A stretch of DNA of 53,121 nucleotides, taken from assembly GCA_902524235.1 (NCBI GenBank), contig CABZCF010000006.1:1-53121 (forward strand), in the 5' to 3' direction. Positions 1 to 53,121 of the stretch are shown one piece after another. A model generated the notes under the pieces. It searched no databases, was not told the origin of the DNA, and saw only the letters and a list, made by a program, of their open reading frames with translations. The translations under genes were made by a program, and so were the position numbers. The stretch's first letter is position 1; every line of letters begins with the position of its first letter. This stretch comes from an uncultured Pelagibacteraceae bacterium (GTDB taxonomy: Bacteria > Pseudomonadota > Alphaproteobacteria > Pelagibacterales > Pelagibacteraceae).

Positions 1-902
1 GCTGCTACAAGAGCAGAGTCCACTCCACCCGATAAACCTAATACAACACCAGGAAATTTATTATTATTAACGTAATCTCTAAGCCCTAAGACTAAAGCTT
101 TATACAATCTCTCTGTAGAAGATGAACTATTATTTAAATTTCCTTGTCCAGCCCATTTACCGTTAGTTTTTTGAAAACTAATTTGAGCCGTTTCTTCTTT
201 AAATTCTGAGGAATTATAAAATTTTTTTCCATCATGGTTTAATGCGAATGATGAACCATCAAAAATAAGTTCGTCCTGCCCACCTGTTCTATTCAGATAT
301 ACTATAGGAAGTTTTGTTTCGTTAACTCGAAGTTTAGTAACACTTTCTCTCTCTTCATTTTTTGAAACTGTAAATGGTGAGGCGTTAATTGCTATTATTA
401 TTTCAGCACCTGATTTTGATAATTTTTCTAAAACAGTTTTTTCCCATATATCTTCACAAATCGGCAAACCAAATTTAACTCCTTTAATATCTACGCAATC
501 TTCTAATGAACCTTGTTTAAATATTCTTTGCTCATCAAATACTCCTGTATTTGGTAACTCATATTTATCTTTAATTGAAATTATTTTACCATTTTCAATA
601 ACAAATACTGAATTTTTAATACTATTATTATCCTTTCTTGGTGCACCTACAATTATCGCAGATTTTTTATCTTTTGTGCTGTCAGCAAGTTTATTTATTT
701 CCTTTTCAACTAAATTTAAAAAATCTTCTCTTAAAACTAAATCGTCAATTGGATAACCAGATACATAAAGTTCAGGAGCTACTAAAATATCTACATCATC
801 TTTTAATCCTGCTCTGATAGACATTAATTTATCAATGTTACCAGAAACATCACCAACAAGTGGGTTCAATTGTGCGAGAGCAATTTTAAGTTTATTATCC
901 AT
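1..902 (-). CDS. nadE: Glutamine-dependent NAD+ synthetase, C-terminus cut by window edge
   Basis: Makes NAD+ from nicotinic acid adenine dinucleotide with ATP, using ammonia released from glutamine. About 300 residues are visible, beginning MDNKLKIALAQLNP. The N-terminal nitrilase-type amidase domain shows the expected Glu (APELYVSGYP), Lys (KYELPN) and Cys (PICEDIW). The start of the synthetase domain, with the pyrophosphate loop LSGGVDSALVAA, lies at the window edge, so most of that domain is outside. The ATG at 902 is the natural start because the conserved ALAQLNPLVGD strand follows at once. The two-domain form does not need free ammonia. Identification is firm; only the left part is missing. 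Confidence 0.93.
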   Translation of the reverse strand, partial: MDNKLKIALAQLNPLVGDVSGNIDKLMSIRAGLKDDVDILVAPELYVSGYPIDDLVLREDFLNLVEKEINKLADSTKDKKSAIIVGAPRKDNNSIKNSVFVIENGKIISIKDKYELPNTGVFDEQRIFKQGSLEDCVDIKGVKFGLPICEDIWEKTVLEKLSKSGAEIIIAINASPFTVSKNEERESVTKLRVNETKLPIVYLNRTGGQDELIFDGSSFALNHDGKKFYNSSEFKEETAQISFQKTNGKWAGQGNLNNSSSSTERLYKALVLGLRDYVNNNKFPGVVLGLSGGVDSALVA

Positions 903-979
903 ATTTAAGATATAGTCACTTTATATAAATATTGTATAGAAATAATAGTCATACCTAATTATTGTTTTAAATTAGGCTT

Positions 980-2365
980 TTAAGAAGCCGCTTTAATAAT
1001 ATTTTTTGCGTAATTTGAATTCTTTTTAATTTCGTCTGAAATTAAAAACGCCAATTCCAATGCTTGATCTGCATTTAACCTAGGGTCGCAATGTGTATGA
1101 TATCTGCTGGATAGATCTTGATCAGATATATTTTTGGCACCACCGGTGCACTCAGTCACATTTTGACCAGTCATTTCAATATGTAGACCTCCCGCATAAG
1201 ATCCTTCACTTTGATGAACTTCAAAAACATTTTTAACTTCATTTACAACATTATTAAATGGCCTTGTCTTAAAACCAGTTGTAGAAACTAAAGTATTTCC
1301 ATGCATGGGATCGCATGACCAAATTACGTTTAATCCCTCTTTTTTAATACCTCTTATCAATTTAGGTAAAAATTTACCTACTTTGTCATGACCATATCTA
1401 GATATTAAGGTAATTTTTCCTTTTTCATTTTTTGGATTAATTTTTTCACAAATTTTAGCTATTTCATCAGCTTTAGATGTGGGCCCACATTTTATACCAA
1501 TAGGATTTTCTATCCCTCTACAAAACTCGACATGTCCACCATCTATCTGTCTAGTTCTATCCCCAATCCAAACAAAATGTGCTGATGTATCATGATATTC
1601 TCCAGTAGTAGAGTCTACTCTAGTCATGCTTTCTTCAAATGGTAAATGTAAAGCTTCGTGTGAAGTCCAAAAATTTACAGTATACAGCCTTCTATTAAAT
1701 TCAGGTGTAATACCACAAGCTTCCATAAAAGCTAATGCGTCAGCAATCTTATCTTCTAATTCTTTAAACTTTTTTGCTTGTGGACTTGTCTTTATATATC
1801 CTAAATTCCAAAGATGAACTTTTTTCAAATCCGCAAATCCACCGTTAGAAAAAGCTCTTAACAAGTTTAAAGTTGATGCAGATTGTGAGTATGCTCTAAA
1901 TAATCTTTTTGGATCTGGTTGTCTTGATTTTTCATCAAACTCTATACTATTAATATTATCTCCAAGGTAACTCGGTAGTTCTTTATCTCCTTGCTTTTCA
2001 GTTGGTGCACTTCTTGGTTTAGAAAATTGTCCAGCTATTCTTCCAAGTTTAACAACAGGTAAAGACGCAGAATAAGTTAGCACTAATGACATTTGCAAAA
2101 TTACTTTAAAGGTATCTCTAATGTTATCTGGGTGAAATTCTGCAAAACTTTCAGCACAGTCTCCTCCCTGTAGAAGGAAAGCTTTTCCATCTACTACATT
2201 AGCTAATTGATCTTTTAAATGTCTAGTTTCTCCTGCAAAAACTAAGGGTGGTGATGATTTTAATTTATTTAAAACCATATTAAGTTCCTTTTCGTCCTTA
2301 TAAGAAGGAATATGTTTTACAGGATATTTTTTCCAGCTGTTTGTTTTCCAATTTTTCATGTTCAA
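980..2365 (-). CDS. aroG: Class II 3-deoxy-D-arabino-heptulosonate 7-phosphate synthase
   Basis: First step of the shikimate pathway: condenses phosphoenolpyruvate and erythrose 4-phosphate. The 461-residue length and motifs such as LLQGGDCAESF near residue 65 and the C-terminal CDPRLNADQALELAF belong to the plant-type (class II) family, not the E. coli AroF/G/H class I family. The metal-binding Cys of GGDCAESF and the CDPMHGNT segment are present. It lies between nadE (77 nt away) and glmS (29 nt away) on the same strand, so it may be co-transcribed with the amino-sugar genes. The symbol is used loosely, since class II enzymes carry several names. Confidence 0.94.
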   Translation of the reverse strand: MNMKNWKTNSWKKYPVKHIPSYKDEKELNMVLNKLKSSPPLVFAGETRHLKDQLANVVDGKAFLLQGGDCAESFAEFHPDNIRDTFKVILQMSLVLTYSASLPVVKLGRIAGQFSKPRSAPTEKQGDKELPSYLGDNINSIEFDEKSRQPDPKRLFRAYSQSASTLNLLRAFSNGGFADLKKVHLWNLGYIKTSPQAKKFKELEDKIADALAFMEACGITPEFNRRLYTVNFWTSHEALHLPFEESMTRVDSTTGEYHDTSAHFVWIGDRTRQIDGGHVEFCRGIENPIGIKCGPTSKADEIAKICEKINPKNEKGKITLISRYGHDKVGKFLPKLIRGIKKEGLNVIWSCDPMHGNTLVSTTGFKTRPFNNVVNEVKNVFEVHQSEGSYAGGLHIEMTGQNVTECTGGAKNISDQDLSSRYHTHCDPRLNADQALELAFLISDEIKKNSNYAKNIIKAAS

Positions 2366-2394
2366 CTCGCGATTGTTTTATCAAAGTTTTATTA

Positions 2395-4212
2395 TTATTC
2401 AACTGTTACAGATTTGGCTAGATTTCTAGGTTTATCGATGTCACAATTCTTTAATAAAGCAACATGGTAAGCTAAAAATTGAATAGGTATAGTTAGTAGG
2501 AAAGCGCTGATATGTGATTGAAAATCTGGAAGTTCAAATTTAAACCTTATATTTTCACTTAAAGTTTTTGATTTATCGTTTGTTATCATCAGGACTTTAC
2601 CACCCCTTGCTATAACTTCTTGCATATTGGAAATTGTTTTTTCAAAGTATCTGTCTTTTGGGGCTAGTACTACTATTGGCATGCCATCCTCTATAAGAGC
2701 AAGAGGCCCATGTTTCATTTCTCCTGCTGCATAACCTTCAGCATGTATATAAGATAGTTCCTTAAGTTTTAACGCCCCCTCCATAGCTATTGGGTAAGAA
2801 TATCCTCTACCAAGATACATCGTACCTTTTGCATTAATAAAATCTCTTGCAATCTCTTGTATTTCTTTTTGTTTTGATAAGGTCTCTTTAATTAAATCAG
2901 GTAAGTTTATAATATCATCTATCAACTTTTTAAAAACATCAGGATCTATATCTTTTCTGTCTTTTGAAATTTTTAATGTCAATAAAAGTAAAACTAACAT
3001 TTGGCCTATGAATGCCTTGGTAGATGCTACACCTATTTCAGGACCCGCATGAATTGGTAAGACGAAATCAGAAAGCCTCGCTATTGAGCTTTCTACAACA
3101 TTAACAATTCCACAAGTTTTTACATTATTTTTTTTACATTTTTCAAGAGCTGCGTATGTATCTGCCGTCTCACCGGACTGTGAAACGAATATATATAAGT
3201 CATATTTATTTAACTTAACATTTCTGTATCTAAATTCTGAGGCAATATCAGCTTCTACGTCTATTGATGTAAATTCTTCTATCCAATATTTAGCCATCAG
3301 ACAAGAGTGGTAGGCTGTACCACAACCAATAAGTCTAATTTTGTTTATTTTATTAGGATCTATTGGAATATTATAAATGTTAATTTCATTTCTAGATTTA
3401 TCTAAATATTCGTTTAAACATTTTTTGGTTGTAAGATTTTGCTCGTCGATTTCCTTAGACATAAAATCTTTAAAATCACCCTTATCAACAATATTATCTT
3501 CGTTTGACAACTCAAAAACTTCTTTATTAATTTTCTTTTTATCGCAGTTATAAAATTCAACTTTTTCTTTTGATAAAAGACAAAAGTCTCCATCATCTAA
3601 GTAGGATATTTTATTCGTCATAGCTTTTAGAGCATATGAGTCTGAGCCAATAAAATTTTCATTATGCCCATATCCAACTGCTAAAGGACTTCCTCTTCTT
3701 GCCCCTACAACTAAATTTTTATAATTTTTAAAAATTACACCTAATGCAAAACTTCCAATTAATTTACTTAAAGTTTTATATACACTGTCTACAAGATTTT
3801 CAGTTTTAAGGAAGTCTGTTAGAATTATAGTTATAACCTCAGTATCTGTTTGAGATTTAAATTTATAACCTTTAGCTTCATATTCTTTTTTTAATTTATC
3901 TGAATTTTCAATAATGCCATTATGAACAACAGAAACCTGATCTGTTGAATGTGGGTGTGCATTAATTTGATTTGGTACACCGTGTGTAGCCCAACGGACA
4001 TGTCCTATACCCAAATCCCCTATTGAAGGATTTTGAAATAAAATTTTTTCTAAATTTTCAACTCTCCCGGAACATTTTTTTTCATCAATAAATCCATTAT
4101 TTAAAGTAGATATTCCTGCAGAGTCATATCCTCTATACTCTAACTTTTTAAGAGCATTAATAATACTTGAGGATACGGATTTATTGCTTACTATTCCTAC
4201 TATTCCACACAT
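2395..4212 (-). CDS. glmS: Glutamine--fructose-6-phosphate aminotransferase (isomerizing)
   Basis: Makes glucosamine 6-phosphate from fructose 6-phosphate and glutamine, the entry to peptidoglycan and lipopolysaccharide amino sugars. It opens MCGIVGIV, leaving Cys at position 1 after Met removal as the glutaminase nucleophile. Two SIS sugar-isomerase domains follow (SQSGETADT near residue 345, then a second one around LGRGYSYPIAMEGALKLKE). The end LAKSVTVE is the classic family C-terminus, and 605 residues is normal. Only 3 nt separate it from the upstream glmU-like gene, so the two are probably one transcript. No ribozyme leader is visible. Confidence 0.97.
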   Translation of the reverse strand: MCGIVGIVSNKSVSSSIINALKKLEYRGYDSAGISTLNNGFIDEKKCSGRVENLEKILFQNPSIGDLGIGHVRWATHGVPNQINAHPHSTDQVSVVHNGIIENSDKLKKEYEAKGYKFKSQTDTEVITIILTDFLKTENLVDSVYKTLSKLIGSFALGVIFKNYKNLVVGARRGSPLAVGYGHNENFIGSDSYALKAMTNKISYLDDGDFCLLSKEKVEFYNCDKKKINKEVFELSNEDNIVDKGDFKDFMSKEIDEQNLTTKKCLNEYLDKSRNEINIYNIPIDPNKINKIRLIGCGTAYHSCLMAKYWIEEFTSIDVEADIASEFRYRNVKLNKYDLYIFVSQSGETADTYAALEKCKKNNVKTCGIVNVVESSIARLSDFVLPIHAGPEIGVASTKAFIGQMLVLLLLTLKISKDRKDIDPDVFKKLIDDIINLPDLIKETLSKQKEIQEIARDFINAKGTMYLGRGYSYPIAMEGALKLKELSYIHAEGYAAGEMKHGPLALIEDGMPIVVLAPKDRYFEKTISNMQEVIARGGKVLMITNDKSKTLSENIRFKFELPDFQSHISAFLLTIPIQFLAYHVALLKNCDIDKPRNLAKSVTVE

Positions 4213-4215
4213 GCT

Positions 4216-4839
4216 CTATTTTTTCTTTCTTTTATAATTTTTAGTTTCTTGTTGATTAGCCCTAGTTAGTGCAAGGGATTTTGCTTTTACTCTTTTTGTA
4301 ATTACCGAACCTGCTCCTATAACACTATTTTCTTCTAAAGTAACTGGTGCAACTAATGAAGTATTTGATCCAACAAATACGTTATTTTTAATATTAGTTT
4401 TATATTTTTTAACACCATCATAATTACAAGTAATAGTTCCAGCTCCAATGTTAACCTTTGAGCCTAAATTTGAGTCACCTATATAAGATAAATGATTAAC
4501 TTTAGAGCTTTTACCAATTATACTTTTTTTTACTTCAACAAAATTTCCAACTTTTGATCCAGATAACAATTTTGTTCCCGGTCTTAACCTTGCGTATGGT
4601 CCCACAGTAACATTATTTTCTATCTTTGTGTTTTCTAAATGTGAAAAAGAATAAATTTTTACATTATTTTTAATATCTACCTTTTTTCCAATTACAACAT
4701 AAGGATCTATTGTAACGTTTTTACCAATCTTAGTATCTTTAGAAAAAAAAATAGTTTCAGGTGAAATCATTTTAACACCTTTTTTTAAAAATTTGTTTCT
4801 TAACGTTTCTTGTTGTTTTTTTAAATTATTTTGTTTCAT
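4216..4839 (-). CDS. glmU: Stand-alone acetyltransferase half of GlmU
   Basis: Matches only the left-handed beta-helix acetyltransferase domain of bifunctional GlmU, which acetylates glucosamine 1-phosphate with acetyl-CoA. The 207 residues begin with a linker helix ([20 protein letters not shown]) and go straight into hexapeptide repeats. Family landmarks are present: ARLRPGT (about residue 88), [16 protein letters not shown] and [11 protein letters not shown]. The usual N-terminal uridylyltransferase of about 220 residues is absent, and the 71 nt upstream lead into a divergent gene, so no remnant precedes it. The true product is therefore probably only the acetylation step; the UDP transfer must come from elsewhere. 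Adjacent glmS supports an amino-sugar role. Confidence 0.9.
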
Positions 4840-4910
4840 TTGCTATTTGGCTTATAGTTAAGTAAATAAGTAATTTAAGTCACAAATTATTTCTTAATAA
4901 TACTTTTTTT

Positions 4911-5600
4911 ATGGCACAAAAATTTACAATTTTATTTGATCTTGACGGAACTTTGGCAGATACAGCGCCAGATCTTATGAAAGCTCACAATCATGTAATG
5001 AATAAATTTGGTTATTCATCAAAAAGTATGGATGAGATTAGAAACTTGGTAGGTAGAGGTGCTGCTGTCATGATTGGCAGGTCAATATGGGGCTCTGCTA
5101 GAAAAGAATTATCAAAAATATCTGATGAAAAGATAAAAAAAGATATGACTAAAGAATTTATAAAATTTTATGAAAATAATTTAGTAGTAGAGACGCAGTT
5201 GTTAAAAGGGGTTGAAAACTTTCTATACTGGGCAAAATCAAATGGCATATCAATGGGTGTATGCACAAATAAGCAAGAACATCTTGCAATAGAACTATTA
5301 AAAAAAATAAATATTTATGATTTTTTTGAATACGTTGCAGGCGGTAATACATTTGATTATTGCAAGCCTGATCCAAGACACATAACAAATATGGTTGAAA
5401 TAATGGGTGGAGATATAAGAAAAACAATTATGATTGGAGACAGTGAAAATGATGCTGACGCGGCAAAATCAGCTGGGGTCCCAATGATATTAGTAGAGGA
5501 CGGCTATACTGAAAAAAAAATTGATCAAATATATCATAATCATCTAATTAAAGATTTTGTAGGTATAGAAAACATAGTTTTAAAATATTTAAATGATTGA
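4911..5600 (+). CDS. gph: HAD-family phosphoglycolate phosphatase
   Basis: Likely dephosphorylates 2-phosphoglycolate, a DNA-repair and oxygenation by-product. Haloacid dehalogenase motif I is FDLDGTLADTAPDL (nucleophile Asp10, general acid Asp12); motif II is CTNKQ; the Lys is in CKPDP; motif IV is IGDSENDADAA. An alpha-helical cap lies between motifs I and II. At 229 residues it is the normal Gph size. It starts a plus-strand run: its stop overlaps the next gene by 8 nt, and prp genes follow. HAD substrate specificity cannot be proven from sequence; another small phosphomonoester is the alternative. Confidence 0.85.
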   Translation: MAQKFTILFDLDGTLADTAPDLMKAHNHVMNKFGYSSKSMDEIRNLVGRGAAVMIGRSIWGSARKELSKISDEKIKKDMTKEFIKFYENNLVVETQLLKGVENFLYWAKSNGISMGVCTNKQEHLAIELLKKINIYDFFEYVAGGNTFDYCKPDPRHITNMVEIMGGDIRKTIMIGDSENDADAAKSAGVPMILVEDGYTEKKIDQIYHNHLIKDFVGIENIVLKYLND

Positions 5601-6195
5601 TTTTAATATTTTGTTTGCTTTAATAAGTTACTACTTTGTAATGTATGTTACCCCTGGACCAAATAATGCTATGGTTCTTGCCTCAGGATTAAAATTCGGT
5701 TTTAAGAGAACTATTCCTCATATTTCTGGAATAACCATTGGGCATGTTACTCAGTTGATTTTAGTTTGTTTTGGTCTAGGTAAAATATTTCAAGTTTTTC
5801 CAAACCTTCAAAATATTTTAAAAATTATCTGTGCAATATATCTATTATATCTTGGATACAAAATAATTGGATCGTTTAGCAAAATTAAAGAAGATGGCTC
5901 TAAACCTTTAAAATTTTATGAAGCTTCACTTTTTCAAATTGTAAATCCTAAAGCATGGACAATTTCAAGTATGGCTGCATCAGGTTTTTTGCCAGAAGAT
6001 GGTAGTTTAATATTCTCTATACTTTTCATTAGTTTTGTAGCTCTTTTAATTTGTCCAATTTCAATTACACCTTGGGCAGCATTTGGTTCTGCAATAAAAA
6101 ATTTAGTGAAGAACAACAAAATAAAAGTATTAATTGAGTATTTTTTAGCATTTTTGCTTTTAATTACAGCAATTTTGATTGTATTAGATAAATAA
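5593..6195 (+). CDS. LysE/RhtB-family amino-acid exporter
   Basis: Inner-membrane exporter of about 200 residues with six predicted hydrophobic segments. The N-terminal MYVTPGPNNAMVLASG segment carries the TPGPN signature of the LysE/RhtB (LeuE/RhtB/CmaU) family. Such proteins export amino acids or their analogues; the substrate here is unknown. It overlaps gph by 8 nt and precedes prpD by 33 nt, so it probably shares a transcript with the propionate genes. Export of an excess metabolite of that pathway is only a guess. Confidence 0.85.
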   Translation: MIDFNILFALISYYFVMYVTPGPNNAMVLASGLKFGFKRTIPHISGITIGHVTQLILVCFGLGKIFQVFPNLQNILKIICAIYLLYLGYKIIGSFSKIKEDGSKPLKFYEASLFQIVNPKAWTISSMAASGFLPEDGSLIFSILFISFVALLICPISITPWAAFGSAIKNLVKNNKIKVLIEYFLAFLLLITAILIVLDK

Positions 6196-6217
6196 TTATT
6201 TATTAGTAATACTTTTC

Positions 6218-6231
6218 GAGGAGTTAAATTG
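6218..6231 (+). promoter_or_regulatory. Strong Shine-Dalgarno supporting TTG start of prpD
   Basis: GAGGAG at 6218-6223 sits 5 nt before a TTG at 6229. In this genome most starts lack a clear purine-rich site, so this one decides the rare TTG start for prpD. The protein family also begins close to this point. Confidence 0.7.
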
Positions 6232-7731
6232 ATAATTCATAATATAAAAGTTTATCCGTCAAAAATTTATTTACCAAAGAAAAAGCAGTTAGCATGGAAA
6301 ATTGCAGAAATTGCTACTGACAAAGCAAAATTAAATAATAATTCTATTGAAATGGCTATAAACAGAATTATTGACAATGCCTCGGTTGCTATTGCCTCGT
6401 TAAATAGAAAATCAGTTATAGCTTCAAGGGAAATGGCTTTAAAACATCCTAGAAAAAAAGGTGCAACTATTTTTGGTGTTAGCTCCAAATATCTATTTGA
6501 TAGTGAATGGTGCGCTTGGACAAATGGTACAGCAGTTAGGGAACTTGATTTTCATGATACATTCTTAGCAGCCGATTATAGTCATCCAGGCGATAATATT
6601 CCTGCCCTTTTAGCTGTTGCTCAACAAAAAAATAAAAGTGGTTTAGATTTATTAAAAGGAATAATTACTTCTTATGAGGTTCAGGTTAATCTTGTAAAAG
6701 GAATTTGTTTACATAAGCATAAAATAGATCATATCGCACATTTAGGCCCAAGTGTTGCAGCAGGGATTGGAACGATGCTAAAATTAAGCACAGAAACAGT
6801 CTATCAGGCAATTCAACAATCATTACACACAACAATATCAACAAGACAATCGAGGAAAGGAGAAATTTCAAGTTGGAAAGCTTTTGCTCCAGCTCATGCT
6901 GGTAAACTTGCAATAGAGGCAGTAGATAGAGCAATGAGAGGCGAAGGTGCACCAAGTCCAATTTACGAAGGTGAAGACAGCGTTATTGCAAGAATTTTAG
7001 ATGGAAAGAAAGCAAAATATAAAGTTCCTCTACCAAAAATTAAAGAGCCAAAAAAAGCAATTCTTGAAACATACACAAAGGAATATTCAGCAGAATATCA
7101 AGCTCAGGCAATTATAGATATTGCAAAAAAATTAAATAAAAAAATTGATAATATAAAAAATATAAAAAAAATCGATATTTATACTAGTCATCATACTCAT
7201 TACGTTATTGGAACAGGTGCAAACGATCCTCAAAAAATGGATCCAAATGCTAGTAGAGAAACTTTAGATCATTCAATTATGTATATATTTGCGGTAGCGT
7301 TAGAGGATGCTAATTGGCATCATGTAAAGTCATATAACAAATCAAGAGCTAACAAAAAAAGTACTATTAAAATCTGGAAATCTATTAAGACGCATGAAGA
7401 TAAAAAATGGACCAAAAAATATCATGATCCAAATCCAAAAAAGAAATGTTTTGGAGCTAAAGTAATCGTAACTATGAATAATGGTAAAAAATATATAGAG
7501 GAATTAGAGAGAGCGGATGCACACCCATATGGTGCTAGACCATTTAAAAGGAAAAATTATATTAATAAATTTAAAATTTTAACAAAAAATATAATATCAA
7601 ATAAGGAGAGTGAACGATTTTTAAAAGATGTTCAAAAATTAAAAGAATTAAAACCTGGTCAATTAAAAAAATTAAATATTGATTCAAAAAAATCTAAACT
7701 AAAGAGAAATACAAAAAAAGGTATCTTTTAA
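6229..7731 (+). CDS. prpD: 2-methylcitrate dehydratase (MmgE/PrpD family)
   Basis: Dehydrates 2-methylcitrate in the 2-methylcitrate cycle, which oxidises propionyl-CoA to pyruvate. Family segments are clear: [15 protein letters not shown] (around residue 99), [26 protein letters not shown] and the late [14 protein letters not shown]. At 500 residues it has the full PrpD length. It starts at TTG with a good ribosome-binding site and shares its last base region with the prpB start (ATG at 7731), so translation is probably coupled. The prpB and prpC neighbours fix the role more firmly than the family alone, which also includes cis-aconitate decarboxylase and cyclase-like members. Confidence 0.93.
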
Positions 7732-8627
7732 TGCATTTCATTAAAAAAACAGTAAAACAAAAAAGAAAAGATTTTGTAAAAAAAATAAAATCTGGAAAAA
7801 TTTTAAGAGTTCCTGGGGCTTATAATCCACTAACTGCGAAACTAATTGAGGAAATTGGTTATGATGCAATATATGTTTCTGGTGGAGTAATGTCTAATGA
7901 TCTTGGCTATCCAGACATTGGATTAACTTCTTTGGAAGATGTAAGCAACAGATCAAAACAGATAGCTAGAGTTACAAATCTTCCTACTATTGTAGATATT
8001 GATACTGGATTTAAAAATTGTTCTAAAACTATAAAAACTTTTGAAAAATTTGGCACAACAGCAGTTCACATTGAGGATCAAATAGATCAAAAAAGATGTG
8101 GTCATTTAGATAATAAGGAAATTATTACTCAAAAGAAAATGGTAAAAAAAATTAAAGAATGTGTAAAAGCGAAAAAAGACAAAAATTTTAAAATCATAGC
8201 CCGATCAGATGCTAGGTCAGTTGAAGGTTTAGATAAAATGATAGATAGATGTAAAGCATATATTGATGCGGGTGCTGAGATTATATTTCCAGAGGCGCTG
8301 AAAGATGAAAAAGAATTCGAAACAGTTCGAAAATCCTTAAATACATATTTATTAGCAAATATGACTGAATTTGGAAAATCTAAAATATTAGATTATAAAG
8401 TTTTAGAAAATTTAGGGTTTAATATAGTGATTTATCCAGTGACAACTCAAAGACTTGCAATGAAAAGTGTTGAGGATGGATTGCGTGCTATTTTTAACGA
8501 TGGACATCAAAATAATTTAATTGATAAAATGCAAACAAGAAAAAGATTGTACAAACTAGTTGATTACGAAAAATATAATTCTTTAGACAAAAAAATTTAT
8601 AATTTTAGTACTGAGGGACACGAATAA
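7731..8627 (+). CDS. prpB: 2-methylisocitrate lyase
   Basis: Cleaves 2-methylisocitrate to pyruvate and succinate. A TIM-barrel member of the isocitrate lyase/PEP mutase superfamily, with the catalytic loop KRCGH at residues 121-125 (Cys123) and the metal-site strand DIDTGF at 89-94. At 298 residues it matches PrpB, not the longer AceA isocitrate lyase. Its start overlaps the stop of prpD and its stop overlaps the ATG of prpC, giving a tightly coupled prpDBC unit. Confidence 0.93.
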   Translation: MHFIKKTVKQKRKDFVKKIKSGKILRVPGAYNPLTAKLIEEIGYDAIYVSGGVMSNDLGYPDIGLTSLEDVSNRSKQIARVTNLPTIVDIDTGFKNCSKTIKTFEKFGTTAVHIEDQIDQKRCGHLDNKEIITQKKMVKKIKECVKAKKDKNFKIIARSDARSVEGLDKMIDRCKAYIDAGAEIIFPEALKDEKEFETVRKSLNTYLLANMTEFGKSKILDYKVLENLGFNIVIYPVTTQRLAMKSVEDGLRAIFNDGHQNNLIDKMQTRKRLYKLVDYEKYNSLDKKIYNFSTEGHE

Positions 8628-9751
8628 TGGATGCGGACATTAAAAAAGGTTTAATGGGGGTAACGGTAGATGAGACCTCGGTATCAAAAGTAATGCCTGA
8701 AATAAACTCTTTAACTTATAGAGGTTATGCAGCACAAGATCTTTGTAAAAAATGTAAGTTTGAGGAAGTTGCATACTTAATATTAAATGGTGAACTTCCT
8801 AATAAAAAACAATTAAAGGATTTTGAAAGACAAGAAAGAAAAGAGAGAAGACTTTCTAAAACTCTCTTACAAGATATTAAAAACTTTCCAAAAAAAGCTC
8901 ATCCAATGGATGTGGCCAGAACAGCCGTGAGCATTATGGGGCTTGAGGATAAAGAAACCAAAGACAGTTCTCCTAAAGCAAACATGAGAAAAGTTATGAG
9001 AATTTTTGCTAAAACTCCAGTCGCTTTAGCAGCTTTCTATAGATCAAGAAAAGGAAAAAAAATTATATCTCCAAAAAGTAATCTCTCTTTTTCTGAGAAC
9101 TTTTTTAACATGTGCTTTGGTAAAGTTCCAAATGAAGATATTGTAAAAGCATTTGATGTTTCATTAATATTATATGCTGAACATAGTTTTAATGTATCTA
9201 CTTTTACTGCAAGAACAATTACTAGCAGTCTATCAGATATCCATGGGGCAATAACTGGGGCTATTGCCAGTTTAAAAGGTCCACTTCATGGTGGTGCAAA
9301 TGAGGAAGTAATGCATATGATGAATAAAATAAAAAAACCCGAAAATGCATTGAAGTGGATTAATAAAGCTTTAGATAATAAGGATGTTGTTATGGGTTTT
9401 GGTCATAGAGTTTACAAAAGTGGAGATTCTAGAGTTCCTACTATGAGGGAATACTTTGGTAAAGTTGCAAAAATTAAAAATGACAAAAAATTTGAGAAAA
9501 TCTACGATATTGTAGAAAAAGTTATGATTGACAGAAAAAATATTTATCCAAACGTTGATTACCCTACCGGTCCTACGTATCACCTGATGGGTTTTGACAC
9601 TGATTTTTTTACGCCTATTTTTGTGATTTCAAGAATAACAGGATGGTCTGCTCACGTAATAGAACAACTATCGACTAATAAACTTATTAGACCATTAGCG
9701 GCCTATAATGGCAGTAAACATAGACATGTTTCGGAAATAAAAAATAGATAA
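8627..9751 (+). CDS. prpC: 2-methylcitrate synthase (citrate synthase family)
   Basis: Condenses propionyl-CoA with oxaloacetate to 2-methylcitrate. Citrate-synthase residues are visible: His186, His221 (PLHGGANEEV), His260 (GFGHRVYKSGDSR) and Asp311 (NVDYPTGP). The NVDYPTGPTYHLMGFD segment resembles the methylcitrate synthase branch, and the 374-residue length fits type II short citrate synthases. Immediate coupling to prpD and prpB gives the assignment. No propionyl-CoA synthetase (prpE) and no regulator (prpR) are next to the operon, so propionyl-CoA must be supplied by another route or a distant gene. Confidence 0.92.
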   Translation: MDADIKKGLMGVTVDETSVSKVMPEINSLTYRGYAAQDLCKKCKFEEVAYLILNGELPNKKQLKDFERQERKERRLSKTLLQDIKNFPKKAHPMDVARTAVSIMGLEDKETKDSSPKANMRKVMRIFAKTPVALAAFYRSRKGKKIISPKSNLSFSENFFNMCFGKVPNEDIVKAFDVSLILYAEHSFNVSTFTARTITSSLSDIHGAITGAIASLKGPLHGGANEEVMHMMNKIKKPENALKWINKALDNKDVVMGFGHRVYKSGDSRVPTMREYFGKVAKIKNDKKFEKIYDIVEKVMIDRKNIYPNVDYPTGPTYHLMGFDTDFFTPIFVISRITGWSAHVIEQLSTNKLIRPLAAYNGSKHRHVSEIKNR

Positions 9752-9805
9752 TTAATATTTAATTGCCTAAATATTCTTACATCCTATCTCAATTAATTCA
9801 AACCA

Positions 9806-10375
9806 TTAAATATAATTAATAACTTTTTTAGGATCGGGTCTCCTTCTCTCATTAGGTTCCTCTTTTTTATGACCCACATAGATAAATCCTGATATTCTAT
9901 CAATACCTTCTCTACCACCTAAATAGTTTAACATTTTTTGATTATAAGCATACCACTCAGTTAACCATTGTGCGGCATATCCTAATGATTGAGCACATGA
10001 TAAGAGATTCATACAAACTGCCCCAGATGAGAGACCCATTTCCCATTTTGGAATTTTAGGGTGATCAACCGGTGTTGACAATACTGCAAATACAACAGAC
10101 GCTCTTTGTAAACGTGTAGACTCAATTTTAAGGGATTCCTCGCCTGCTAAAGGATTAAGTTTTTTATATTCATCTAAAATCACTTGCTCATCTATTTGTT
10201 TTAATTTGTCCCCAATTATCACTTTTATTTTCCAAGGATTAAGAGCTCCATGATCTGGAACTCTTATGCCTGCTTCTAAAATTTCTTTTATGTGATGATC
10301 GGGAATTTTCTCAGATGACATTTTTTTCGCCATTACCGATCTTCTTTTTGCGAAAAAACTGCTGTTAGCAGTCAT
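9806..10375 (-). CDS. Nitroreductase-family flavoprotein
   Basis: FMN-dependent NAD(P)H oxidoreductase fold of 189 residues. The N-terminal RRSVMAKKM segment and the late GGREGIDRISGFIYVGH match small YdjA-type nitroreductases. Segment VPDHGALNPWKIKVI is a typical flavin-contact region. It lies 11 nt after nrdB on the same strand and may be co-transcribed with the ribonucleotide reductase genes. The physiological substrate cannot be read from the sequence. Confidence 0.82.
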   Translation of the reverse strand: MTANSSFFAKRRSVMAKKMSSEKIPDHHIKEILEAGIRVPDHGALNPWKIKVIIGDKLKQIDEQVILDEYKKLNPLAGEESLKIESTRLQRASVVFAVLSTPVDHPKIPKWEMGLSSGAVCMNLLSCAQSLGYAAQWLTEWYAYNQKMLNYLGGREGIDRISGFIYVGHKKEEPNERRRPDPKKVINYI

Positions 10376-10386
10376 GAGACTAACTG

Positions 10387-11403
10387 TTAACTAAATGCAT
10401 CGATCCAATTACCTTGTGTAGATGCTTTTGAGTATTCAGTTGCTCTGCCTTCGAAGAAGTTCATATGCTCAACTGCATTTAACATTGTATCTAACCAAGT
10501 TAATGGATTTTTTTGAACATCGTAGATTGGCTCTAAACCTAATTGAGTTAATCTTCTATTACCAATAAATCTAATGTAATCTTTCACCTCTTGAGCTGTT
10601 AAACCTTCCATTGGACCCATTTCAAAAGCCAAATCAATAAAAGCATCTTCATGCTCAACAATTGTTCTGCAAGCTTCATAAAGTTCTTTTTTAAGTTTTG
10701 GTGTCCAAATTTCTGGGTTCTCTTTGATGAATTCTTTAAAAATTCTAATCATAGAGTTGCAGTGAAGCGTTTCATCTCTAACTGACCAAGTAACTATTTG
10801 GCCCATTCCTTTTAATTTATTATGTCTTGGAAAATTTAAAAGAATTGCAAAACTTGCAAATAATTGTAAACCTTCCGTGAATGCACTGAACACTGCAACA
10901 GTTTTTGCAATATCCTCTTTTGATTTTACATTAAATCCTTGCATGTAATCGTATTTGTCCTTCATTTCTTTATACTTCATAAAAGCTGAATACTCAGACT
11001 CGGGCATTCCGATTGTATCTAATAGGTGTGAGTAAGCTGCAACATGAACTGTTTCCATTGCTGCAAAAGCTGTCATCATCATTAAAACTTCTGTAGGTTT
11101 AAATACAGAAGTATAATGTCTTAGATAACAATTATTTACTTCAACATCTGCCTGAGTAAAAAATCTAAATATTTGTGTAACTAAATTTTTTTCAGGTCCA
11201 GATAAATTCTTTTGCCAATCTCTCACATCATCTCCTAATGGCACCTCTTCTGGTAACCAATGAATTCTTTGTTGAGTTAACCATGCATCATAGCACCATG
11301 GATATCTAAATGGTTTATAGACTGGGTTTTCAACTAGAAGACCCATTTTTTTCGGTTGAATTATTTCCTTATTAGCTTTCTCTACTACTGACATGATAGA
11401 CAC
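10387..11403 (-). CDS. nrdB: Class I ribonucleoside-diphosphate reductase, beta subunit
   Basis: Carries the diiron cofactor and tyrosyl radical that start ribonucleotide reduction. Expected ligands are visible: Asp86 (FFTQAD), Glu117 and His120 (METVH), Glu177 (FTEGLQ), Glu211 and His214 (RDETLH). Tyr124, four residues past His120, occupies the radical position, so a classic class Ia Tyr radical is likely instead of a Phe-type variant. The 338-residue length is normal. Its start lies 19 nt inside nrdA, so the pair is translationally coupled. Confidence 0.95.
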   Translation of the reverse strand: MSIMSVVEKANKEIIQPKKMGLLVENPVYKPFRYPWCYDAWLTQQRIHWLPEEVPLGDDVRDWQKNLSGPEKNLVTQIFRFFTQADVEVNNCYLRHYTSVFKPTEVLMMMTAFAAMETVHVAAYSHLLDTIGMPESEYSAFMKYKEMKDKYDYMQGFNVKSKEDIAKTVAVFSAFTEGLQLFASFAILLNFPRHNKLKGMGQIVTWSVRDETLHCNSMIRIFKEFIKENPEIWTPKLKKELYEACRTIVEHEDAFIDLAFEMGPMEGLTAQEVKDYIRFIGNRRLTQLGLEPIYDVQKNPLTWLDTMLNAVEHMNFFEGRATEYSKASTQGNWIDAFS

Positions 11404-13328
11404 TCCTCATATTTATTTTCTTCTTCTTGTGTTTGTTTGTTTTTAGATTTGTATACATTTGCTGTAATGTCTGTCGAGTTTGCATCGTTAACATTTTCAG
11501 CTCTTTGTATTGATTTTGACCTGCAATAATAAAGGCTCTTTAATCCCTTCTTCCATGCTTGAAAGTGAATTTGATGAAGATCTTTTTTATGTACATCGGC
11601 AGGTAAAAATAAGTTTATAGACTGTGCTTGGGAAATATGAGGCGTTCTATCTGCACTCAAATCAACAAGCCATCTTTGATCTAGCTCAAAAGCAGTTTTG
11701 AATACATCTTTTTCTTCTTGAGTTAAAAAATCTAAATGAGAAACCGAACCTTGATTAGTAGTGATACTAGACCAAGTTTCATCATCATTTTTCCCGTGTT
11801 TTTCTAATAATTTCGTAAGATATTTATTTCTAACATTAAAAGAACCAGAAAGTGTTTTATGTGTATAGCTGTTTGCTGCAATTGGTTCTACACCTGGTGA
11901 AGTTCCTCCACAAATAATTGAGATTGAAGCTGTTGGAGCAATGGCAGTCTTATTAGAAAATCTTTCCATTATCCCGTAATCTGCGGCATCTGGACATGGA
12001 CCTCTTTCCGCTGCTAAGTCTTTTGAAGATTGATCAACTTTTTTTTGAATGTTTTCAAAAATTTGTTTGTTCCATACTTTGCTCATAACAGACTCTAAGG
12101 GTATCATTTTCCTTTGAAAATAAGAGTGCAATCCCATTACACCTAACCCAACGCTTCTTTCCTTAAGAGCCGAGTATGTTGCATCGCTGAATTCTTCTGG
12201 TGCATTTTCAATAAAGTCTGTAAGAACATTGTCTAGAAATCTCATTACATCACTAACAAAAAATTCATCATCTTTCCACTCATCATATTTCTCAACATTT
12301 AAAGATGATAAACAGCAAACTGCAGTTCTATCTCTACCATCTTTATCTATTCCTGTTGGTAAAGTTATTTCACTACAAAGATTAGAAGTTTTAACAGTTA
12401 GACCTGCTAACTTATGGTGTTGTGGAATTTGTCTGTTAACAGTATCAATATAAATTATGTAAGGTTCACCGGTTTCTATTCTTGCAGTTAATAATCTTAT
12501 CCAAAGATTTCTTGCAGACAAAGTTGATTGAACAGCACCATCTTTTGGACTTTTTAAAGCCCATTGCTCATCAAGTTCAACTGCTCTCATAAATGCATCA
12601 GAAACTAAAACACCGTGGTGTAAATTTAAAGCTTTTCTATTAGGGTCACCACCAGTTGGTCTTCTCATTTCAATAAACTCTTCTATCTCTGGATGATCAA
12701 TTGGTAAGTAACATGCAGCAGAACCTCTTCTTAAAGATCCTTGGCTAATTGCCATTGTTAGAGAGTCCATAACTTTAATAAATGGAATTATTCCAGATGT
12801 CTTTCCTACTCTTCCGATTTTTTCACCTATAGATCTTAAGTTACCCCAATAACTTCCTATCCCACCACCTCTTGCTGCTAGCCAAACATTTTCACTCCAC
12901 AACCCAAGGATACCATTTAGACTGTCACCTGCTTCATTTAAAAAACACGATATTGGTAAACCTCTAGTTGTTCCACCATTAGATAAAACAGGTGTTGCAG
13001 GCATAAACCATAAGTTACTGATATAGTTATAAAGTCTTTGTGCATGTAAGTTATCGTCTGCATAGTGACTAGCAACTCTTGCAAATAAATCTTGGAACGA
13101 CTCGTTTTCTCCGAGATATCTATCACTTAAAGTTGCTCTTCCAAAATCTGTTAGATTATCGTCACGACTTCTATCAATTTTAATTGTTATTCCTTTTGAA
13201 TTCTGAAATAGCTCCGTGTTGCTGTTTAATGAGAATAAATCTGGACCTTTTGCTTTATTATCTGATACAACTTTAGGTGTATATTCAGAGACAGCTTTCT
13301 TAATGGCCTGAGACAGTACTTTGTTCAT
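11385..13328 (-). CDS. nrdA: Class I ribonucleoside-diphosphate reductase, alpha subunit, without ATP-cone
   Basis: Catalytic subunit making deoxyribonucleoside diphosphates. Active-site residues are visible: Cys128 (LPISCFLN), Asn316-Cys318-Glu320 (NLCSE), Cys338 (AVCCLSSLN), the paired tyrosines in SLYYCRS, and a C-terminal CLSC shuttle pair. The usual N-terminal ATP-cone is missing: the protein enters the ten-stranded barrel domain after about 55 residues, giving 647 rather than about 760 residues. Overall activity inhibition by dATP through a cone is therefore not expected. A GGGAG ribosome site precedes the ATG at 13328, and NrdR-like boxes lie upstream. Confidence 0.95.
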   Translation of the reverse strand: MNKVLSQAIKKAVSEYTPKVVSDNKAKGPDLFSLNSNTELFQNSKGITIKIDRSRDDNLTDFGRATLSDRYLGENESFQDLFARVASHYADDNLHAQRLYNYISNLWFMPATPVLSNGGTTRGLPISCFLNEAGDSLNGILGLWSENVWLAARGGGIGSYWGNLRSIGEKIGRVGKTSGIIPFIKVMDSLTMAISQGSLRRGSAACYLPIDHPEIEEFIEMRRPTGGDPNRKALNLHHGVLVSDAFMRAVELDEQWALKSPKDGAVQSTLSARNLWIRLLTARIETGEPYIIYIDTVNRQIPQHHKLAGLTVKTSNLCSEITLPTGIDKDGRDRTAVCCLSSLNVEKYDEWKDDEFFVSDVMRFLDNVLTDFIENAPEEFSDATYSALKERSVGLGVMGLHSYFQRKMIPLESVMSKVWNKQIFENIQKKVDQSSKDLAAERGPCPDAADYGIMERFSNKTAIAPTASISIICGGTSPGVEPIAANSYTHKTLSGSFNVRNKYLTKLLEKHGKNDDETWSSITTNQGSVSHLDFLTQEEKDVFKTAFELDQRWLVDLSADRTPHISQAQSINLFLPADVHKKDLHQIHFQAWKKGLKSLYYCRSKSIQRAENVNDANSTDITANVYKSKNKQTQEEENKYEECLSCQ

Positions 13329-13362
13329 AAAACTCCCTTTTTACCGCAATAATTAAGTAAAA

Positions 13363-13409
13363 CAACTATATGTTGTGTATAGACTTCCGTAATATACTAT
13401 ATAAATCAG
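13363..13409 (-). promoter_or_regulatory. Tandem NrdR-like boxes upstream of nrdAB
   Basis: On the minus strand 13378-13363 reads ACACAACATATAGTTG, matching the NrdR consensus ACACWATATATWGTGT at 13 of 16 positions. A second, weaker copy at 13409-13394 reads CTGATTTATATAGTAT (10 of 16, with the TATATAG core). The two are offset by exactly 31 bp, the roughly three-turn spacing known for paired NrdR boxes. They lie 35 to 81 bp before the nrdA start, where a repressor would block transcription. No nrdR gene is in this window. The first box is convincing; the second is supported mainly by its spacing. Confidence 0.65.
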
Positions 13410-13483
13410 AAATCAATAGAACATTTATAGAACACAAAAAAAAAAATGCAACAAAAAAATCAATAAAATATACAAATATCAAC

Positions 13484-14932
13484 ATGCAAAACAAAAAGAA
13501 AATAGATCCCTTTGGTTTTAGGGAATATGACGCTAGATGGCTTTTTCCTGAAAGCATTAATGAATTGGGAATCGAATCTGTAGGAAAAGGATTTGGTACC
13601 CAAGTGGTTAATAAAACAAAAAATCCTATAGTAATCGTTGGTCATGATTATAGGTCATACAGTGAAGATGTAAAAAAAAATTTTGTCAAAGGATTATTGT
13701 CAACAGGTTGTAATGTAAAAGATATAGGACTATGTCTATCTCCTACCGTTTACTTTTCTCAATTTAAATTAAACTCGGATGCGGTTGCAATGATAACTGC
13801 CAGTCACAATGAAAATGGATGGACCGGTATAAAAATGGGTATTGAAAAAGGTTTAACCCACTGCAAAGATGAAATGTCAGATTTAAAAGATATTGTATTA
13901 AATGAAAAGTTTGTTACAGGCTCTGGGGAATATGAGGAAATAAAAGAGTTTAATAGAATATACATTGAGGAATTCTCTAAAAACAAATTAAAGAAAAAAT
14001 TAAAAGTAGTCGCAGCGTGTGGAAACGGGACTGCTGGAATTTTTGCACCAGAAATTTTAAGAGGTATTGGTTGTGAGGTAATAGAGCAAGATTGTAATTT
14101 AGATTATACATTTCCAAGATATAACCCAAACCCTGAGGATATGAAAATGCTAAATGAAATTTCAAAATGTGTTATAGAAAATAATGCAGATGTAGGTTTT
14201 GGATTTGATGGCGATGGAGATAGGGTTGGTGTAATAGATAATAATGGTAATGAAATATTTGCAGACAAAATAGGATTATTAATTGCAAGAAATATTTCTA
14301 ATACTTACAAAAATTCTAAGTTTGTTGTAGATGTAAAATCTACAGGATTGTATATGAATGACGAAGTTTTAAAAAAAAATAATTGTAAAACTATTTATTG
14401 GAAGACTGGGCATTCTTATATCAAAAGAAAGGTTAATGAAGACAAAGCAATAGCTGGCTTTGAAAAAAGCGGACATTTCTTTTTTAGTCATCCACTAGGT
14501 TACGGATTTGACGATGGAATTAATTCTGCAATACAGGTTTGTAATTTATTAGATAACCAGTCAGAAAAATTAAATATTCTTATAGATAAACTACCTAAAA
14601 CATATCAAAGTCCTACTATGGGACCATATTGTAAAGATGATGAAAAATATAAAGTTATCGATGATATAATAGTAAAAATTAACAAGTTAAAAGATAATAA
14701 TTTTAAAATCAGTGGTCAAAATATTATAAATATATTAACTGTAAATGGTATCAGATTTACTATAGAAGATGGCTCATGGGGATTAATTAGAGCGTCCTCT
14801 AATAAGCCTTCTTTGGTAGTTGTAACTGAAAGTCCAACCTCTGACGAAATAAAAAAAGAAATATTTTATTTTATAGATAAGCTTTTACAACAAACAGGTA
14901 AAATTGGTAAATACGATCAAAAAATTACCTAA
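13484..14932 (+). CDS. Phosphomannomutase/phosphoglucomutase (alpha-D-phosphohexomutase)
   Basis: Interconverts hexose 6-phosphate and hexose 1-phosphate for sugar nucleotide synthesis. The phosphoserine loop is TASHNENG (Ser107 from the chosen start), the metal loop is FDGDGDRVG (residues 241-249) and the sugar-binding loop is GFEKSGH. The open frame extends back to 13370, but that extra 38-residue stretch is low-complexity and covers the nrd control region; ATG at 13484 gives the family start (FGFREYDARWLF) and 482 residues. It is divergent from nrdA. Whether mannose or glucose phosphate is preferred is not decidable here. Confidence 0.9.
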   Translation: MQNKKKIDPFGFREYDARWLFPESINELGIESVGKGFGTQVVNKTKNPIVIVGHDYRSYSEDVKKNFVKGLLSTGCNVKDIGLCLSPTVYFSQFKLNSDAVAMITASHNENGWTGIKMGIEKGLTHCKDEMSDLKDIVLNEKFVTGSGEYEEIKEFNRIYIEEFSKNKLKKKLKVVAACGNGTAGIFAPEILRGIGCEVIEQDCNLDYTFPRYNPNPEDMKMLNEISKCVIENNADVGFGFDGDGDRVGVIDNNGNEIFADKIGLLIARNISNTYKNSKFVVDVKSTGLYMNDEVLKKNNCKTIYWKTGHSYIKRKVNEDKAIAGFEKSGHFFFSHPLGYGFDDGINSAIQVCNLLDNQSEKLNILIDKLPKTYQSPTMGPYCKDDEKYKVIDDIIVKINKLKDNNFKISGQNIINILTVNGIRFTIEDGSWGLIRASSNKPSLVVVTESPTSDEIKKEIFYFIDKLLQQTGKIGKYDQKIT

Positions 14933-14965
14933 TTAAATTATATTTTACTTGAGAAAAGTCGACTC

Positions 14966-15757
14966 CTATAAATTAAAGAAACGATATATAAATATCGTTC
15001 CTACAACATAAAGAAAAACTCCAAAAAGCCTTTGTGCTTTTAATTTATCCATTTTATAAACTGTATTTGCGCCTATCCTTGCCATAAAACTTGTGATAGG
15101 CACAAATAATATGAACGCAGGAATATTAATAAAACCAATGCTAAATGGTAAATTAACCTCAAAATAGAAACCAGAAACTAAAAAACCGATTGATCCAGTA
15201 ATAGATATAAAAAAACCAATTGCAGCTGCACTACCAATACATTTGCTAATTGGATATCCTAGATATCTTAGAATTGGGACATTCATCATAGCACCAGTTA
15301 TACCCATTGGAGCCGAAACAAATCCTGAAAACAAGCCTAATATTACTCTTGGTGTAATGGAAGAATTGAGTTTAATTTTTCTGACTTTTTCTTTAGCCAT
15401 CATTAAATACGCACCAAAAAAATATACTACCACTGAAAAGAACAAAACTAACATTTTTGTTTTCATAATTGATGCAAAAAAAGTTCCAATTAAAACCCCC
15501 ACAACAACAAAAATACCAAAAGTTTTAATTACACTAAAATCTACAAGTTTGTTTTTGTTATGTGTCATTACAGATACGGTTGAAGTGAAAATTGTTATAG
15601 AAAAAGCTGTACCAACAGTTAAATGCATTAAATAATTTTTATCAAAATTTAATGTTTCAAAGATAAAAAATAAGCAAGGAACTGAAATTAACCCACCACC
15701 AATTCCAAAAAGCCCAGCAAAAAAACCTACAGCACTAGCTGCAAATATGATCAACAA
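14966..15757 (-). CDS. TauE/SafE-family membrane permease (copy 1)
   Basis: Membrane protein of 263 residues with about eight hydrophobic segments and the two half-repeats typical of the TauE/SafE (DUF81) family: GFFAGLFGIGGGLISVP at the N-terminus and SGFVSAPMGITGAMMNVP in the middle. Members move sulfite, sulfoacetate or other organosulfur anions. A paralogue follows 58 nt upstream. The ATG at 15757 gives a first helix beginning at once, so a few more N-terminal residues may be missing relative to relatives. Substrate unknown. Confidence 0.87.
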   Translation of the reverse strand: MLIIFAASAVGFFAGLFGIGGGLISVPCLFFIFETLNFDKNYLMHLTVGTAFSITIFTSTVSVMTHNKNKLVDFSVIKTFGIFVVVGVLIGTFFASIMKTKMLVLFFSVVVYFFGAYLMMAKEKVRKIKLNSSITPRVILGLFSGFVSAPMGITGAMMNVPILRYLGYPISKCIGSAAAIGFFISITGSIGFLVSGFYFEVNLPFSIGFINIPAFILFVPITSFMARIGANTVYKMDKLKAQRLFGVFLYVVGTIFIYRFFNL

Positions 15758-15814
15758 AAAAAAGTGCCAATATTCATTTATAAGAAAAGTTAAAGACAGA
15801 TAAAACCTACTTAA

Positions 15815-16651
15815 TTAAGTTATGCTAAAAAACTCAAGAAAGGATCTAGCAGAAACAATAAGCAAAAAACAGCCAAATATTCTACTAAGCAGTTTTTTGT
15901 TTATTTTATAAACAACTTTAGCTCCTATTCGTGCCATTATCATTGTGATAGGGACAAATACAATAAAACCTAAAAGATTTATATAACCAAACGAGAATGG
16001 GGATTTCACATTGTCAATTATATTTCCTCCAATAATCATTGTAGTTGTTCCTGTCAAAGCAATCAAAAAACCAACTGCAGCTGCTGTTCCAATTGATGTA
16101 CGAATATCGTAACCAAATGTTCTTAAAAACGGAACCATCAACGAACCACCACCTATTCCTAAAGGCACCGATATAAATCCAATTAATAAACCTGAAATAT
16201 TTTTTACAATTTTTGAAATCTCTTTAGGATTTTCTAACAATTTATCTCTAAAGAATATGAAGAATAGACCAACACAAAATGAAAAAAAGGCAAAAAATAA
16301 AACCAAAGCTGGTGTTTTCATATTAACAGCTAAAAATGTACCTGCTAGAACCCCAAGCACAATTAACAAACCAAAAGTTTTAACCATTTTAAAATCAACA
16401 GCTTTATATTCCATATGTGTTTTTGTAGAGATGATTGAAGTTGGAATAATAATTGCAAGTGATGTTCCAACTGATAAATGCATTCTTGTTAAGATATCAA
16501 AATCTAGTATGCTGAAAGCATAGTATAAAGCAGGAACCATTATAATTCCTCCACCAACACCCAACAATCCTGCCATAAAACCAGCAACAGTAGCTGCAAT
16601 TGCTAAAACTGTAAGTAAGTTTATAATTGTACTAGTATCTATGTTCTCCAT
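15815..16651 (-). CDS. TauE/SafE-family membrane permease (copy 2)
   Basis: Second TauE/SafE permease, 278 residues, with the same half-repeats (AGLLGVGGGIIMVPAL and GFISVPLGIGGGSLMVPF). It is clearly a tandem paralogue of the gene at 14966-15757: both share the RMHLSVGTS/LMHLTVGTA, KTFG, GTAAAVGF/GSAAAIGF and MARIGA segments. Its start overlaps the stop of dusA by one base, so it belongs to the dusA-dct transcript. The pair may form a heteromer or move different organosulfur anions; this cannot be told from sequence. Confidence 0.87.
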   Translation of the reverse strand: MENIDTSTIINLLTVLAIAATVAGFMAGLLGVGGGIIMVPALYYAFSILDFDILTRMHLSVGTSLAIIIPTSIISTKTHMEYKAVDFKMVKTFGLLIVLGVLAGTFLAVNMKTPALVLFFAFFSFCVGLFFIFFRDKLLENPKEISKIVKNISGLLIGFISVPLGIGGGSLMVPFLRTFGYDIRTSIGTAAAVGFLIALTGTTTMIIGGNIIDNVKSPFSFGYINLLGFIVFVPITMIMARIGAKVVYKINKKLLSRIFGCFLLIVSARSFLEFFSIT

Positions 16652-17655
16652 TAAATTGAAGCTTGATTTGCTTTTTCATTATTTTGAGCAATATCCATAA
16701 TGTGTTTTGCTTTTTGAAAATCAGAGTCTCTTGCCATCATATTGTCGCTTAAATATCTTTTCCACTCTTTAGAACCAGGTTGTCCATGATACAAACCAAC
16801 AGTGTGTCTCATTATATGATTAACTTTAGTACCATTTTTAACTTCCTCTTCTAAATAACTTAAAAGTTTTTTAACAATATCCTCTCTTGATAAAATATTA
16901 CTATTGTTAAATATTTCTTTTTCTATTTCACCTAAAAAGTAAGGATTTTGGTAAATAGCTCTTCCAATCATTACACCATCACAATTTTGTAAATGATTTT
17001 TTATTTGGTCTATGGAGGTAATACCGCCATTTATAATAATTTCTAAATCTGGGTTTGATTTCTTTATTTCATATACCATTTTGTAGTTTAGTTTAGGAAT
17101 GTTAAGATTTTGCTTTGGCGTTAACCCTTTTAAAATAGCTTTTCTAGCATGTAAAATAATTGTCGATGAACCAGCATCCTTAATTTTATTGATAAACATA
17201 TTTAGATAATCAAATTCCTCAGTATTATCAAAACCAATTCTTGTTTTAGCAGAAACTGGAATTTTACAAGAATTAGACATTTCATTAATACATTCTGCAA
17301 CAAGATCTGGTTCTTTCATCAAACACGCACCAAATGAATTTTTTTGTACTTTTTTACTTGGGCAGCCAAGATTAAGATTTATCTCGTCGTAACCTAAATC
17401 CTCTGAGATTTTAGCTACTTCAGATAGTTCTTTTTTATCAGAACCACCCACTTGTAATGCAACAGGTTTTTCTTCTTCTCTAAATCCTAATATTTTTTTT
17501 CTGTCCCCATGAATTGCCGATTTTGTTGCAACCATCTCTGAATACAACATTACATTTTTGCTTATGAGTCTTAAAAAAAATCTATCGTGTCTGTCTGTGC
17601 AATCCATCATAGGTGCAACAGAAATTTTTCTATTTATCTTTTTATTAATATCCAA
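16651..17655 (-). CDS. dusA: tRNA-dihydrouridine synthase A
   Basis: FMN enzyme that reduces uridine in the tRNA D-loop (U20/U20a in DusA). TIM-barrel of 334 residues starting with SVAPMMDCTDRHDRFFLRLIS. The catalytic Cys is in the segment NLGCPSKKVQKNSFGACLMKEP, and GGITSIDQIKNH plus MIGRAIYQNPYFL are the phosphate-binding loops. The APMMDCTDRH start is typical of DusA as opposed to DusB. It overlaps dctM by 11 nt, an unusual position for a tRNA modification gene, likely a product of genome packing. Confidence 0.94.
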   Translation of the reverse strand: MDINKKINRKISVAPMMDCTDRHDRFFLRLISKNVMLYSEMVATKSAIHGDRKKILGFREEEKPVALQVGGSDKKELSEVAKISEDLGYDEINLNLGCPSKKVQKNSFGACLMKEPDLVAECINEMSNSCKIPVSAKTRIGFDNTEEFDYLNMFINKIKDAGSSTIILHARKAILKGLTPKQNLNIPKLNYKMVYEIKKSNPDLEIIINGGITSIDQIKNHLQNCDGVMIGRAIYQNPYFLGEIEKEIFNNSNILSREDIVKKLLSYLEEEVKNGTKVNHIMRHTVGLYHGQPGSKEWKRYLSDNMMARDSDFQKAKHIMDIAQNNEKANQASI

Positions 17656-18976
17656 GTGCTTTGCCCATTATTTTATCAGGTAACCAAGTAACTATTTCAG
17701 GAAAAATACATAAAATTAATATAGCTAGTGCCATTATTATCATAAATGGTATAGATCCTTTTAAAATTTCTGACAAACTTACGTCTGGGGTAATACCTTT
17801 AATTATATAAAGGTTTAATCCAACAGGAGGTGTTATTAATCCTATTTCCATATTAATAGTAAACACTATTGCAAACCAATAAGGATCAAAACCTAATGTT
17901 GTTATAACAGGTAGTAATATTGCTGAAGTCATAACAATAACAGCAACAGGTGGTAGAAAAAATCCTGCTATTAAAAGAAATATATTTATTAAAATAAATA
18001 CTACCCATTTATTCGAACTTAACTCCACCATACTTTGTGCAAGTGATTGGGTCACATAAAGTTGAGAAAGAGTAAATGCAAAAAGATATGACGCAGCAAT
18101 AATGAACATTATCATTACACTCTCTTTCATAGAGACTTTAACAATGTTCCATATTTTTTTTGGTTGGTAAATTTTGTAAACGACTGCAATTAATACAAAA
18201 ACTAAAAATGCCCCAACACCAGATGCTTCTGAAGGCGTTGCGACACCTCCGTATAATACATATAGAACACCAGCTATGATTGCTAGGAAAGGAAGTATTC
18301 GTGGTAAAACTTCTAGTTTTTCTTTTAGAGTTGGAGGTTTCCTATTTTTTAAAGCTTTTGCAGAATCCTTATCTATAAAATAACTGTGTATTAGTGCCCA
18401 TATTGCGAACATTCCAGCTAACATAAAACCAGGTATCAAACCACATAAAAACAATCTTCCAATAGATGTACCGGTAGCAATTCCATACACAATTAAAACG
18501 ATACTAGGTGGAATTAAGACTCCCAATGTTCCACCTGCTGCTATGGTTCCTGTAGCTATTTGATCCGAATATCCTCTTTTTCTCATCTCAGGAATTCCCA
18601 TTGTTCCAATAGCAGCACAAGTTGCAGGACTTGATCCACTAAGAGCAGCAAAAATTGAACAAGCGCCTATATTTGAAATTACTAACCCACCGGGTAATCT
18701 CCAAAGCCATCTATCAAGTCCAGTATATAAATCCTTTCCAGCAGGAGAATTAGCAACTGCCATTCCCATTAAAATAAACATTGGTATTGAAAGAAGCACG
18801 AAAGAATTAAGACCTGCATAAAATGTTTCAGCAAAAACATCCAACATCTGCAAACCTTCAAAAGCAACTAAAAGAGCTATTGATACAAAACTTAGACCAA
18901 ACGCAATTGGGATTCCTGAAAACAAGACTATTAAAGTAAAGACCGCAACTATTATTGCAATTAATAATGGATCCAT
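17645..18976 (-). CDS. dctM: TRAP transporter large permease (DctM)
   Basis: Main membrane subunit of a tripartite ATP-independent periplasmic transporter, using a sodium gradient to import organic acids. 443 residues with about twelve hydrophobic segments. Family motifs: LSIPMFILMGMAVANSP, SGSSPATCAAIGTMGIPEM and IPPSIVLIVYG, and the late GLITPPVGLNLYI. It abuts dctQ (shared base at 18976) and belongs with dctP at 19521-20531. Substrate is set by DctP and remains unknown; the neighbouring CoA-transferase hints at an organic acid. Confidence 0.95.
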   Translation of the reverse strand: MDPLLIAIIVAVFTLIVLFSGIPIAFGLSFVSIALLVAFEGLQMLDVFAETFYAGLNSFVLLSIPMFILMGMAVANSPAGKDLYTGLDRWLWRLPGGLVISNIGACSIFAALSGSSPATCAAIGTMGIPEMRKRGYSDQIATGTIAAGGTLGVLIPPSIVLIVYGIATGTSIGRLFLCGLIPGFMLAGMFAIWALIHSYFIDKDSAKALKNRKPPTLKEKLEVLPRILPFLAIIAGVLYVLYGGVATPSEASGVGAFLVFVLIAVVYKIYQPKKIWNIVKVSMKESVMIMFIIAASYLFAFTLSQLYVTQSLAQSMVELSSNKWVVFILINIFLLIAGFFLPPVAVIVMTSAILLPVITTLGFDPYWFAIVFTINMEIGLITPPVGLNLYIIKGITPDVSLSEILKGSIPFMIIMALAILILCIFPEIVTWLPDKIMGKALGY

Positions 18977-19470
18977 TAGTTTATATCCTTCTCGTCAGTA
19001 AGTTTGATTATTTCAGCGATATACTGCAAAATCATTAACCCTGCTCCAATCATCATTGATGAATATGGAATCCATAAAGGAGGATCCCAGACAGTTCCTG
19101 TTGAATAATTTTTTGTAAAAGCTTCCTCAACCATTAAAAAACCAAAATAAAATAAAATTAAAAAAAATAATAGACTTACTAAGGAAGTAAATATTTTAAG
19201 TCTTAAAATATTTTTTTTAGATAAAAAATCATATATCCATTCCATGCTAACATGTGCCTTTTCACTTAATACATACGCGCTACCTATAAAAGTTGAAGCA
19301 ACTAAAAGCATGGTTACTAATTCTGTTTGCCAAGTGATTGCTCTTTGAAAAAAATATCTTTCAAATACAAGTTCTACAATTACTAAAATTGATAAAAGCA
19401 AAGCTAAAACAGCAAAAGCTCCACATGCTTTTGCGACTAAATCACAAAATTTTAGATAATTTTTTTTCAT
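18976..19470 (-). CDS. dctQ: TRAP transporter small permease (DctQ)
   Basis: Small membrane subunit that pairs with DctM. 164 residues with four hydrophobic segments; RAITWQTELVTMLLVASTFIGSAYVL is the conserved DctQ second-helix region and the central Glu (WQTEL) is typical. Its ATG comes only a few bases after the T-run of a terminator-like hairpin, so its expression depends on read-through from dctP. No separate promoter was found. Confidence 0.93.
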   Translation of the reverse strand: MKKNYLKFCDLVAKACGAFAVLALLLSILVIVELVFERYFFQRAITWQTELVTMLLVASTFIGSAYVLSEKAHVSMEWIYDFLSKKNILRLKIFTSLVSLLFFLILFYFGFLMVEEAFTKNYSTGTVWDPPLWIPYSSMMIGAGLMILQYIAEIIKLTDEKDIN

Positions 19471-19506
19471 AAAAAAACCCCTATCTAATAAAATTAAATA
19501 GGGGTT
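19471..19506 (-). terminator. Intrinsic terminator or attenuator between dctP and dctQ
   Basis: On the minus strand AACCCCTAT (19506-19498) pairs perfectly with ATAGGGGTT (19484-19476) around a 13-nt AT-rich loop, followed by a run of seven T (19477-19471) directly before the dctQ start codon. Such a hairpin can end most transcripts after the binding-protein gene and protect its 3' end, letting dctP outnumber dctQM. Confidence 0.85.
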
Positions 19507-19520
19507 CTTTATATATTATT

Positions 19521-20531
19521 TTAATCTACTGCTAAAGCCATTTCCATTAGCTTGTCACCACCCGGAACTTTTTCAGCAAATGCTTTATGAGATGATTGTT
19601 TTGCAATTTCAACCCACGCAGCATGATCTTTGGCATCCATATATACTAATTTAACACCAGCAGCTTTATAAGCTTCCTCAAACTTTTTATCTAAGTTTTC
19701 AACTTGAGCTGTCATGTACTCTTCAGCAACTTTACCTGCTTTCATTAAAGCTTTTTGTTGCTTAGCATTTAATTTATCAAAACTCATTTTTGACATTAAA
19801 ATTGGCTCGTACATAAACCATAACCCAAATTTACCTGGAGGTGTTGCACATGTAACCTGTTCATAAATTTTGTAACTTACAAAACTACCAGAACTTGTAT
19901 TTGCACCAGTTAGTACTCCAGTTTGTAAACCTGTATAAATCTCAGATGAAGGCATACTTTGAATTCCAGCACCAGCTTGTTCTAACATTTGGTTAAAAGC
20001 TTTGCCTGCTGCTCTCATTACTTGACCTTTTGCATCACTTGGATTTTTAATACATTTTGTTTTTGATGCAAAACCACCACCTAACCATGCATCTGATAAT
20101 ACAACAACGCCAGCATCATTAATAATTTTTTTAATTTCAGTCATCATTGGACCTTTATTAAATCTTAATGCGTGATCGTGATTTTTTACCGTTCCTGGCA
20201 TTAGTGTTGCATCAAATTCTGGATGGAATTTAGATGCGTAAGCTAATGGAAAAGCAGAAATATCTAATTGACCTGTTGTCATTGGTTTCCACTGTTCTTT
20301 TGGTTTATATAATGATTTAGCTGGATAGATTCTTATATCTATACCAACATTTGCCTTTTTCATTTCATCAGCAATTATTTGAACCATCTCGTGTCTCGGA
20401 TCGAATGAACCATCAGCTCTAGGCGTACCTGGCCATTGGTGACTAGCTTTTAAAGTAACTGCATTTGCAGATACTATTGTGGTTAAAAGAAATACTAACG
20501 AAGTGAAATATAATGATATTTTTCTAAACAT
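19521..20531 (-). CDS. dctP: TRAP transporter substrate-binding protein (DctP)
   Basis: Periplasmic receptor of the TRAP system. A signal peptide ends at SANA-VTLKAS (about residue 24). The DctP fold is shown by MRAAGKAFNQMLEQAGA, with its conserved Arg that usually binds a substrate carboxylate, followed by MPSSEIYTGLQTGVLTGA. Length 336 is normal. An AGAAGG ribosome site precedes the ATG. Residues KTKCIKNPSDAKGQV and CATPPGKFG contain a Cys pair that could form a disulfide. It heads the dctPQM-dusA-permease transcript. Ligand is probably an organic acid, not identified. Confidence 0.94.
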   Translation of the reverse strand: MFRKISLYFTSLVFLLTTIVSANAVTLKASHQWPGTPRADGSFDPRHEMVQIIADEMKKANVGIDIRIYPAKSLYKPKEQWKPMTTGQLDISAFPLAYASKFHPEFDATLMPGTVKNHDHALRFNKGPMMTEIKKIINDAGVVVLSDAWLGGGFASKTKCIKNPSDAKGQVMRAAGKAFNQMLEQAGAGIQSMPSSEIYTGLQTGVLTGANTSSGSFVSYKIYEQVTCATPPGKFGLWFMYEPILMSKMSFDKLNAKQQKALMKAGKVAEEYMTAQVENLDKKFEEAYKAAGVKLVYMDAKDHAAWVEIAKQSSHKAFAEKVPGGDKLMEMALAVD

Positions 20532-20563
20532 TTTTTTCCTTCTGTAGTTATTAAAAAAAGTGT

Positions 20564-20592
20564 ATTAAAGATAACTTAGGCTCAAGAGTCAA
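20564..20592 (-). promoter_or_regulatory. Putative sigma-70 promoter of dctP
   Basis: On the minus strand TTGACT at 20592-20587 (5 of 6 to the -35 box) is followed, after a 17-nt spacer, by TTTAAT at 20569-20564 (5 of 6 to the -10 box). It lies 33 nt before the dctP ATG. Its -35 end reaches to within 2 bp of the alternative TTG start of the divergent CoA-transferase gene. Inferred from sequence only. Confidence 0.5.
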
Positions 20593-20620
20593 GTTGCCTA
20601 AAAGTACAAAAAAATTGCAT

Positions 20621-21763
20621 ATGAATGGTCCTTTAAAAGATTTATTAGTTGTAGACTTAACAAGAGTATTGGTTGGTCCCTATTGCACAATGATATTGTC
20701 CGATTTAGGGGCAAGAGTAATTAAAATAGAGGCTCCAGAAATAGGAGACGATTCAAGAAAGTTTGGACCTTTTGTAAATGATTACTCTGCATATTTTATG
20801 TCTTTGAATAGAGGTAAAGAGAGCATTGCTTTAAATTTAAAAAACGAAGATGATAAAAAAATATTCGAAAAAATTTTAGCCAAAGCTGACATTCTTGTTG
20901 AAAATTTTAAGCCTGGAACTTTAGAGAAATGGGGTTTTGGATGGAAACAAGTTTCAAAAAAATATCCTAAATTAATTTACGCTTCTGCATCAGGTTTTGG
21001 ACAAACAGGTCCATTAAAAGAGTTACCAGCATATGACATGGTCGTACAAGGTATGGGTGGATTAATGAGCGTTACAGGCCAACCTAATTCAGAACCAACA
21101 AGAGTAGGGACATCAATTGGTGACATTACTGCAGGATTATTTACAGCTATTGGAATAAATGCTGCTTTATATGATAGACAAAAAACAGGTAAGGGGATGT
21201 ACATAGACGTATCTATGTTAGATTGTCAAATTGCAATCCTTGAAAACGCAATTGCAAGATATTTATCTAAAAATGAAATTCCTAAACCAATGGGATCACG
21301 TCATCCATCGATAGCTCCATTTGAGGCTTTTAAGACAAAAGATAGTTACATAATAATTGCTGCAGGTAACGATAAATTATTTGAAAATTTATGTAATGCT
21401 TTAGATCTCAAAGATTTAATAATGGATGAAAAATACAAATCAAATTCATCGAGGAGTGAAAACATGAATGAATTAAAAAAAATTCTAGAACAAAAACTGA
21501 TTAATAAAACCACAAATGAATGGGTAAAAAATTTAGAAAGTTTGAAAATTCCATGCGGTCCAATTTTTAATATAAAAGAAGCAGTTGAAAATCCTCAGGT
21601 AGAGGCGAGAAATATGATCGTTAAAGCTTATCATAAAGTTATTGGAGATTTTAAACTTGCTGGTAATCCAATCAAAATGTCCACATATAAAGATGAAAAA
21701 ACTCGTGGGGACATTCCAGATTTAGACGAGCACAGGGAAAAAATCATCAAAGAATTTAATTAA
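20621..21763 (+). CDS. CaiB/BaiF-family (class III) CoA-transferase
   Basis: Moves CoA between organic acids. Family motifs: MNGPLKDLLVVDLTRVLVGPYCTM at the N-terminus, the nucleotide-contact region MSLNRGKESIALNLK, and the catalytic-Asp region YDMVVQGMGGLMSVTG. About 380 residues. The frame can be extended to a TTG at 20594, but ATG at 20621 directly precedes the family start and avoids the dctP promoter, so it is preferred. It is divergent from dctPQM, which suggests a shared organic-acid pathway. Its 3' end overlaps convergent cmk by 8 nt. Substrate pair unknown. Confidence 0.9.
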   Translation: MNGPLKDLLVVDLTRVLVGPYCTMILSDLGARVIKIEAPEIGDDSRKFGPFVNDYSAYFMSLNRGKESIALNLKNEDDKKIFEKILAKADILVENFKPGTLEKWGFGWKQVSKKYPKLIYASASGFGQTGPLKELPAYDMVVQGMGGLMSVTGQPNSEPTRVGTSIGDITAGLFTAIGINAALYDRQKTGKGMYIDVSMLDCQIAILENAIARYLSKNEIPKPMGSRHPSIAPFEAFKTKDSYIIIAAGNDKLFENLCNALDLKDLIMDEKYKSNSSRSENMNELKKILEQKLINKTTNEWVKNLESLKIPCGPIFNIKEAVENPQVEARNMIVKAYHKVIGDFKLAGNPIKMSTYKDEKTRGDIPDLDEHREKIIKEFN

Positions 21764-22388
21764 TTTTTTTTTCAATAGCATCTGACATTTTCTTTATCAT
21801 CATCTTTTTATTTAAAATGTCTGTTCTTATCAAAATTGCATCTTTAGCTTTTTTTAGTGGACTATGCTTTCTTTTTTTATCCATTGAGGTACGTTTACTT
21901 AAAGATTTACTAACTTCTTTTAATGGTATTTTTTTTTTTAAATCAACCCATCTCCTATAGCTTGCTTTTTTAAGACTACATTTAAAGTAAAATGCAATAT
22001 CATATTTAGGATTTTTTTTTAATATTGTGGATGCAATGTCCCTACCCTCAACACAAATTTTTTTGTTATTTTTAATTAATTTTTTTTGTGTTTTCTTCAT
22101 AATTAATCTAACATTTTTAATTTTAGCTAATGGACCTACATGTTCATCTATTTTTTGTGTATGAAGATTTAGTTTTGATATATTTTTATAATTAATATTC
22201 TTAAATTTTTTATTTAAAAAAATAATTAAATTTTTAGGTTTGTTCTCAATAATCAATTTACTCGCATATCTATAAAGTAATCCAGAATTAATAAGTAATA
22301 ATTTATATTTTTTTGATATTAATTTTGCTCCAGTGCTTTTTCCACTAGCCGCTTCACCGTCACATGCGATAATTAATGATTTTTCCAT
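21756..22388 (-). CDS. cmk: Cytidylate kinase, divergent
   Basis: Phosphorylates CMP/dCMP. P-loop GEAASGKST near residue 12 (the family usually has DGPAASGKGT, so Pro is replaced by Glu), the nucleotide-binding LLYRYASK segment, and VEGRDIAST (usually GRDIGTV). Arg in RRWVDL matches the lid region. The 210 residues are slightly short and unusually Lys-rich. GMP kinase, the classic neighbour of rpoZ, was considered, but the GRDI motif and YRYAS segment favour CMP kinase. It lies 60 nt after rpoZ. Confidence 0.85.
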   Translation of the reverse strand: MEKSLIIACDGEAASGKSTGAKLISKKYKLLLINSGLLYRYASKLIIENKPKNLIIFLNKKFKNINYKNISKLNLHTQKIDEHVGPLAKIKNVRLIMKKTQKKLIKNNKKICVEGRDIASTILKKNPKYDIAFYFKCSLKKASYRRWVDLKKKIPLKEVSKSLSKRTSMDKKRKHSPLKKAKDAILIRTDILNKKMMIKKMSDAIEKKIN

Positions 22389-22448
22389 AAACTATGAATG
22401 AATTTATTATAATTTATTAAGAAATTTTTTAAAAGAAATATAAATAAA

Positions 22449-22970
22449 TTATTGATCGTTTGTATCGGAAGCATCTGATGCTTCGGTAGTCTCTTGATCT
22501 TTTAATTCATCAATTGAGACTTCGTCTTCTCCGCTCTCTTCGCTAGGAATTTCTTGTGAAACTTGATCTGTTGAATTTTGTAATTCGTTTAAATCATCTT
22601 TAGATACTTGTATTTTCTCCGGTATTTTTCTTGCTCTTTTAGATGGCAGTATAGGAACACCACTTTTTGAAATTTCACCTTTATATAGATTTTCAAAATC
22701 ATCACCTACTTCCTCATCCTCTTCAGATGTCTCATCAACTTGTTCCACATGTTTTCTTAATTTATAAACTGCACTATCAGTTAAATCTGAAACTTTAACG
22801 TTTTCATTAGCGATTTCTCTAAGCGCTATAACAGTATTTTTGTCATTATCTTTATCAACAGTTGCTTCTAGACCTGAATTTAGTTGCGTTGCTCTTTCTT
22901 TGGCAACGAGCACTAACTCATAAGGACTATCAACTTTATCGATGCAATCTTCTACTGTTACTCTAGCCAT
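22449..22970 (-). CDS. rpoZ: RNA polymerase omega subunit with long acidic C-terminal extension
   Basis: Promotes assembly of RNA polymerase around beta-prime. The first 65 or so residues are plainly omega: [27 protein letters not shown] and the invariant [13 protein letters not shown]. Typical omega proteins have about 70-130 residues; this one has 173. From about residue 80 the chain is low-complexity and rich in Glu, Asp, Ser and Thr, with a short basic patch [10 protein letters not shown] in the middle. The tail is probably disordered. Its role is unknown. Confidence 0.93.
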
Positions 22971-23008
22971 GCGAGGTATTTATACTTGGTAGAGGAATAA
23001 ATCAAGTT

Positions 23009-24220
23009 TTAATTAGATAATTCAGGACTTAGTTTTCCTCTTATAAAAAATAAAGAAATAAGGGAAATCGATATGTATATTGCTGATATCATCGCTATTT
23101 GTTCTATAGAAAAACCCCTATCTATTAAATAACCAAACAAAGCAGTTCCAAATGCGGTTGCAAATACCATCAACGCAGTTGTCAGGGCTTTTATTGATCC
23201 AATATACTTTACACCATAAATTTCTGCCCATGTTGAAGACCCTAGTACGTTTGCAAATCCATTAGATATTCCAATTAATCCAAGAAAAACAAAAGCTGTA
23301 AAAGACTGATCAAAATAAATGATTATAATGACTGAAATCAATAAAGGTATATTCATATAAACAATTAATTTTCTGCTAGTAAATTTATCTATTAAAATTC
23401 CAGATATGATTAAAGTTATAACAGACAAAATTGAGTAAGCCATAAAGGATTGTGCAATTATATAAGGTCCCCAATTTTTTGAGCTTAAAATAAATGATTG
23501 ATAAACGAAAGTTCCAGTTGCTATCCAAGGCATAGCCAACATGTTTGCACAAATAATATAAAATCTATAATCTTTTAAAACATCAATTCTTTTCCAATTT
23601 TTAATATTTTTTTCTTTTTGTTTCCCTGTTCCATCTGTTTCTCTAGACTCGAAATTGAGATTCTTTACCAAAAAATAAGGAGCTAAAGGCAAAATTAGTA
23701 AAACTATTAGAGAAATAGATTTCCATATAGTTTTCCAATCATAAATTGATAAAAGATAAATAATTAATACAGGTAAAATAAATTCAGCTGAAGACAAACC
23801 AAACCAACTGGTACTTAAAGCTTTCCCACGAGATTTTGTAAAATATCTCGATACAGTAGTCGTTGCTGTGTGAGACATCATGCCTTGGCCAGAAAATCTC
23901 ATTAAGAATATAGCTAGGAATAATAATAAAGTTGATGATATGGTTGAAAAGAAAAAACTAGAAAAAGATAACAATAAAATTACAAAAAATGCAAATTTAG
24001 ATATATTTATATCATCTATTTTTTTTCCAAACCAAATTAAAACAAAACCACTAAGCAAGGTTGCTGAAGCATAAATTGAACCAAATTGTCCATGTGTAAT
24101 TGATAATTCGTTTCTTATACTAGTATTAAATAACCCTAAAAAAAAACTCTGTCCAAAACTTGAAAAAAATGTAAATATAAAACCAAATAAAATTACTTTT
24201 AAACTTAAATTTTTAAACAT
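23009..24220 (-). CDS. Major facilitator superfamily transporter
   Basis: 403 residues with about twelve hydrophobic segments and a central hydrophilic loop (NFESRETDGTGKQKEKN). Motif FGKKIDDINISK in the loop between helices 2 and 3 resembles MFS motif A, and RFSGQGMMSHTATTTVSRYF suggests the oxalate/formate-antiporter-like (OFA) or related carboxylate subgroup. Its start codon lies only 5 bp from the start of the divergent dehydrogenase gene, so the two promoters must overlap coding sequence. Substrate unknown. Confidence 0.85.
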   Translation of the reverse strand: MFKNLSLKVILFGFIFTFFSSFGQSFFLGLFNTSIRNELSITHGQFGSIYASATLLSGFVLIWFGKKIDDINISKFAFFVILLLSFSSFFFSTISSTLLLFLAIFLMRFSGQGMMSHTATTTVSRYFTKSRGKALSTSWFGLSSAEFILPVLIIYLLSIYDWKTIWKSISLIVLLILPLAPYFLVKNLNFESRETDGTGKQKEKNIKNWKRIDVLKDYRFYIICANMLAMPWIATGTFVYQSFILSSKNWGPYIIAQSFMAYSILSVITLIISGILIDKFTSRKLIVYMNIPLLISVIIIIYFDQSFTAFVFLGLIGISNGFANVLGSSTWAEIYGVKYIGSIKALTTALMVFATAFGTALFGYLIDRGFSIEQIAMISAIYISISLISLFFIRGKLSPELSN

Positions 24221-24225
24221 AATAA

Positions 24226-25095
24226 ATGACTTGTAACGTAGCTTTCATTGGTCTTGGTGTCATGGGATATCCGATGGCTGGTTATATATCAAAAGGTGGA
24301 CATAATGTAACTGTTTTTAATAGAACAAAATCAAAAGCAGAAAAATGGATTGGTGAATATAAAGGTAAATTGGCTAATACTCCTGAAGAGGCAGCAAAAG
24401 ATGCTGAGTATATATTTACCTGTGTTGGAAATGATAACGATTTAAAAGAAGTGACCTTTGGTGATAAAGGAGCATTTAAAAGTATTAAAAAAGGATCAGT
24501 TTATGTTGATAATACAACTGCGTCTGCAAAAATAGCTAAAGAAATTTATAACTATGCAAAAAAAAATGGTTTTGGTTCTTTAGATGCTCCTGTTTCAGGT
24601 GGACAAGCTGGAGCAGAAAATGGTGCCCTTACTGTAATGATAGGAGGGGATCAAGCTGACTTTGACAAAGCTAAAGACAAAATTGAGTGTTACAGTAAGA
24701 AAATGAAACTATTGGGTGGACCGGGAAATGGACAACTAGCAAAAATGGTAAATCAAATATGTATTGCTGGTTTAGTGCAAGGATTATCAGAAGGTATTAA
24801 TTTTGGTATGAAAGCTGGTTTAAATATGGAAGATGTAATCGAAGTTATTTCTAAAGGTGCAGCTCAATCTTGGCAAATGGAAAACAGATACAAGACTATG
24901 ATAGATGACAAATTTGATTTTGGTTTTGCAGTAGATTGGATGAGAAAAGATCTTAAAATTGCAATGGACGAAGCTAAAAATAATGGTTCATTGTTGCCTG
25001 TAACAGAACTTGTAGATAAATATTACTCAGAAGTACAGGATATGGGTGGAAACAGATTAGATACCTCTAGCTTAATCAAGAGATTTAGGAAGTAA
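24226..25095 (+). CDS. NAD-dependent beta-hydroxyacid dehydrogenase (3-hydroxyisobutyrate/tartronate-semialdehyde type)
   Basis: Oxidises or reduces a short beta-hydroxyacid. Rossmann fold with GLGVMG at 9-14, substrate loop PVSGGQAGAE at 122-131 and catalytic Lys173 in GQLAKMVNQ, all in family positions. Length 289 is normal. Candidates are 3-hydroxyisobutyrate dehydrogenase, GarR/GlxR and 3-hydroxypropionate-type enzymes; sequence alone does not separate them. It is followed after 6 nt by a PNPOx-like gene and then a carbonic-anhydrase-like gene. Confidence 0.9.
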   Translation: MTCNVAFIGLGVMGYPMAGYISKGGHNVTVFNRTKSKAEKWIGEYKGKLANTPEEAAKDAEYIFTCVGNDNDLKEVTFGDKGAFKSIKKGSVYVDNTTASAKIAKEIYNYAKKNGFGSLDAPVSGGQAGAENGALTVMIGGDQADFDKAKDKIECYSKKMKLLGGPGNGQLAKMVNQICIAGLVQGLSEGINFGMKAGLNMEDVIEVISKGAAQSWQMENRYKTMIDDKFDFGFAVDWMRKDLKIAMDEAKNNGSLLPVTELVDKYYSEVQDMGGNRLDTSSLIKRFRK

Positions 25096-25101
25096 TATTG
25101 T

Positions 25102-25701
25102 ATGCAGCCAGCATACTATGAAGATTTAAAAGAAATTCAAAATAAGTACTGGTCAATGCTTGATGACGCTGTAAAGAATAGAAATTCACCCTTTAGAATT
25201 CCAGTATTTATTTGTTCCGACCAAAACGAAATTGATGGTAGAATAGTTGTGTTAAGAAAATCAGATAGAGGTAATAATCTTTTACAATTTCATACTGATT
25301 TAAGATCTTCCAAAATAAATATTTTAAATAAAAACAAAAATGCATCACTAGTTTTTTATGATAAAGAAGAAAAAATTCAATTGCGAGTAAAAGTAGAATG
25401 CATAATTAATAATAAAAATTCTATAACTGAGGAGTCTTGGAAAAAAACACAACATATAAGTAGAAGGTGTTATTTAACTGATGACCCGCCTGGAACAATT
25501 TCAAATAATCCAACCTCAGGAATGATTTCAAAATTAGAAGATTTTGATTACACGATGGAACAGAGTGAAGAAGGTTATAAAAATTTTACAGTTATTCAAT
25601 GTAAGGTTAAATCTGTTGAATGGCTTTATTTAGCAGCAAAAGGACATAGAAGAGCTAAGTTTGATTTTGAAAATAAAAAGGAAAGTTGGTTAGTTCCATA
25701 A
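25102..25701 (+). CDS. Pyridoxamine 5'-phosphate oxidase-like flavin-binding protein
   Basis: Split-barrel flavoprotein of 199 residues. The segment GRIVVLRKSDRGNNLLQFHTDLRSSKI resembles the FMN-phosphate contacts of the PNPOx family, and the C-terminal VEWLYLAAKGHRRAKF matches the end of PdxH-like proteins. It is not a canonical PdxH: the family hallmark order is loose and the start is short. Possible roles are an FMN oxidase or a general-stress flavoprotein. It sits between the dehydrogenase (6 nt) and the CA-like gene (TAATG overlap), a likely operon. Confidence 0.8.
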   Translation: MQPAYYEDLKEIQNKYWSMLDDAVKNRNSPFRIPVFICSDQNEIDGRIVVLRKSDRGNNLLQFHTDLRSSKINILNKNKNASLVFYDKEEKIQLRVKVECIINNKNSITEESWKKTQHISRRCYLTDDPPGTISNNPTSGMISKLEDFDYTMEQSEEGYKNFTVIQCKVKSVEWLYLAAKGHRRAKFDFENKKESWLVP

Positions 25702-26087
25702 TGAAAAAGTATGAAGCAATGGTTCTGTCATGTATAGACCCTAGATTTCAATCTAAAGTTTATAAATATCTTGAATCTGAAAAACTTACTGGCAAATATA
25801 GTTCTTTCGCAATCGCAGGTGCTGCAATTGGTGTAACGCATAAAAGATTTAAAAAATGGCATTCAACCTTTTGGGACAATTTAGGGATATCAATCAAATT
25901 ACATAAAATAAATAAACTTATAGTAATTAATCACAAAGACTGTGGAGCCGCTAAAATTACTTTTAAAGGGAGGAATTTTAATTCAAAAATTGAAAATGAA
26001 GTTCATCAAAAATCTTTTTTTGATATTAAAAAAGATTTGAAAAAAAGATTTCCTGATTTAGAGGTAAAATTCAAAATTTTGTCTTAA
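25701..26087 (+). CDS. Small beta-carbonic-anhydrase-like protein
   Basis: 128 residues from the ATG at 25701, which shares bases with the previous stop (TAATG); a longer frame from 25686 is possible but adds nothing recognisable. The motif pair of beta-carbonic anhydrases is present: Cys11-Ile-Asp13-Pro-Arg15 and His78-Lys-Asp-Cys81 followed by GAA. These would supply the Cys2His zinc site and the Asp-Arg dyad. True beta enzymes have about 200 residues; this one lacks N-terminal helices and the C-terminal strand extension. CO2 hydration is possible but unproven; some short relatives hydrolyse other substrates such as CS2. Confidence 0.7.
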   Translation: MKKYEAMVLSCIDPRFQSKVYKYLESEKLTGKYSSFAIAGAAIGVTHKRFKKWHSTFWDNLGISIKLHKINKLIVINHKDCGAAKITFKGRNFNSKIENEVHQKSFFDIKKDLKKRFPDLEVKFKILS

Positions 26088-26092
26088 AGCAT

Positions 26093-27325
26093 TTAATTAA
26101 AACTTATAAAATCTTTAAAATTCAAATAATTATTAACTGATTTACTATAAATAGGCATTCTAGCTTGTACTGCAGATGTAGTTTTAATTAATGTTTTGTT
26201 GTTATAATAATATTTTAAACAATTTTCATCCCATTCTAAATTACATTTCTTTATTAACTCTTTAATTTCATTTTCACTGTTATTAATTAATCTTTCATAT
26301 CTAATATCGTAAATAAAATTACCACACTCTTTCTTCCAAAATTTAATTATATTTTTGTATAAATCATAGTATTTAGAGATATGGTCAGGGATAAATGACC
26401 AATTCATATTTTTTGAATTAAAATTATTTTTATAAATTGAAAAACATGTGTCAGCTCGATCTCTTTCACAATGTATCACTATTGAATTTGGTAGAAATAA
26501 TTTAATAATGCCAATCCATTTAAAGTTTTCATTTGCTTTATCAGTCAAATTAGGCTCTGTGATATTTAAATTTGAAGCAAATTCACTATAAGCTTTTTCA
26601 ATAATATTATTTTTACTTTTAATTTTTTCTAATATTTTTAAGTAATCTAGTTCTAAATTGGTTAAAAAATTTTTTCTAATAGCTGACAATAGAATATTTA
26701 ATTCATTAGCTCCATAGACATCTTTATGCTTTGATACTATCTGTTCAACTAATGTTGTGCCTGATCTTTGCATTCCACATATAAAAATAATTTTTTTTTT
26801 ACTGATAATATTTAGAGGTTTTGTACTAAAATTAATTTTTTTGTACGTATCTAGTATTTGAAAAAAATGTTTTTTTAAATTTTCAATGTTAGAACCATTG
26901 ATTTTATATTTAATATTATTAGCGTTTTTGTAATGATTAAACGATTTTTTATACTCTCCTTTGTCCTCATAAGCTTTTCCTAATGCGAAATCTAAATCAA
27001 TTAATTTAATTTGATTAATTTTTTTTGATTTAAATAATTTTAACATTCTATCTAGATGATCATTCTCATTATTATAATTTATTAAAGTACTTAACATTCT
27101 GTGTGCTTTTGTATTTTCAGGCTCAATGTTAATCACTTTATAAAAATAATCTGTAGCACTTACATGATTGCCAATTGATCGCTCTAGCGTTGCAATGTCA
27201 TATAAAATTTTTGTATTATTTGGAGATAACTTAATTGCCTTTTTATAAAAGACGAGTGCATTTTCAAAATCATTTATATCTTTGCATTTATTAGCTTCAA
27301 CTATTATTGATTTAATTTCATCCAT
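26093..27325 (-). CDS. TPR-sulfotransferase fusion protein
   Basis: 410 residues. The first 145 or so form about three to four tetratricopeptide units (for example ALVFYKKAIKLSPNNTKILYDIATLERSIG). From about residue 175 a sulfotransferase domain begins; the PAPS 5'-phosphosulfate loop is GMQRSGTT at 184-191, and the 3'-phosphate region is probably VIHCERDRADTCFSIYK. It likely transfers sulfate from PAPS to a glycan or protein recognised by the TPR part. No signal peptide is seen, so it acts in the cytosol. It ends 5 nt from the convergent CA-like gene. Confidence 0.85.
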   Translation of the reverse strand: MDEIKSIIVEANKCKDINDFENALVFYKKAIKLSPNNTKILYDIATLERSIGNHVSATDYFYKVINIEPENTKAHRMLSTLINYNNENDHLDRMLKLFKSKKINQIKLIDLDFALGKAYEDKGEYKKSFNHYKNANNIKYKINGSNIENLKKHFFQILDTYKKINFSTKPLNIISKKKIIFICGMQRSGTTLVEQIVSKHKDVYGANELNILLSAIRKNFLTNLELDYLKILEKIKSKNNIIEKAYSEFASNLNITEPNLTDKANENFKWIGIIKLFLPNSIVIHCERDRADTCFSIYKNNFNSKNMNWSFIPDHISKYYDLYKNIIKFWKKECGNFIYDIRYERLINNSENEIKELIKKCNLEWDENCLKYYYNNKTLIKTTSAVQARMPIYSKSVNNYLNFKDFISFN

Positions 27326-27398
27326 ATAGGAAATTCCGCATCTTAAGTATATGCTAATTAAAAAAAATGAGGTCTGCGTATATTGAATAACTAATATT

Positions 27399-27839
27399 TT
27401 ATTTTTCTAGTTTAGAAAGTTTTTTTCTAAGTCCTGATGAAAGACTATTAAACCATTGTTTTTCTTTACCAGAATCTGGGAGAACTGCACCATATTCGAT
27501 CATTTGAGACGGAGGTATGTCTATAATATACACCCAAATTTGTGTATCATTTAATTTAGTACTTTTTACTATAATTTTTTTTAATTCCAAGATAAGTTTA
27601 TCTTTAATTTTTTTTGTTCTCCCCGCTCTTATTTGTCCAAGTAAAAATAAAGTCCTTTCGTTAACTTTTTTTCCACCCATAAAAAGATTATTTTTTTTTG
27701 TTTTATTAAAAATAACTTGAGCAAAGTAAGTATTTGCACCTGTTACTACATTATGAACTTTGGTAATGCCTTCTGCTAACTTTTTTTGTTGTTTTGATGT
27801 TAAGTTAAAATTTGAATTTCTGACTGTGTAAGTTGGCAT
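27399..27839 (-). CDS. cis-3-chloroacrylate dehalogenase-like tautomerase (cis-CaaD/Cg10062 type)
   Basis: Tautomerase-superfamily protein whose catalytic base is the N-terminal Pro. The frame could begin at 27875, but ATG at 27839 places Pro right after Met (MPTYTV), which the chemistry needs. Numbering from that Pro, all six residues known to be essential in cis-CaaD fall at identical positions: Pro1, His28, Arg70, Arg73, Tyr103 and Glu114. Segments such as NLFMGGK, IWVYIIDIPPSQMIEYG and WFNSLSS line up with cis-CaaD as recalled. 146 residues after Met removal. The natural substrate is unknown; a hydratase for an acetylenic or halogenated C3 acid is plausible. It follows the gamma-CA gene by 5 nt. 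Confidence 0.82.
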   Translation of the reverse strand: MPTYTVRNSNFNLTSKQQKKLAEGITKVHNVVTGANTYFAQVIFNKTKKNNLFMGGKKVNERTLFLLGQIRAGRTKKIKDKLILELKKIIVKSTKLNDTQIWVYIIDIPPSQMIEYGAVLPDSGKEKQWFNSLSSGLRKKLSKLEK

Positions 27840-27844
27840 TATTT

Positions 27845-28357
27845 TTAAAATATATTTTTTAAATATTTTTTCCAATTATTTTGGTATCTAATTGCATTTT
27901 GCTTCATTGCTTCAACTTCTTCCTCTGTGACCTGTCTTACGATTTTTCCAGGAGATCCCACAACTAATGAATTATCTGGTATTACTTTATTTTCAGTGAT
28001 TAATGCTCTAGCGCCTATTAAACAATTCTTTCCAATTTTTGATCCATTGAGTAGAACTGCACCAATTCCAATTAAACTGTTATCATCAATTGAACAACCA
28101 TGAAGCATTACTAAATGACCCACGGTAACATTTTTTCCAACCTTTAAAGGATAGCCCGGATCAGTATGAAGTACGCAACTGTCTTGGACATTTGACCCCT
28201 CTCCTATGTGGATATTTTCTATATCTCCCCTTAAAGTGGCATTAAACCAAACACTGGTATTTTTTTCTAATGTAACATCACCGATTACAACAGCATTAGG
28301 TGCGACCCAATTTTCACCAGAGTTTTTTGGTTTTTTATTTTCCAAATCATAAAACAT
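27845..28357 (-). CDS. Gamma-carbonic-anhydrase-family protein (YrdA/PaaY type)
   Basis: Left-handed beta-helix of hexapeptide repeats, 170 residues. Zinc ligands fit the family: His64 (VLHTDPG), His81 and His86 (VGHLVMLHGC). Front segment GVNW-like is GENWVAPNAVVIGD, and RGDIENI carries the conserved Arg and Asp. Bacterial members range from active carbonic anhydrases to acyl-CoA-type thioesterases, so the reaction is not certain. It is co-oriented with the tautomerase gene 5 nt downstream and divergent from the thioredoxin-like gene 20 nt away. Confidence 0.88.
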   Translation of the reverse strand: MFYDLENKKPKNSGENWVAPNAVVIGDVTLEKNTSVWFNATLRGDIENIHIGEGSNVQDSCVLHTDPGYPLKVGKNVTVGHLVMLHGCSIDDNSLIGIGAVLLNGSKIGKNCLIGARALITENKVIPDNSLVVGSPGKIVRQVTEEEVEAMKQNAIRYQNNWKKYLKNIF

Positions 28358-28377
28358 AAATTATAAATAATCATAAC

Positions 28378-28929
28378 ATGTCACTTACAAAAACACCAAT
28401 ATGCGATTTTGGAAAACAAGCTGAAAATTTTAAACTAAAGTCAACAGATGGTAAATTTTTAACGTTAGAGGATTTAAAAGGTAAAAATGGAACATTAATA
28501 ATGTTCATCTGTAATCATTGTCCATATGTTAAGGCTATTATATCTGATGTTGTAAAAGATTGTAATGTGCTCTCGAAATTAGGAGTTAATTCTTTAGCAA
28601 TCTGCTCTAATGATGTTGTAAATTATCCAGAAGATTCATTTGAAAATATGAGTATATTTTCAAAAAAAAATAATTTTAATTTTTCATATTTACATGATGA
28701 AACACAAGGAGTTGCAAAAAAATATGGAGCTGTATGTACGCCTGATTTTTTTGGGTATAATGGAAATTTGGAGCTTCAATATAGGGGAAGAATAAGAGAA
28801 CTAAAAGACTTAAAACCGATAAGAGATGGAGATAGTGATCTTTTGTTAGCAATGAGAGAAATATCAAAAACAGGTAATGGGCCCAAAGAGCAAATTCCAA
28901 GTATGGGCTGTAATATTAAGTGGAAATAA
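28378..28929 (+). CDS. Thioredoxin-family redox protein (PRX-like)
   Basis: 183 residues with an AhpC/TSA-type thioredoxin fold. The redox pair is Cys45-Asn-His-Cys48 in MFICNHCPYVKA, and the cis-Pro segment is AVCTPDFFGY. The motif NHCPYVK is typical of the PRX_like1 thioredoxin-family subgroup of unknown partner. No signal peptide, so it is cytosolic. It ends 4 nt before a glycosyltransferase gene. Confidence 0.87.
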   Translation: MSLTKTPICDFGKQAENFKLKSTDGKFLTLEDLKGKNGTLIMFICNHCPYVKAIISDVVKDCNVLSKLGVNSLAICSNDVVNYPEDSFENMSIFSKKNNFNFSYLHDETQGVAKKYGAVCTPDFFGYNGNLELQYRGRIRELKDLKPIRDGDSDLLLAMREISKTGNGPKEQIPSMGCNIKWK

Positions 28930-28933
28930 TTTA

Positions 28934-30016
28934 ATGAACTTGATTGTTACAAGAACTTTTCCACCAACTATTGGTGGAATGCAAAATCTTATGTGGGGTT
29001 TGGCTAATGCAGTATCTAAAATTGATTTACTAAAAGTTTATGCTGATTATGAATTAAATCATGATGCTTTTGATGAAAAGGTGTCATTTTCGATAGAGAG
29101 AATTAAAGGTTTTAAATTATTTCAAAAATACAGAAAAGCTTATTTGGTCAATGAATATTTGAAATCAAATAAAAATGTAAAGAATATAATTGCTGATCAC
29201 TGGAAAAGTTTAGAACATATAAAAACTAATAAAAATAAAATCTGCCTAATACATTCTAAGGAAATAAATCATGATAATGGTAGTAATCTTCATAAAAGAG
29301 TGTTGAAAGTTCTGAATAATGTCAACATAATTATAGCAAATTCAGAGTTTACAAAAAATTTAGCCATAGAAAGAGGTATTAATTCAAATCTAATAAAAGT
29401 TATAAATCCTGGTGTAGATGATATTAAAGATATCAGTAAACAAAATTTAAAAAAGGCTGATGATTTGTTAATAAACAAATCGCCAAGACTGATTACAGTC
29501 TCACGTTTTGATAAAAGAAAAAATCATGCAAAAGTGATGATGTCTATAAGAAATTTAAAAACAAAATATCCAAATATAATCTATACTTGTATAGGGTATG
29601 GTGAGGAAGAAGAAAAACTTAAAAGACTTTGTAGAGAACTTATTATAGAGGATCAGGTTTTATTTTTAAAAGGTATTTCTGAGGAGTTAAAAAATGCGCT
29701 TATTTCAAAATCTGATATTTTTCTTATGCCATCGATTATACATGAAAAATCCGTAGAGGGTTTTGGTATTTCTTTTATAGAGGCGGCACAATATGGTATC
29801 CCGTCAATAGGCGGAAAAGATGGTGGAGCATCAGATGCAATAATTCACGAAAAGACTGGTTTAATCTGCGATGGAAATAATCTAGATGAAATTTATAACT
29901 CGATAAATAAATTGTTAGAAAACAAAACTTATATTAAATATGGTGGAGCAGCAAAAGAAAACTCTAGGAATTTTCTTTGGAGTAAAATAATTGAAAACTA
30001 TAAAAGAATCTTATAA
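28934..30016 (+). CDS. Family 4 glycosyltransferase
   Basis: GT-B fold retaining glycosyltransferase of about 360 residues. The frame starts earlier (28877), but that part overlaps the thioredoxin-like gene; ATG at 28934 gives the family N-terminus MNLIVTRTFPPTIGGMQ with the GGMQ acceptor loop. The C-terminal donor domain has VSRFDKRKNHAKV and the EX7E motif in EKSVEGFGISFIEAAQYG. It probably adds a sugar to lipopolysaccharide or another envelope glycan. Acceptor and donor unknown. Confidence 0.9.
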   Translation: MNLIVTRTFPPTIGGMQNLMWGLANAVSKIDLLKVYADYELNHDAFDEKVSFSIERIKGFKLFQKYRKAYLVNEYLKSNKNVKNIIADHWKSLEHIKTNKNKICLIHSKEINHDNGSNLHKRVLKVLNNVNIIIANSEFTKNLAIERGINSNLIKVINPGVDDIKDISKQNLKKADDLLINKSPRLITVSRFDKRKNHAKVMMSIRNLKTKYPNIIYTCIGYGEEEEKLKRLCRELIIEDQVLFLKGISEELKNALISKSDIFLMPSIIHEKSVEGFGISFIEAAQYGIPSIGGKDGGASDAIIHEKTGLICDGNNLDEIYNSINKLLENKTYIKYGGAAKENSRNFLWSKIIENYKRIL

Positions 30017-30025
30017 TTTAAAAGT

Positions 30026-30448
30026 ATGATCGAAAAATTTAATAATGTTTGGTATTTAATAGTTTTTTTAATACATTTTTTAGGAATTGGTGTTTATGCA
30101 TTTCAAACAATTTTTCAAACAAGAAAATTTTGCACTAAATTTGAAATAGATGACAGTGCTTTTACAATGATCAGATTTGTAGGAGCATTTATGCTCGCTA
30201 ATTTTTTAATGGCAGTTTATATTTTATTTATAAGAAGAAATGGAATAGTAGCAGCTGGATCTTTTTTTAATTTAGTATTTTTGTCAAATTTATGTATCTT
30301 TTTAGTAAATTGTTATTCAATACTTATAGATAAAACTGGAATAACAACTCCGGAAAAATCTAAAGAGGGTATAATTGCACCTTTAATATTTACTGCTTTA
30401 AGTGCTACTCTTTGTTACGGTTTAGCAGATAAAATATATCTCTACTAA
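30026..30448 (+). CDS. Unknown four-helix membrane protein
   Basis: 140 residues with four strongly hydrophobic segments (about 8-27, 48-68, 74-97 and 115-135). No family recognised. It follows the glycosyltransferase by 9 nt, and its stop overlaps the convergent heptosyltransferase-type gene by 4 nt. The frame is packed tightly between supported genes and its composition is membrane-like, so it is probably real. Confidence 0.65.
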   Translation: MIEKFNNVWYLIVFLIHFLGIGVYAFQTIFQTRKFCTKFEIDDSAFTMIRFVGAFMLANFLMAVYILFIRRNGIVAAGSFFNLVFLSNLCIFLVNCYSILIDKTGITTPEKSKEGIIAPLIFTALSATLCYGLADKIYLY

Positions 30449-31386
30449 ACTAGATTTTCGCTCATTCTTTGAAAAACTTTTTCAGGAGATAACTTATTTA
30501 AATCATTGACCTGTATAGCTTTGAAATTTTCCCTCTCTATACTTACTTTTTGAGCTGTTGTATGTTGACCAAACAAAGTTAAACCCTTTACACCCAGATG
30601 AGCTGCCATATGTGCTGGTCCAGTATCATTTGCAACTACAAAACTACTTGATTTAATCAAAGAGCCTAATTCAGATATGTTTAAAGCTTTATCATTATTT
30701 AATATTATATTTGCATTAAAATTCTTCGCGTCTGCTATTTCCTTTGGTCCTGGAGCAGTTATAATTTGATATTTATCACCAAACTTGTTTAAGATAAGTT
30801 TAATTAGATCATTATAATAGGGCCATTTTTTTAAAACTAAATGTGGTGAACAAAAAGGAAATAACAAAATATATTTTTCTAGCTTAAAATTTTTTTTTAT
30901 CTCACTTATATCTACACATGCCCAATCAAAATTAGGATATAAAGTGTGCTTAATTATTAAACCATTATTTTTTAATTGATACTCAAAACGCTTTAATACA
31001 GATATTTTATCAAATTCTTCTTTTTTAGTATTTTTTGGTAAAGATGTAATTGAACTAGACCAAATATTATTTTCAGCTTTTGGAAATAAAATTTTTTTAT
31101 AAAAATTTGATCTTGATGAATTTTGTAAGTCATAAACCTTTGAGATATTTAATTTTTTTATATTTTTCATTAAAATATATAAATAGAAAATATTAAATCT
31201 TGATAACCGTTTGTCCAAAATCACATCTTTAATGTTGGGAAATTTTTTAAATAAATCTAAGTAAGGCTTTGTTGTTAAAATATAGATATTGTCATCTATA
31301 TGGTTTTCACAAATATCTTGAATTGCCCCACTAGCTTGGGCTATATCCCCTAATGAACCGTGTTTTATAATTAAAATATTAAACAT
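30445..31386 (-). CDS. Family 9 glycosyltransferase (heptosyltransferase-like)
   Basis: 313 residues, GT-B fold. N-terminal ILIIKHGSLGDIAQA is the classic start of ADP-heptose:LPS heptosyltransferases, and the C-terminal VVANDTGPAHMAAHLGVKGLTLFGQ is the donor-binding motif. Acts on the lipid A-core at the cytoplasmic membrane. Divergent from a DUF6165 gene, an association seen in other genomes by recall. Sugar donor may be a heptose or another sugar. Confidence 0.9.
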   Translation of the reverse strand: MFNILIIKHGSLGDIAQASGAIQDICENHIDDNIYILTTKPYLDLFKKFPNIKDVILDKRLSRFNIFYLYILMKNIKKLNISKVYDLQNSSRSNFYKKILFPKAENNIWSSSITSLPKNTKKEEFDKISVLKRFEYQLKNNGLIIKHTLYPNFDWACVDISEIKKNFKLEKYILLFPFCSPHLVLKKWPYYNDLIKLILNKFGDKYQIITAPGPKEIADAKNFNANIILNNDKALNISELGSLIKSSSFVVANDTGPAHMAAHLGVKGLTLFGQHTTAQKVSIERENFKAIQVNDLNKLSPEKVFQRMSENLV

Positions 31387-31418
31387 ATTTTTAACATGTT
31401 ATAACAGTAATTAAATTT

Positions 31419-31808
31419 ATGGACAAAATCTTAGTCGAGGTTTCAATTGGCGAATTACTAGATAAAATTTCTATTTTAGACATTAAAAAAGATAAAATTA
31501 AAGATGAAACTAAGCTCGAGCATATTTTGAATGAATACAATATTTTAAAAAAAGAATATGACAATAAAGTGAAAAATGACGATACATTATCTTCACTTTA
31601 TTCATCACTTAAAGAAATTAATTCAAAATTATGGGTAATAGAAGATGAAAAAAGGTTATGTGAAAAAAATGCAGATTTTGGGGACGAATTTATAAAATTG
31701 TCTAGAGATGTTCATTTTCTTAACGATGAAAGAGCAAAAATCAAACTTGAAATAAATATTCATACAGGATCTAAAATTAAGGAAATAAAGGAATACACAA
31801 AATATTAA
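31419..31808 (+). CDS. DUF6165-like protein next to heptosyltransferase
   Basis: 129 residues, mostly helical and charged. The pattern VEVSIGELLDKISILDIKKDKI, then LWVIEDEKRLCEKN, then LNDERAKIKLEINIHTGS follows the DUF6165 family (GELxDKITILEIK ... LWxIED ... NDxRAxIKxxIN) as recalled. Function unknown. The partner gene encoding a family 9 glycosyltransferase is divergent with 32 nt between starts, which suggests an envelope-glycan role. Confidence 0.72.
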   Translation: MDKILVEVSIGELLDKISILDIKKDKIKDETKLEHILNEYNILKKEYDNKVKNDDTLSSLYSSLKEINSKLWVIEDEKRLCEKNADFGDEFIKLSRDVHFLNDERAKIKLEINIHTGSKIKEIKEYTKY

Positions 31809-32479
31809 AAACTGTATTTTTTTTCTAAAAATTTAATTACATTATGAATAATAAAAGTGAAAAATAAATAAATACTTCCTGCAATAATAAAGACTTCTAT
31901 AGGCTTGAAGGTAGTTGAAATTATATATTTAGCTACTCCAGTTAGATCCATTAAAGTTACAGTGCTTGCTAAAGATGTTCCTTTTAACATTAAAATTATT
32001 TCATTACCATAAGCAGGAAGAGATTGACGTATTGCTATAGGAATTTGGATTTTGTAAAAAATAAGCTTATTAGGTACTCCTAAACTTTTTCCAGCCTCAA
32101 TAAAACCAGGTTTAATTGTTTGAAACGCAGATCTTAAAATCTCAGAAGTGTAAGCTCCGGTGTTAAGAGCAAAAGCTATTACTGCACACCAGTATGGTTC
32201 TTTTAAAATAGCCCACAAAAAACTTTCTCTTATGAATTCTAGTTGGCCAAAACCATAATATATTATAAATATTTGTACCAATAATGGTGTACCCCTGAAA
32301 GTGTATGAGTAGCTATAAGCAATTTTACCTAATATAATATTATTTTTTATTCTTAAAATTGCAAAAAATAATCCTATAAATAATCCTATAAATAATGATA
32401 CAGATACTAATTTTAAAGTAGTAATACTAGCAAATAATAATTTTGGAAAACTATTTATAATTAAATCAAAATCCATCAA
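31805..32479 (-). CDS. Polar amino-acid ABC transporter permease (HisM/OccM type)
   Basis: 224 residues, about five membrane helices. RGTPLLVQIFIIYYG and the EAA loop EAGKSLGVPNKLIFYKIQIP are family motifs; the loop contacts the ATPase subunit. It overlaps the second permease by 4 nt. No ATPase gene follows: the next gene is on the other strand, so the ATP-hydrolysing subunit must be encoded elsewhere. Confidence 0.92.
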   Translation of the reverse strand: MMDFDLIINSFPKLLFASITTLKLVSVSLFIGLFIGLFFAILRIKNNIILGKIAYSYSYTFRGTPLLVQIFIIYYGFGQLEFIRESFLWAILKEPYWCAVIAFALNTGAYTSEILRSAFQTIKPGFIEAGKSLGVPNKLIFYKIQIPIAIRQSLPAYGNEIILMLKGTSLASTVTLMDLTGVAKYIISTTFKPIEVFIIAGSIYLFFTFIIHNVIKFLEKKYSF

Positions 32480-33168
32480 TATCCCTTGTTATATTTTATT
32501 TCCAATCGATTAATAATTTTCATACTTAAAAAAGTTAAGATTAAATACAAAATCGCCGCAACAGTATAAAATAATAATGGATCTCTAGTTGATCCAGCTG
32601 CGATATATGATTGTCTCATAATTTCTACTAAACCTGTTACTGAAATAAGAGATGTATCTTTGAGAGTTATTTGCCAAACATTACTTAAATTTGGTATCGA
32701 TAGTCTTAGCATTTGAGGAAGAATAATTTTATAAAATCTTAACACTTTATTGAAACCTAAAACATTTGAAGCTTCAAATTGACCTTTGTCTATAGACTGT
32801 ATTGCTCCACGAAATACTTCTGTTGAATATGCCCCAGATATAATTCCTATTGAAAAAGCTCCAGTAAAAAAAGCATTAATTTCTATATAATCATTATATC
32901 CAAATATTGAAGCAACAAACATTATTGCGCTACTTCCTCCAAAAAAGAAAAGGTAAATTACTAATAATTCAGGCACACCTCTTATGATAGTTGTATAAAA
33001 ATTTGCAATAAGGTTAAATAATTTATTTTTGGATAGTTTTAAAGGAGTAAATATTAAAGCGAATATAAAACCAATTAGCATAGCAGTAACAGAAACCGCT
33101 AATGTCATAATTGTTGCAACAATTAATTCATCGCCCCAACCTGTTTTACCAAATAAAAGAAGTTCCAT
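32476..33168 (-). CDS. Polar amino-acid ABC transporter permease (HisQ/OccQ type)
   Basis: 230 residues, about five membrane helices. RGVPELLVIYLFFFGG and the EAA loop EASNVLGFNKVLRFYKIILP match the HisQ/OccQ group. It forms the membrane channel with the overlapping permease downstream. A hairpin at 33173-33198 lies between this gene and the binding-protein gene upstream. Confidence 0.92.
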   Translation of the reverse strand: MELLLFGKTGWGDELIVATIMTLAVSVTAMLIGFIFALIFTPLKLSKNKLFNLIANFYTTIIRGVPELLVIYLFFFGGSSAIMFVASIFGYNDYIEINAFFTGAFSIGIISGAYSTEVFRGAIQSIDKGQFEASNVLGFNKVLRFYKIILPQMLRLSIPNLSNVWQITLKDTSLISVTGLVEIMRQSYIAAGSTRDPLLFYTVAAILYLILTFLSMKIINRLEIKYNKGY

Positions 33169-33172
33169 ATCG

Positions 33173-33198
33173 AAAAGGCGGTTAATTAAATAACCGCC
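33173..33198 (-). terminator. Terminator-like hairpin between ABC binding protein and permease genes
   Basis: GGCGGTTA (33177-33184) and TAACCGCC (33191-33198) form a perfect 8-bp stem with a 6-nt loop. On the minus strand the stem is followed by TTTT (33176-33173) and then the first permease gene. The T-run is short, so partial termination or 3'-end protection is more likely than a full stop. Confidence 0.75.
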
Positions 33199-33212
33199 AA
33201 TTCAAATATTTA

Positions 33213-34076
33213 TTACATTGATGCGTCAAAACCAAAGTGTTTAACTGCTAATCTACTAATTACACCATCTTTTCTTGCTTGATCTATAGCTTTATTAAAA
33301 GCTTTTAAAAGAGCAGCATCTCTTTTTCCTAGAGCGGAATCTTCACCCGTTTGAGAAGCTTGTCTTAGTCCAACGCCCACTCCATTTCCAAATGCACCAC
33401 CTGAAAATGTTGGTCCAACAAGAACAACTGGTTTACCAGATTTTTCTGCATAGTCAGTAAACGCAACCGCAGCTGCCAATGCAACATCACATCTTCCAGA
33501 TGTTAAGTCTAAGTTGACGTCGTCTTGCGTTTTATAAGTTCTGACATTTACTTTACCAACATCACCTGACTCTAAAAAGTTTTGGTGAATAGTACCTGTC
33601 TGAGTACAAACTGTCTTACCTGCTAAAGCTCCAGTAATTGTTTTAAGAGCTTTATTTACTCCAGAACCACCTAAAGAAAGATTAATTCCCTCTGGTGTTT
33701 CCATACCTTCTAAATCTGAACCTTTCATTACGGCAAGAGAGGCTACTTCATCTGCGTATCCTTGAGAAAAAGTAATTACTTTCTTTCTTTCATCAGTTAT
33801 CGACATTCCGGCCATAATTGCATCAAACTTTCTCATTTGAAGTGCTGGTATCATTCCATCCCAGTCTTGCTCGACTATTACACATTGTTGTCCAATGTAT
33901 CTACATAAAGCCCACGCAAGCTCAACTTCAAATCCAATTAATTTACCTGAGGCATCTTTTGAATTCCAAGGGGGATAAGCACCTTCTGTACCTATTCTAA
34001 TCTTATCGGCGTTAGCTGAAATTGTTATGAATAAACTAATCAATAACCCTAAGCCAAATTTTTTAAATATATTCAT
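33213..34076 (-). CDS. Polar amino-acid/opine-type ABC substrate-binding protein
   Basis: Periplasmic receptor of 287 residues with a signal peptide ending ISANA-DKIRIG. IRIGTEGAYPPWNSKDASG and the sequence AIMAGMSITDERKKVI, together with WDGMIPALQMRKFDA, resemble receptors for basic amino acids and opines (HisJ/ArtJ/OccT group). A very good ribosome site, GGAGGA, ends 3 nt before the ATG. It follows speDE by 59 nt, so its ligand might relate to polyamine precursors such as arginine or ornithine; this is a guess from location. Confidence 0.9.
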   Translation of the reverse strand: MNIFKKFGLGLLISLFITISANADKIRIGTEGAYPPWNSKDASGKLIGFEVELAWALCRYIGQQCVIVEQDWDGMIPALQMRKFDAIMAGMSITDERKKVITFSQGYADEVASLAVMKGSDLEGMETPEGINLSLGGSGVNKALKTITGALAGKTVCTQTGTIHQNFLESGDVGKVNVRTYKTQDDVNLDLTSGRCDVALAAAVAFTDYAEKSGKPVVLVGPTFSGGAFGNGVGVGLRQASQTGEDSALGKRDAALLKAFNKAIDQARKDGVISRLAVKHFGFDASM

Positions 34077-34135
34077 TTTTCCTCCAAAAATATAAATTTG
34101 ATTATTCCATAAAATTTCAGATTTAAAAAGATAAA

Positions 34136-35176
34136 TTAATTATTAATTGATGATGCAAAATTCCAAGAACAATCAAAACTTGGTATATAAACTCTATCAA
34201 GGGTAGCATTACCAAAGTTTTTATTAAATACATTTAGCCAATTTTTAACCTGTTTAGGTTTTTTGTCTTGGCTTCCAACCTGAGCAGTAATAGTACCATT
34301 TGTTTTTAAAATTCTTTTTAGGGATTTCATGTTTTTTGCAGCAAGATCAATACAATACTGATCATCATTGAGATCAACAAATATTTTATCGTATTTATCA
34401 TTCTCTATATTTTTTATATTTTCAAATGCATCACCCCAAAAACACTTAACTGAATTTTTTTTTGTAGCTCTATCTCCTACTTTTGCTAGATATTTTTCAC
34501 AAACCTTAACAACCTGAGGATCTAACTCAAACCAATCAATAAATCCAAAATTTTTAGAAATACATTCTCTTGCAACACCTCCATCACCACCTCCTATAAT
34601 GGCAGCTTTGTCTCTGCTTTTATTTAGATTTAATCCTGATTTAACAAAAGTCGAACTATATATATGCTCGTCTTTTTCAGCTACTTGAATTTCATTATCT
34701 ATAAAGAGAGCTTTGCCAAACTGCTCTAAATTTAAAATTTCTATATGTTGGCCTACTTTCGAGGTAAAGTTTGCTAATACATCTTTCACAATATAATATT
34801 TTCTTAATCCTGGAGAGCTATAAATATCATCATACTGACTTAAAGTACTTCTATCAAAATTATTTATTGATACTCTTTTTGATTTTATTTCTTTTTTTAA
34901 GACATCTAGAGCTATCTTTGGATGTACTTTGCCACAAGTGAAGAAATCGAAACTAACAATTCCTTTTTCTGGAAAAGTATGAAAGCTCATGTGACTTTCA
35001 GCAAGTAATGCAACAGTTGTAAAACCCTGTGGTTCAAACTTATGACTGTTAATTTCTAAGATTTCAACTTTTGCAAGTTTAGCTATTTTATATATTATTT
35101 TTTCATAAAATTTTTGTGAATAATCTTTTTTAACTCCAATTAAATCTAGAGTTATATGCTCACCAACTTTAGTCAT
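34136..35176 (-). CDS. speDE: Fused S-adenosylmethionine decarboxylase-spermidine synthase
   Basis: Two consecutive polyamine enzymes in one chain of 346 residues. Residues 1-115 form a prokaryotic AdoMet decarboxylase: the self-cleavage pair Glu60-Ser61 in LAESHMSFHT makes the pyruvoyl group, and His66 and Cys81 (FFTCG) sit at the spacing known from the Thermotoga enzyme. From about residue 118 an aminopropyltransferase follows: EKDEHIY, the SAM loop GGGDGG at 194-199, and the catalytic Asp267-x-x-Asp270. The product pathway is decarboxylated AdoMet plus putrescine to spermidine and methylthioadenosine. It follows the aldolase gene by 4 nt, in an operon with MTA salvage genes. Confidence 0.93.
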   Translation of the reverse strand: MTKVGEHITLDLIGVKKDYSQKFYEKIIYKIAKLAKVEILEINSHKFEPQGFTTVALLAESHMSFHTFPEKGIVSFDFFTCGKVHPKIALDVLKKEIKSKRVSINNFDRSTLSQYDDIYSSPGLRKYYIVKDVLANFTSKVGQHIEILNLEQFGKALFIDNEIQVAEKDEHIYSSTFVKSGLNLNKSRDKAAIIGGGDGGVARECISKNFGFIDWFELDPQVVKVCEKYLAKVGDRATKKNSVKCFWGDAFENIKNIENDKYDKIFVDLNDDQYCIDLAAKNMKSLKRILKTNGTITAQVGSQDKKPKQVKNWLNVFNKNFGNATLDRVYIPSFDCSWNFASSINN

Positions 35177-35180
35177 AAAA

Positions 35181-35810
35181 TTACTCTTTTTTATAGTTTT
35201 TAATCTGTCCTAAAATTGTAATCATTTCGTTATCAGATAGAATTTTAGGTTTTCCTATTTTTAATGCATTTATATATTGTTGACAAATATTTTCTATTTC
35301 CTGAGCAAGTTCAAAGGCTTTATTTAAATTTTTTTCAAAAGCAACCTGACCGTGATTAGACATCAAGCACGCTTTTCTATCTTTAAGCGCTTTAATTATA
35401 TTTTGTGAGAGTTCTTCAGTGCCAAAAGTTGCATAATCAGCACATTTGATATCATTACCACCTGCAAGAGCTACCATATAATGAAATGCAGGTATTGATT
35501 TCCCATGAGTAGAAACTGCTGTAGCATGGGTTGAATGTGCATGAACAATTGCATTCGCTTCTGCCTTATTTAAATATATGTCTTTATGAAATTTCCATTC
35601 TGAAGAAGGTTTCATTTTTTTTTCTTTAAATTTGCCGTCTAAAGATACAAAAACTATGTCTTCATACTTTAAAGATGAATATTTTACTCCGGAAGGGGTT
35701 ATTAAAAAGCCATCATCATGTCTTATGGATATATTTCCCGATCTTAAAGCTGAAAGATTTTCAGTATTAAGCATGTTAGCATATTTAATTACTTCTTCAG
35801 CTGGACTCAT
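35181..35810 (-). CDS. Class II aldolase (L-fuculose-1-phosphate aldolase type), likely cleaving methylthioribulose-1-phosphate
   Basis: 209 residues, zinc-dependent class II aldolase/adducin fold. Glu71 (SSEWKFH), His90, His92 (VHAHSTH) and His153 (SNHGQ) are at the positions of E. coli FucA Glu73, His92, His94, His155 shifted by two. Segments AFHYMVALAGG and ATFGTEEL also match FucA and not the MtnB dehydratase branch. Placed between mtnA and speDE, it fits the Ald2 role of the DHAP shunt: 5-methylthioribulose-1-phosphate to dihydroxyacetone phosphate and 2-methylthioacetaldehyde. Fuculose phosphate cleavage is the alternative, but no fucose genes are near. Confidence 0.88.
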   Translation of the reverse strand: MSPAEEVIKYANMLNTENLSALRSGNISIRHDDGFLITPSGVKYSSLKYEDIVFVSLDGKFKEKKMKPSSEWKFHKDIYLNKAEANAIVHAHSTHATAVSTHGKSIPAFHYMVALAGGNDIKCADYATFGTEELSQNIIKALKDRKACLMSNHGQVAFEKNLNKAFELAQEIENICQQYINALKIGKPKILSDNEMITILGQIKNYKKE

Positions 35811-36132
35811 TATTTTGATTCTCTTTTAATTTTTTTGAAAAAACATATCCAAAAATTAATCCAATTAAAATAATTATGTATTGATAAAGTTTAAGTATAA
35901 TAAATACTATCGGTAATTCTTTTTCAGATGGATTTTTATTAAAATAATTTTTAGAACCATCCTCATATAAATCAATTTGACCAAAAATTAAATAAATACC
36001 ATAAATAACAAGATAAATGCATGGAATAGTTGAAATATATAACAAAGTTTTATTTTCTTTAATTAAACTTAAAAAATTTGCTGAAATAGCAACTAAAATT
36101 AAACTTATTAATGAAAAAATTAATGGGTTCAT
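35797..36132 (-). CDS. Small membrane protein of unknown function in the MTA-salvage operon
   Basis: 111 residues, three hydrophobic segments (about 1-20, 28-50 and 76-98) and a Lys/Asn-rich C-terminal tail. No family recognised. Its start overlaps the mtnA stop by 4 nt and its end overlaps the aldolase start by 14 nt, so translation is coupled and the gene is probably real. The context suggests a role linked to MTA or polyamine metabolism, but nothing in the sequence shows it. Confidence 0.65.
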   Translation of the reverse strand: MNPLIFSLISLILVAISANFLSLIKENKTLLYISTIPCIYLVIYGIYLIFGQIDLYEDGSKNYFNKNPSEKELPIVFIILKLYQYIIILIGLIFGYVFSKKLKENQNNESS

Positions 36133-37199
36133 TTAAATAATTTATTTAACCCCTCTTCCGATGCGCTGCAAATTCCTTTTTCTGTTATTAATCCTGTAAT
36201 AAATTTTGCAGGCGTTACATCAAACGCTAAATTTAAGGATTTACTATTTTCAGGGTATATTTGTATTTTTTTAATATTCCCTTTCTCATCTAAACCTTCA
36301 ATAGTCGATAGTTCATTTGAATCTCTTTCTTCAATTGGAATATTTTTAGAATCTTTTAAATCCCAATCAATCGTAGAGCTTGGCAAAGCCACATAAAATG
36401 GAACATTATTATCTTTAGCAGCAATGGCTTTTAAATAAGTTCCTACTTTGTTGCAAACATCTCCATTAGATAATGTGCGATCAGTCCCAACAATGCACAT
36501 ATCTACCTCGCCTCTTTGCATTAAAATACCACCTGTATTATCTGCTATAATAGTGTTTTTAATATTTTCCTCATTTAATTCAAAAGAAGTTAAATTTGCT
36601 CCTTGATTTCTTGGTCTTGTTTCATCTACCCAAACGTGAATTGGAATATTCTTTTGATGAGCATGATAAATAGGTGATGTTGCTGTACCCCAGTTTATTG
36701 TTGCAAGCCAACCGGCATTACAATGGGTTAAAATATTTACAGTGTCTTTTTTTTTTTTATAAATGTCCTCTATAATTTTAAGTCCATTTATACCAATATT
36801 TTTACAAAAATTTATATCCTCTTCACAAATCTCATTAGCTTTATTAACAGCTATATTTAATATTTCATTACTATTAACACCTTTTAATTTCTTATACATT
36901 CTATCCACTGCCCACTTTAAATTAATAGCAGTCGGTCTAGATTTAATTAAATTTTTACAAGCATTATCCAAAAAAGATTGTTCATTATTTTCTATTAAAG
37001 CTAATACTATGCCATATGCTGCGGTAGCTCCAATTAGAGGTGCCCCTCTGACCTCCATGACTTTTATTGCGTTAATAGCATCATCTACTGACTTTAGCTC
37101 TTTAATCTGAAATTTATGTGGTAATTTTGTTTGATCAATAATTTTAACAGTATTATTCTCAAACCAAATTGTTTTATATTCCTGGCCTTTAATTCTCAT
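36129..37199 (-). CDS. mtnA: Methylthioribose-1-phosphate isomerase
   Basis: Converts 5-methylthioribose-1-phosphate to 5-methylthioribulose-1-phosphate. eIF2B-like fold of 356 residues. Landmarks: MEVRGAPLIGATAAYG, the catalytic-Cys segment LTHCNAGWLAT, and the catalytic-Asp segment IVGTDRTLSNGDVCNKVGTY. Overlaps the GFA gene upstream and the small membrane gene downstream by 4 nt each. With mtnP upstream and the FucA-type aldolase downstream it supplies the aldolase substrate. Confidence 0.95.
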   Translation of the reverse strand: MRIKGQEYKTIWFENNTVKIIDQTKLPHKFQIKELKSVDDAINAIKVMEVRGAPLIGATAAYGIVLALIENNEQSFLDNACKNLIKSRPTAINLKWAVDRMYKKLKGVNSNEILNIAVNKANEICEEDINFCKNIGINGLKIIEDIYKKKKDTVNILTHCNAGWLATINWGTATSPIYHAHQKNIPIHVWVDETRPRNQGANLTSFELNEENIKNTIIADNTGGILMQRGEVDMCIVGTDRTLSNGDVCNKVGTYLKAIAAKDNNVPFYVALPSSTIDWDLKDSKNIPIEERDSNELSTIEGLDEKGNIKKIQIYPENSKSLNLAFDVTPAKFITGLITEKGICSASEEGLNKLFK

Positions 37200-37666
37200 T
37201 TAATTCTTTCCAAACTGTCCTTGGGCCAAGTTTTTTCTCTATCATACATTTCATTATAGCAAATTTTCTTGTCATTAATTTCAATCCAAGGATCTTTACT
37301 TTTAATAAATATATGTGCTTGTGGTTCGATTGGCCTCTCTAATGTCTGAGTTCTTACTGCTATTCTTCCTTTAGAAATATTATATCTACAAAAAACATAT
37401 ACACCACATATAATACAAAAATAAGCATTGTAACCTTTTCCACTACCGGTAGGTAAATCAATTGAGGCTACATCTCCACTTATTTTAAAATCTTCTTCCA
37501 TAACCATTGTATGAATTACAAATGAAGAACCTGTAGATAATTTGCAATTTTTACAATGGCATGCTTGTGTAAATAAAGGATTTCCTTCAATTTTATATTT
37601 AACGTTACCACAAGTACAATTCCCTTTAATTTCGTTTTTCTTGCTCATCTTTATATTTTTACTCAA
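37196..37666 (-). CDS. GFA-family (glutathione-dependent formaldehyde-activating enzyme-like) protein
   Basis: 156 residues, zinc-binding fold. Cys pairs are in GNCTCGNVKY, the C-H-C-K-N-C cluster CHCKNC, and the later CIICGVYVF. These fit the CENP-V/GFA family, some members of which bind glutathione adducts. Being inside the mtnP-mtnA unit, it could handle an aldehyde such as methylthioacetaldehyde; this is inference only. The start may be the ATG 18 nt further in, because two Met occur early. Confidence 0.85.
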   Translation of the reverse strand: MSKNIKMSKKNEIKGNCTCGNVKYKIEGNPLFTQACHCKNCKLSTGSSFVIHTMVMEEDFKISGDVASIDLPTGSGKGYNAYFCIICGVYVFCRYNISKGRIAVRTQTLERPIEPQAHIFIKSKDPWIEINDKKICYNEMYDREKTWPKDSLERIK

Positions 37667-37684
37667 TAAATTTTAAATTTTTTT

Positions 37685-38554
37685 TCATTTATTAAGCACC
37701 CTGCCTGCAATTGTATTTAATTTATCTTTAGTTTTTTGGGTTCTTTTTTCTGGAGCTGTAATTATTGCTACATCTAAGCAATTATTAGTTGGATCATTAG
37801 GATCAATATGATTTTCAAATTTCTCTATTAAATTTTTTATCATTTTTCTTGCTTTTGAAGCATTATCTAATAGTACTTTTATAACTTTTTGAACATCAAC
37901 ATTCTCATGTTCTGGATGCCAACAATCATAATCTGTTACCATAGAAACTGAGGCATATCTTATTTCAGCTTCTCTCGCCAATTTAGATTCTGGCATATTA
38001 GTCATTCCGATTATATCTGCATTCCAAGACCGGTATAAATTAGATTCAGCTAATGTAGAAAATTGCGGACCTTCCATAACCACATATGTTCCTCCTCTTT
38101 TATAATCTATATTAGACTGTTTAATTGCTTCTTCACATGCATTCATTAACCCGTTTGAAGTTGGACTAGCCATTGAAACGTGAGCGACTATTTCATCATC
38201 AAAAAATGTTTTATTTCTTGCAAAAGTTCTATCAATAAATTGATCAACGATGACAAATTTTCCAGGTTCCAAATCTTCTTTAAGAGATCCAACAGCTGAA
38301 ACTGAAACTAAATCTGTGACGCCTAATTGTTTTAATGCATCAATATTTGCTCTAAAATTTATTTTTGAAGGAGATATAAAGTGACCTCGGCCATGTCTTG
38401 GAATAAAGTATACCTCTTTATTATTATAATTTATTTTATGAATTTTGTCTGAGGGTTTTCCCCAAGGAGTATTTATCTCTAATTCCTCTTTATCCTTAAA
38501 TTCCTCAATATCATAAAGTCCACTTCCACCTATGATTCCTAATTTATTTGTCAT
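37685..38554 (-). CDS. mtnP: S-methyl-5'-thioadenosine phosphorylase
   Basis: Splits methylthioadenosine with phosphate to adenine and 5-methylthioribose-1-phosphate. 289 residues. Phosphate loop GIIGGSGLYD, FIPRHGRGH with its Arg-His, and the nucleoside pocket VMEGPQFSTLAES followed by GMTNMPESKLAREAEI. The segment following TDYDCWH matches MtnP not purine nucleoside phosphorylase. It opens the operon that ends with speDE and is divergent from apt, whose enzyme uses its adenine product. Confidence 0.95.
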   Translation of the reverse strand: MTNKLGIIGGSGLYDIEEFKDKEELEINTPWGKPSDKIHKINYNNKEVYFIPRHGRGHFISPSKINFRANIDALKQLGVTDLVSVSAVGSLKEDLEPGKFVIVDQFIDRTFARNKTFFDDEIVAHVSMASPTSNGLMNACEEAIKQSNIDYKRGGTYVVMEGPQFSTLAESNLYRSWNADIIGMTNMPESKLAREAEIRYASVSMVTDYDCWHPEHENVDVQKVIKVLLDNASKARKMIKNLIEKFENHIDPNDPTNNCLDVAIITAPEKRTQKTKDKLNTIAGRVLNK

Positions 38555-38594
38555 ATTATTTAAAATGAATTATTTATTTATATCTTAAAAAATT

Positions 38595-39122
38595 ATGGAT
38601 TTAAAAGAATATATTAGATCAATTCCAGATTACCCAAAAAAAGGAATACTATTTAGAGATATTACAACTTTAATCAAAAATGAAAATGCATTTTCAGAAA
38701 CTATTAATATTATGACAGAAAAATTAAAAAAATATGAATTTGATAAAATTACCGCTATCGAATCTAGAGGATTTATCTTTGCGTCAGCTATCTCTTATAT
38801 TTTAAAAAAACCATTTATATTATTGAGAAAAAAAAATAAATTACCAGCTGAAAGATTCTCAGTAGATTTTAAGTTAGAATACGGTACAGCCACAATTGAA
38901 ATGCATAAAGACTCGGTTGATAAAAATGAAAAGGTCGTAATTATTGATGATTTAATCGCAACTGGAGGTACTGCTGAAGCAGCAGCTAAAATAATCGAAA
39001 TGTCAGGAGGAAAAGTATCAAATTTTTTATTTGTTATAAATTTATTTGACCTAGGTGGAAATAAAAATTTAATTAAAAAGGGATATAAGACTGAGAGTTT
39101 GATTGAGTTTCCTGGTCATTGA
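38595..39122 (+). CDS. apt: Adenine phosphoribosyltransferase
   Basis: Converts adenine and PRPP to AMP. 175 residues, type I phosphoribosyltransferase; PRPP loop VIIDDLIATGGTAEAA, the hood segment IESRGFIFASAIS, and the early IPDYPKKGILFRDIT are all family hallmarks. It is divergent from mtnP with 40 nt between starts. The pairing gives a direct route for adenine released from methylthioadenosine. It overlaps the end of the convergent glycosyltransferase gene by 7 nt. Confidence 0.96.
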   Translation: MDLKEYIRSIPDYPKKGILFRDITTLIKNENAFSETINIMTEKLKKYEFDKITAIESRGFIFASAISYILKKPFILLRKKNKLPAERFSVDFKLEYGTATIEMHKDSVDKNEKVVIIDDLIATGGTAEAAAKIIEMSGGKVSNFLFVINLFDLGGNKNLIKKGYKTESLIEFPGH

Positions 39123-39973
39123 TCAATTCTATAAAAAGATTTTTTGCCAATAAATGCATTAATTATTCCTAGAAACCGCATTTTGTAAATTTTACTTTTA
39201 CGATTTTTAAATATTAGTAAATAGAAAATATATTTGAATATAGAAGATATAAAATTTGGAAATATTTTTATTGTTGAAAATAAAAAACCTGAATGTTTTT
39301 TATTATAATAAAATTTAGACCACATCCAATGCCAATTTCTCAACAAATCAAATTCATAAGAATCTTTAATATTTGATGATGATGCTCCCAAATGATCAAT
39401 TAATGAATTTTTAATAATATAAATTTTTTGATTATTTTTTTTAGCTCGTAAACAAATATCGTCATTTTCAAGATACAAAAAAATATTTTCATCAAAAAAT
39501 GAGTTATTAAATTTACTTTTATTAATTAGCATTGAAAAACCATCTATAGTATCAACTTCAATTATTTGATTATTTAAATCACTTTTTTTTTCGTAAATTT
39601 TGTAATTAGGAAAACTACTATCACTACACAAAGGTGATAAAATAGCAAAATCAACTATTTTATCTGCTGCTTCAATTAATTTATCAATCGTCGATACATT
39701 TAACTTTGTATCTGGATTAAGAATGTACGCAAATTGAGTTTTTGATCTTAAAATACCTATATTATTTGAAGCACCCATACCTAAGTTATGATTTATCAAA
39801 ACCTCAATATTGTCATATTTTGATTCTAATTCTTCTTTTAATTTAGTGTTTCTTGAATTTTCTATTACAATTTTTTTAGAAATTTGCGGTAACGAATTTA
39901 AACAAGAATGAATAACATTTTCACTTTTAAAGCAAACAATTATGAAAGTAATATTATTTAGATCTAATTTCAT
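39116..39973 (-). CDS. Family 2 glycosyltransferase (rhamnosyltransferase-like)
   Basis: GT-A fold, 285 residues. NTP-binding start ITFIIVCFKSENVIHSCLNSLPQ, then HNLGMGASNNIG and the metal-binding AYILNPDTKL, then the acceptor-side LYLENDDICLRAKK. This pattern fits WbbL-type rhamnosyltransferases. The nearby dTDP-sugar genes (40.0-42.5 kb) agree with a deoxysugar donor. It is convergent with apt and divergent from the dTDP-glucose dehydratase gene. Confidence 0.88.
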   Translation of the reverse strand: MKLDLNNITFIIVCFKSENVIHSCLNSLPQISKKIVIENSRNTKLKEELESKYDNIEVLINHNLGMGASNNIGILRSKTQFAYILNPDTKLNVSTIDKLIEAADKIVDFAILSPLCSDSSFPNYKIYEKKSDLNNQIIEVDTIDGFSMLINKSKFNNSFFDENIFLYLENDDICLRAKKNNQKIYIIKNSLIDHLGASSSNIKDSYEFDLLRNWHWMWSKFYYNKKHSGFLFSTIKIFPNFISSIFKYIFYLLIFKNRKSKIYKMRFLGIINAFIGKKSFYRIDQ

Positions 39974-40020
39974 TAAGACAAATAAGTATACTAAATCTAT
40001 CTATTAATGTAAAAAAAACT

Positions 40021-41043
40021 ATGCAAAAAATTTTAGTGACAGGCGGACTAGGTTTTATCGGAAGCAATCTTATAAGAATGCTTTTAGATAAAAATTATTA
40101 TGTAATAAATATTGATAAGGTTAGTTATGCATCAAATTTTTACAACCTAAAAGATGTTTTAAATAACAAAAATTATAAGTTTATTAGAACAGATATAGCA
40201 AATAAAAAAAGGATAAAAAAAATACTTAATTATTTTAAGCCAATTTGTATTTTTAATCTTGCGGCGGAGACCCATGTTGATAGATCTATTGATAGTCCAA
40301 AAAATTTTATAGATACAAATATTATTGGAACATTTAATCTACTAGAATGTTTTAGAGAATATAATAATAGAAATAAAAAGGGCAAACTTATACATATATC
40401 CACAGACGAAGTATTTGGAGATGTGTTGATTGGAAGATCAAAAGAGTCAGACGCTTATGCTCCTAGCTCGCCTTATGCAGCATCTAAAGCATCATCAGAT
40501 CATTTAGTTTACTCTTATATAAGAACTTATAAAATACCAGCAATTATAACTAATTGTTCAAATAATTATGGTCCAAGACAACATCCAGAGAAATTGATTC
40601 CGAAACTAATTTATAATGCGATCACAAACAAAGCTTTACCAATATATGGAAAAGGTAAAAACTCTAGAGAATGGATTTATGTAGATGATCATTGTGATGC
40701 ACTAATAAAAGTTTTTAAAAAAGGTAAAATTGGACATTTTTATAATATTGGATCTAATGTTAATTTAAATAATTTAAATGTAACAAAAATTCTTTTATCA
40801 GTAATAAAAAAGAAAAATAAACTTGGAAAAAATGTAAAAGTAAAATTTGTAAAAGATAGACCTGGGCATGATATTAGATATGCAATAAATAGTACAAAAA
40901 TTAAAAAAGAGTTAGGATGGAAACCAAAAATGAGTTTTACAAAAGGAATTGAAAATACATTTGATTGGTATTCCAAAAATAAAACCTATTATTCACATTT
41001 AAAAAAAAAAGATATAATTAGAAGAATTGGTTTAAAAAAATGA
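40021..41043 (+). CDS. rfbB: dTDP-glucose 4,6-dehydratase
   Basis: Short-chain dehydrogenase/reductase, 340 residues. NAD loop GGLGFIGSN, the HVDRSID and THVDRS segment near residue 85, the catalytic HISTDEVFGD region with Asp-Glu, and the Tyr-x3-Lys active site YAASKAS. It makes dTDP-4-keto-6-deoxyglucose. It shares 4 nt with rfbA. The order rfbB-rfbA-rfbC-like is retained, but rfbD is missing. Confidence 0.95.
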   Translation: MQKILVTGGLGFIGSNLIRMLLDKNYYVINIDKVSYASNFYNLKDVLNNKNYKFIRTDIANKKRIKKILNYFKPICIFNLAAETHVDRSIDSPKNFIDTNIIGTFNLLECFREYNNRNKKGKLIHISTDEVFGDVLIGRSKESDAYAPSSPYAASKASSDHLVYSYIRTYKIPAIITNCSNNYGPRQHPEKLIPKLIYNAITNKALPIYGKGKNSREWIYVDDHCDALIKVFKKGKIGHFYNIGSNVNLNNLNVTKILLSVIKKKNKLGKNVKVKFVKDRPGHDIRYAINSTKIKKELGWKPKMSFTKGIENTFDWYSKNKTYYSHLKKKDIIRRIGLKK

Positions 41044-41906
41044 TAAAAAAAGGAATAATACTCTCTGGTGGTAAAGGTACTAGAATGAGCCCTTTAACTA
41101 AGGCAGTAAATAAACAACTTTTACCAATATACGATAAACCATTAATTTATTATCCGTTATCTATATTAATGTTAGCTAAAATAAAAGATATTCTTATTGT
41201 AGTAAATAAAGGTCAATTAGATCAATATAAAAAATTATTACCTGATGGAAAACATCTTGGTATAAAAATCTCCTATATAGAGCAAGACAAGCCAAGAGGT
41301 TTGCCAGATGCATTCATATTAGGGGAAAAATTTATAGGAAAAAGTGGTGTATCTCTAATACTTGGAGATAATTTTTTTTATGGACAATATTTGTCTGAAA
41401 AACTTAAGCAATCTATTAAAGTTAAAAATGGCGCAAAAGTATTTTTACACAAAGTAAAGAGTCCAGAAAAGTATGGTGTTGCAAAGATAAAAAAAAATAA
41501 AATAATAACTATTAAAGAAAAGCCAAAAAAATATTTTTCAGATTTTGCTATAACTGGACTTTATTTTTTTGATAAAAATGTAGTTCGTTATTCTAAGGAA
41601 CTAAAGCCTTCAAAAAGAGGAGAGCTAGAAATAACTGATCTATTAAACAAATATAAGAAAAAAAACAAATTATCTGCAGACTTTATTGGAAGAGGTGGAG
41701 CATGGCTAGATACTGGTTCAATAAGCGATTATTATAAAACTAGTAATTTTGTATCAGCTATTGAAAATAGACAAGGATTTAAAATTGCTTGCATAGAGGA
41801 AATTGCATTTTTAAACAAATGGATAACTAAAAAAAAAGTTAAAGATGCAATTAAGTTTTATGGTAATTGCGAATATTCAGCATATTTAAAAAAATTAATA
41901 CAATAA
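41040..41906 (+). CDS. rfbA: Glucose-1-phosphate thymidylyltransferase
   Basis: Makes dTDP-glucose from dTTP and glucose 1-phosphate. 288 residues. Nucleotide loop LSGGKGTRMSPLTKAVNKQLLPIYDKPLIYYPLS, LGDNFFYG with the metal Asp, and EKPKKYFSDFAITGLYFFD with the second metal-site region. It overlaps rfbB by 4 nt and shares TAATG with the epimerase-like gene. Confidence 0.95.
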   Translation: MIKKGIILSGGKGTRMSPLTKAVNKQLLPIYDKPLIYYPLSILMLAKIKDILIVVNKGQLDQYKKLLPDGKHLGIKISYIEQDKPRGLPDAFILGEKFIGKSGVSLILGDNFFYGQYLSEKLKQSIKVKNGAKVFLHKVKSPEKYGVAKIKKNKIITIKEKPKKYFSDFAITGLYFFDKNVVRYSKELKPSKRGELEITDLLNKYKKKNKLSADFIGRGGAWLDTGSISDYYKTSNFVSAIENRQGFKIACIEEIAFLNKWITKKKVKDAIKFYGNCEYSAYLKKLIQ

Positions 41907-42451
41907 TGATATCTAAGACAAAATTTAAAGATTTGATAATTATAAAAAATAAACTTTTTAAAGATAAAAGAGGGTATTTTAAGGAGCTGTTCAGAGAGAA
42001 AGAAATTAATAAAAATTTTCCTTTTGTTGTTATGTCTCTTTCAAAAAAAAATGTGATTAGAGGATTACACTTACAAACAAATAAGTCTCAAGGAAAATTT
42101 ATTTCTGTAATTAAAGGTAAAATTTTTGATGTAGCTTTAGATTTAAGAAAAAACTCAAAAACTTTTGGAAAATACTTTTCGATATATCTTAGTGAAAAAA
42201 ATTCTAAATCTATATATGTTCCACCAGGATTTGCCCATGGTTTTTGTGGACTAGAGAAAGAAAATTATATGATTTATAGTTGTACAAATTATAGAGATAA
42301 AAATACTGAGATAGGTATTAAATTTAATGATCAGGACTTAAAAATTAAGTGGCCTATAAAAAAACCGATACTATCTAATAAAGATAAATATAATATAACT
42401 TTTAAAGAATTTAAAAAAATTTTATATGGTAAAAATACCAAAAAATTGTAA
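41906..42451 (+). CDS. rfbC: dTDP-4-dehydrorhamnose 3,5-epimerase-like protein
   Basis: Cupin epimerase, about 181 residues from ATG 41906 (the frame extends upstream to 41867 inside rfbA, but MISKTKFKDLIII is the usual start). RGLHLQTNKSQGK carries the catalytic His, YVPPGFAHGFCGL is the family core, and the C-terminal NDQDLKIKWP is normal. It may make either dTDP-4-keto-rhamnose or a one-site epimer. It is overlapped by 26 nt by the following methyltransferase, and rfbD is absent, so the final sugar is uncertain. Confidence 0.88.
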   Translation: MISKTKFKDLIIIKNKLFKDKRGYFKELFREKEINKNFPFVVMSLSKKNVIRGLHLQTNKSQGKFISVIKGKIFDVALDLRKNSKTFGKYFSIYLSEKNSKSIYVPPGFAHGFCGLEKENYMIYSCTNYRDKNTEIGIKFNDQDLKIKWPIKKPILSNKDKYNITFKEFKKILYGKNTKKL

Positions 42452-43259
42452 ATTTTATCATGTGCAAGAAATACAAGGTTTAGATAAACCAACAAAAGGT
42501 CCATTTGACCTAAGAAAAAATGTTTATCAACTTCTTGGTGATTGTGACTATAAAAATAAAAGTGTTTTAGAGCTTGGTCCAGCTAGTGGTTTTATTACAT
42601 TTTTTTTGGAAAATTTAGGTGCAAAAGTTTCTTGTATAGACCTATCTATTAAGAAAGATGAGTGGGATACAATACCTCATGTTAATGTTAATTGGAAAAA
42701 AAAACAACGTTTGGCTATGAAAGATTTATCCAAAGTTAGAAATGCCTTTTGGTTTGCTCATAAACAAAACAAATCAAATGCAAAATTGATAGAAACACAT
42801 ATACTTAAATTACCTAAATCTTTACCAATACATGATTATGGGCTTATAGCTACAGTATTACTTCATATTCAAAATCCTTTTTTAGCTTTAAGAAATATGT
42901 GTTCAAAAGTGAAAGAAAGAATAATTATTTCAGATCTTGTAGATGATATGGGAATAGTTTCTACAAAACATAGATTTAAATTTAGTAATATATCTAAATC
43001 TTTATCAAGTGATTATTTTAACAAAAATACCTTTATAAAGTTTCTACCAAGAAGTAATGTTATGAACTTAAATTACGATACATGGTGGAAACTATCACCA
43101 GCAACAATTATTGAAATGATGAGTATTCTAGGGTTTAAGAAAGAAAAATATTTAGAACATGTGCAATATTGTAATAACAAACCATTTGATATGTATACAA
43201 TTGTATTTAAAAGACATGTAAAAATCAGAAAGAATCTATATTTTAATAACTCAAAATAA
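42426..43259 (+). CDS. SAM-dependent methyltransferase in dTDP-sugar cluster
   Basis: 277 residues with class I methyltransferase motif I LELGPASGFITFFLEN (residues about 45-60), acidic loop IDLS and a motif near DYGLIATVLLHIQNP. The N-terminal PTKGPFDLR and the general order resemble DUF1698-like or sugar-methyltransferase proteins. It starts 26 nt inside the epimerase gene, which argues for coupled expression and for a sugar-modifying role. The exact acceptor is unknown. Confidence 0.8.
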   Translation: MVKIPKNCKFYHVQEIQGLDKPTKGPFDLRKNVYQLLGDCDYKNKSVLELGPASGFITFFLENLGAKVSCIDLSIKKDEWDTIPHVNVNWKKKQRLAMKDLSKVRNAFWFAHKQNKSNAKLIETHILKLPKSLPIHDYGLIATVLLHIQNPFLALRNMCSKVKERIIISDLVDDMGIVSTKHRFKFSNISKSLSSDYFNKNTFIKFLPRSNVMNLNYDTWWKLSPATIIEMMSILGFKKEKYLEHVQYCNNKPFDMYTIVFKRHVKIRKNLYFNNSK

Positions 43260-43275
43260 TTGTTAAATATATATT

Positions 43276-43322
43276 TGGTAGCGGGAAATGGGATCGAACC
43301 ACTGACCTCGAGCTTATGAGTC
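43276..43322 (-). pseudogene. Fragment of tRNA-Met: 3' half only
   Basis: 45 of 47 bases are identical to the 3' part of the intact tRNA-Met at 44369-44445 (anticodon arm, T arm, acceptor strand and CCA). The two changes are C64 to T and C41 to T by tRNA numbering. Past 43322 the match stops abruptly; the next bases look only vaguely tRNA-like. With the intact gene it forms a direct repeat around a lone methyltransferase gene, the usual trace of integration or duplication at a tRNA. Confidence 0.85.
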
Positions 43323-43458
43323 TATCGCCATGAACCCTTCTTCACTCACCTAGAACAATTACTCCTGTAAATGCTTTCTTTCCTTTCTATAGATATTTGA
43401 TCAAATTATAGAATCTTAGTCATGAACCAATTTCATTTAAGCACTATTGGAGCGGGAA

Positions 43459-44244
43459 TTAAATTTTAAAATAATCAAGGAGGTAATAAATTTTTGACCT
43501 AATATAGTGAAAATTATACTTCAATATTTTTAAAATCTTTCTTAAGGTCAATAAACTTTGTCCTTTTATGGGTTTCTGATTATTAATTAAAATATGACTT
43601 TTAGATTTATTCTTATTTTTCTTAACAATTATCAAATTAGGTAAAAAATTAATTTCTATAATATTTTTAGAATAATAGTCAGGTTTAGAGTAAGGATTTT
43701 CATGCTCAACTTGATGCATTCTATCAATCATAGTTTTAAAAAAATTGATTGCAGTTTTTTTGTTGTTTAAATAAAAACCATCACCTCCATCACTCAAATA
43801 ATATGAAGTTTGCACATCTTCAATAAAATAATAGCCATTACTTTTAAGTTTTGGAAACAGAATTTTAAATGTTTCTATTTGGTGAGAATTTATATGACTT
43901 CCGTCATCTATAATTATATCAAAATCACCACTAATATTGTGAATATTATCTAAAACTTTTTTATCAATTTGTGACCCTTGAAAAATTTTAATCCTACTAT
44001 TAAATTCTAAATCTTTATAATAAAGATCGAGCGCATATAAACTTGCTTTTGAAAAATATTCACTCCATATTTTTAAAGAATGACCTCCCTCTTTTGGATC
44101 TTTACTTCCACCTATTCCAATTTCTAAAAAATTAATTTTTTCAGATCTTAGATGATTTAATATTGCATCATAGTATTTAAAAAAATGAAAAGACTCTTGT
44201 TTTCGATGACCTAATTTCAAGGCTATTTCTTCTAACGACTCCAT
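43459..44244 (-). CDS. Class I methyltransferase resembling macrocin O-methyltransferases, between tRNA copies
   Basis: 261 residues. FLEIGIGGSKDPKEGGHSLKIWSEYF then DLYYKD resembles the SAM-binding region of TylE/MycE macrolide O-methyltransferases, with the metal-type IIDDGSHINSHQIETF and FIEDVQTSY motifs following. Sugar hydroxyl methylation is therefore plausible. It stands alone on the minus strand between the tRNA-Met fragment and the intact tRNA, so it is a likely recent insertion or variable cassette. The 136 nt between the fragment and its stop hold no clear gene. Confidence 0.82.
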   Translation of the reverse strand: MESLEEIALKLGHRKQESFHFFKYYDAILNHLRSEKINFLEIGIGGSKDPKEGGHSLKIWSEYFSKASLYALDLYYKDLEFNSRIKIFQGSQIDKKVLDNIHNISGDFDIIIDDGSHINSHQIETFKILFPKLKSNGYYFIEDVQTSYYLSDGGDGFYLNNKKTAINFFKTMIDRMHQVEHENPYSKPDYYSKNIIEINFLPNLIIVKKNKNKSKSHILINNQKPIKGQSLLTLRKILKILKYNFHYIRSKIYYLLDYFKI

Positions 44245-44368
44245 AAGTATATTAATTATAATATTATATGAATTACACTATCAGAAATTAATTTTAACTT
44301 AAATTTATAAACATCCTACTTTAATTGTTGACGCCACAGAGACGTAAAACAAACCGATGCTTATAGAA

Positions 44369-44445
44369 TGGTAGCGGGAAGTGGGATCGAACCACTGACC
44401 TCGGGCTTATGAGTCCCGCGCTCTAACCAACTGAGCTACCCCGCC
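44369..44445 (-). tRNA. tRNA-Met (anticodon CAT, elongator type)
   Basis: 77 nt including an encoded CCA. Acceptor, D and T stems pair fully (with G1-U72 and G7-U66 wobble). The anticodon loop is CTCATAA, so the anticodon is CAT. Position 31 A faces 39 G, leaving a 4-bp anticodon stem plus a mismatch, which is odd. There is no initiator-type C1-A72 mismatch. A CAT tRNA could also be tRNA-Ile with lysidine; overall sequence recalls elongator tRNA-Met of alphaproteobacteria. Confidence 0.9.
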
Positions 44446-44461
44446 ATAAAATTAAAATTGA

Positions 44462-44490
44462 TATATACTACTTTGATCTTTATGAGGCAA
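44462..44490 (-). promoter_or_regulatory. Putative tRNA-Met promoter
   Basis: On the minus strand TTGCCT at 44490-44485, a 17-nt spacer and TATATA at 44467-44462, 16 nt before the mature 5' end of the tRNA. The -35 box overlaps the last codons of the upstream small membrane gene. Predicted from sequence alone. Confidence 0.5.
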
Positions 44491-44677
44491 TATGCTTTAT
44501 AATATAGTACAATATACCAGTAATAATTGTTGCAATTATAAAACCCTCTGCAAATAGAATTAATATTTTTTTCTTATCATTATAATTTGTTTTTAAATAA
44601 ACATGCACTAGCGTGTAAATACCTACAATTGCAATACTTAATAAAATATCTGTTGCTAACATAATTTTATTTACCAC
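44480..44677 (-). CDS. Small two-helix membrane protein
   Basis: 65 residues with two hydrophobic segments (about 6-26 and 40-60) separated by the charged stretch KTNYNDKKK. Its start overlaps the tldE stop by 11 nt, which supports translation by coupling. No family recognised. Function unknown. Confidence 0.55.
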   Translation of the reverse strand: MVNKIMLATDILLSIAIVGIYTLVHVYLKTNYNDKKKILILFAEGFIIATIITGILYYIIKHIAS

Positions 44678-45986
44678 CTACGGTAATACCATTAACTAAC
44701 ATTGTGGGTGAATTTGTAGAATATTTAAACTCCAAATCATCTGCTAAGATAATGTTTTTAAACATTTCATTAAAGTTCCCTGCTATAGTTATCTCACTCA
44801 CTGGGAATGTAAATTTTCCATTTTCAATCATTATTCCTGACGCTCCGACAGAATAATCTCCTGTAATAATATTTGCACCTCTTCCAATTGTTTCATTTAT
44901 ATAAAGTAATTTTTTTTCTGAATTTATTAATTGGTCAAATGATTGATCTCCGTTTTCAAAGTATAAATTTGTCGTACCGCTAGAACGTCCATTAGATTTT
45001 CTGTTGATCTTTTTTCCACTGTAAGTCTCAACAAGATAATCATTTAAAATTCCATTTTTAACAAGTTGTAAGTCTTCAATCCCAACTCCTTCACTGTCAA
45101 AATATCTTGATCCATTCGCTTTTTTAATATTAGCTTTATCAATTATATTAATTCGATCATTAAAGATTTTTTTATCTAAACAGTCCTTCAAAAAAGTTGT
45201 TCCTTTAGAAATCGTATTAGATGATATTGCGCTTGCAAATGTTGATAGTAAATTTTGTGCTATCCTTTTATCAAATACAATTCCCATTTTATTGCTCTCA
45301 ATTTTTTTTGGATTTAGTTTGCTTATTGCCATTTTTGCAGCACTCTCTCCTATTTGTTTAGGAGTAAGAAGATCTTTATAATGCCTTTTACTACTATACT
45401 CATAGTCCCTTTCCATGCTGCCGTTACTTTTAGATACGACTTCACAATAGGCAGTAAATTGAGAAGTTTTATATCCATCTAAAAAGCCATTAGAGTTTGC
45501 AAGTATAAAATTGGATTTAGTTTCACTAAAGCCCGATCCATTTGTATTAACTATTTTTTCATGAGAAAATGCAACCTCTTCTGCATCTTTTATAAAATTA
45601 ATTTTTTCGTCATTACTTAAGTGCGTATTGTCATATAACTCCAAATTTTTTTCACCTTTAAAATGTAATTCTTGATCTGGTAAAGAATTAAATTCATCTC
45701 CTGGCGTTACCTTTGTGGAGTCTATACATCTTGTTACAAGTTCAATTAGATTGTTTTCAGATAGATTAGTTGAGGATATTGACGCTTTTTTTTTACCAAT
45801 ATAGGTCGTCAATGTAACACCGAGATTTTCTGATCTCTCTGAGCCGTCTAATTTTTTATTCCGAATATTCACATTTTCGGAAATTGTATTCATCACTAAG
45901 ACGTTTGAACCTGTTGATCCAAGATCTTTTGATTTAGAAATACAAAAATCTGCTATTTTTTCTAAAAATCTGTCGTCTTTGATCAT
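44667..45986 (-). CDS. pmbA: TldE/PmbA, non-catalytic partner of the TldD/TldE protease
   Basis: 439 residues. Partner of TldD, with which it forms a peptidase that trims unfolded or modified peptides (microcin B17 in E. coli, CcdA turnover). NVLVMNTISENVNIRNKKLDGSERSENLGV is the family N-terminal hairpin; the C-terminal ASGIMIENGKFTFPVSEITIAGN matches PmbA. No HExxxH motif is present, as expected for TldE. It follows tldD by 5 nt. Confidence 0.94.
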   Translation of the reverse strand: MIKDDRFLEKIADFCISKSKDLGSTGSNVLVMNTISENVNIRNKKLDGSERSENLGVTLTTYIGKKKASISSTNLSENNLIELVTRCIDSTKVTPGDEFNSLPDQELHFKGEKNLELYDNTHLSNDEKINFIKDAEEVAFSHEKIVNTNGSGFSETKSNFILANSNGFLDGYKTSQFTAYCEVVSKSNGSMERDYEYSSKRHYKDLLTPKQIGESAAKMAISKLNPKKIESNKMGIVFDKRIAQNLLSTFASAISSNTISKGTTFLKDCLDKKIFNDRINIIDKANIKKANGSRYFDSEGVGIEDLQLVKNGILNDYLVETYSGKKINRKSNGRSSGTTNLYFENGDQSFDQLINSEKKLLYINETIGRGANIITGDYSVGASGIMIENGKFTFPVSEITIAGNFNEMFKNIILADDLEFKYSTNSPTMLVNGITVGGK

Positions 45987-45991
45987 GTAAA

Positions 45992-47404
45992 TTATATTTG
46001 AGTGCCACCAACTGTCATTTTATCAATTAGTAGTGATGGTTGACCAACACCAACTGGAACACCTTGACCAGCTTTACCGCAAGTTCCAATTCCTGGATCT
46101 AGCATCATATCATTACCTACCATAAGAACTTCTTTAAGGGATGAGGGACCATCACCAATTAATGTTGCACCTTTGATAGGCGATCCAATTTTTCCGTTGA
46201 TAATCTCATAGGCCTCTGTACAACTAAACACAAATTTTCCTGAAGTTATATCTACCTGCCCACCTCCAAAACTTACAGCAAAAATACCTTTGTCTACAGA
46301 TTTTATCATTTCGTCTTGAGTGTTATTGCCATTTAACATTATAGTATTTCTCATTCTTGGCATTACTATATGTTTATAGCTTTCTCTTCTTCCATTTCCT
46401 GTAGATTTAGTATTCATTAATCTGGCATTTAACCTATCCTGCATGAAATTTTTTAATATACCATTTTCTATCAAAACTGTTTTTTCTGTTGGTGTTCCTT
46501 CGTCATCAATATTCAAACTTCCTCTTCTTTTATCAATAGTTCCGTCATCAATAATTGTAACGCCATCACTTGCAACTTTCTTTCCTACCAAGTCATGAAA
46601 AACCGAAGTTTTTTTTCTATTAAAATCACCTTCTAGTCCATGTCCAACAGCTTCATGAATTAAAATTGCAGGCCAGCCAGGTCCTAAAACTACCTTCATT
46701 TCACCTGCTGGTGAGGCCTTACTTTCTAAATTTGTTGTAGCAATTCTATAGGCTTCGTCACAAATTTTTTTCCAGTCATCATTTTTTAGAAACTCGTCAT
46801 AAGATTGTCTACCTCCTACACCGTAAACACCAGTTTCTTTTCTTCCATTCTTCTCCACCATCACTGAAACATTAATCCTCACTAAAGGTCTCGAGTCTTT
46901 AAGCAATTCTCCACCACACCTTAAAATTTCTATATTTTTTCTCTCTCCTAAAAAATTAGCAGTAACTTGTTTTACAGATCCATTTATTGATCTAGAATAT
47001 TCGTTGATTTCTCTCAAAATTTTAATTTTGTCAGATAAATTCTTTTCATCCACAGGGTCTAAATCATTATAAAATTTTTGATTAGTTTTTTTAATTTCTG
47101 AATTATATATGCCTTCACTATTTTTTAGTGTCGATTTAAGGTTTTTGCTTGAATTTCTTAAAGATTTTTCAGAAATTTCGTTAGAATGAGAATAAGCAAC
47201 TACGTCACCATTGATTGCTCTAAATCCATAGCCAGTGTCCTTGGTATAGTTTGAACTTTTAATTTTATTGTCATCTAACACAATTGACTCGGACTTAGTA
47301 TCCTCTAAATATAATTCTCCGTCATCACACTTGTTCAGTGTTTCGGAAACAATTTTTTCTGCTTTATTTATATCTAAATCAGTGTTTTTAAAGAATGATG
47401 ACAT
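45992..47404 (-). CDS. tldD: TldD metalloprotease subunit
   Basis: 470 residues. Zinc motif His250-Glu251-x3-His255 in LIHEAVGHGLEGD, with the Cys of the third-ligand region SCTEAYEI-type (VFSCTEAYEI) and RMRNTIMLNGN conserved. TldD supplies the catalytic metal of the TldD/TldE heterodimer. In SAR11-like genomes its natural substrates are unknown. It begins an operon with tldE and possibly the small membrane protein. Confidence 0.95.
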   Translation of the reverse strand: MSSFFKNTDLDINKAEKIVSETLNKCDDGELYLEDTKSESIVLDDNKIKSSNYTKDTGYGFRAINGDVVAYSHSNEISEKSLRNSSKNLKSTLKNSEGIYNSEIKKTNQKFYNDLDPVDEKNLSDKIKILREINEYSRSINGSVKQVTANFLGERKNIEILRCGGELLKDSRPLVRINVSVMVEKNGRKETGVYGVGGRQSYDEFLKNDDWKKICDEAYRIATTNLESKASPAGEMKVVLGPGWPAILIHEAVGHGLEGDFNRKKTSVFHDLVGKKVASDGVTIIDDGTIDKRRGSLNIDDEGTPTEKTVLIENGILKNFMQDRLNARLMNTKSTGNGRRESYKHIVMPRMRNTIMLNGNNTQDEMIKSVDKGIFAVSFGGGQVDITSGKFVFSCTEAYEIINGKIGSPIKGATLIGDGPSSLKEVLMVGNDMMLDPGIGTCGKAGQGVPVGVGQPSLLIDKMTVGGTQI

Positions 47405-47532
47405 AGAAAGAATTTAATTATGATTTGTAATATATCAACTGCAAAGTTAACACATCTACGAGGGTACATATAATTAAATCATATATATAAATGGTTGAAA
47501 TAAGTTACTAAAAACTTATAAAATTAGCTCTA

Positions 47533-48822
47533 ATGGATAAAGTTGCTAACAATGAAAAAATTAGTGAGGTTATTAAGCTTATAAATAACAGATCTTATAA
47601 AGAAGCTTTAGAGTGTTTAGAAGATGTTATAAGAGAAAATAAAAATGATCCAAAGATATTTAATTTGTATGGAATAGTTCAATTACAATTAAATAAAATG
47701 AATGAAGCTATTAATTCTTTTGAAAGAGCTATCCTATTAGATAAAAAATTTATTCAAGGATATAACAATTTAGGTAATGTTTATGTAAAATCAGGAAAGC
47801 TTCGAAAAGCTGTTGAGATGTATAACAAAGTTTTGTCTTTAAAACCTGATTATCCCGCTGGATTTAATAATCTAGCAAGCGCTCAAAGTGATTTGGGCGA
47901 ACATGAAGACTCGATTAAAAATTATGAAAATGCGCTTAAACATGATCCAAATTATGTTTCTGCAAAAAATAACATAATTCAAGTACTAACTTTTTACAGC
48001 CCAAAAAATACAAGTGAAAATGTTTTTACAAAATCAAATTCGGAGCTTCAGCAAATTGAAATTCCTTATACAGAAAGTAATGAAATATCAGATGAAGACG
48101 TAATATTTTTTTTCAAAAAATGTAAGGAAATAGTTGATAGAAATTTTAAAGATTTTGATTTTCACTTATCTCAGATATGGAGAAGTAATACAATTAATTT
48201 GGGATGTAATAGACATTTTGAAATATTTAATAAGTTCAAAGTCATTCCTGAGTATTGTTTTGGATGCTTTAAAGTTCAAATAGAGCTTAAATCTATAATC
48301 GACCTAATTAAACTTTATTTTATTTTTGATAAATTAAATTTAAGTAAGAACAATTCAAGAAAATGTATGGTTGAGCTTAGAGAAAATGCAACTGGAACTT
48401 ATAAAGGACTAATATATTGTTCCGGCATTGATGAAGCAAATCTAATTTATGAACAGTTATCAAGAATACTTAATCAAAAAATTAAAAGAGAAATTAAAGT
48501 TGGTGTTAAAAGAGGATGTACAGAATTCGGAATTGAGTATCCTGAGTATAAAATAATTGATAAAGATTCGAAGGATTTTATGATTTATAATAATGATTGG
48601 AAACAGAAAGAAAATATTATTGATAGTAATACTTTAAAATATGCAAGAGAAAACAGCGTAAATAGAAAACCAACTATAAGTGGTGTCACATTAAACGATA
48701 TTTTAATTATGAAAAATTGGATTTATTACGCTAAAAAAATTGGAGACGTAGATTATAAAAAATTGGATCAAAATATATTTACTTCAAGTCATATAGAAAA
48801 TCAAACATCTAAAAAAAATTGA
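47533..48822 (+). CDS. TPR protein with Cys-bearing C-terminal domain of unknown function
   Basis: 429 residues. Residues 1-150 form four tetratricopeptide repeats (such as FNLYGIVQLQLNKMNEAINSFERAI). From about 185 to 400 lies a domain I do not recognise, with Cys197, Cys225, Cys242, Cys245, Cys278, Cys296 and Cys329; the core IPEYCFGCFKVQIEL stands out. The cluster suggests metal or redox chemistry but no known motif fits. No signal peptide, so it is cytosolic. It stands alone with 128 nt of promoter region before it and is convergent with the next gene. Confidence 0.8.
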   Translation: MDKVANNEKISEVIKLINNRSYKEALECLEDVIRENKNDPKIFNLYGIVQLQLNKMNEAINSFERAILLDKKFIQGYNNLGNVYVKSGKLRKAVEMYNKVLSLKPDYPAGFNNLASAQSDLGEHEDSIKNYENALKHDPNYVSAKNNIIQVLTFYSPKNTSENVFTKSNSELQQIEIPYTESNEISDEDVIFFFKKCKEIVDRNFKDFDFHLSQIWRSNTINLGCNRHFEIFNKFKVIPEYCFGCFKVQIELKSIIDLIKLYFIFDKLNLSKNNSRKCMVELRENATGTYKGLIYCSGIDEANLIYEQLSRILNQKIKREIKVGVKRGCTEFGIEYPEYKIIDKDSKDFMIYNNDWKQKENIIDSNTLKYARENSVNRKPTISGVTLNDILIMKNWIYYAKKIGDVDYKKLDQNIFTSSHIENQTSKKN

Positions 48823-48840
48823 ATTATGTTAAAAAGGATA

Positions 48841-48893
48841 TCTCTTATAATTTGTCTTAATTAAGATGTATCTTATAATTTTTACTAATTAAG
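48841..48893. repeat. Imperfect 25-bp direct repeat between convergent genes
   Basis: 48841-48865 and 48869-48893 match at 21 of 25 positions, both containing TCTTATAATTT or its near copy and ending with TAATTAAG. The last bases fall inside the end of the convergent gene. Could be a short tandem duplication; palindromic TTAATTAA may act in termination. Confidence 0.4.
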
Positions 48894-49700
48894 CTTTAAT
48901 TTATGATGACTTTTGATTTGGTTTTTATCCTCAAATTTTTTATGAAAATCAAAACTTAACTTTACCCATTCATCCATAGTTTTTTTATGTAGCAAGTGAT
49001 TTTCAATCTTTGCAGGATGATACTCAGACGTTTCTTCGGAAAAATATTTTGATTTTGGAGCATTCAAAATACTTGGATCTATAACTCTTCCAATTCTAAA
49101 CCAATTACCTCTCATTAGTCTTGAAAAATAACTATGATCACTTCCTAACATTATTTTCGGAATATCATATCCTTTGCTATTAATCCAAAAATTATATGGA
49201 GCCGCTATACCTTTTAAACTTGGGTCATCAGGACTCTGCAATAATTTAAATACCTCAACATGATTCACTACTAGACAATTATGTGTTGAACCTTTTCTGT
49301 AAACTTTAACTAAATAATATTCAGGCCTTTCATAACAGCCATCATATTTGTCGTAAAAAACAATCTGATTAATTATGTTATCAATTGCCCCAACATATTT
49401 ACCTGAAAGTAGACCTTCATAAATCTCAATTATTTCGACAACTTTATTATTTTCCACTCTTCCAATGCCAACAATTCTTTGATTTAAAGTTCTCCAATTA
49501 AAACTGGTTTTTCGAATTACTTCCCAGTCTCCAGGAGAAAGTTCAATACTTAAATATTTATTTAATTTAAATACTTTATTAACTTTTTCTCCAATATAAT
49601 AATCTGTAGCAAAGGAATTTAAAGGTAATATAATTAAAAAAAAAATTAGTAATTTTTTCAAAGTGAAATTATTAATCCTGTAGCTAGTATACTTATACAA
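48885..49700 (-). CDS. Secreted or periplasmic protein of unknown function
   Basis: 271 residues. A signal peptide is visible at about residues 14-31, ending SFA-TDYYIG. The remainder is beta-rich with segments such as LSPGDWEVIRKT and NRWFRIGRVIDPS-like GNWFRIGRVIDPS, and no transmembrane segment later. No family recognised. It overlaps the upstream small gene by 43 nt, so the start may be a little inside the frame; the signal peptide fits any of the early Met positions poorly except the first. Confidence 0.65.
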   Translation of the reverse strand: MYKYTSYRINNFTLKKLLIFFLIILPLNSFATDYYIGEKVNKVFKLNKYLSIELSPGDWEVIRKTSFNWRTLNQRIVGIGRVENNKVVEIIEIYEGLLSGKYVGAIDNIINQIVFYDKYDGCYERPEYYLVKVYRKGSTHNCLVVNHVEVFKLLQSPDDPSLKGIAAPYNFWINSKGYDIPKIMLGSDHSYFSRLMRGNWFRIGRVIDPSILNAPKSKYFSEETSEYHPAKIENHLLHKKTMDEWVKLSFDFHKKFEDKNQIKSHHKLKLN

Positions 49701-49861
49701 ACTAAAGATATTATTAAGAAAGTTTCCAGTTTTTCTTTTTTTTTATCTGCACGAACTCTATTAAGCAAAATATTAATATCAACTCTATTTTTTTTATTTA
49801 ACTTTTTGTCTCGAGTTGTGCTCAATTCTGAATTATGAATTAATTGGTTTCTGTTTAGCAT
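49658..49861 (-). CDS. Small tail-anchored membrane protein
   Basis: 67 residues: a charged, basic helix (NKKNRVDINILLNRVRADKKKEK) and a C-terminal hydrophobic segment at about 47-67. The pattern VDINxLLNxVRxxKKKEK recalls a small protein common in SAR11 genomes. Probably membrane-attached by its C-terminus. Function unknown. It overlaps the start of the periplasmic protein gene by 43 nt. Confidence 0.6.
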   Translation of the reverse strand: MLNRNQLIHNSELSTTRDKKLNKKNRVDINILLNRVRADKKKEKLETFLIISLVCISILATGLIISL

Positions 49862-49951
49862 TTTTTATATGTATAATTAAACTATAGATTTAGATTATTT
49901 ACAAACATTATAAGACCTATTTTAGAATAAATATAAACTACAAAATCCAAG

Positions 49952-52393
49952 TTATAACTTTTTGTAGTTGTTGTTATTTAAAGGACTATCTAACACCTCG
50001 GCCACATATTTAAACTTTTCTACCTCAATATAAATATTTTTACTTTTTAAACTCTCTTTAGTATTACCAGAATTTACGTAACCAAATGTTAAATTTGTAT
50101 TAAAATTAAACGAATAATTGCCAGATGTTGTCCTTCCGATTATTTTTTTATCTAAATAGATTGGTTCGTCATGTAATAATAGTGGCTCGCCTGGCTTCGT
50201 ATCTTTTAACCTAAACATCATTAATCTTTTATTAATTTTACCGTTCTTTATTTTAAGTAGAGAGTCTTTTCCTATGAAATTTACATTTTTTTTAAAACTA
50301 ATAGCAAATTCTAAACCTGCCTGATATTGATTTTCCTCTGGTGAAATATCATGCCCCCAATGTAAGAAACCATTTTCCATCCTCATAATATCAAGAGAAT
50401 GCATCCCACAATTACTAATATTATATTTTCTTCCTTCATTAATAACTAAGCTATATATTTCTATTGCTTTATCAAATTCTACATAAATCTCATAACCAAG
50501 CTCTCCTACATATGATAATCTTTGCACCCATGTGTCTAAATTGTTGATTTTGATTTTTTTTCCAGTTGCAAATTTAAAATTTTTATTTGAAAAATCTTCT
50601 TTACTTACGCTGCTAATTAATTCTCTACTTTTCGGCCCAAAAAGGCCAAATACACAATATTTATCTGTTACATCTGTTAATTCTATGTTTGTTATTAAAT
50701 TTTTATTTATATGAAATTTATCTCTCTCTCTTGTTGCTGCAGAGCTAATTATTCTAAAATAATTTCTTTCTAGACAAACTATAGTCACATCAGCTTCTAT
50801 ACCGCCATCATTGTTAAGCATTTGAGTATAAACGCATTTTCCAGGTTCATTTTTTATATTTGCAGTACAAATTCTTTGCAATTCCTCAAAAGCTTTATCT
50901 CCTTTTAGCTCGAATTTTGAAAAAGGTGTAAGATCGAATAATCCTACATTTTTTCTACAATTTTTTGTTTCAAATTCTACCGACGGATACCAATTTTGAT
51001 ATTTATAACTGTAGTTATATTTTGGCTCTTGATCATCTATCGAGAACCACATTGGTCTTTCATATCCACCAGATACACCAAAACATGCACCATTTTTTTT
51101 TAATATTTCGTGATGAGGGAATATTTTTATATTTCTTGCGGTCTGATGTTGTTTAAATGGCCAATGCATTCCATATAAATCACCAAGAGTTTCTGTAACT
51201 CTCTCTTTAATAAACTTTATTTCTGAATGAAATTTTTGAAATCTTTTAATATCATAACTAAAAATATCTTCATTAATATGTCCATTCATCATCCACTCAG
51301 CGGTAACTTTTCCAACCCCACCAGCACTAGCTATTCCGATACTATTTAAACCGCAACAAACAAAAAAGTTTTTAACTTCTGGAACTTCACCTAATAAAGT
51401 ATTTGTATCTGGTGTAAAAGACTCAGGACCTGCAAAAAATTTTCTAATCCCTGTCTGCTCTAATATAGGGAACCTTTTCATACATGCATTTAAATATGGT
51501 TCAAAATGCTCAAGATTTTCTGGAAATTCACCAAATGAAAAATTTTCTGGAACTTCATTAGTTTTGTCAAATGCAGGAATAGATTTTCCCTCAAATATAC
51601 CAAGTAACAATTTTCCAGCATCCTCTTTAAAATAAGTTCTACTATCAAAATCTCTCACAACTGGTAAATCTTTAGGTAAATTATTAATTGGCTCAGTTAT
51701 TACATAAAAATGCTCAGCAGGATATAATGGTATACTTACATTTAATTTTTCACCAATTTGTCTTGACCACATACCTGTCGCCAAAACTATGTATTCGCAT
51801 TCAATTTTTTGGCCATTAACAATAACACCTTCAATTTTTTTATTTTTAACTAAAATTTTTTCTACAGGTGAGTCTTCAAAGATTTTTGCACCTTCGGCCC
51901 TTGCAGCTTTTGCAAGAAGTTGTGTAATTCCAGAAGGATCTCCTGAACCATCGCCGGGCATTAGAATACCGCCTAATAAGTCCACATTTTTAATAAGTGG
52001 AATTTTTTCTTTAATATCTTCTTTATTTAAAATTTGGATATCAAAATTGTAAAGCTGTGCTGTTGTTGCTTGTCTTTTTAATTCCTGCCATCTACCTTCT
52101 TCTTGTGCAATAGATAATGCTCCATTTAATCTCAACCCTGCTGAATGATCAACTTTTTTTTCAAGTTCTTTATATAAATCTAAAGAATATTTTCTTATTT
52201 TAGTTATAGTTGCAGATGGACCAATTTGACTTACTAAACCTGCTGCGTGCCAAGTTGTACCTGAGGTTAATTTATCTCTCTCTAAAAGAATAACATCTTT
52301 CCATCCAAACTTCGCTAAATGATATGCACAAGAACATCCTACAACACCTCCACCAATAACGATTGCTTTTGCTACAATTGGTATCTTTTTCAT
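49952..52393 (-). CDS. Dimethylglycine/sarcosine dehydrogenase-like flavoprotein with GcvT domain
   Basis: 813 residues. N-terminal FAD oxidoreductase domain with AIVIGGGVVGCSCAYHLAK (10-28) and the TSGTTWHAAGL segment whose His49 is the covalent flavin site in the family. C-terminal about 400 residues form a GcvT aminomethyltransferase fold (folate binding) with YVGELGYEIYV. Together this matches dimethylglycine dehydrogenase-type enzymes, which demethylate glycine-betaine products and pass the one-carbon unit to tetrahydrofolate. It follows the alanine dehydrogenase by 3 nt. Confidence 0.92.
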   Translation of the reverse strand: MKKIPIVAKAIVIGGGVVGCSCAYHLAKFGWKDVILLERDKLTSGTTWHAAGLVSQIGPSATITKIRKYSLDLYKELEKKVDHSAGLRLNGALSIAQEEGRWQELKRQATTAQLYNFDIQILNKEDIKEKIPLIKNVDLLGGILMPGDGSGDPSGITQLLAKAARAEGAKIFEDSPVEKILVKNKKIEGVIVNGQKIECEYIVLATGMWSRQIGEKLNVSIPLYPAEHFYVITEPINNLPKDLPVVRDFDSRTYFKEDAGKLLLGIFEGKSIPAFDKTNEVPENFSFGEFPENLEHFEPYLNACMKRFPILEQTGIRKFFAGPESFTPDTNTLLGEVPEVKNFFVCCGLNSIGIASAGGVGKVTAEWMMNGHINEDIFSYDIKRFQKFHSEIKFIKERVTETLGDLYGMHWPFKQHQTARNIKIFPHHEILKKNGACFGVSGGYERPMWFSIDDQEPKYNYSYKYQNWYPSVEFETKNCRKNVGLFDLTPFSKFELKGDKAFEELQRICTANIKNEPGKCVYTQMLNNDGGIEADVTIVCLERNYFRIISSAATRERDKFHINKNLITNIELTDVTDKYCVFGLFGPKSRELISSVSKEDFSNKNFKFATGKKIKINNLDTWVQRLSYVGELGYEIYVEFDKAIEIYSLVINEGRKYNISNCGMHSLDIMRMENGFLHWGHDISPEENQYQAGLEFAISFKKNVNFIGKDSLLKIKNGKINKRLMMFRLKDTKPGEPLLLHDEPIYLDKKIIGRTTSGNYSFNFNTNLTFGYVNSGNTKESLKSKNIYIEVEKFKYVAEVLDSPLNNNNYKKL

Positions 52394-52396
52394 ACT

Positions 52397-53121
52397 TTAG
52401 AATAAAGCTTCTGCAGGTGATAGAAATTTATGTCCAAAAGTATCTGCAACAGCCTTATGTGTTACATTGCCTTTACAAACATTTAATCCAGCTAAAAAGT
52501 TAGGGTCATCTTTTAAAGCTTTTTGATATCCGTCTTTAGCCAATTTATTTAAAAAAGGTAATGTTACTTTATTTAAAGCTAAAGTTGATGTCCTAGGAAC
52601 ACCTCCAGGCATGTTAGATACGCAATAGTGAATAATATCATCCACTATATAAGTCGGGTTCGCATGAGTAGTTGGTTTACTCGTTTCCACACATCCACCT
52701 TGATCTATGGCGACATCAACTATAACGGACCCTCTTTTCATTAATTTTAACATATCTTTTGTGACCAACTTTGGTGCTTCGGCGCCAGGAATTAATACAC
52801 CACCAACCAAAAGGTCCGCATCTGATATTAGTTTTTTTAAATCAATATTATCTGTTTGTTGAGGAATTATTTTATCTCCAAACTTATTAGTTAGTTCTTT
52901 TAGTCTTTCTTCAGATTTATCAACAATATGAACTTTGGCTTGCATACCAGTTGCAATATCAGCCGCATTTTCTCCTACAACCCCTCCTCCTAAAATTACT
53001 ACTGTGCCACTCTCTACACCTGGCGCTCCTCCAAGCAAAACTCCTCTACCCTTTTGATTTTTTTCTAAACAATGAGCGCCTGCTTGCACCGACATTCTTC
53101 CTGCAACAGCGCTCATAGGAG
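52397..53121 (-). CDS. ald: Alanine dehydrogenase, N-terminus cut by window edge
   Basis: C-terminal two-thirds (about 240 residues) of NAD-dependent alanine dehydrogenase, which interconverts alanine and pyruvate plus ammonia. The segment PMSAVAGRMSVQAGA at the edge (continuing upstream), the Rossmann loop ILGGGVVGENAADIA, and DQGGCVETSKPTTHANP, including the HYCVSNMPGGVPRTST segment, are hallmarks. Its start lies outside the window. It adjoins the dimethylglycine dehydrogenase-like gene by 3 nt, suggesting linked amino-acid nitrogen use. Confidence 0.94.
   Translation of the reverse strand, partial: PMSAVAGRMSVQAGAHCLEKNQKGRGVLLGGAPGVESGTVVILGGGVVGENAADIATGMQAKVHIVDKSEERLKELTNKFGDKIIPQQTDNIDLKKLISDADLLVGGVLIPGAEAPKLVTKDMLKLMKRGSVIVDVAIDQGGCVETSKPTTHANPTYIVDDIIHYCVSNMPGGVPRTSTLALNKVTLPFLNKLAKDGYQKALKDDPNFLAGLNVCKGNVTHKAVADTFGHKFLSPAEALF

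Follow-up and report, generated by a model that had tools for sequence, protein, structure and literature searches.

A SAR11 tautomerase with the complete catalytic residues of the cis-CaaD subgroup and a candidate small-acid hydratase function

A short gene in a 53,121-nucleotide stretch of DNA from an uncultured Pelagibacteraceae bacterium (the window) encodes a tautomerase of the cis-3-chloroacrylate dehalogenase (cis-CaaD) subgroup, an assignment that sequence comparison supports together with the completeness of its catalytic residues (Table 1). By analogy with characterized members of the subgroup, the window protein may be a self-contained, accessory trimeric hydratase that converts a small acetylenic or cis-3-substituted acrylic acid to malonate semialdehyde and probably on to acetaldehyde, a reading that is about as likely as not. 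We infer the trimer, the reaction, and the product. A broader picture, possible but doubtful, is that the SAR11 proteins make up a third branch of the subgroup, a natural one, in the form of a site-hopping module of one gene. Through it, an acetylenic or cis-3-heteroatom-substituted C3 acid that occurs naturally in plankton would be turned into acetaldehyde and then acetate. If that picture is true, these proteins would be the native counterpart of cis-CaaD, the founder of the subgroup, which is known from the degradation of a synthetic nematicide. Conservation of the complete catalytic set in roughly one in five of the SAR11-order genomes sampled (59 of 297, a count that includes the window's own genome and one match of only 46 residues) provides a native setting, in ocean bacteria of very high abundance, and leaves a limited list of candidate substrates. 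The second characterized member, Cg10062, is described as a protein of unknown function (PMC5818174). A literature search on SAR11 tautomerases, Cg10062, and cis-CaaD, which covered titles and the openings of abstracts with subscription papers mostly outside its reach, returned nothing on the SAR11 gene.

Table 1. Features of the window discussed in the text
Feature	Position	Strand	Basis or source
cis-CaaD-subgroup tautomerase, 146 aa after ATG, N-terminal Pro1	27399..27839	-	ORF, Pfam, alignment
Pro1 codon (catalytic in cis-CaaD)	27834..27836	-	role: PMC5818174, PMC11641302
His28 codon	27753..27755	-	
Ala34 codon (Thr34 in cis-CaaD)	27735..27737	-	
Arg70 codon	27627..27629	-	
Arg73 codon	27618..27620	-	
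Tyr103 codon (acts across subunits in cis-CaaD)	27528..27530	-	PMC5818174
Glu114 codon	27495..27497	-	
Upstream gene, gamma-carbonic-anhydrase/PaaY-like hexapeptide protein, near-universal SAR11 gene	27845..28357	-	profile and genome search
Downstream gene, TPR and sulfotransferase, variable cargo of the slot	26093..27325	-	
Pyridoxamine-oxidase-like (PNPox-like) gene closing the slot	25102..25701	+	

The window protein matches the Pfam family Tautomerase_3 (PF14832) at 41.6 bits against a cutoff of 25.7, and its closest relatives of solved structure are Cg10062 (E = 1.5e-30) and cis-CaaD (PDB 2flt, E = 4.1e-23); given these values, the relationship is not a chance one. The predicted monomer has the fused beta-alpha-beta fold of cis-CaaD, and the entries listed from a fold search belong to the tautomerase superfamily (MIF included) or are designed proteins. 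BLASTP pairs the protein with cis-CaaD at 49 identical residues of 138 with 0 gaps, and its alignments with Cg10062 are gapless across 144 residues. A prior sequence-only reading had placed Pro1, His28, Arg70, Arg73, Tyr103, and Glu114 by counting; all six are present at those positions, and no gap separates them in alignments with either enzyme. The numbering agrees with the six-residue list given for cis-CaaD in PMC5818174. Mechanical ORF calling opens the frame at a TTG farther upstream, within the gene that comes before it; because Met is followed by Pro in all SAR11 copies examined, the ATG start with its Met-Pro N-terminus is supported, as the same reading had proposed for this frame. 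Its impression of a SAR11 origin is also supported: copies that are 75–84% identical over the best segment occur at 80 loci of named Pelagibacteraceae or Pelagibacterales, and most of these loci share the gene order of the window. The window's own genome (85% complete) contains a single Tautomerase_3 match. Scanning for promoters and terminators gave two promoter-like sites, fewer than in shuffled sequences, and no terminator.

The full catalytic set is apparently conserved under purifying selection in SAR11. Each of 133 aligned SAR11 rows keeps all six residues (the rows represent 103 distinct proteins; the window's own locus is entered twice, and 22 of the 53 rows outside the named set duplicate one of the 80 named loci), as do 120 of 120 SAR11-like database proteins. 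Among relatives from the cis-CaaD side, 117 of 120 keep the set; the three exceptions are incomplete at one end, and Ser1 occurs in one of these as well. A further 22 relatives all retain His28, Arg70, Arg73, Tyr103, and Glu114, with Pro1 in 15 and Ala1 in 7. A first count, made without alignment, had found all six in 140 of 145 loci, Ala1 in two, and three distant loci that did not line up. Median dN/dS was 0.075 over the 126 usable of 150 sampled pairs (24 were dropped for dS >= 1.5 or a failed estimate), and the window compared with the 80 others gave 0.123, ratios that are rough because dS is about 1 and thus near saturation. At residue 51 (window positions 27684–27686), the window protein has Leu where the remaining 131 of 133 SAR11 rows have His, both Leu51 rows being the window's own locus entered twice. 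Leu51 also appears in 4 of the 120 SAR11-like database proteins.

Enzymes of the subgroup hydrate a bound C3 acid at its C3 to give malonate semialdehyde, with water activated by His28, Tyr103, and Glu114, and Cg10062 both hydrates and decarboxylates propiolate. For acetylenecarboxylic acid and a cis-CaaD mutant, PDB titles mention intermediates of hydration and of decarboxylation; for Cg10062 mutants, they mention hydration intermediates. Arg70 and Arg73 are described as holding the substrate and Pro1 as the acid (PMC11641302). By analogy with cis-CaaD and Cg10062, Arg70 and Arg73 of the SAR11 protein would bind the carboxylate of a small acetylenic or cis-3-substituted acrylic acid, His28, Tyr103', and Glu114 would activate water for addition at C3, and Pro1 would give a proton at C2. 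The malonate semialdehyde formed would then probably lose CO2, which makes acetaldehyde a plausible product, and an ExaC-type acetaldehyde dehydrogenase would complete the route to acetate. A gene for such an aldehyde dehydrogenase (ALDH) lies on another contig of the window's own genome and, in one SAR11 subgroup, downstream of the tautomerase. The active site spans subunits, and the structure model is a monomer. Three features, namely, Ala34 in place of Thr34, Phe38, and a variable residue 117, count against the hydratase reading at the level of sequence. The acetylenic or 3-substituted C3 acid suggested by the sequence-only reading stands as a reasonable substrate class, but two other parts of that reading, a gamma-carbonic-anhydrase neighbor taken to point to the substrate and residues taken to define the dehalogenase, are not supported by the evidence below.

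Alternatively, the main activity of the protein could be keto-enol tautomerization of a small 2-oxo acid of the phenylpyruvate type, with the hydratase residues retained through descent, a possibility that we consider unlikely. Both cis-CaaD and Cg10062 retain phenylenolpyruvate tautomerase activity (PMC5818174), many relatives are named phenylpyruvate tautomerase PptA in the source databases, and a 2-keto-4-pentenoate-hydratase-like gene, whose 66.7 bits fall far below the cutoff, occupies the same slot in loci L003, L075, L092, L097, L110, and L111. However, phenylenolpyruvate activity drops stepwise along a series of linker proteins toward cis-CaaD as the residues of cis-CaaD appear, and 2-hydroxymuconate goes unprocessed by cis-CaaD or Cg10062 (both from PMC5818174); in SAR11, all six residues are invariant.

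The six positions had been taken as those that define cis-CaaD. The same six occur in Cg10062 and in the 117 of 120 cis-CaaD-side relatives and therefore mark the subgroup, not a dehalogenase; Cg10062 (CgX) is itself called an inefficient cis-CaaD (PMC5818174). Simulations singled out Thr34 as key in cis-CaaD (PMC11641302). Residue 34 is Ala in the window protein, in Cg10062, and in every examined relative with a residue there, and Thr34 of cis-CaaD is the odd one out among the sequences compared. Over residues 1–130, the window protein is 33.8% identical to cis-CaaD and 35.4% identical to Cg10062, and these two are 33.8% identical to each other. The loop at residues 32–39 reads TGANTYFA in the window protein, TGTQHFLA in cis-CaaD, and AHAPKYLV in Cg10062. 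At 34–36% identity to the window protein, cis-CaaD shares its Thr32-Gly33 loop start but has Thr34, Leu38, and Arg117 where the window protein has Ala34, Phe38, and Ala117. Cg10062 of Corynebacterium glutamicum (PDB 3n4g) has the same Leu38 and Arg117 as cis-CaaD and differs further from the window protein by Ala54-Ala55 in place of Gly54-Gly55; across the 133 SAR11 rows, residue 117 varies among Ala, Glu, Thr, Val, and Ser. The cis-CaaD-side relatives, annotated as "tautomerase family proteins" in Caballeronia, Paraburkholderia, Cupriavidus, and others (P0122–P0241), resemble the window protein in their TGA loop, Phe38, and 38–42% identity in the rows compared and carry the six residues in 117 of 120, but are closer to cis-CaaD on the tree (through plasmid representatives) and have different neighbors. 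N1 (PDB 7m58) is 32% identical to the window protein, and Linker 1 (PDB 5uif), which lacks Tyr103 (PMC5818174), is 28% identical. In malonate semialdehyde decarboxylase (MSAD), Asp37, Arg73, and Arg75 act with Pro1 (PMC11641302); residue 37 of the window protein, in its own numbering and unaligned to MSAD, is Tyr.

A tree of 71 rows places the SAR11 proteins and a clade of Ala1 relatives across a 97/94 branch from cis-CaaD, which groups with plasmid rows L113 and L115 (92/88) on a long end branch (1.25) of unsure placement. Cg10062 groups with L114, L209, and L213 (99/88), on a branch shared with Methylobacterium and other proteobacterial relatives and apart from SAR11. A single SAR11 clade was not rejected (p-AU 0.253). 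As judged from these alignments and trees, the SAR11 proteins are a new, separate branch of a known subgroup; the sequence-only observation was real and its family correct, but its function was over-specific. A true cis-3-haloacrylate dehalogenase acting on natural marine halogenated acrylates, for example, those of the red alga Asparagopsis, is a distinctly improbable description of the protein: the six residues and the loop start that it has in common with cis-CaaD, and the haloacrylic acids reported from Asparagopsis taxiformis (PMC10919026, PMC8948725), are set against the missing Thr34, the separate branch, and neighbors among which, where a name could be given, no dehalogenation gene was seen. 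The isomers of the algal haloacrylates are unstated in the accessible parts of these two sources, and nothing ties haloacrylates to the SAR11 gene.

The gene upstream of the tautomerase had been offered as a clue to its substrate. The 5-nt gap between the two is real, the stop of the upstream gene lying at 27845, but the label is weak (179 bits against NF050158, cutoff 250), and a strong match to this gamma-carbonic-anhydrase-like (gamma-CA-like) gene occurs in 56 of 58 SAR11-order genomes, with weak hits only in the other two, versus 59 of 297 for the tautomerase, which also sits at unrelated sites. On these counts we reject an operon link, and the gamma-CA-like gene is a neighbor rather than a partner of the tautomerase. 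It lies directly upstream in 52 of the 80 named SAR11 loci; 19 others have it in the locus with genes between, 3 are at a contig edge, and 6 place the tautomerase elsewhere. One of the 19 (L071) was counted through a weak (36%) cysE-like hit only and really belongs elsewhere, which makes seven such loci. Five of the seven have the tautomerase after fabA-fabB-fabI-like genes (a context based on Pfam matches to ketoacyl synthase and enoyl-ACP reductase in L039), one between two branched-chain transporter permeases (Pfam), and one in a cluster of small ORFs. Ten loci fetched from genus g5 show the order mtnP-tautomerase-mtnA (NCBIfam names), and in other genomes the gene adjoins a sodium:solute-symporter gene (Pfam) or, by our own reading, an amino-acid-transporter-like gene, or follows a DUF1330-like gene. 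The eight context classes require at least eight changes by parsimony, seven being the minimum possible, on a tree of 47 SAR11 rows in which many inner branches are weak and the gamma-CA class covers 27 rows, four of them by default for want of a gamma-CA ORF in the fetched stretch. Found at differing short gaps and at operon ends, the tautomerase appears to need no fixed operon partner and looks to be an accessory, self-contained unit in streamlined SAR11 genomes. That one short gene turns up at so many operon ends, in genomes as compact as these, cautions against inferring its function from any one neighbor.

Service in the pathway of the host operon, whether CO2 handling with the gamma-CA-like gene or 5'-methylthioadenosine salvage with mtnP and mtnA, would account for the 52 adjacent loci and the 10 loci of genus g5. 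We regard it as very improbable in view of the unequal distribution of the gamma-CA-like gene and the tautomerase and the spread of the latter over eight context classes; the salvage link was rejected because mtnA is equally common in genomes with (33 of 40) and without (32 of 40) the tautomerase.

The empty site is seen in 7 of 20 tautomerase-free loci, where the PNPox-like gene comes immediately after the gamma-CA-like one. Cargo in the slot varies and includes sulfotransferase (in the window), FecR, dienelactone-hydrolase-like, DUF1330, and ALDH genes; DUF1330 was discarded as a partner because it is also present in 7 of 20 tautomerase-free slots. A search for flanking repeats at the tautomerase gave imperfect A+T-rich matches only. 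Elsewhere in the window, a GFA-family gene (37196–37666; PF04828, 90.5 bits) sits between mtnP and mtnA, the slot held by the tautomerase in genus g5. Within the mtn operon, a class II aldolase-like gene (35181–35810) scores 222 bits as fuculose-phosphate aldolase (cutoff 264) and 66 bits as mtnB dehydratase, and the better aldolase score suggests an aldolase route for methylthioadenosine in SAR11. A short beta-carbonic-anhydrase-like protein (25686–26087; Pro_CA_2, 41.5 bits) is encoded near the gamma-CA-like gene, and 4 of the 20 loci that lack the tautomerase (L183, L190, L191, and L192) have related genes similarly placed.

The ExaC-type ALDH and its DUF779 companion are a weak lead to the product of the proposed hydratase. 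Downstream of the tautomerase, 8 of the 80 named loci have an ALDH gene, within two ORFs, together with one for DUF779, and this pair was found in 0 of 20 tautomerase-free slots. The ALDH scores 854 bits against NF050026, acetaldehyde dehydrogenase ExaC, with a cutoff of 900. On a Cupriavidus oxalaticus plasmid, a homolog from the cis-CaaD branch is divergent from adh-DUF779. DUF779 occurs in 35 of 40 tautomerase-positive versus 15 of 40 negative genomes, the positives having been picked from the 59 and being mostly more complete genomes. Co-occurrence with ExaC-DUF779 gave a Fisher p of 6e-6 for the full set and 6e-4 for genus g1 taken separately (24 of 28 versus 14 of 33). When tested on an mtnA tree that covered 60 of these 80 genomes and offered five well-supported independent pairs, co-occurrence was not significant, and the DUF779 association may be a clade effect. 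By coordinates, DUF779 is within 3 kb of the tautomerase in only 4 of 40 positive genomes, and the pair that the window's own genome carries on a different contig is 95.7% (ALDH) and 96.7% (DUF779) identical to that of L042. As the pair has such other genomic homes and is so rarely close by, its placement may reflect shared cargo rather than a shared pathway. In L100, L110, L277, L279, and L280, a Lys/Arg-rich stretch of ~50–65 residues precedes, or is in frame with, the SAR11 ALDH ORF, which an upstream in-frame start could explain.

Tautomerase matches at the order level are confined to 3 of 11 genera. None was found in the single-contig SAR11 genomes among the order-level genomes listed, including G011 (one contig of 1,308,759 bases), which carries an ALDH-DUF779 pair. 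We take G011 to be Ca. Pelagibacter ubique HTCC1062. Action on 3-methylthioacrylate to give methanethiol and malonate semialdehyde, like the DmdD step absent from DMSP breakdown in Ca. Pelagibacter ubique, would use the same bond chemistry, and DmdD orthologues are indeed absent from that species, with the methanethiol-step gene unidentified as of 2016 (PMC5069961, which gives acetaldehyde and methanethiol as the DmdD products), but this role has only the faintest probability and was rejected, for the known substrate of the DmdD step is a CoA thioester whereas the cis-CaaD pocket binds a free carboxylate, and the tautomerase is missing from G011 even though methanethiol production is reported for the species, so that it cannot serve SAR11 in general as the enzyme for the step. 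Spread of the tautomerase by phage was likewise set aside, since a scan of viral contigs with six peptide patterns returned 39 stretches that included no relative and a phage collection gave no match.

Beyond the order, matches were retrieved from 11 of 398 genomes in a phylum-level sample (the window's own included, 2 weak) and from 18 of 200 genomes in the family of G545 (3 weak). The Ala1 clade comes from that family (genus g156): its seven members (L116, L117, and L198–L202), from genomes of ~2 Mb, keep the other five residues. Their genes begin ~13–26 nt after a low-molecular-weight-phosphatase/arsenate-reductase-like gene (PF01451 for L116).
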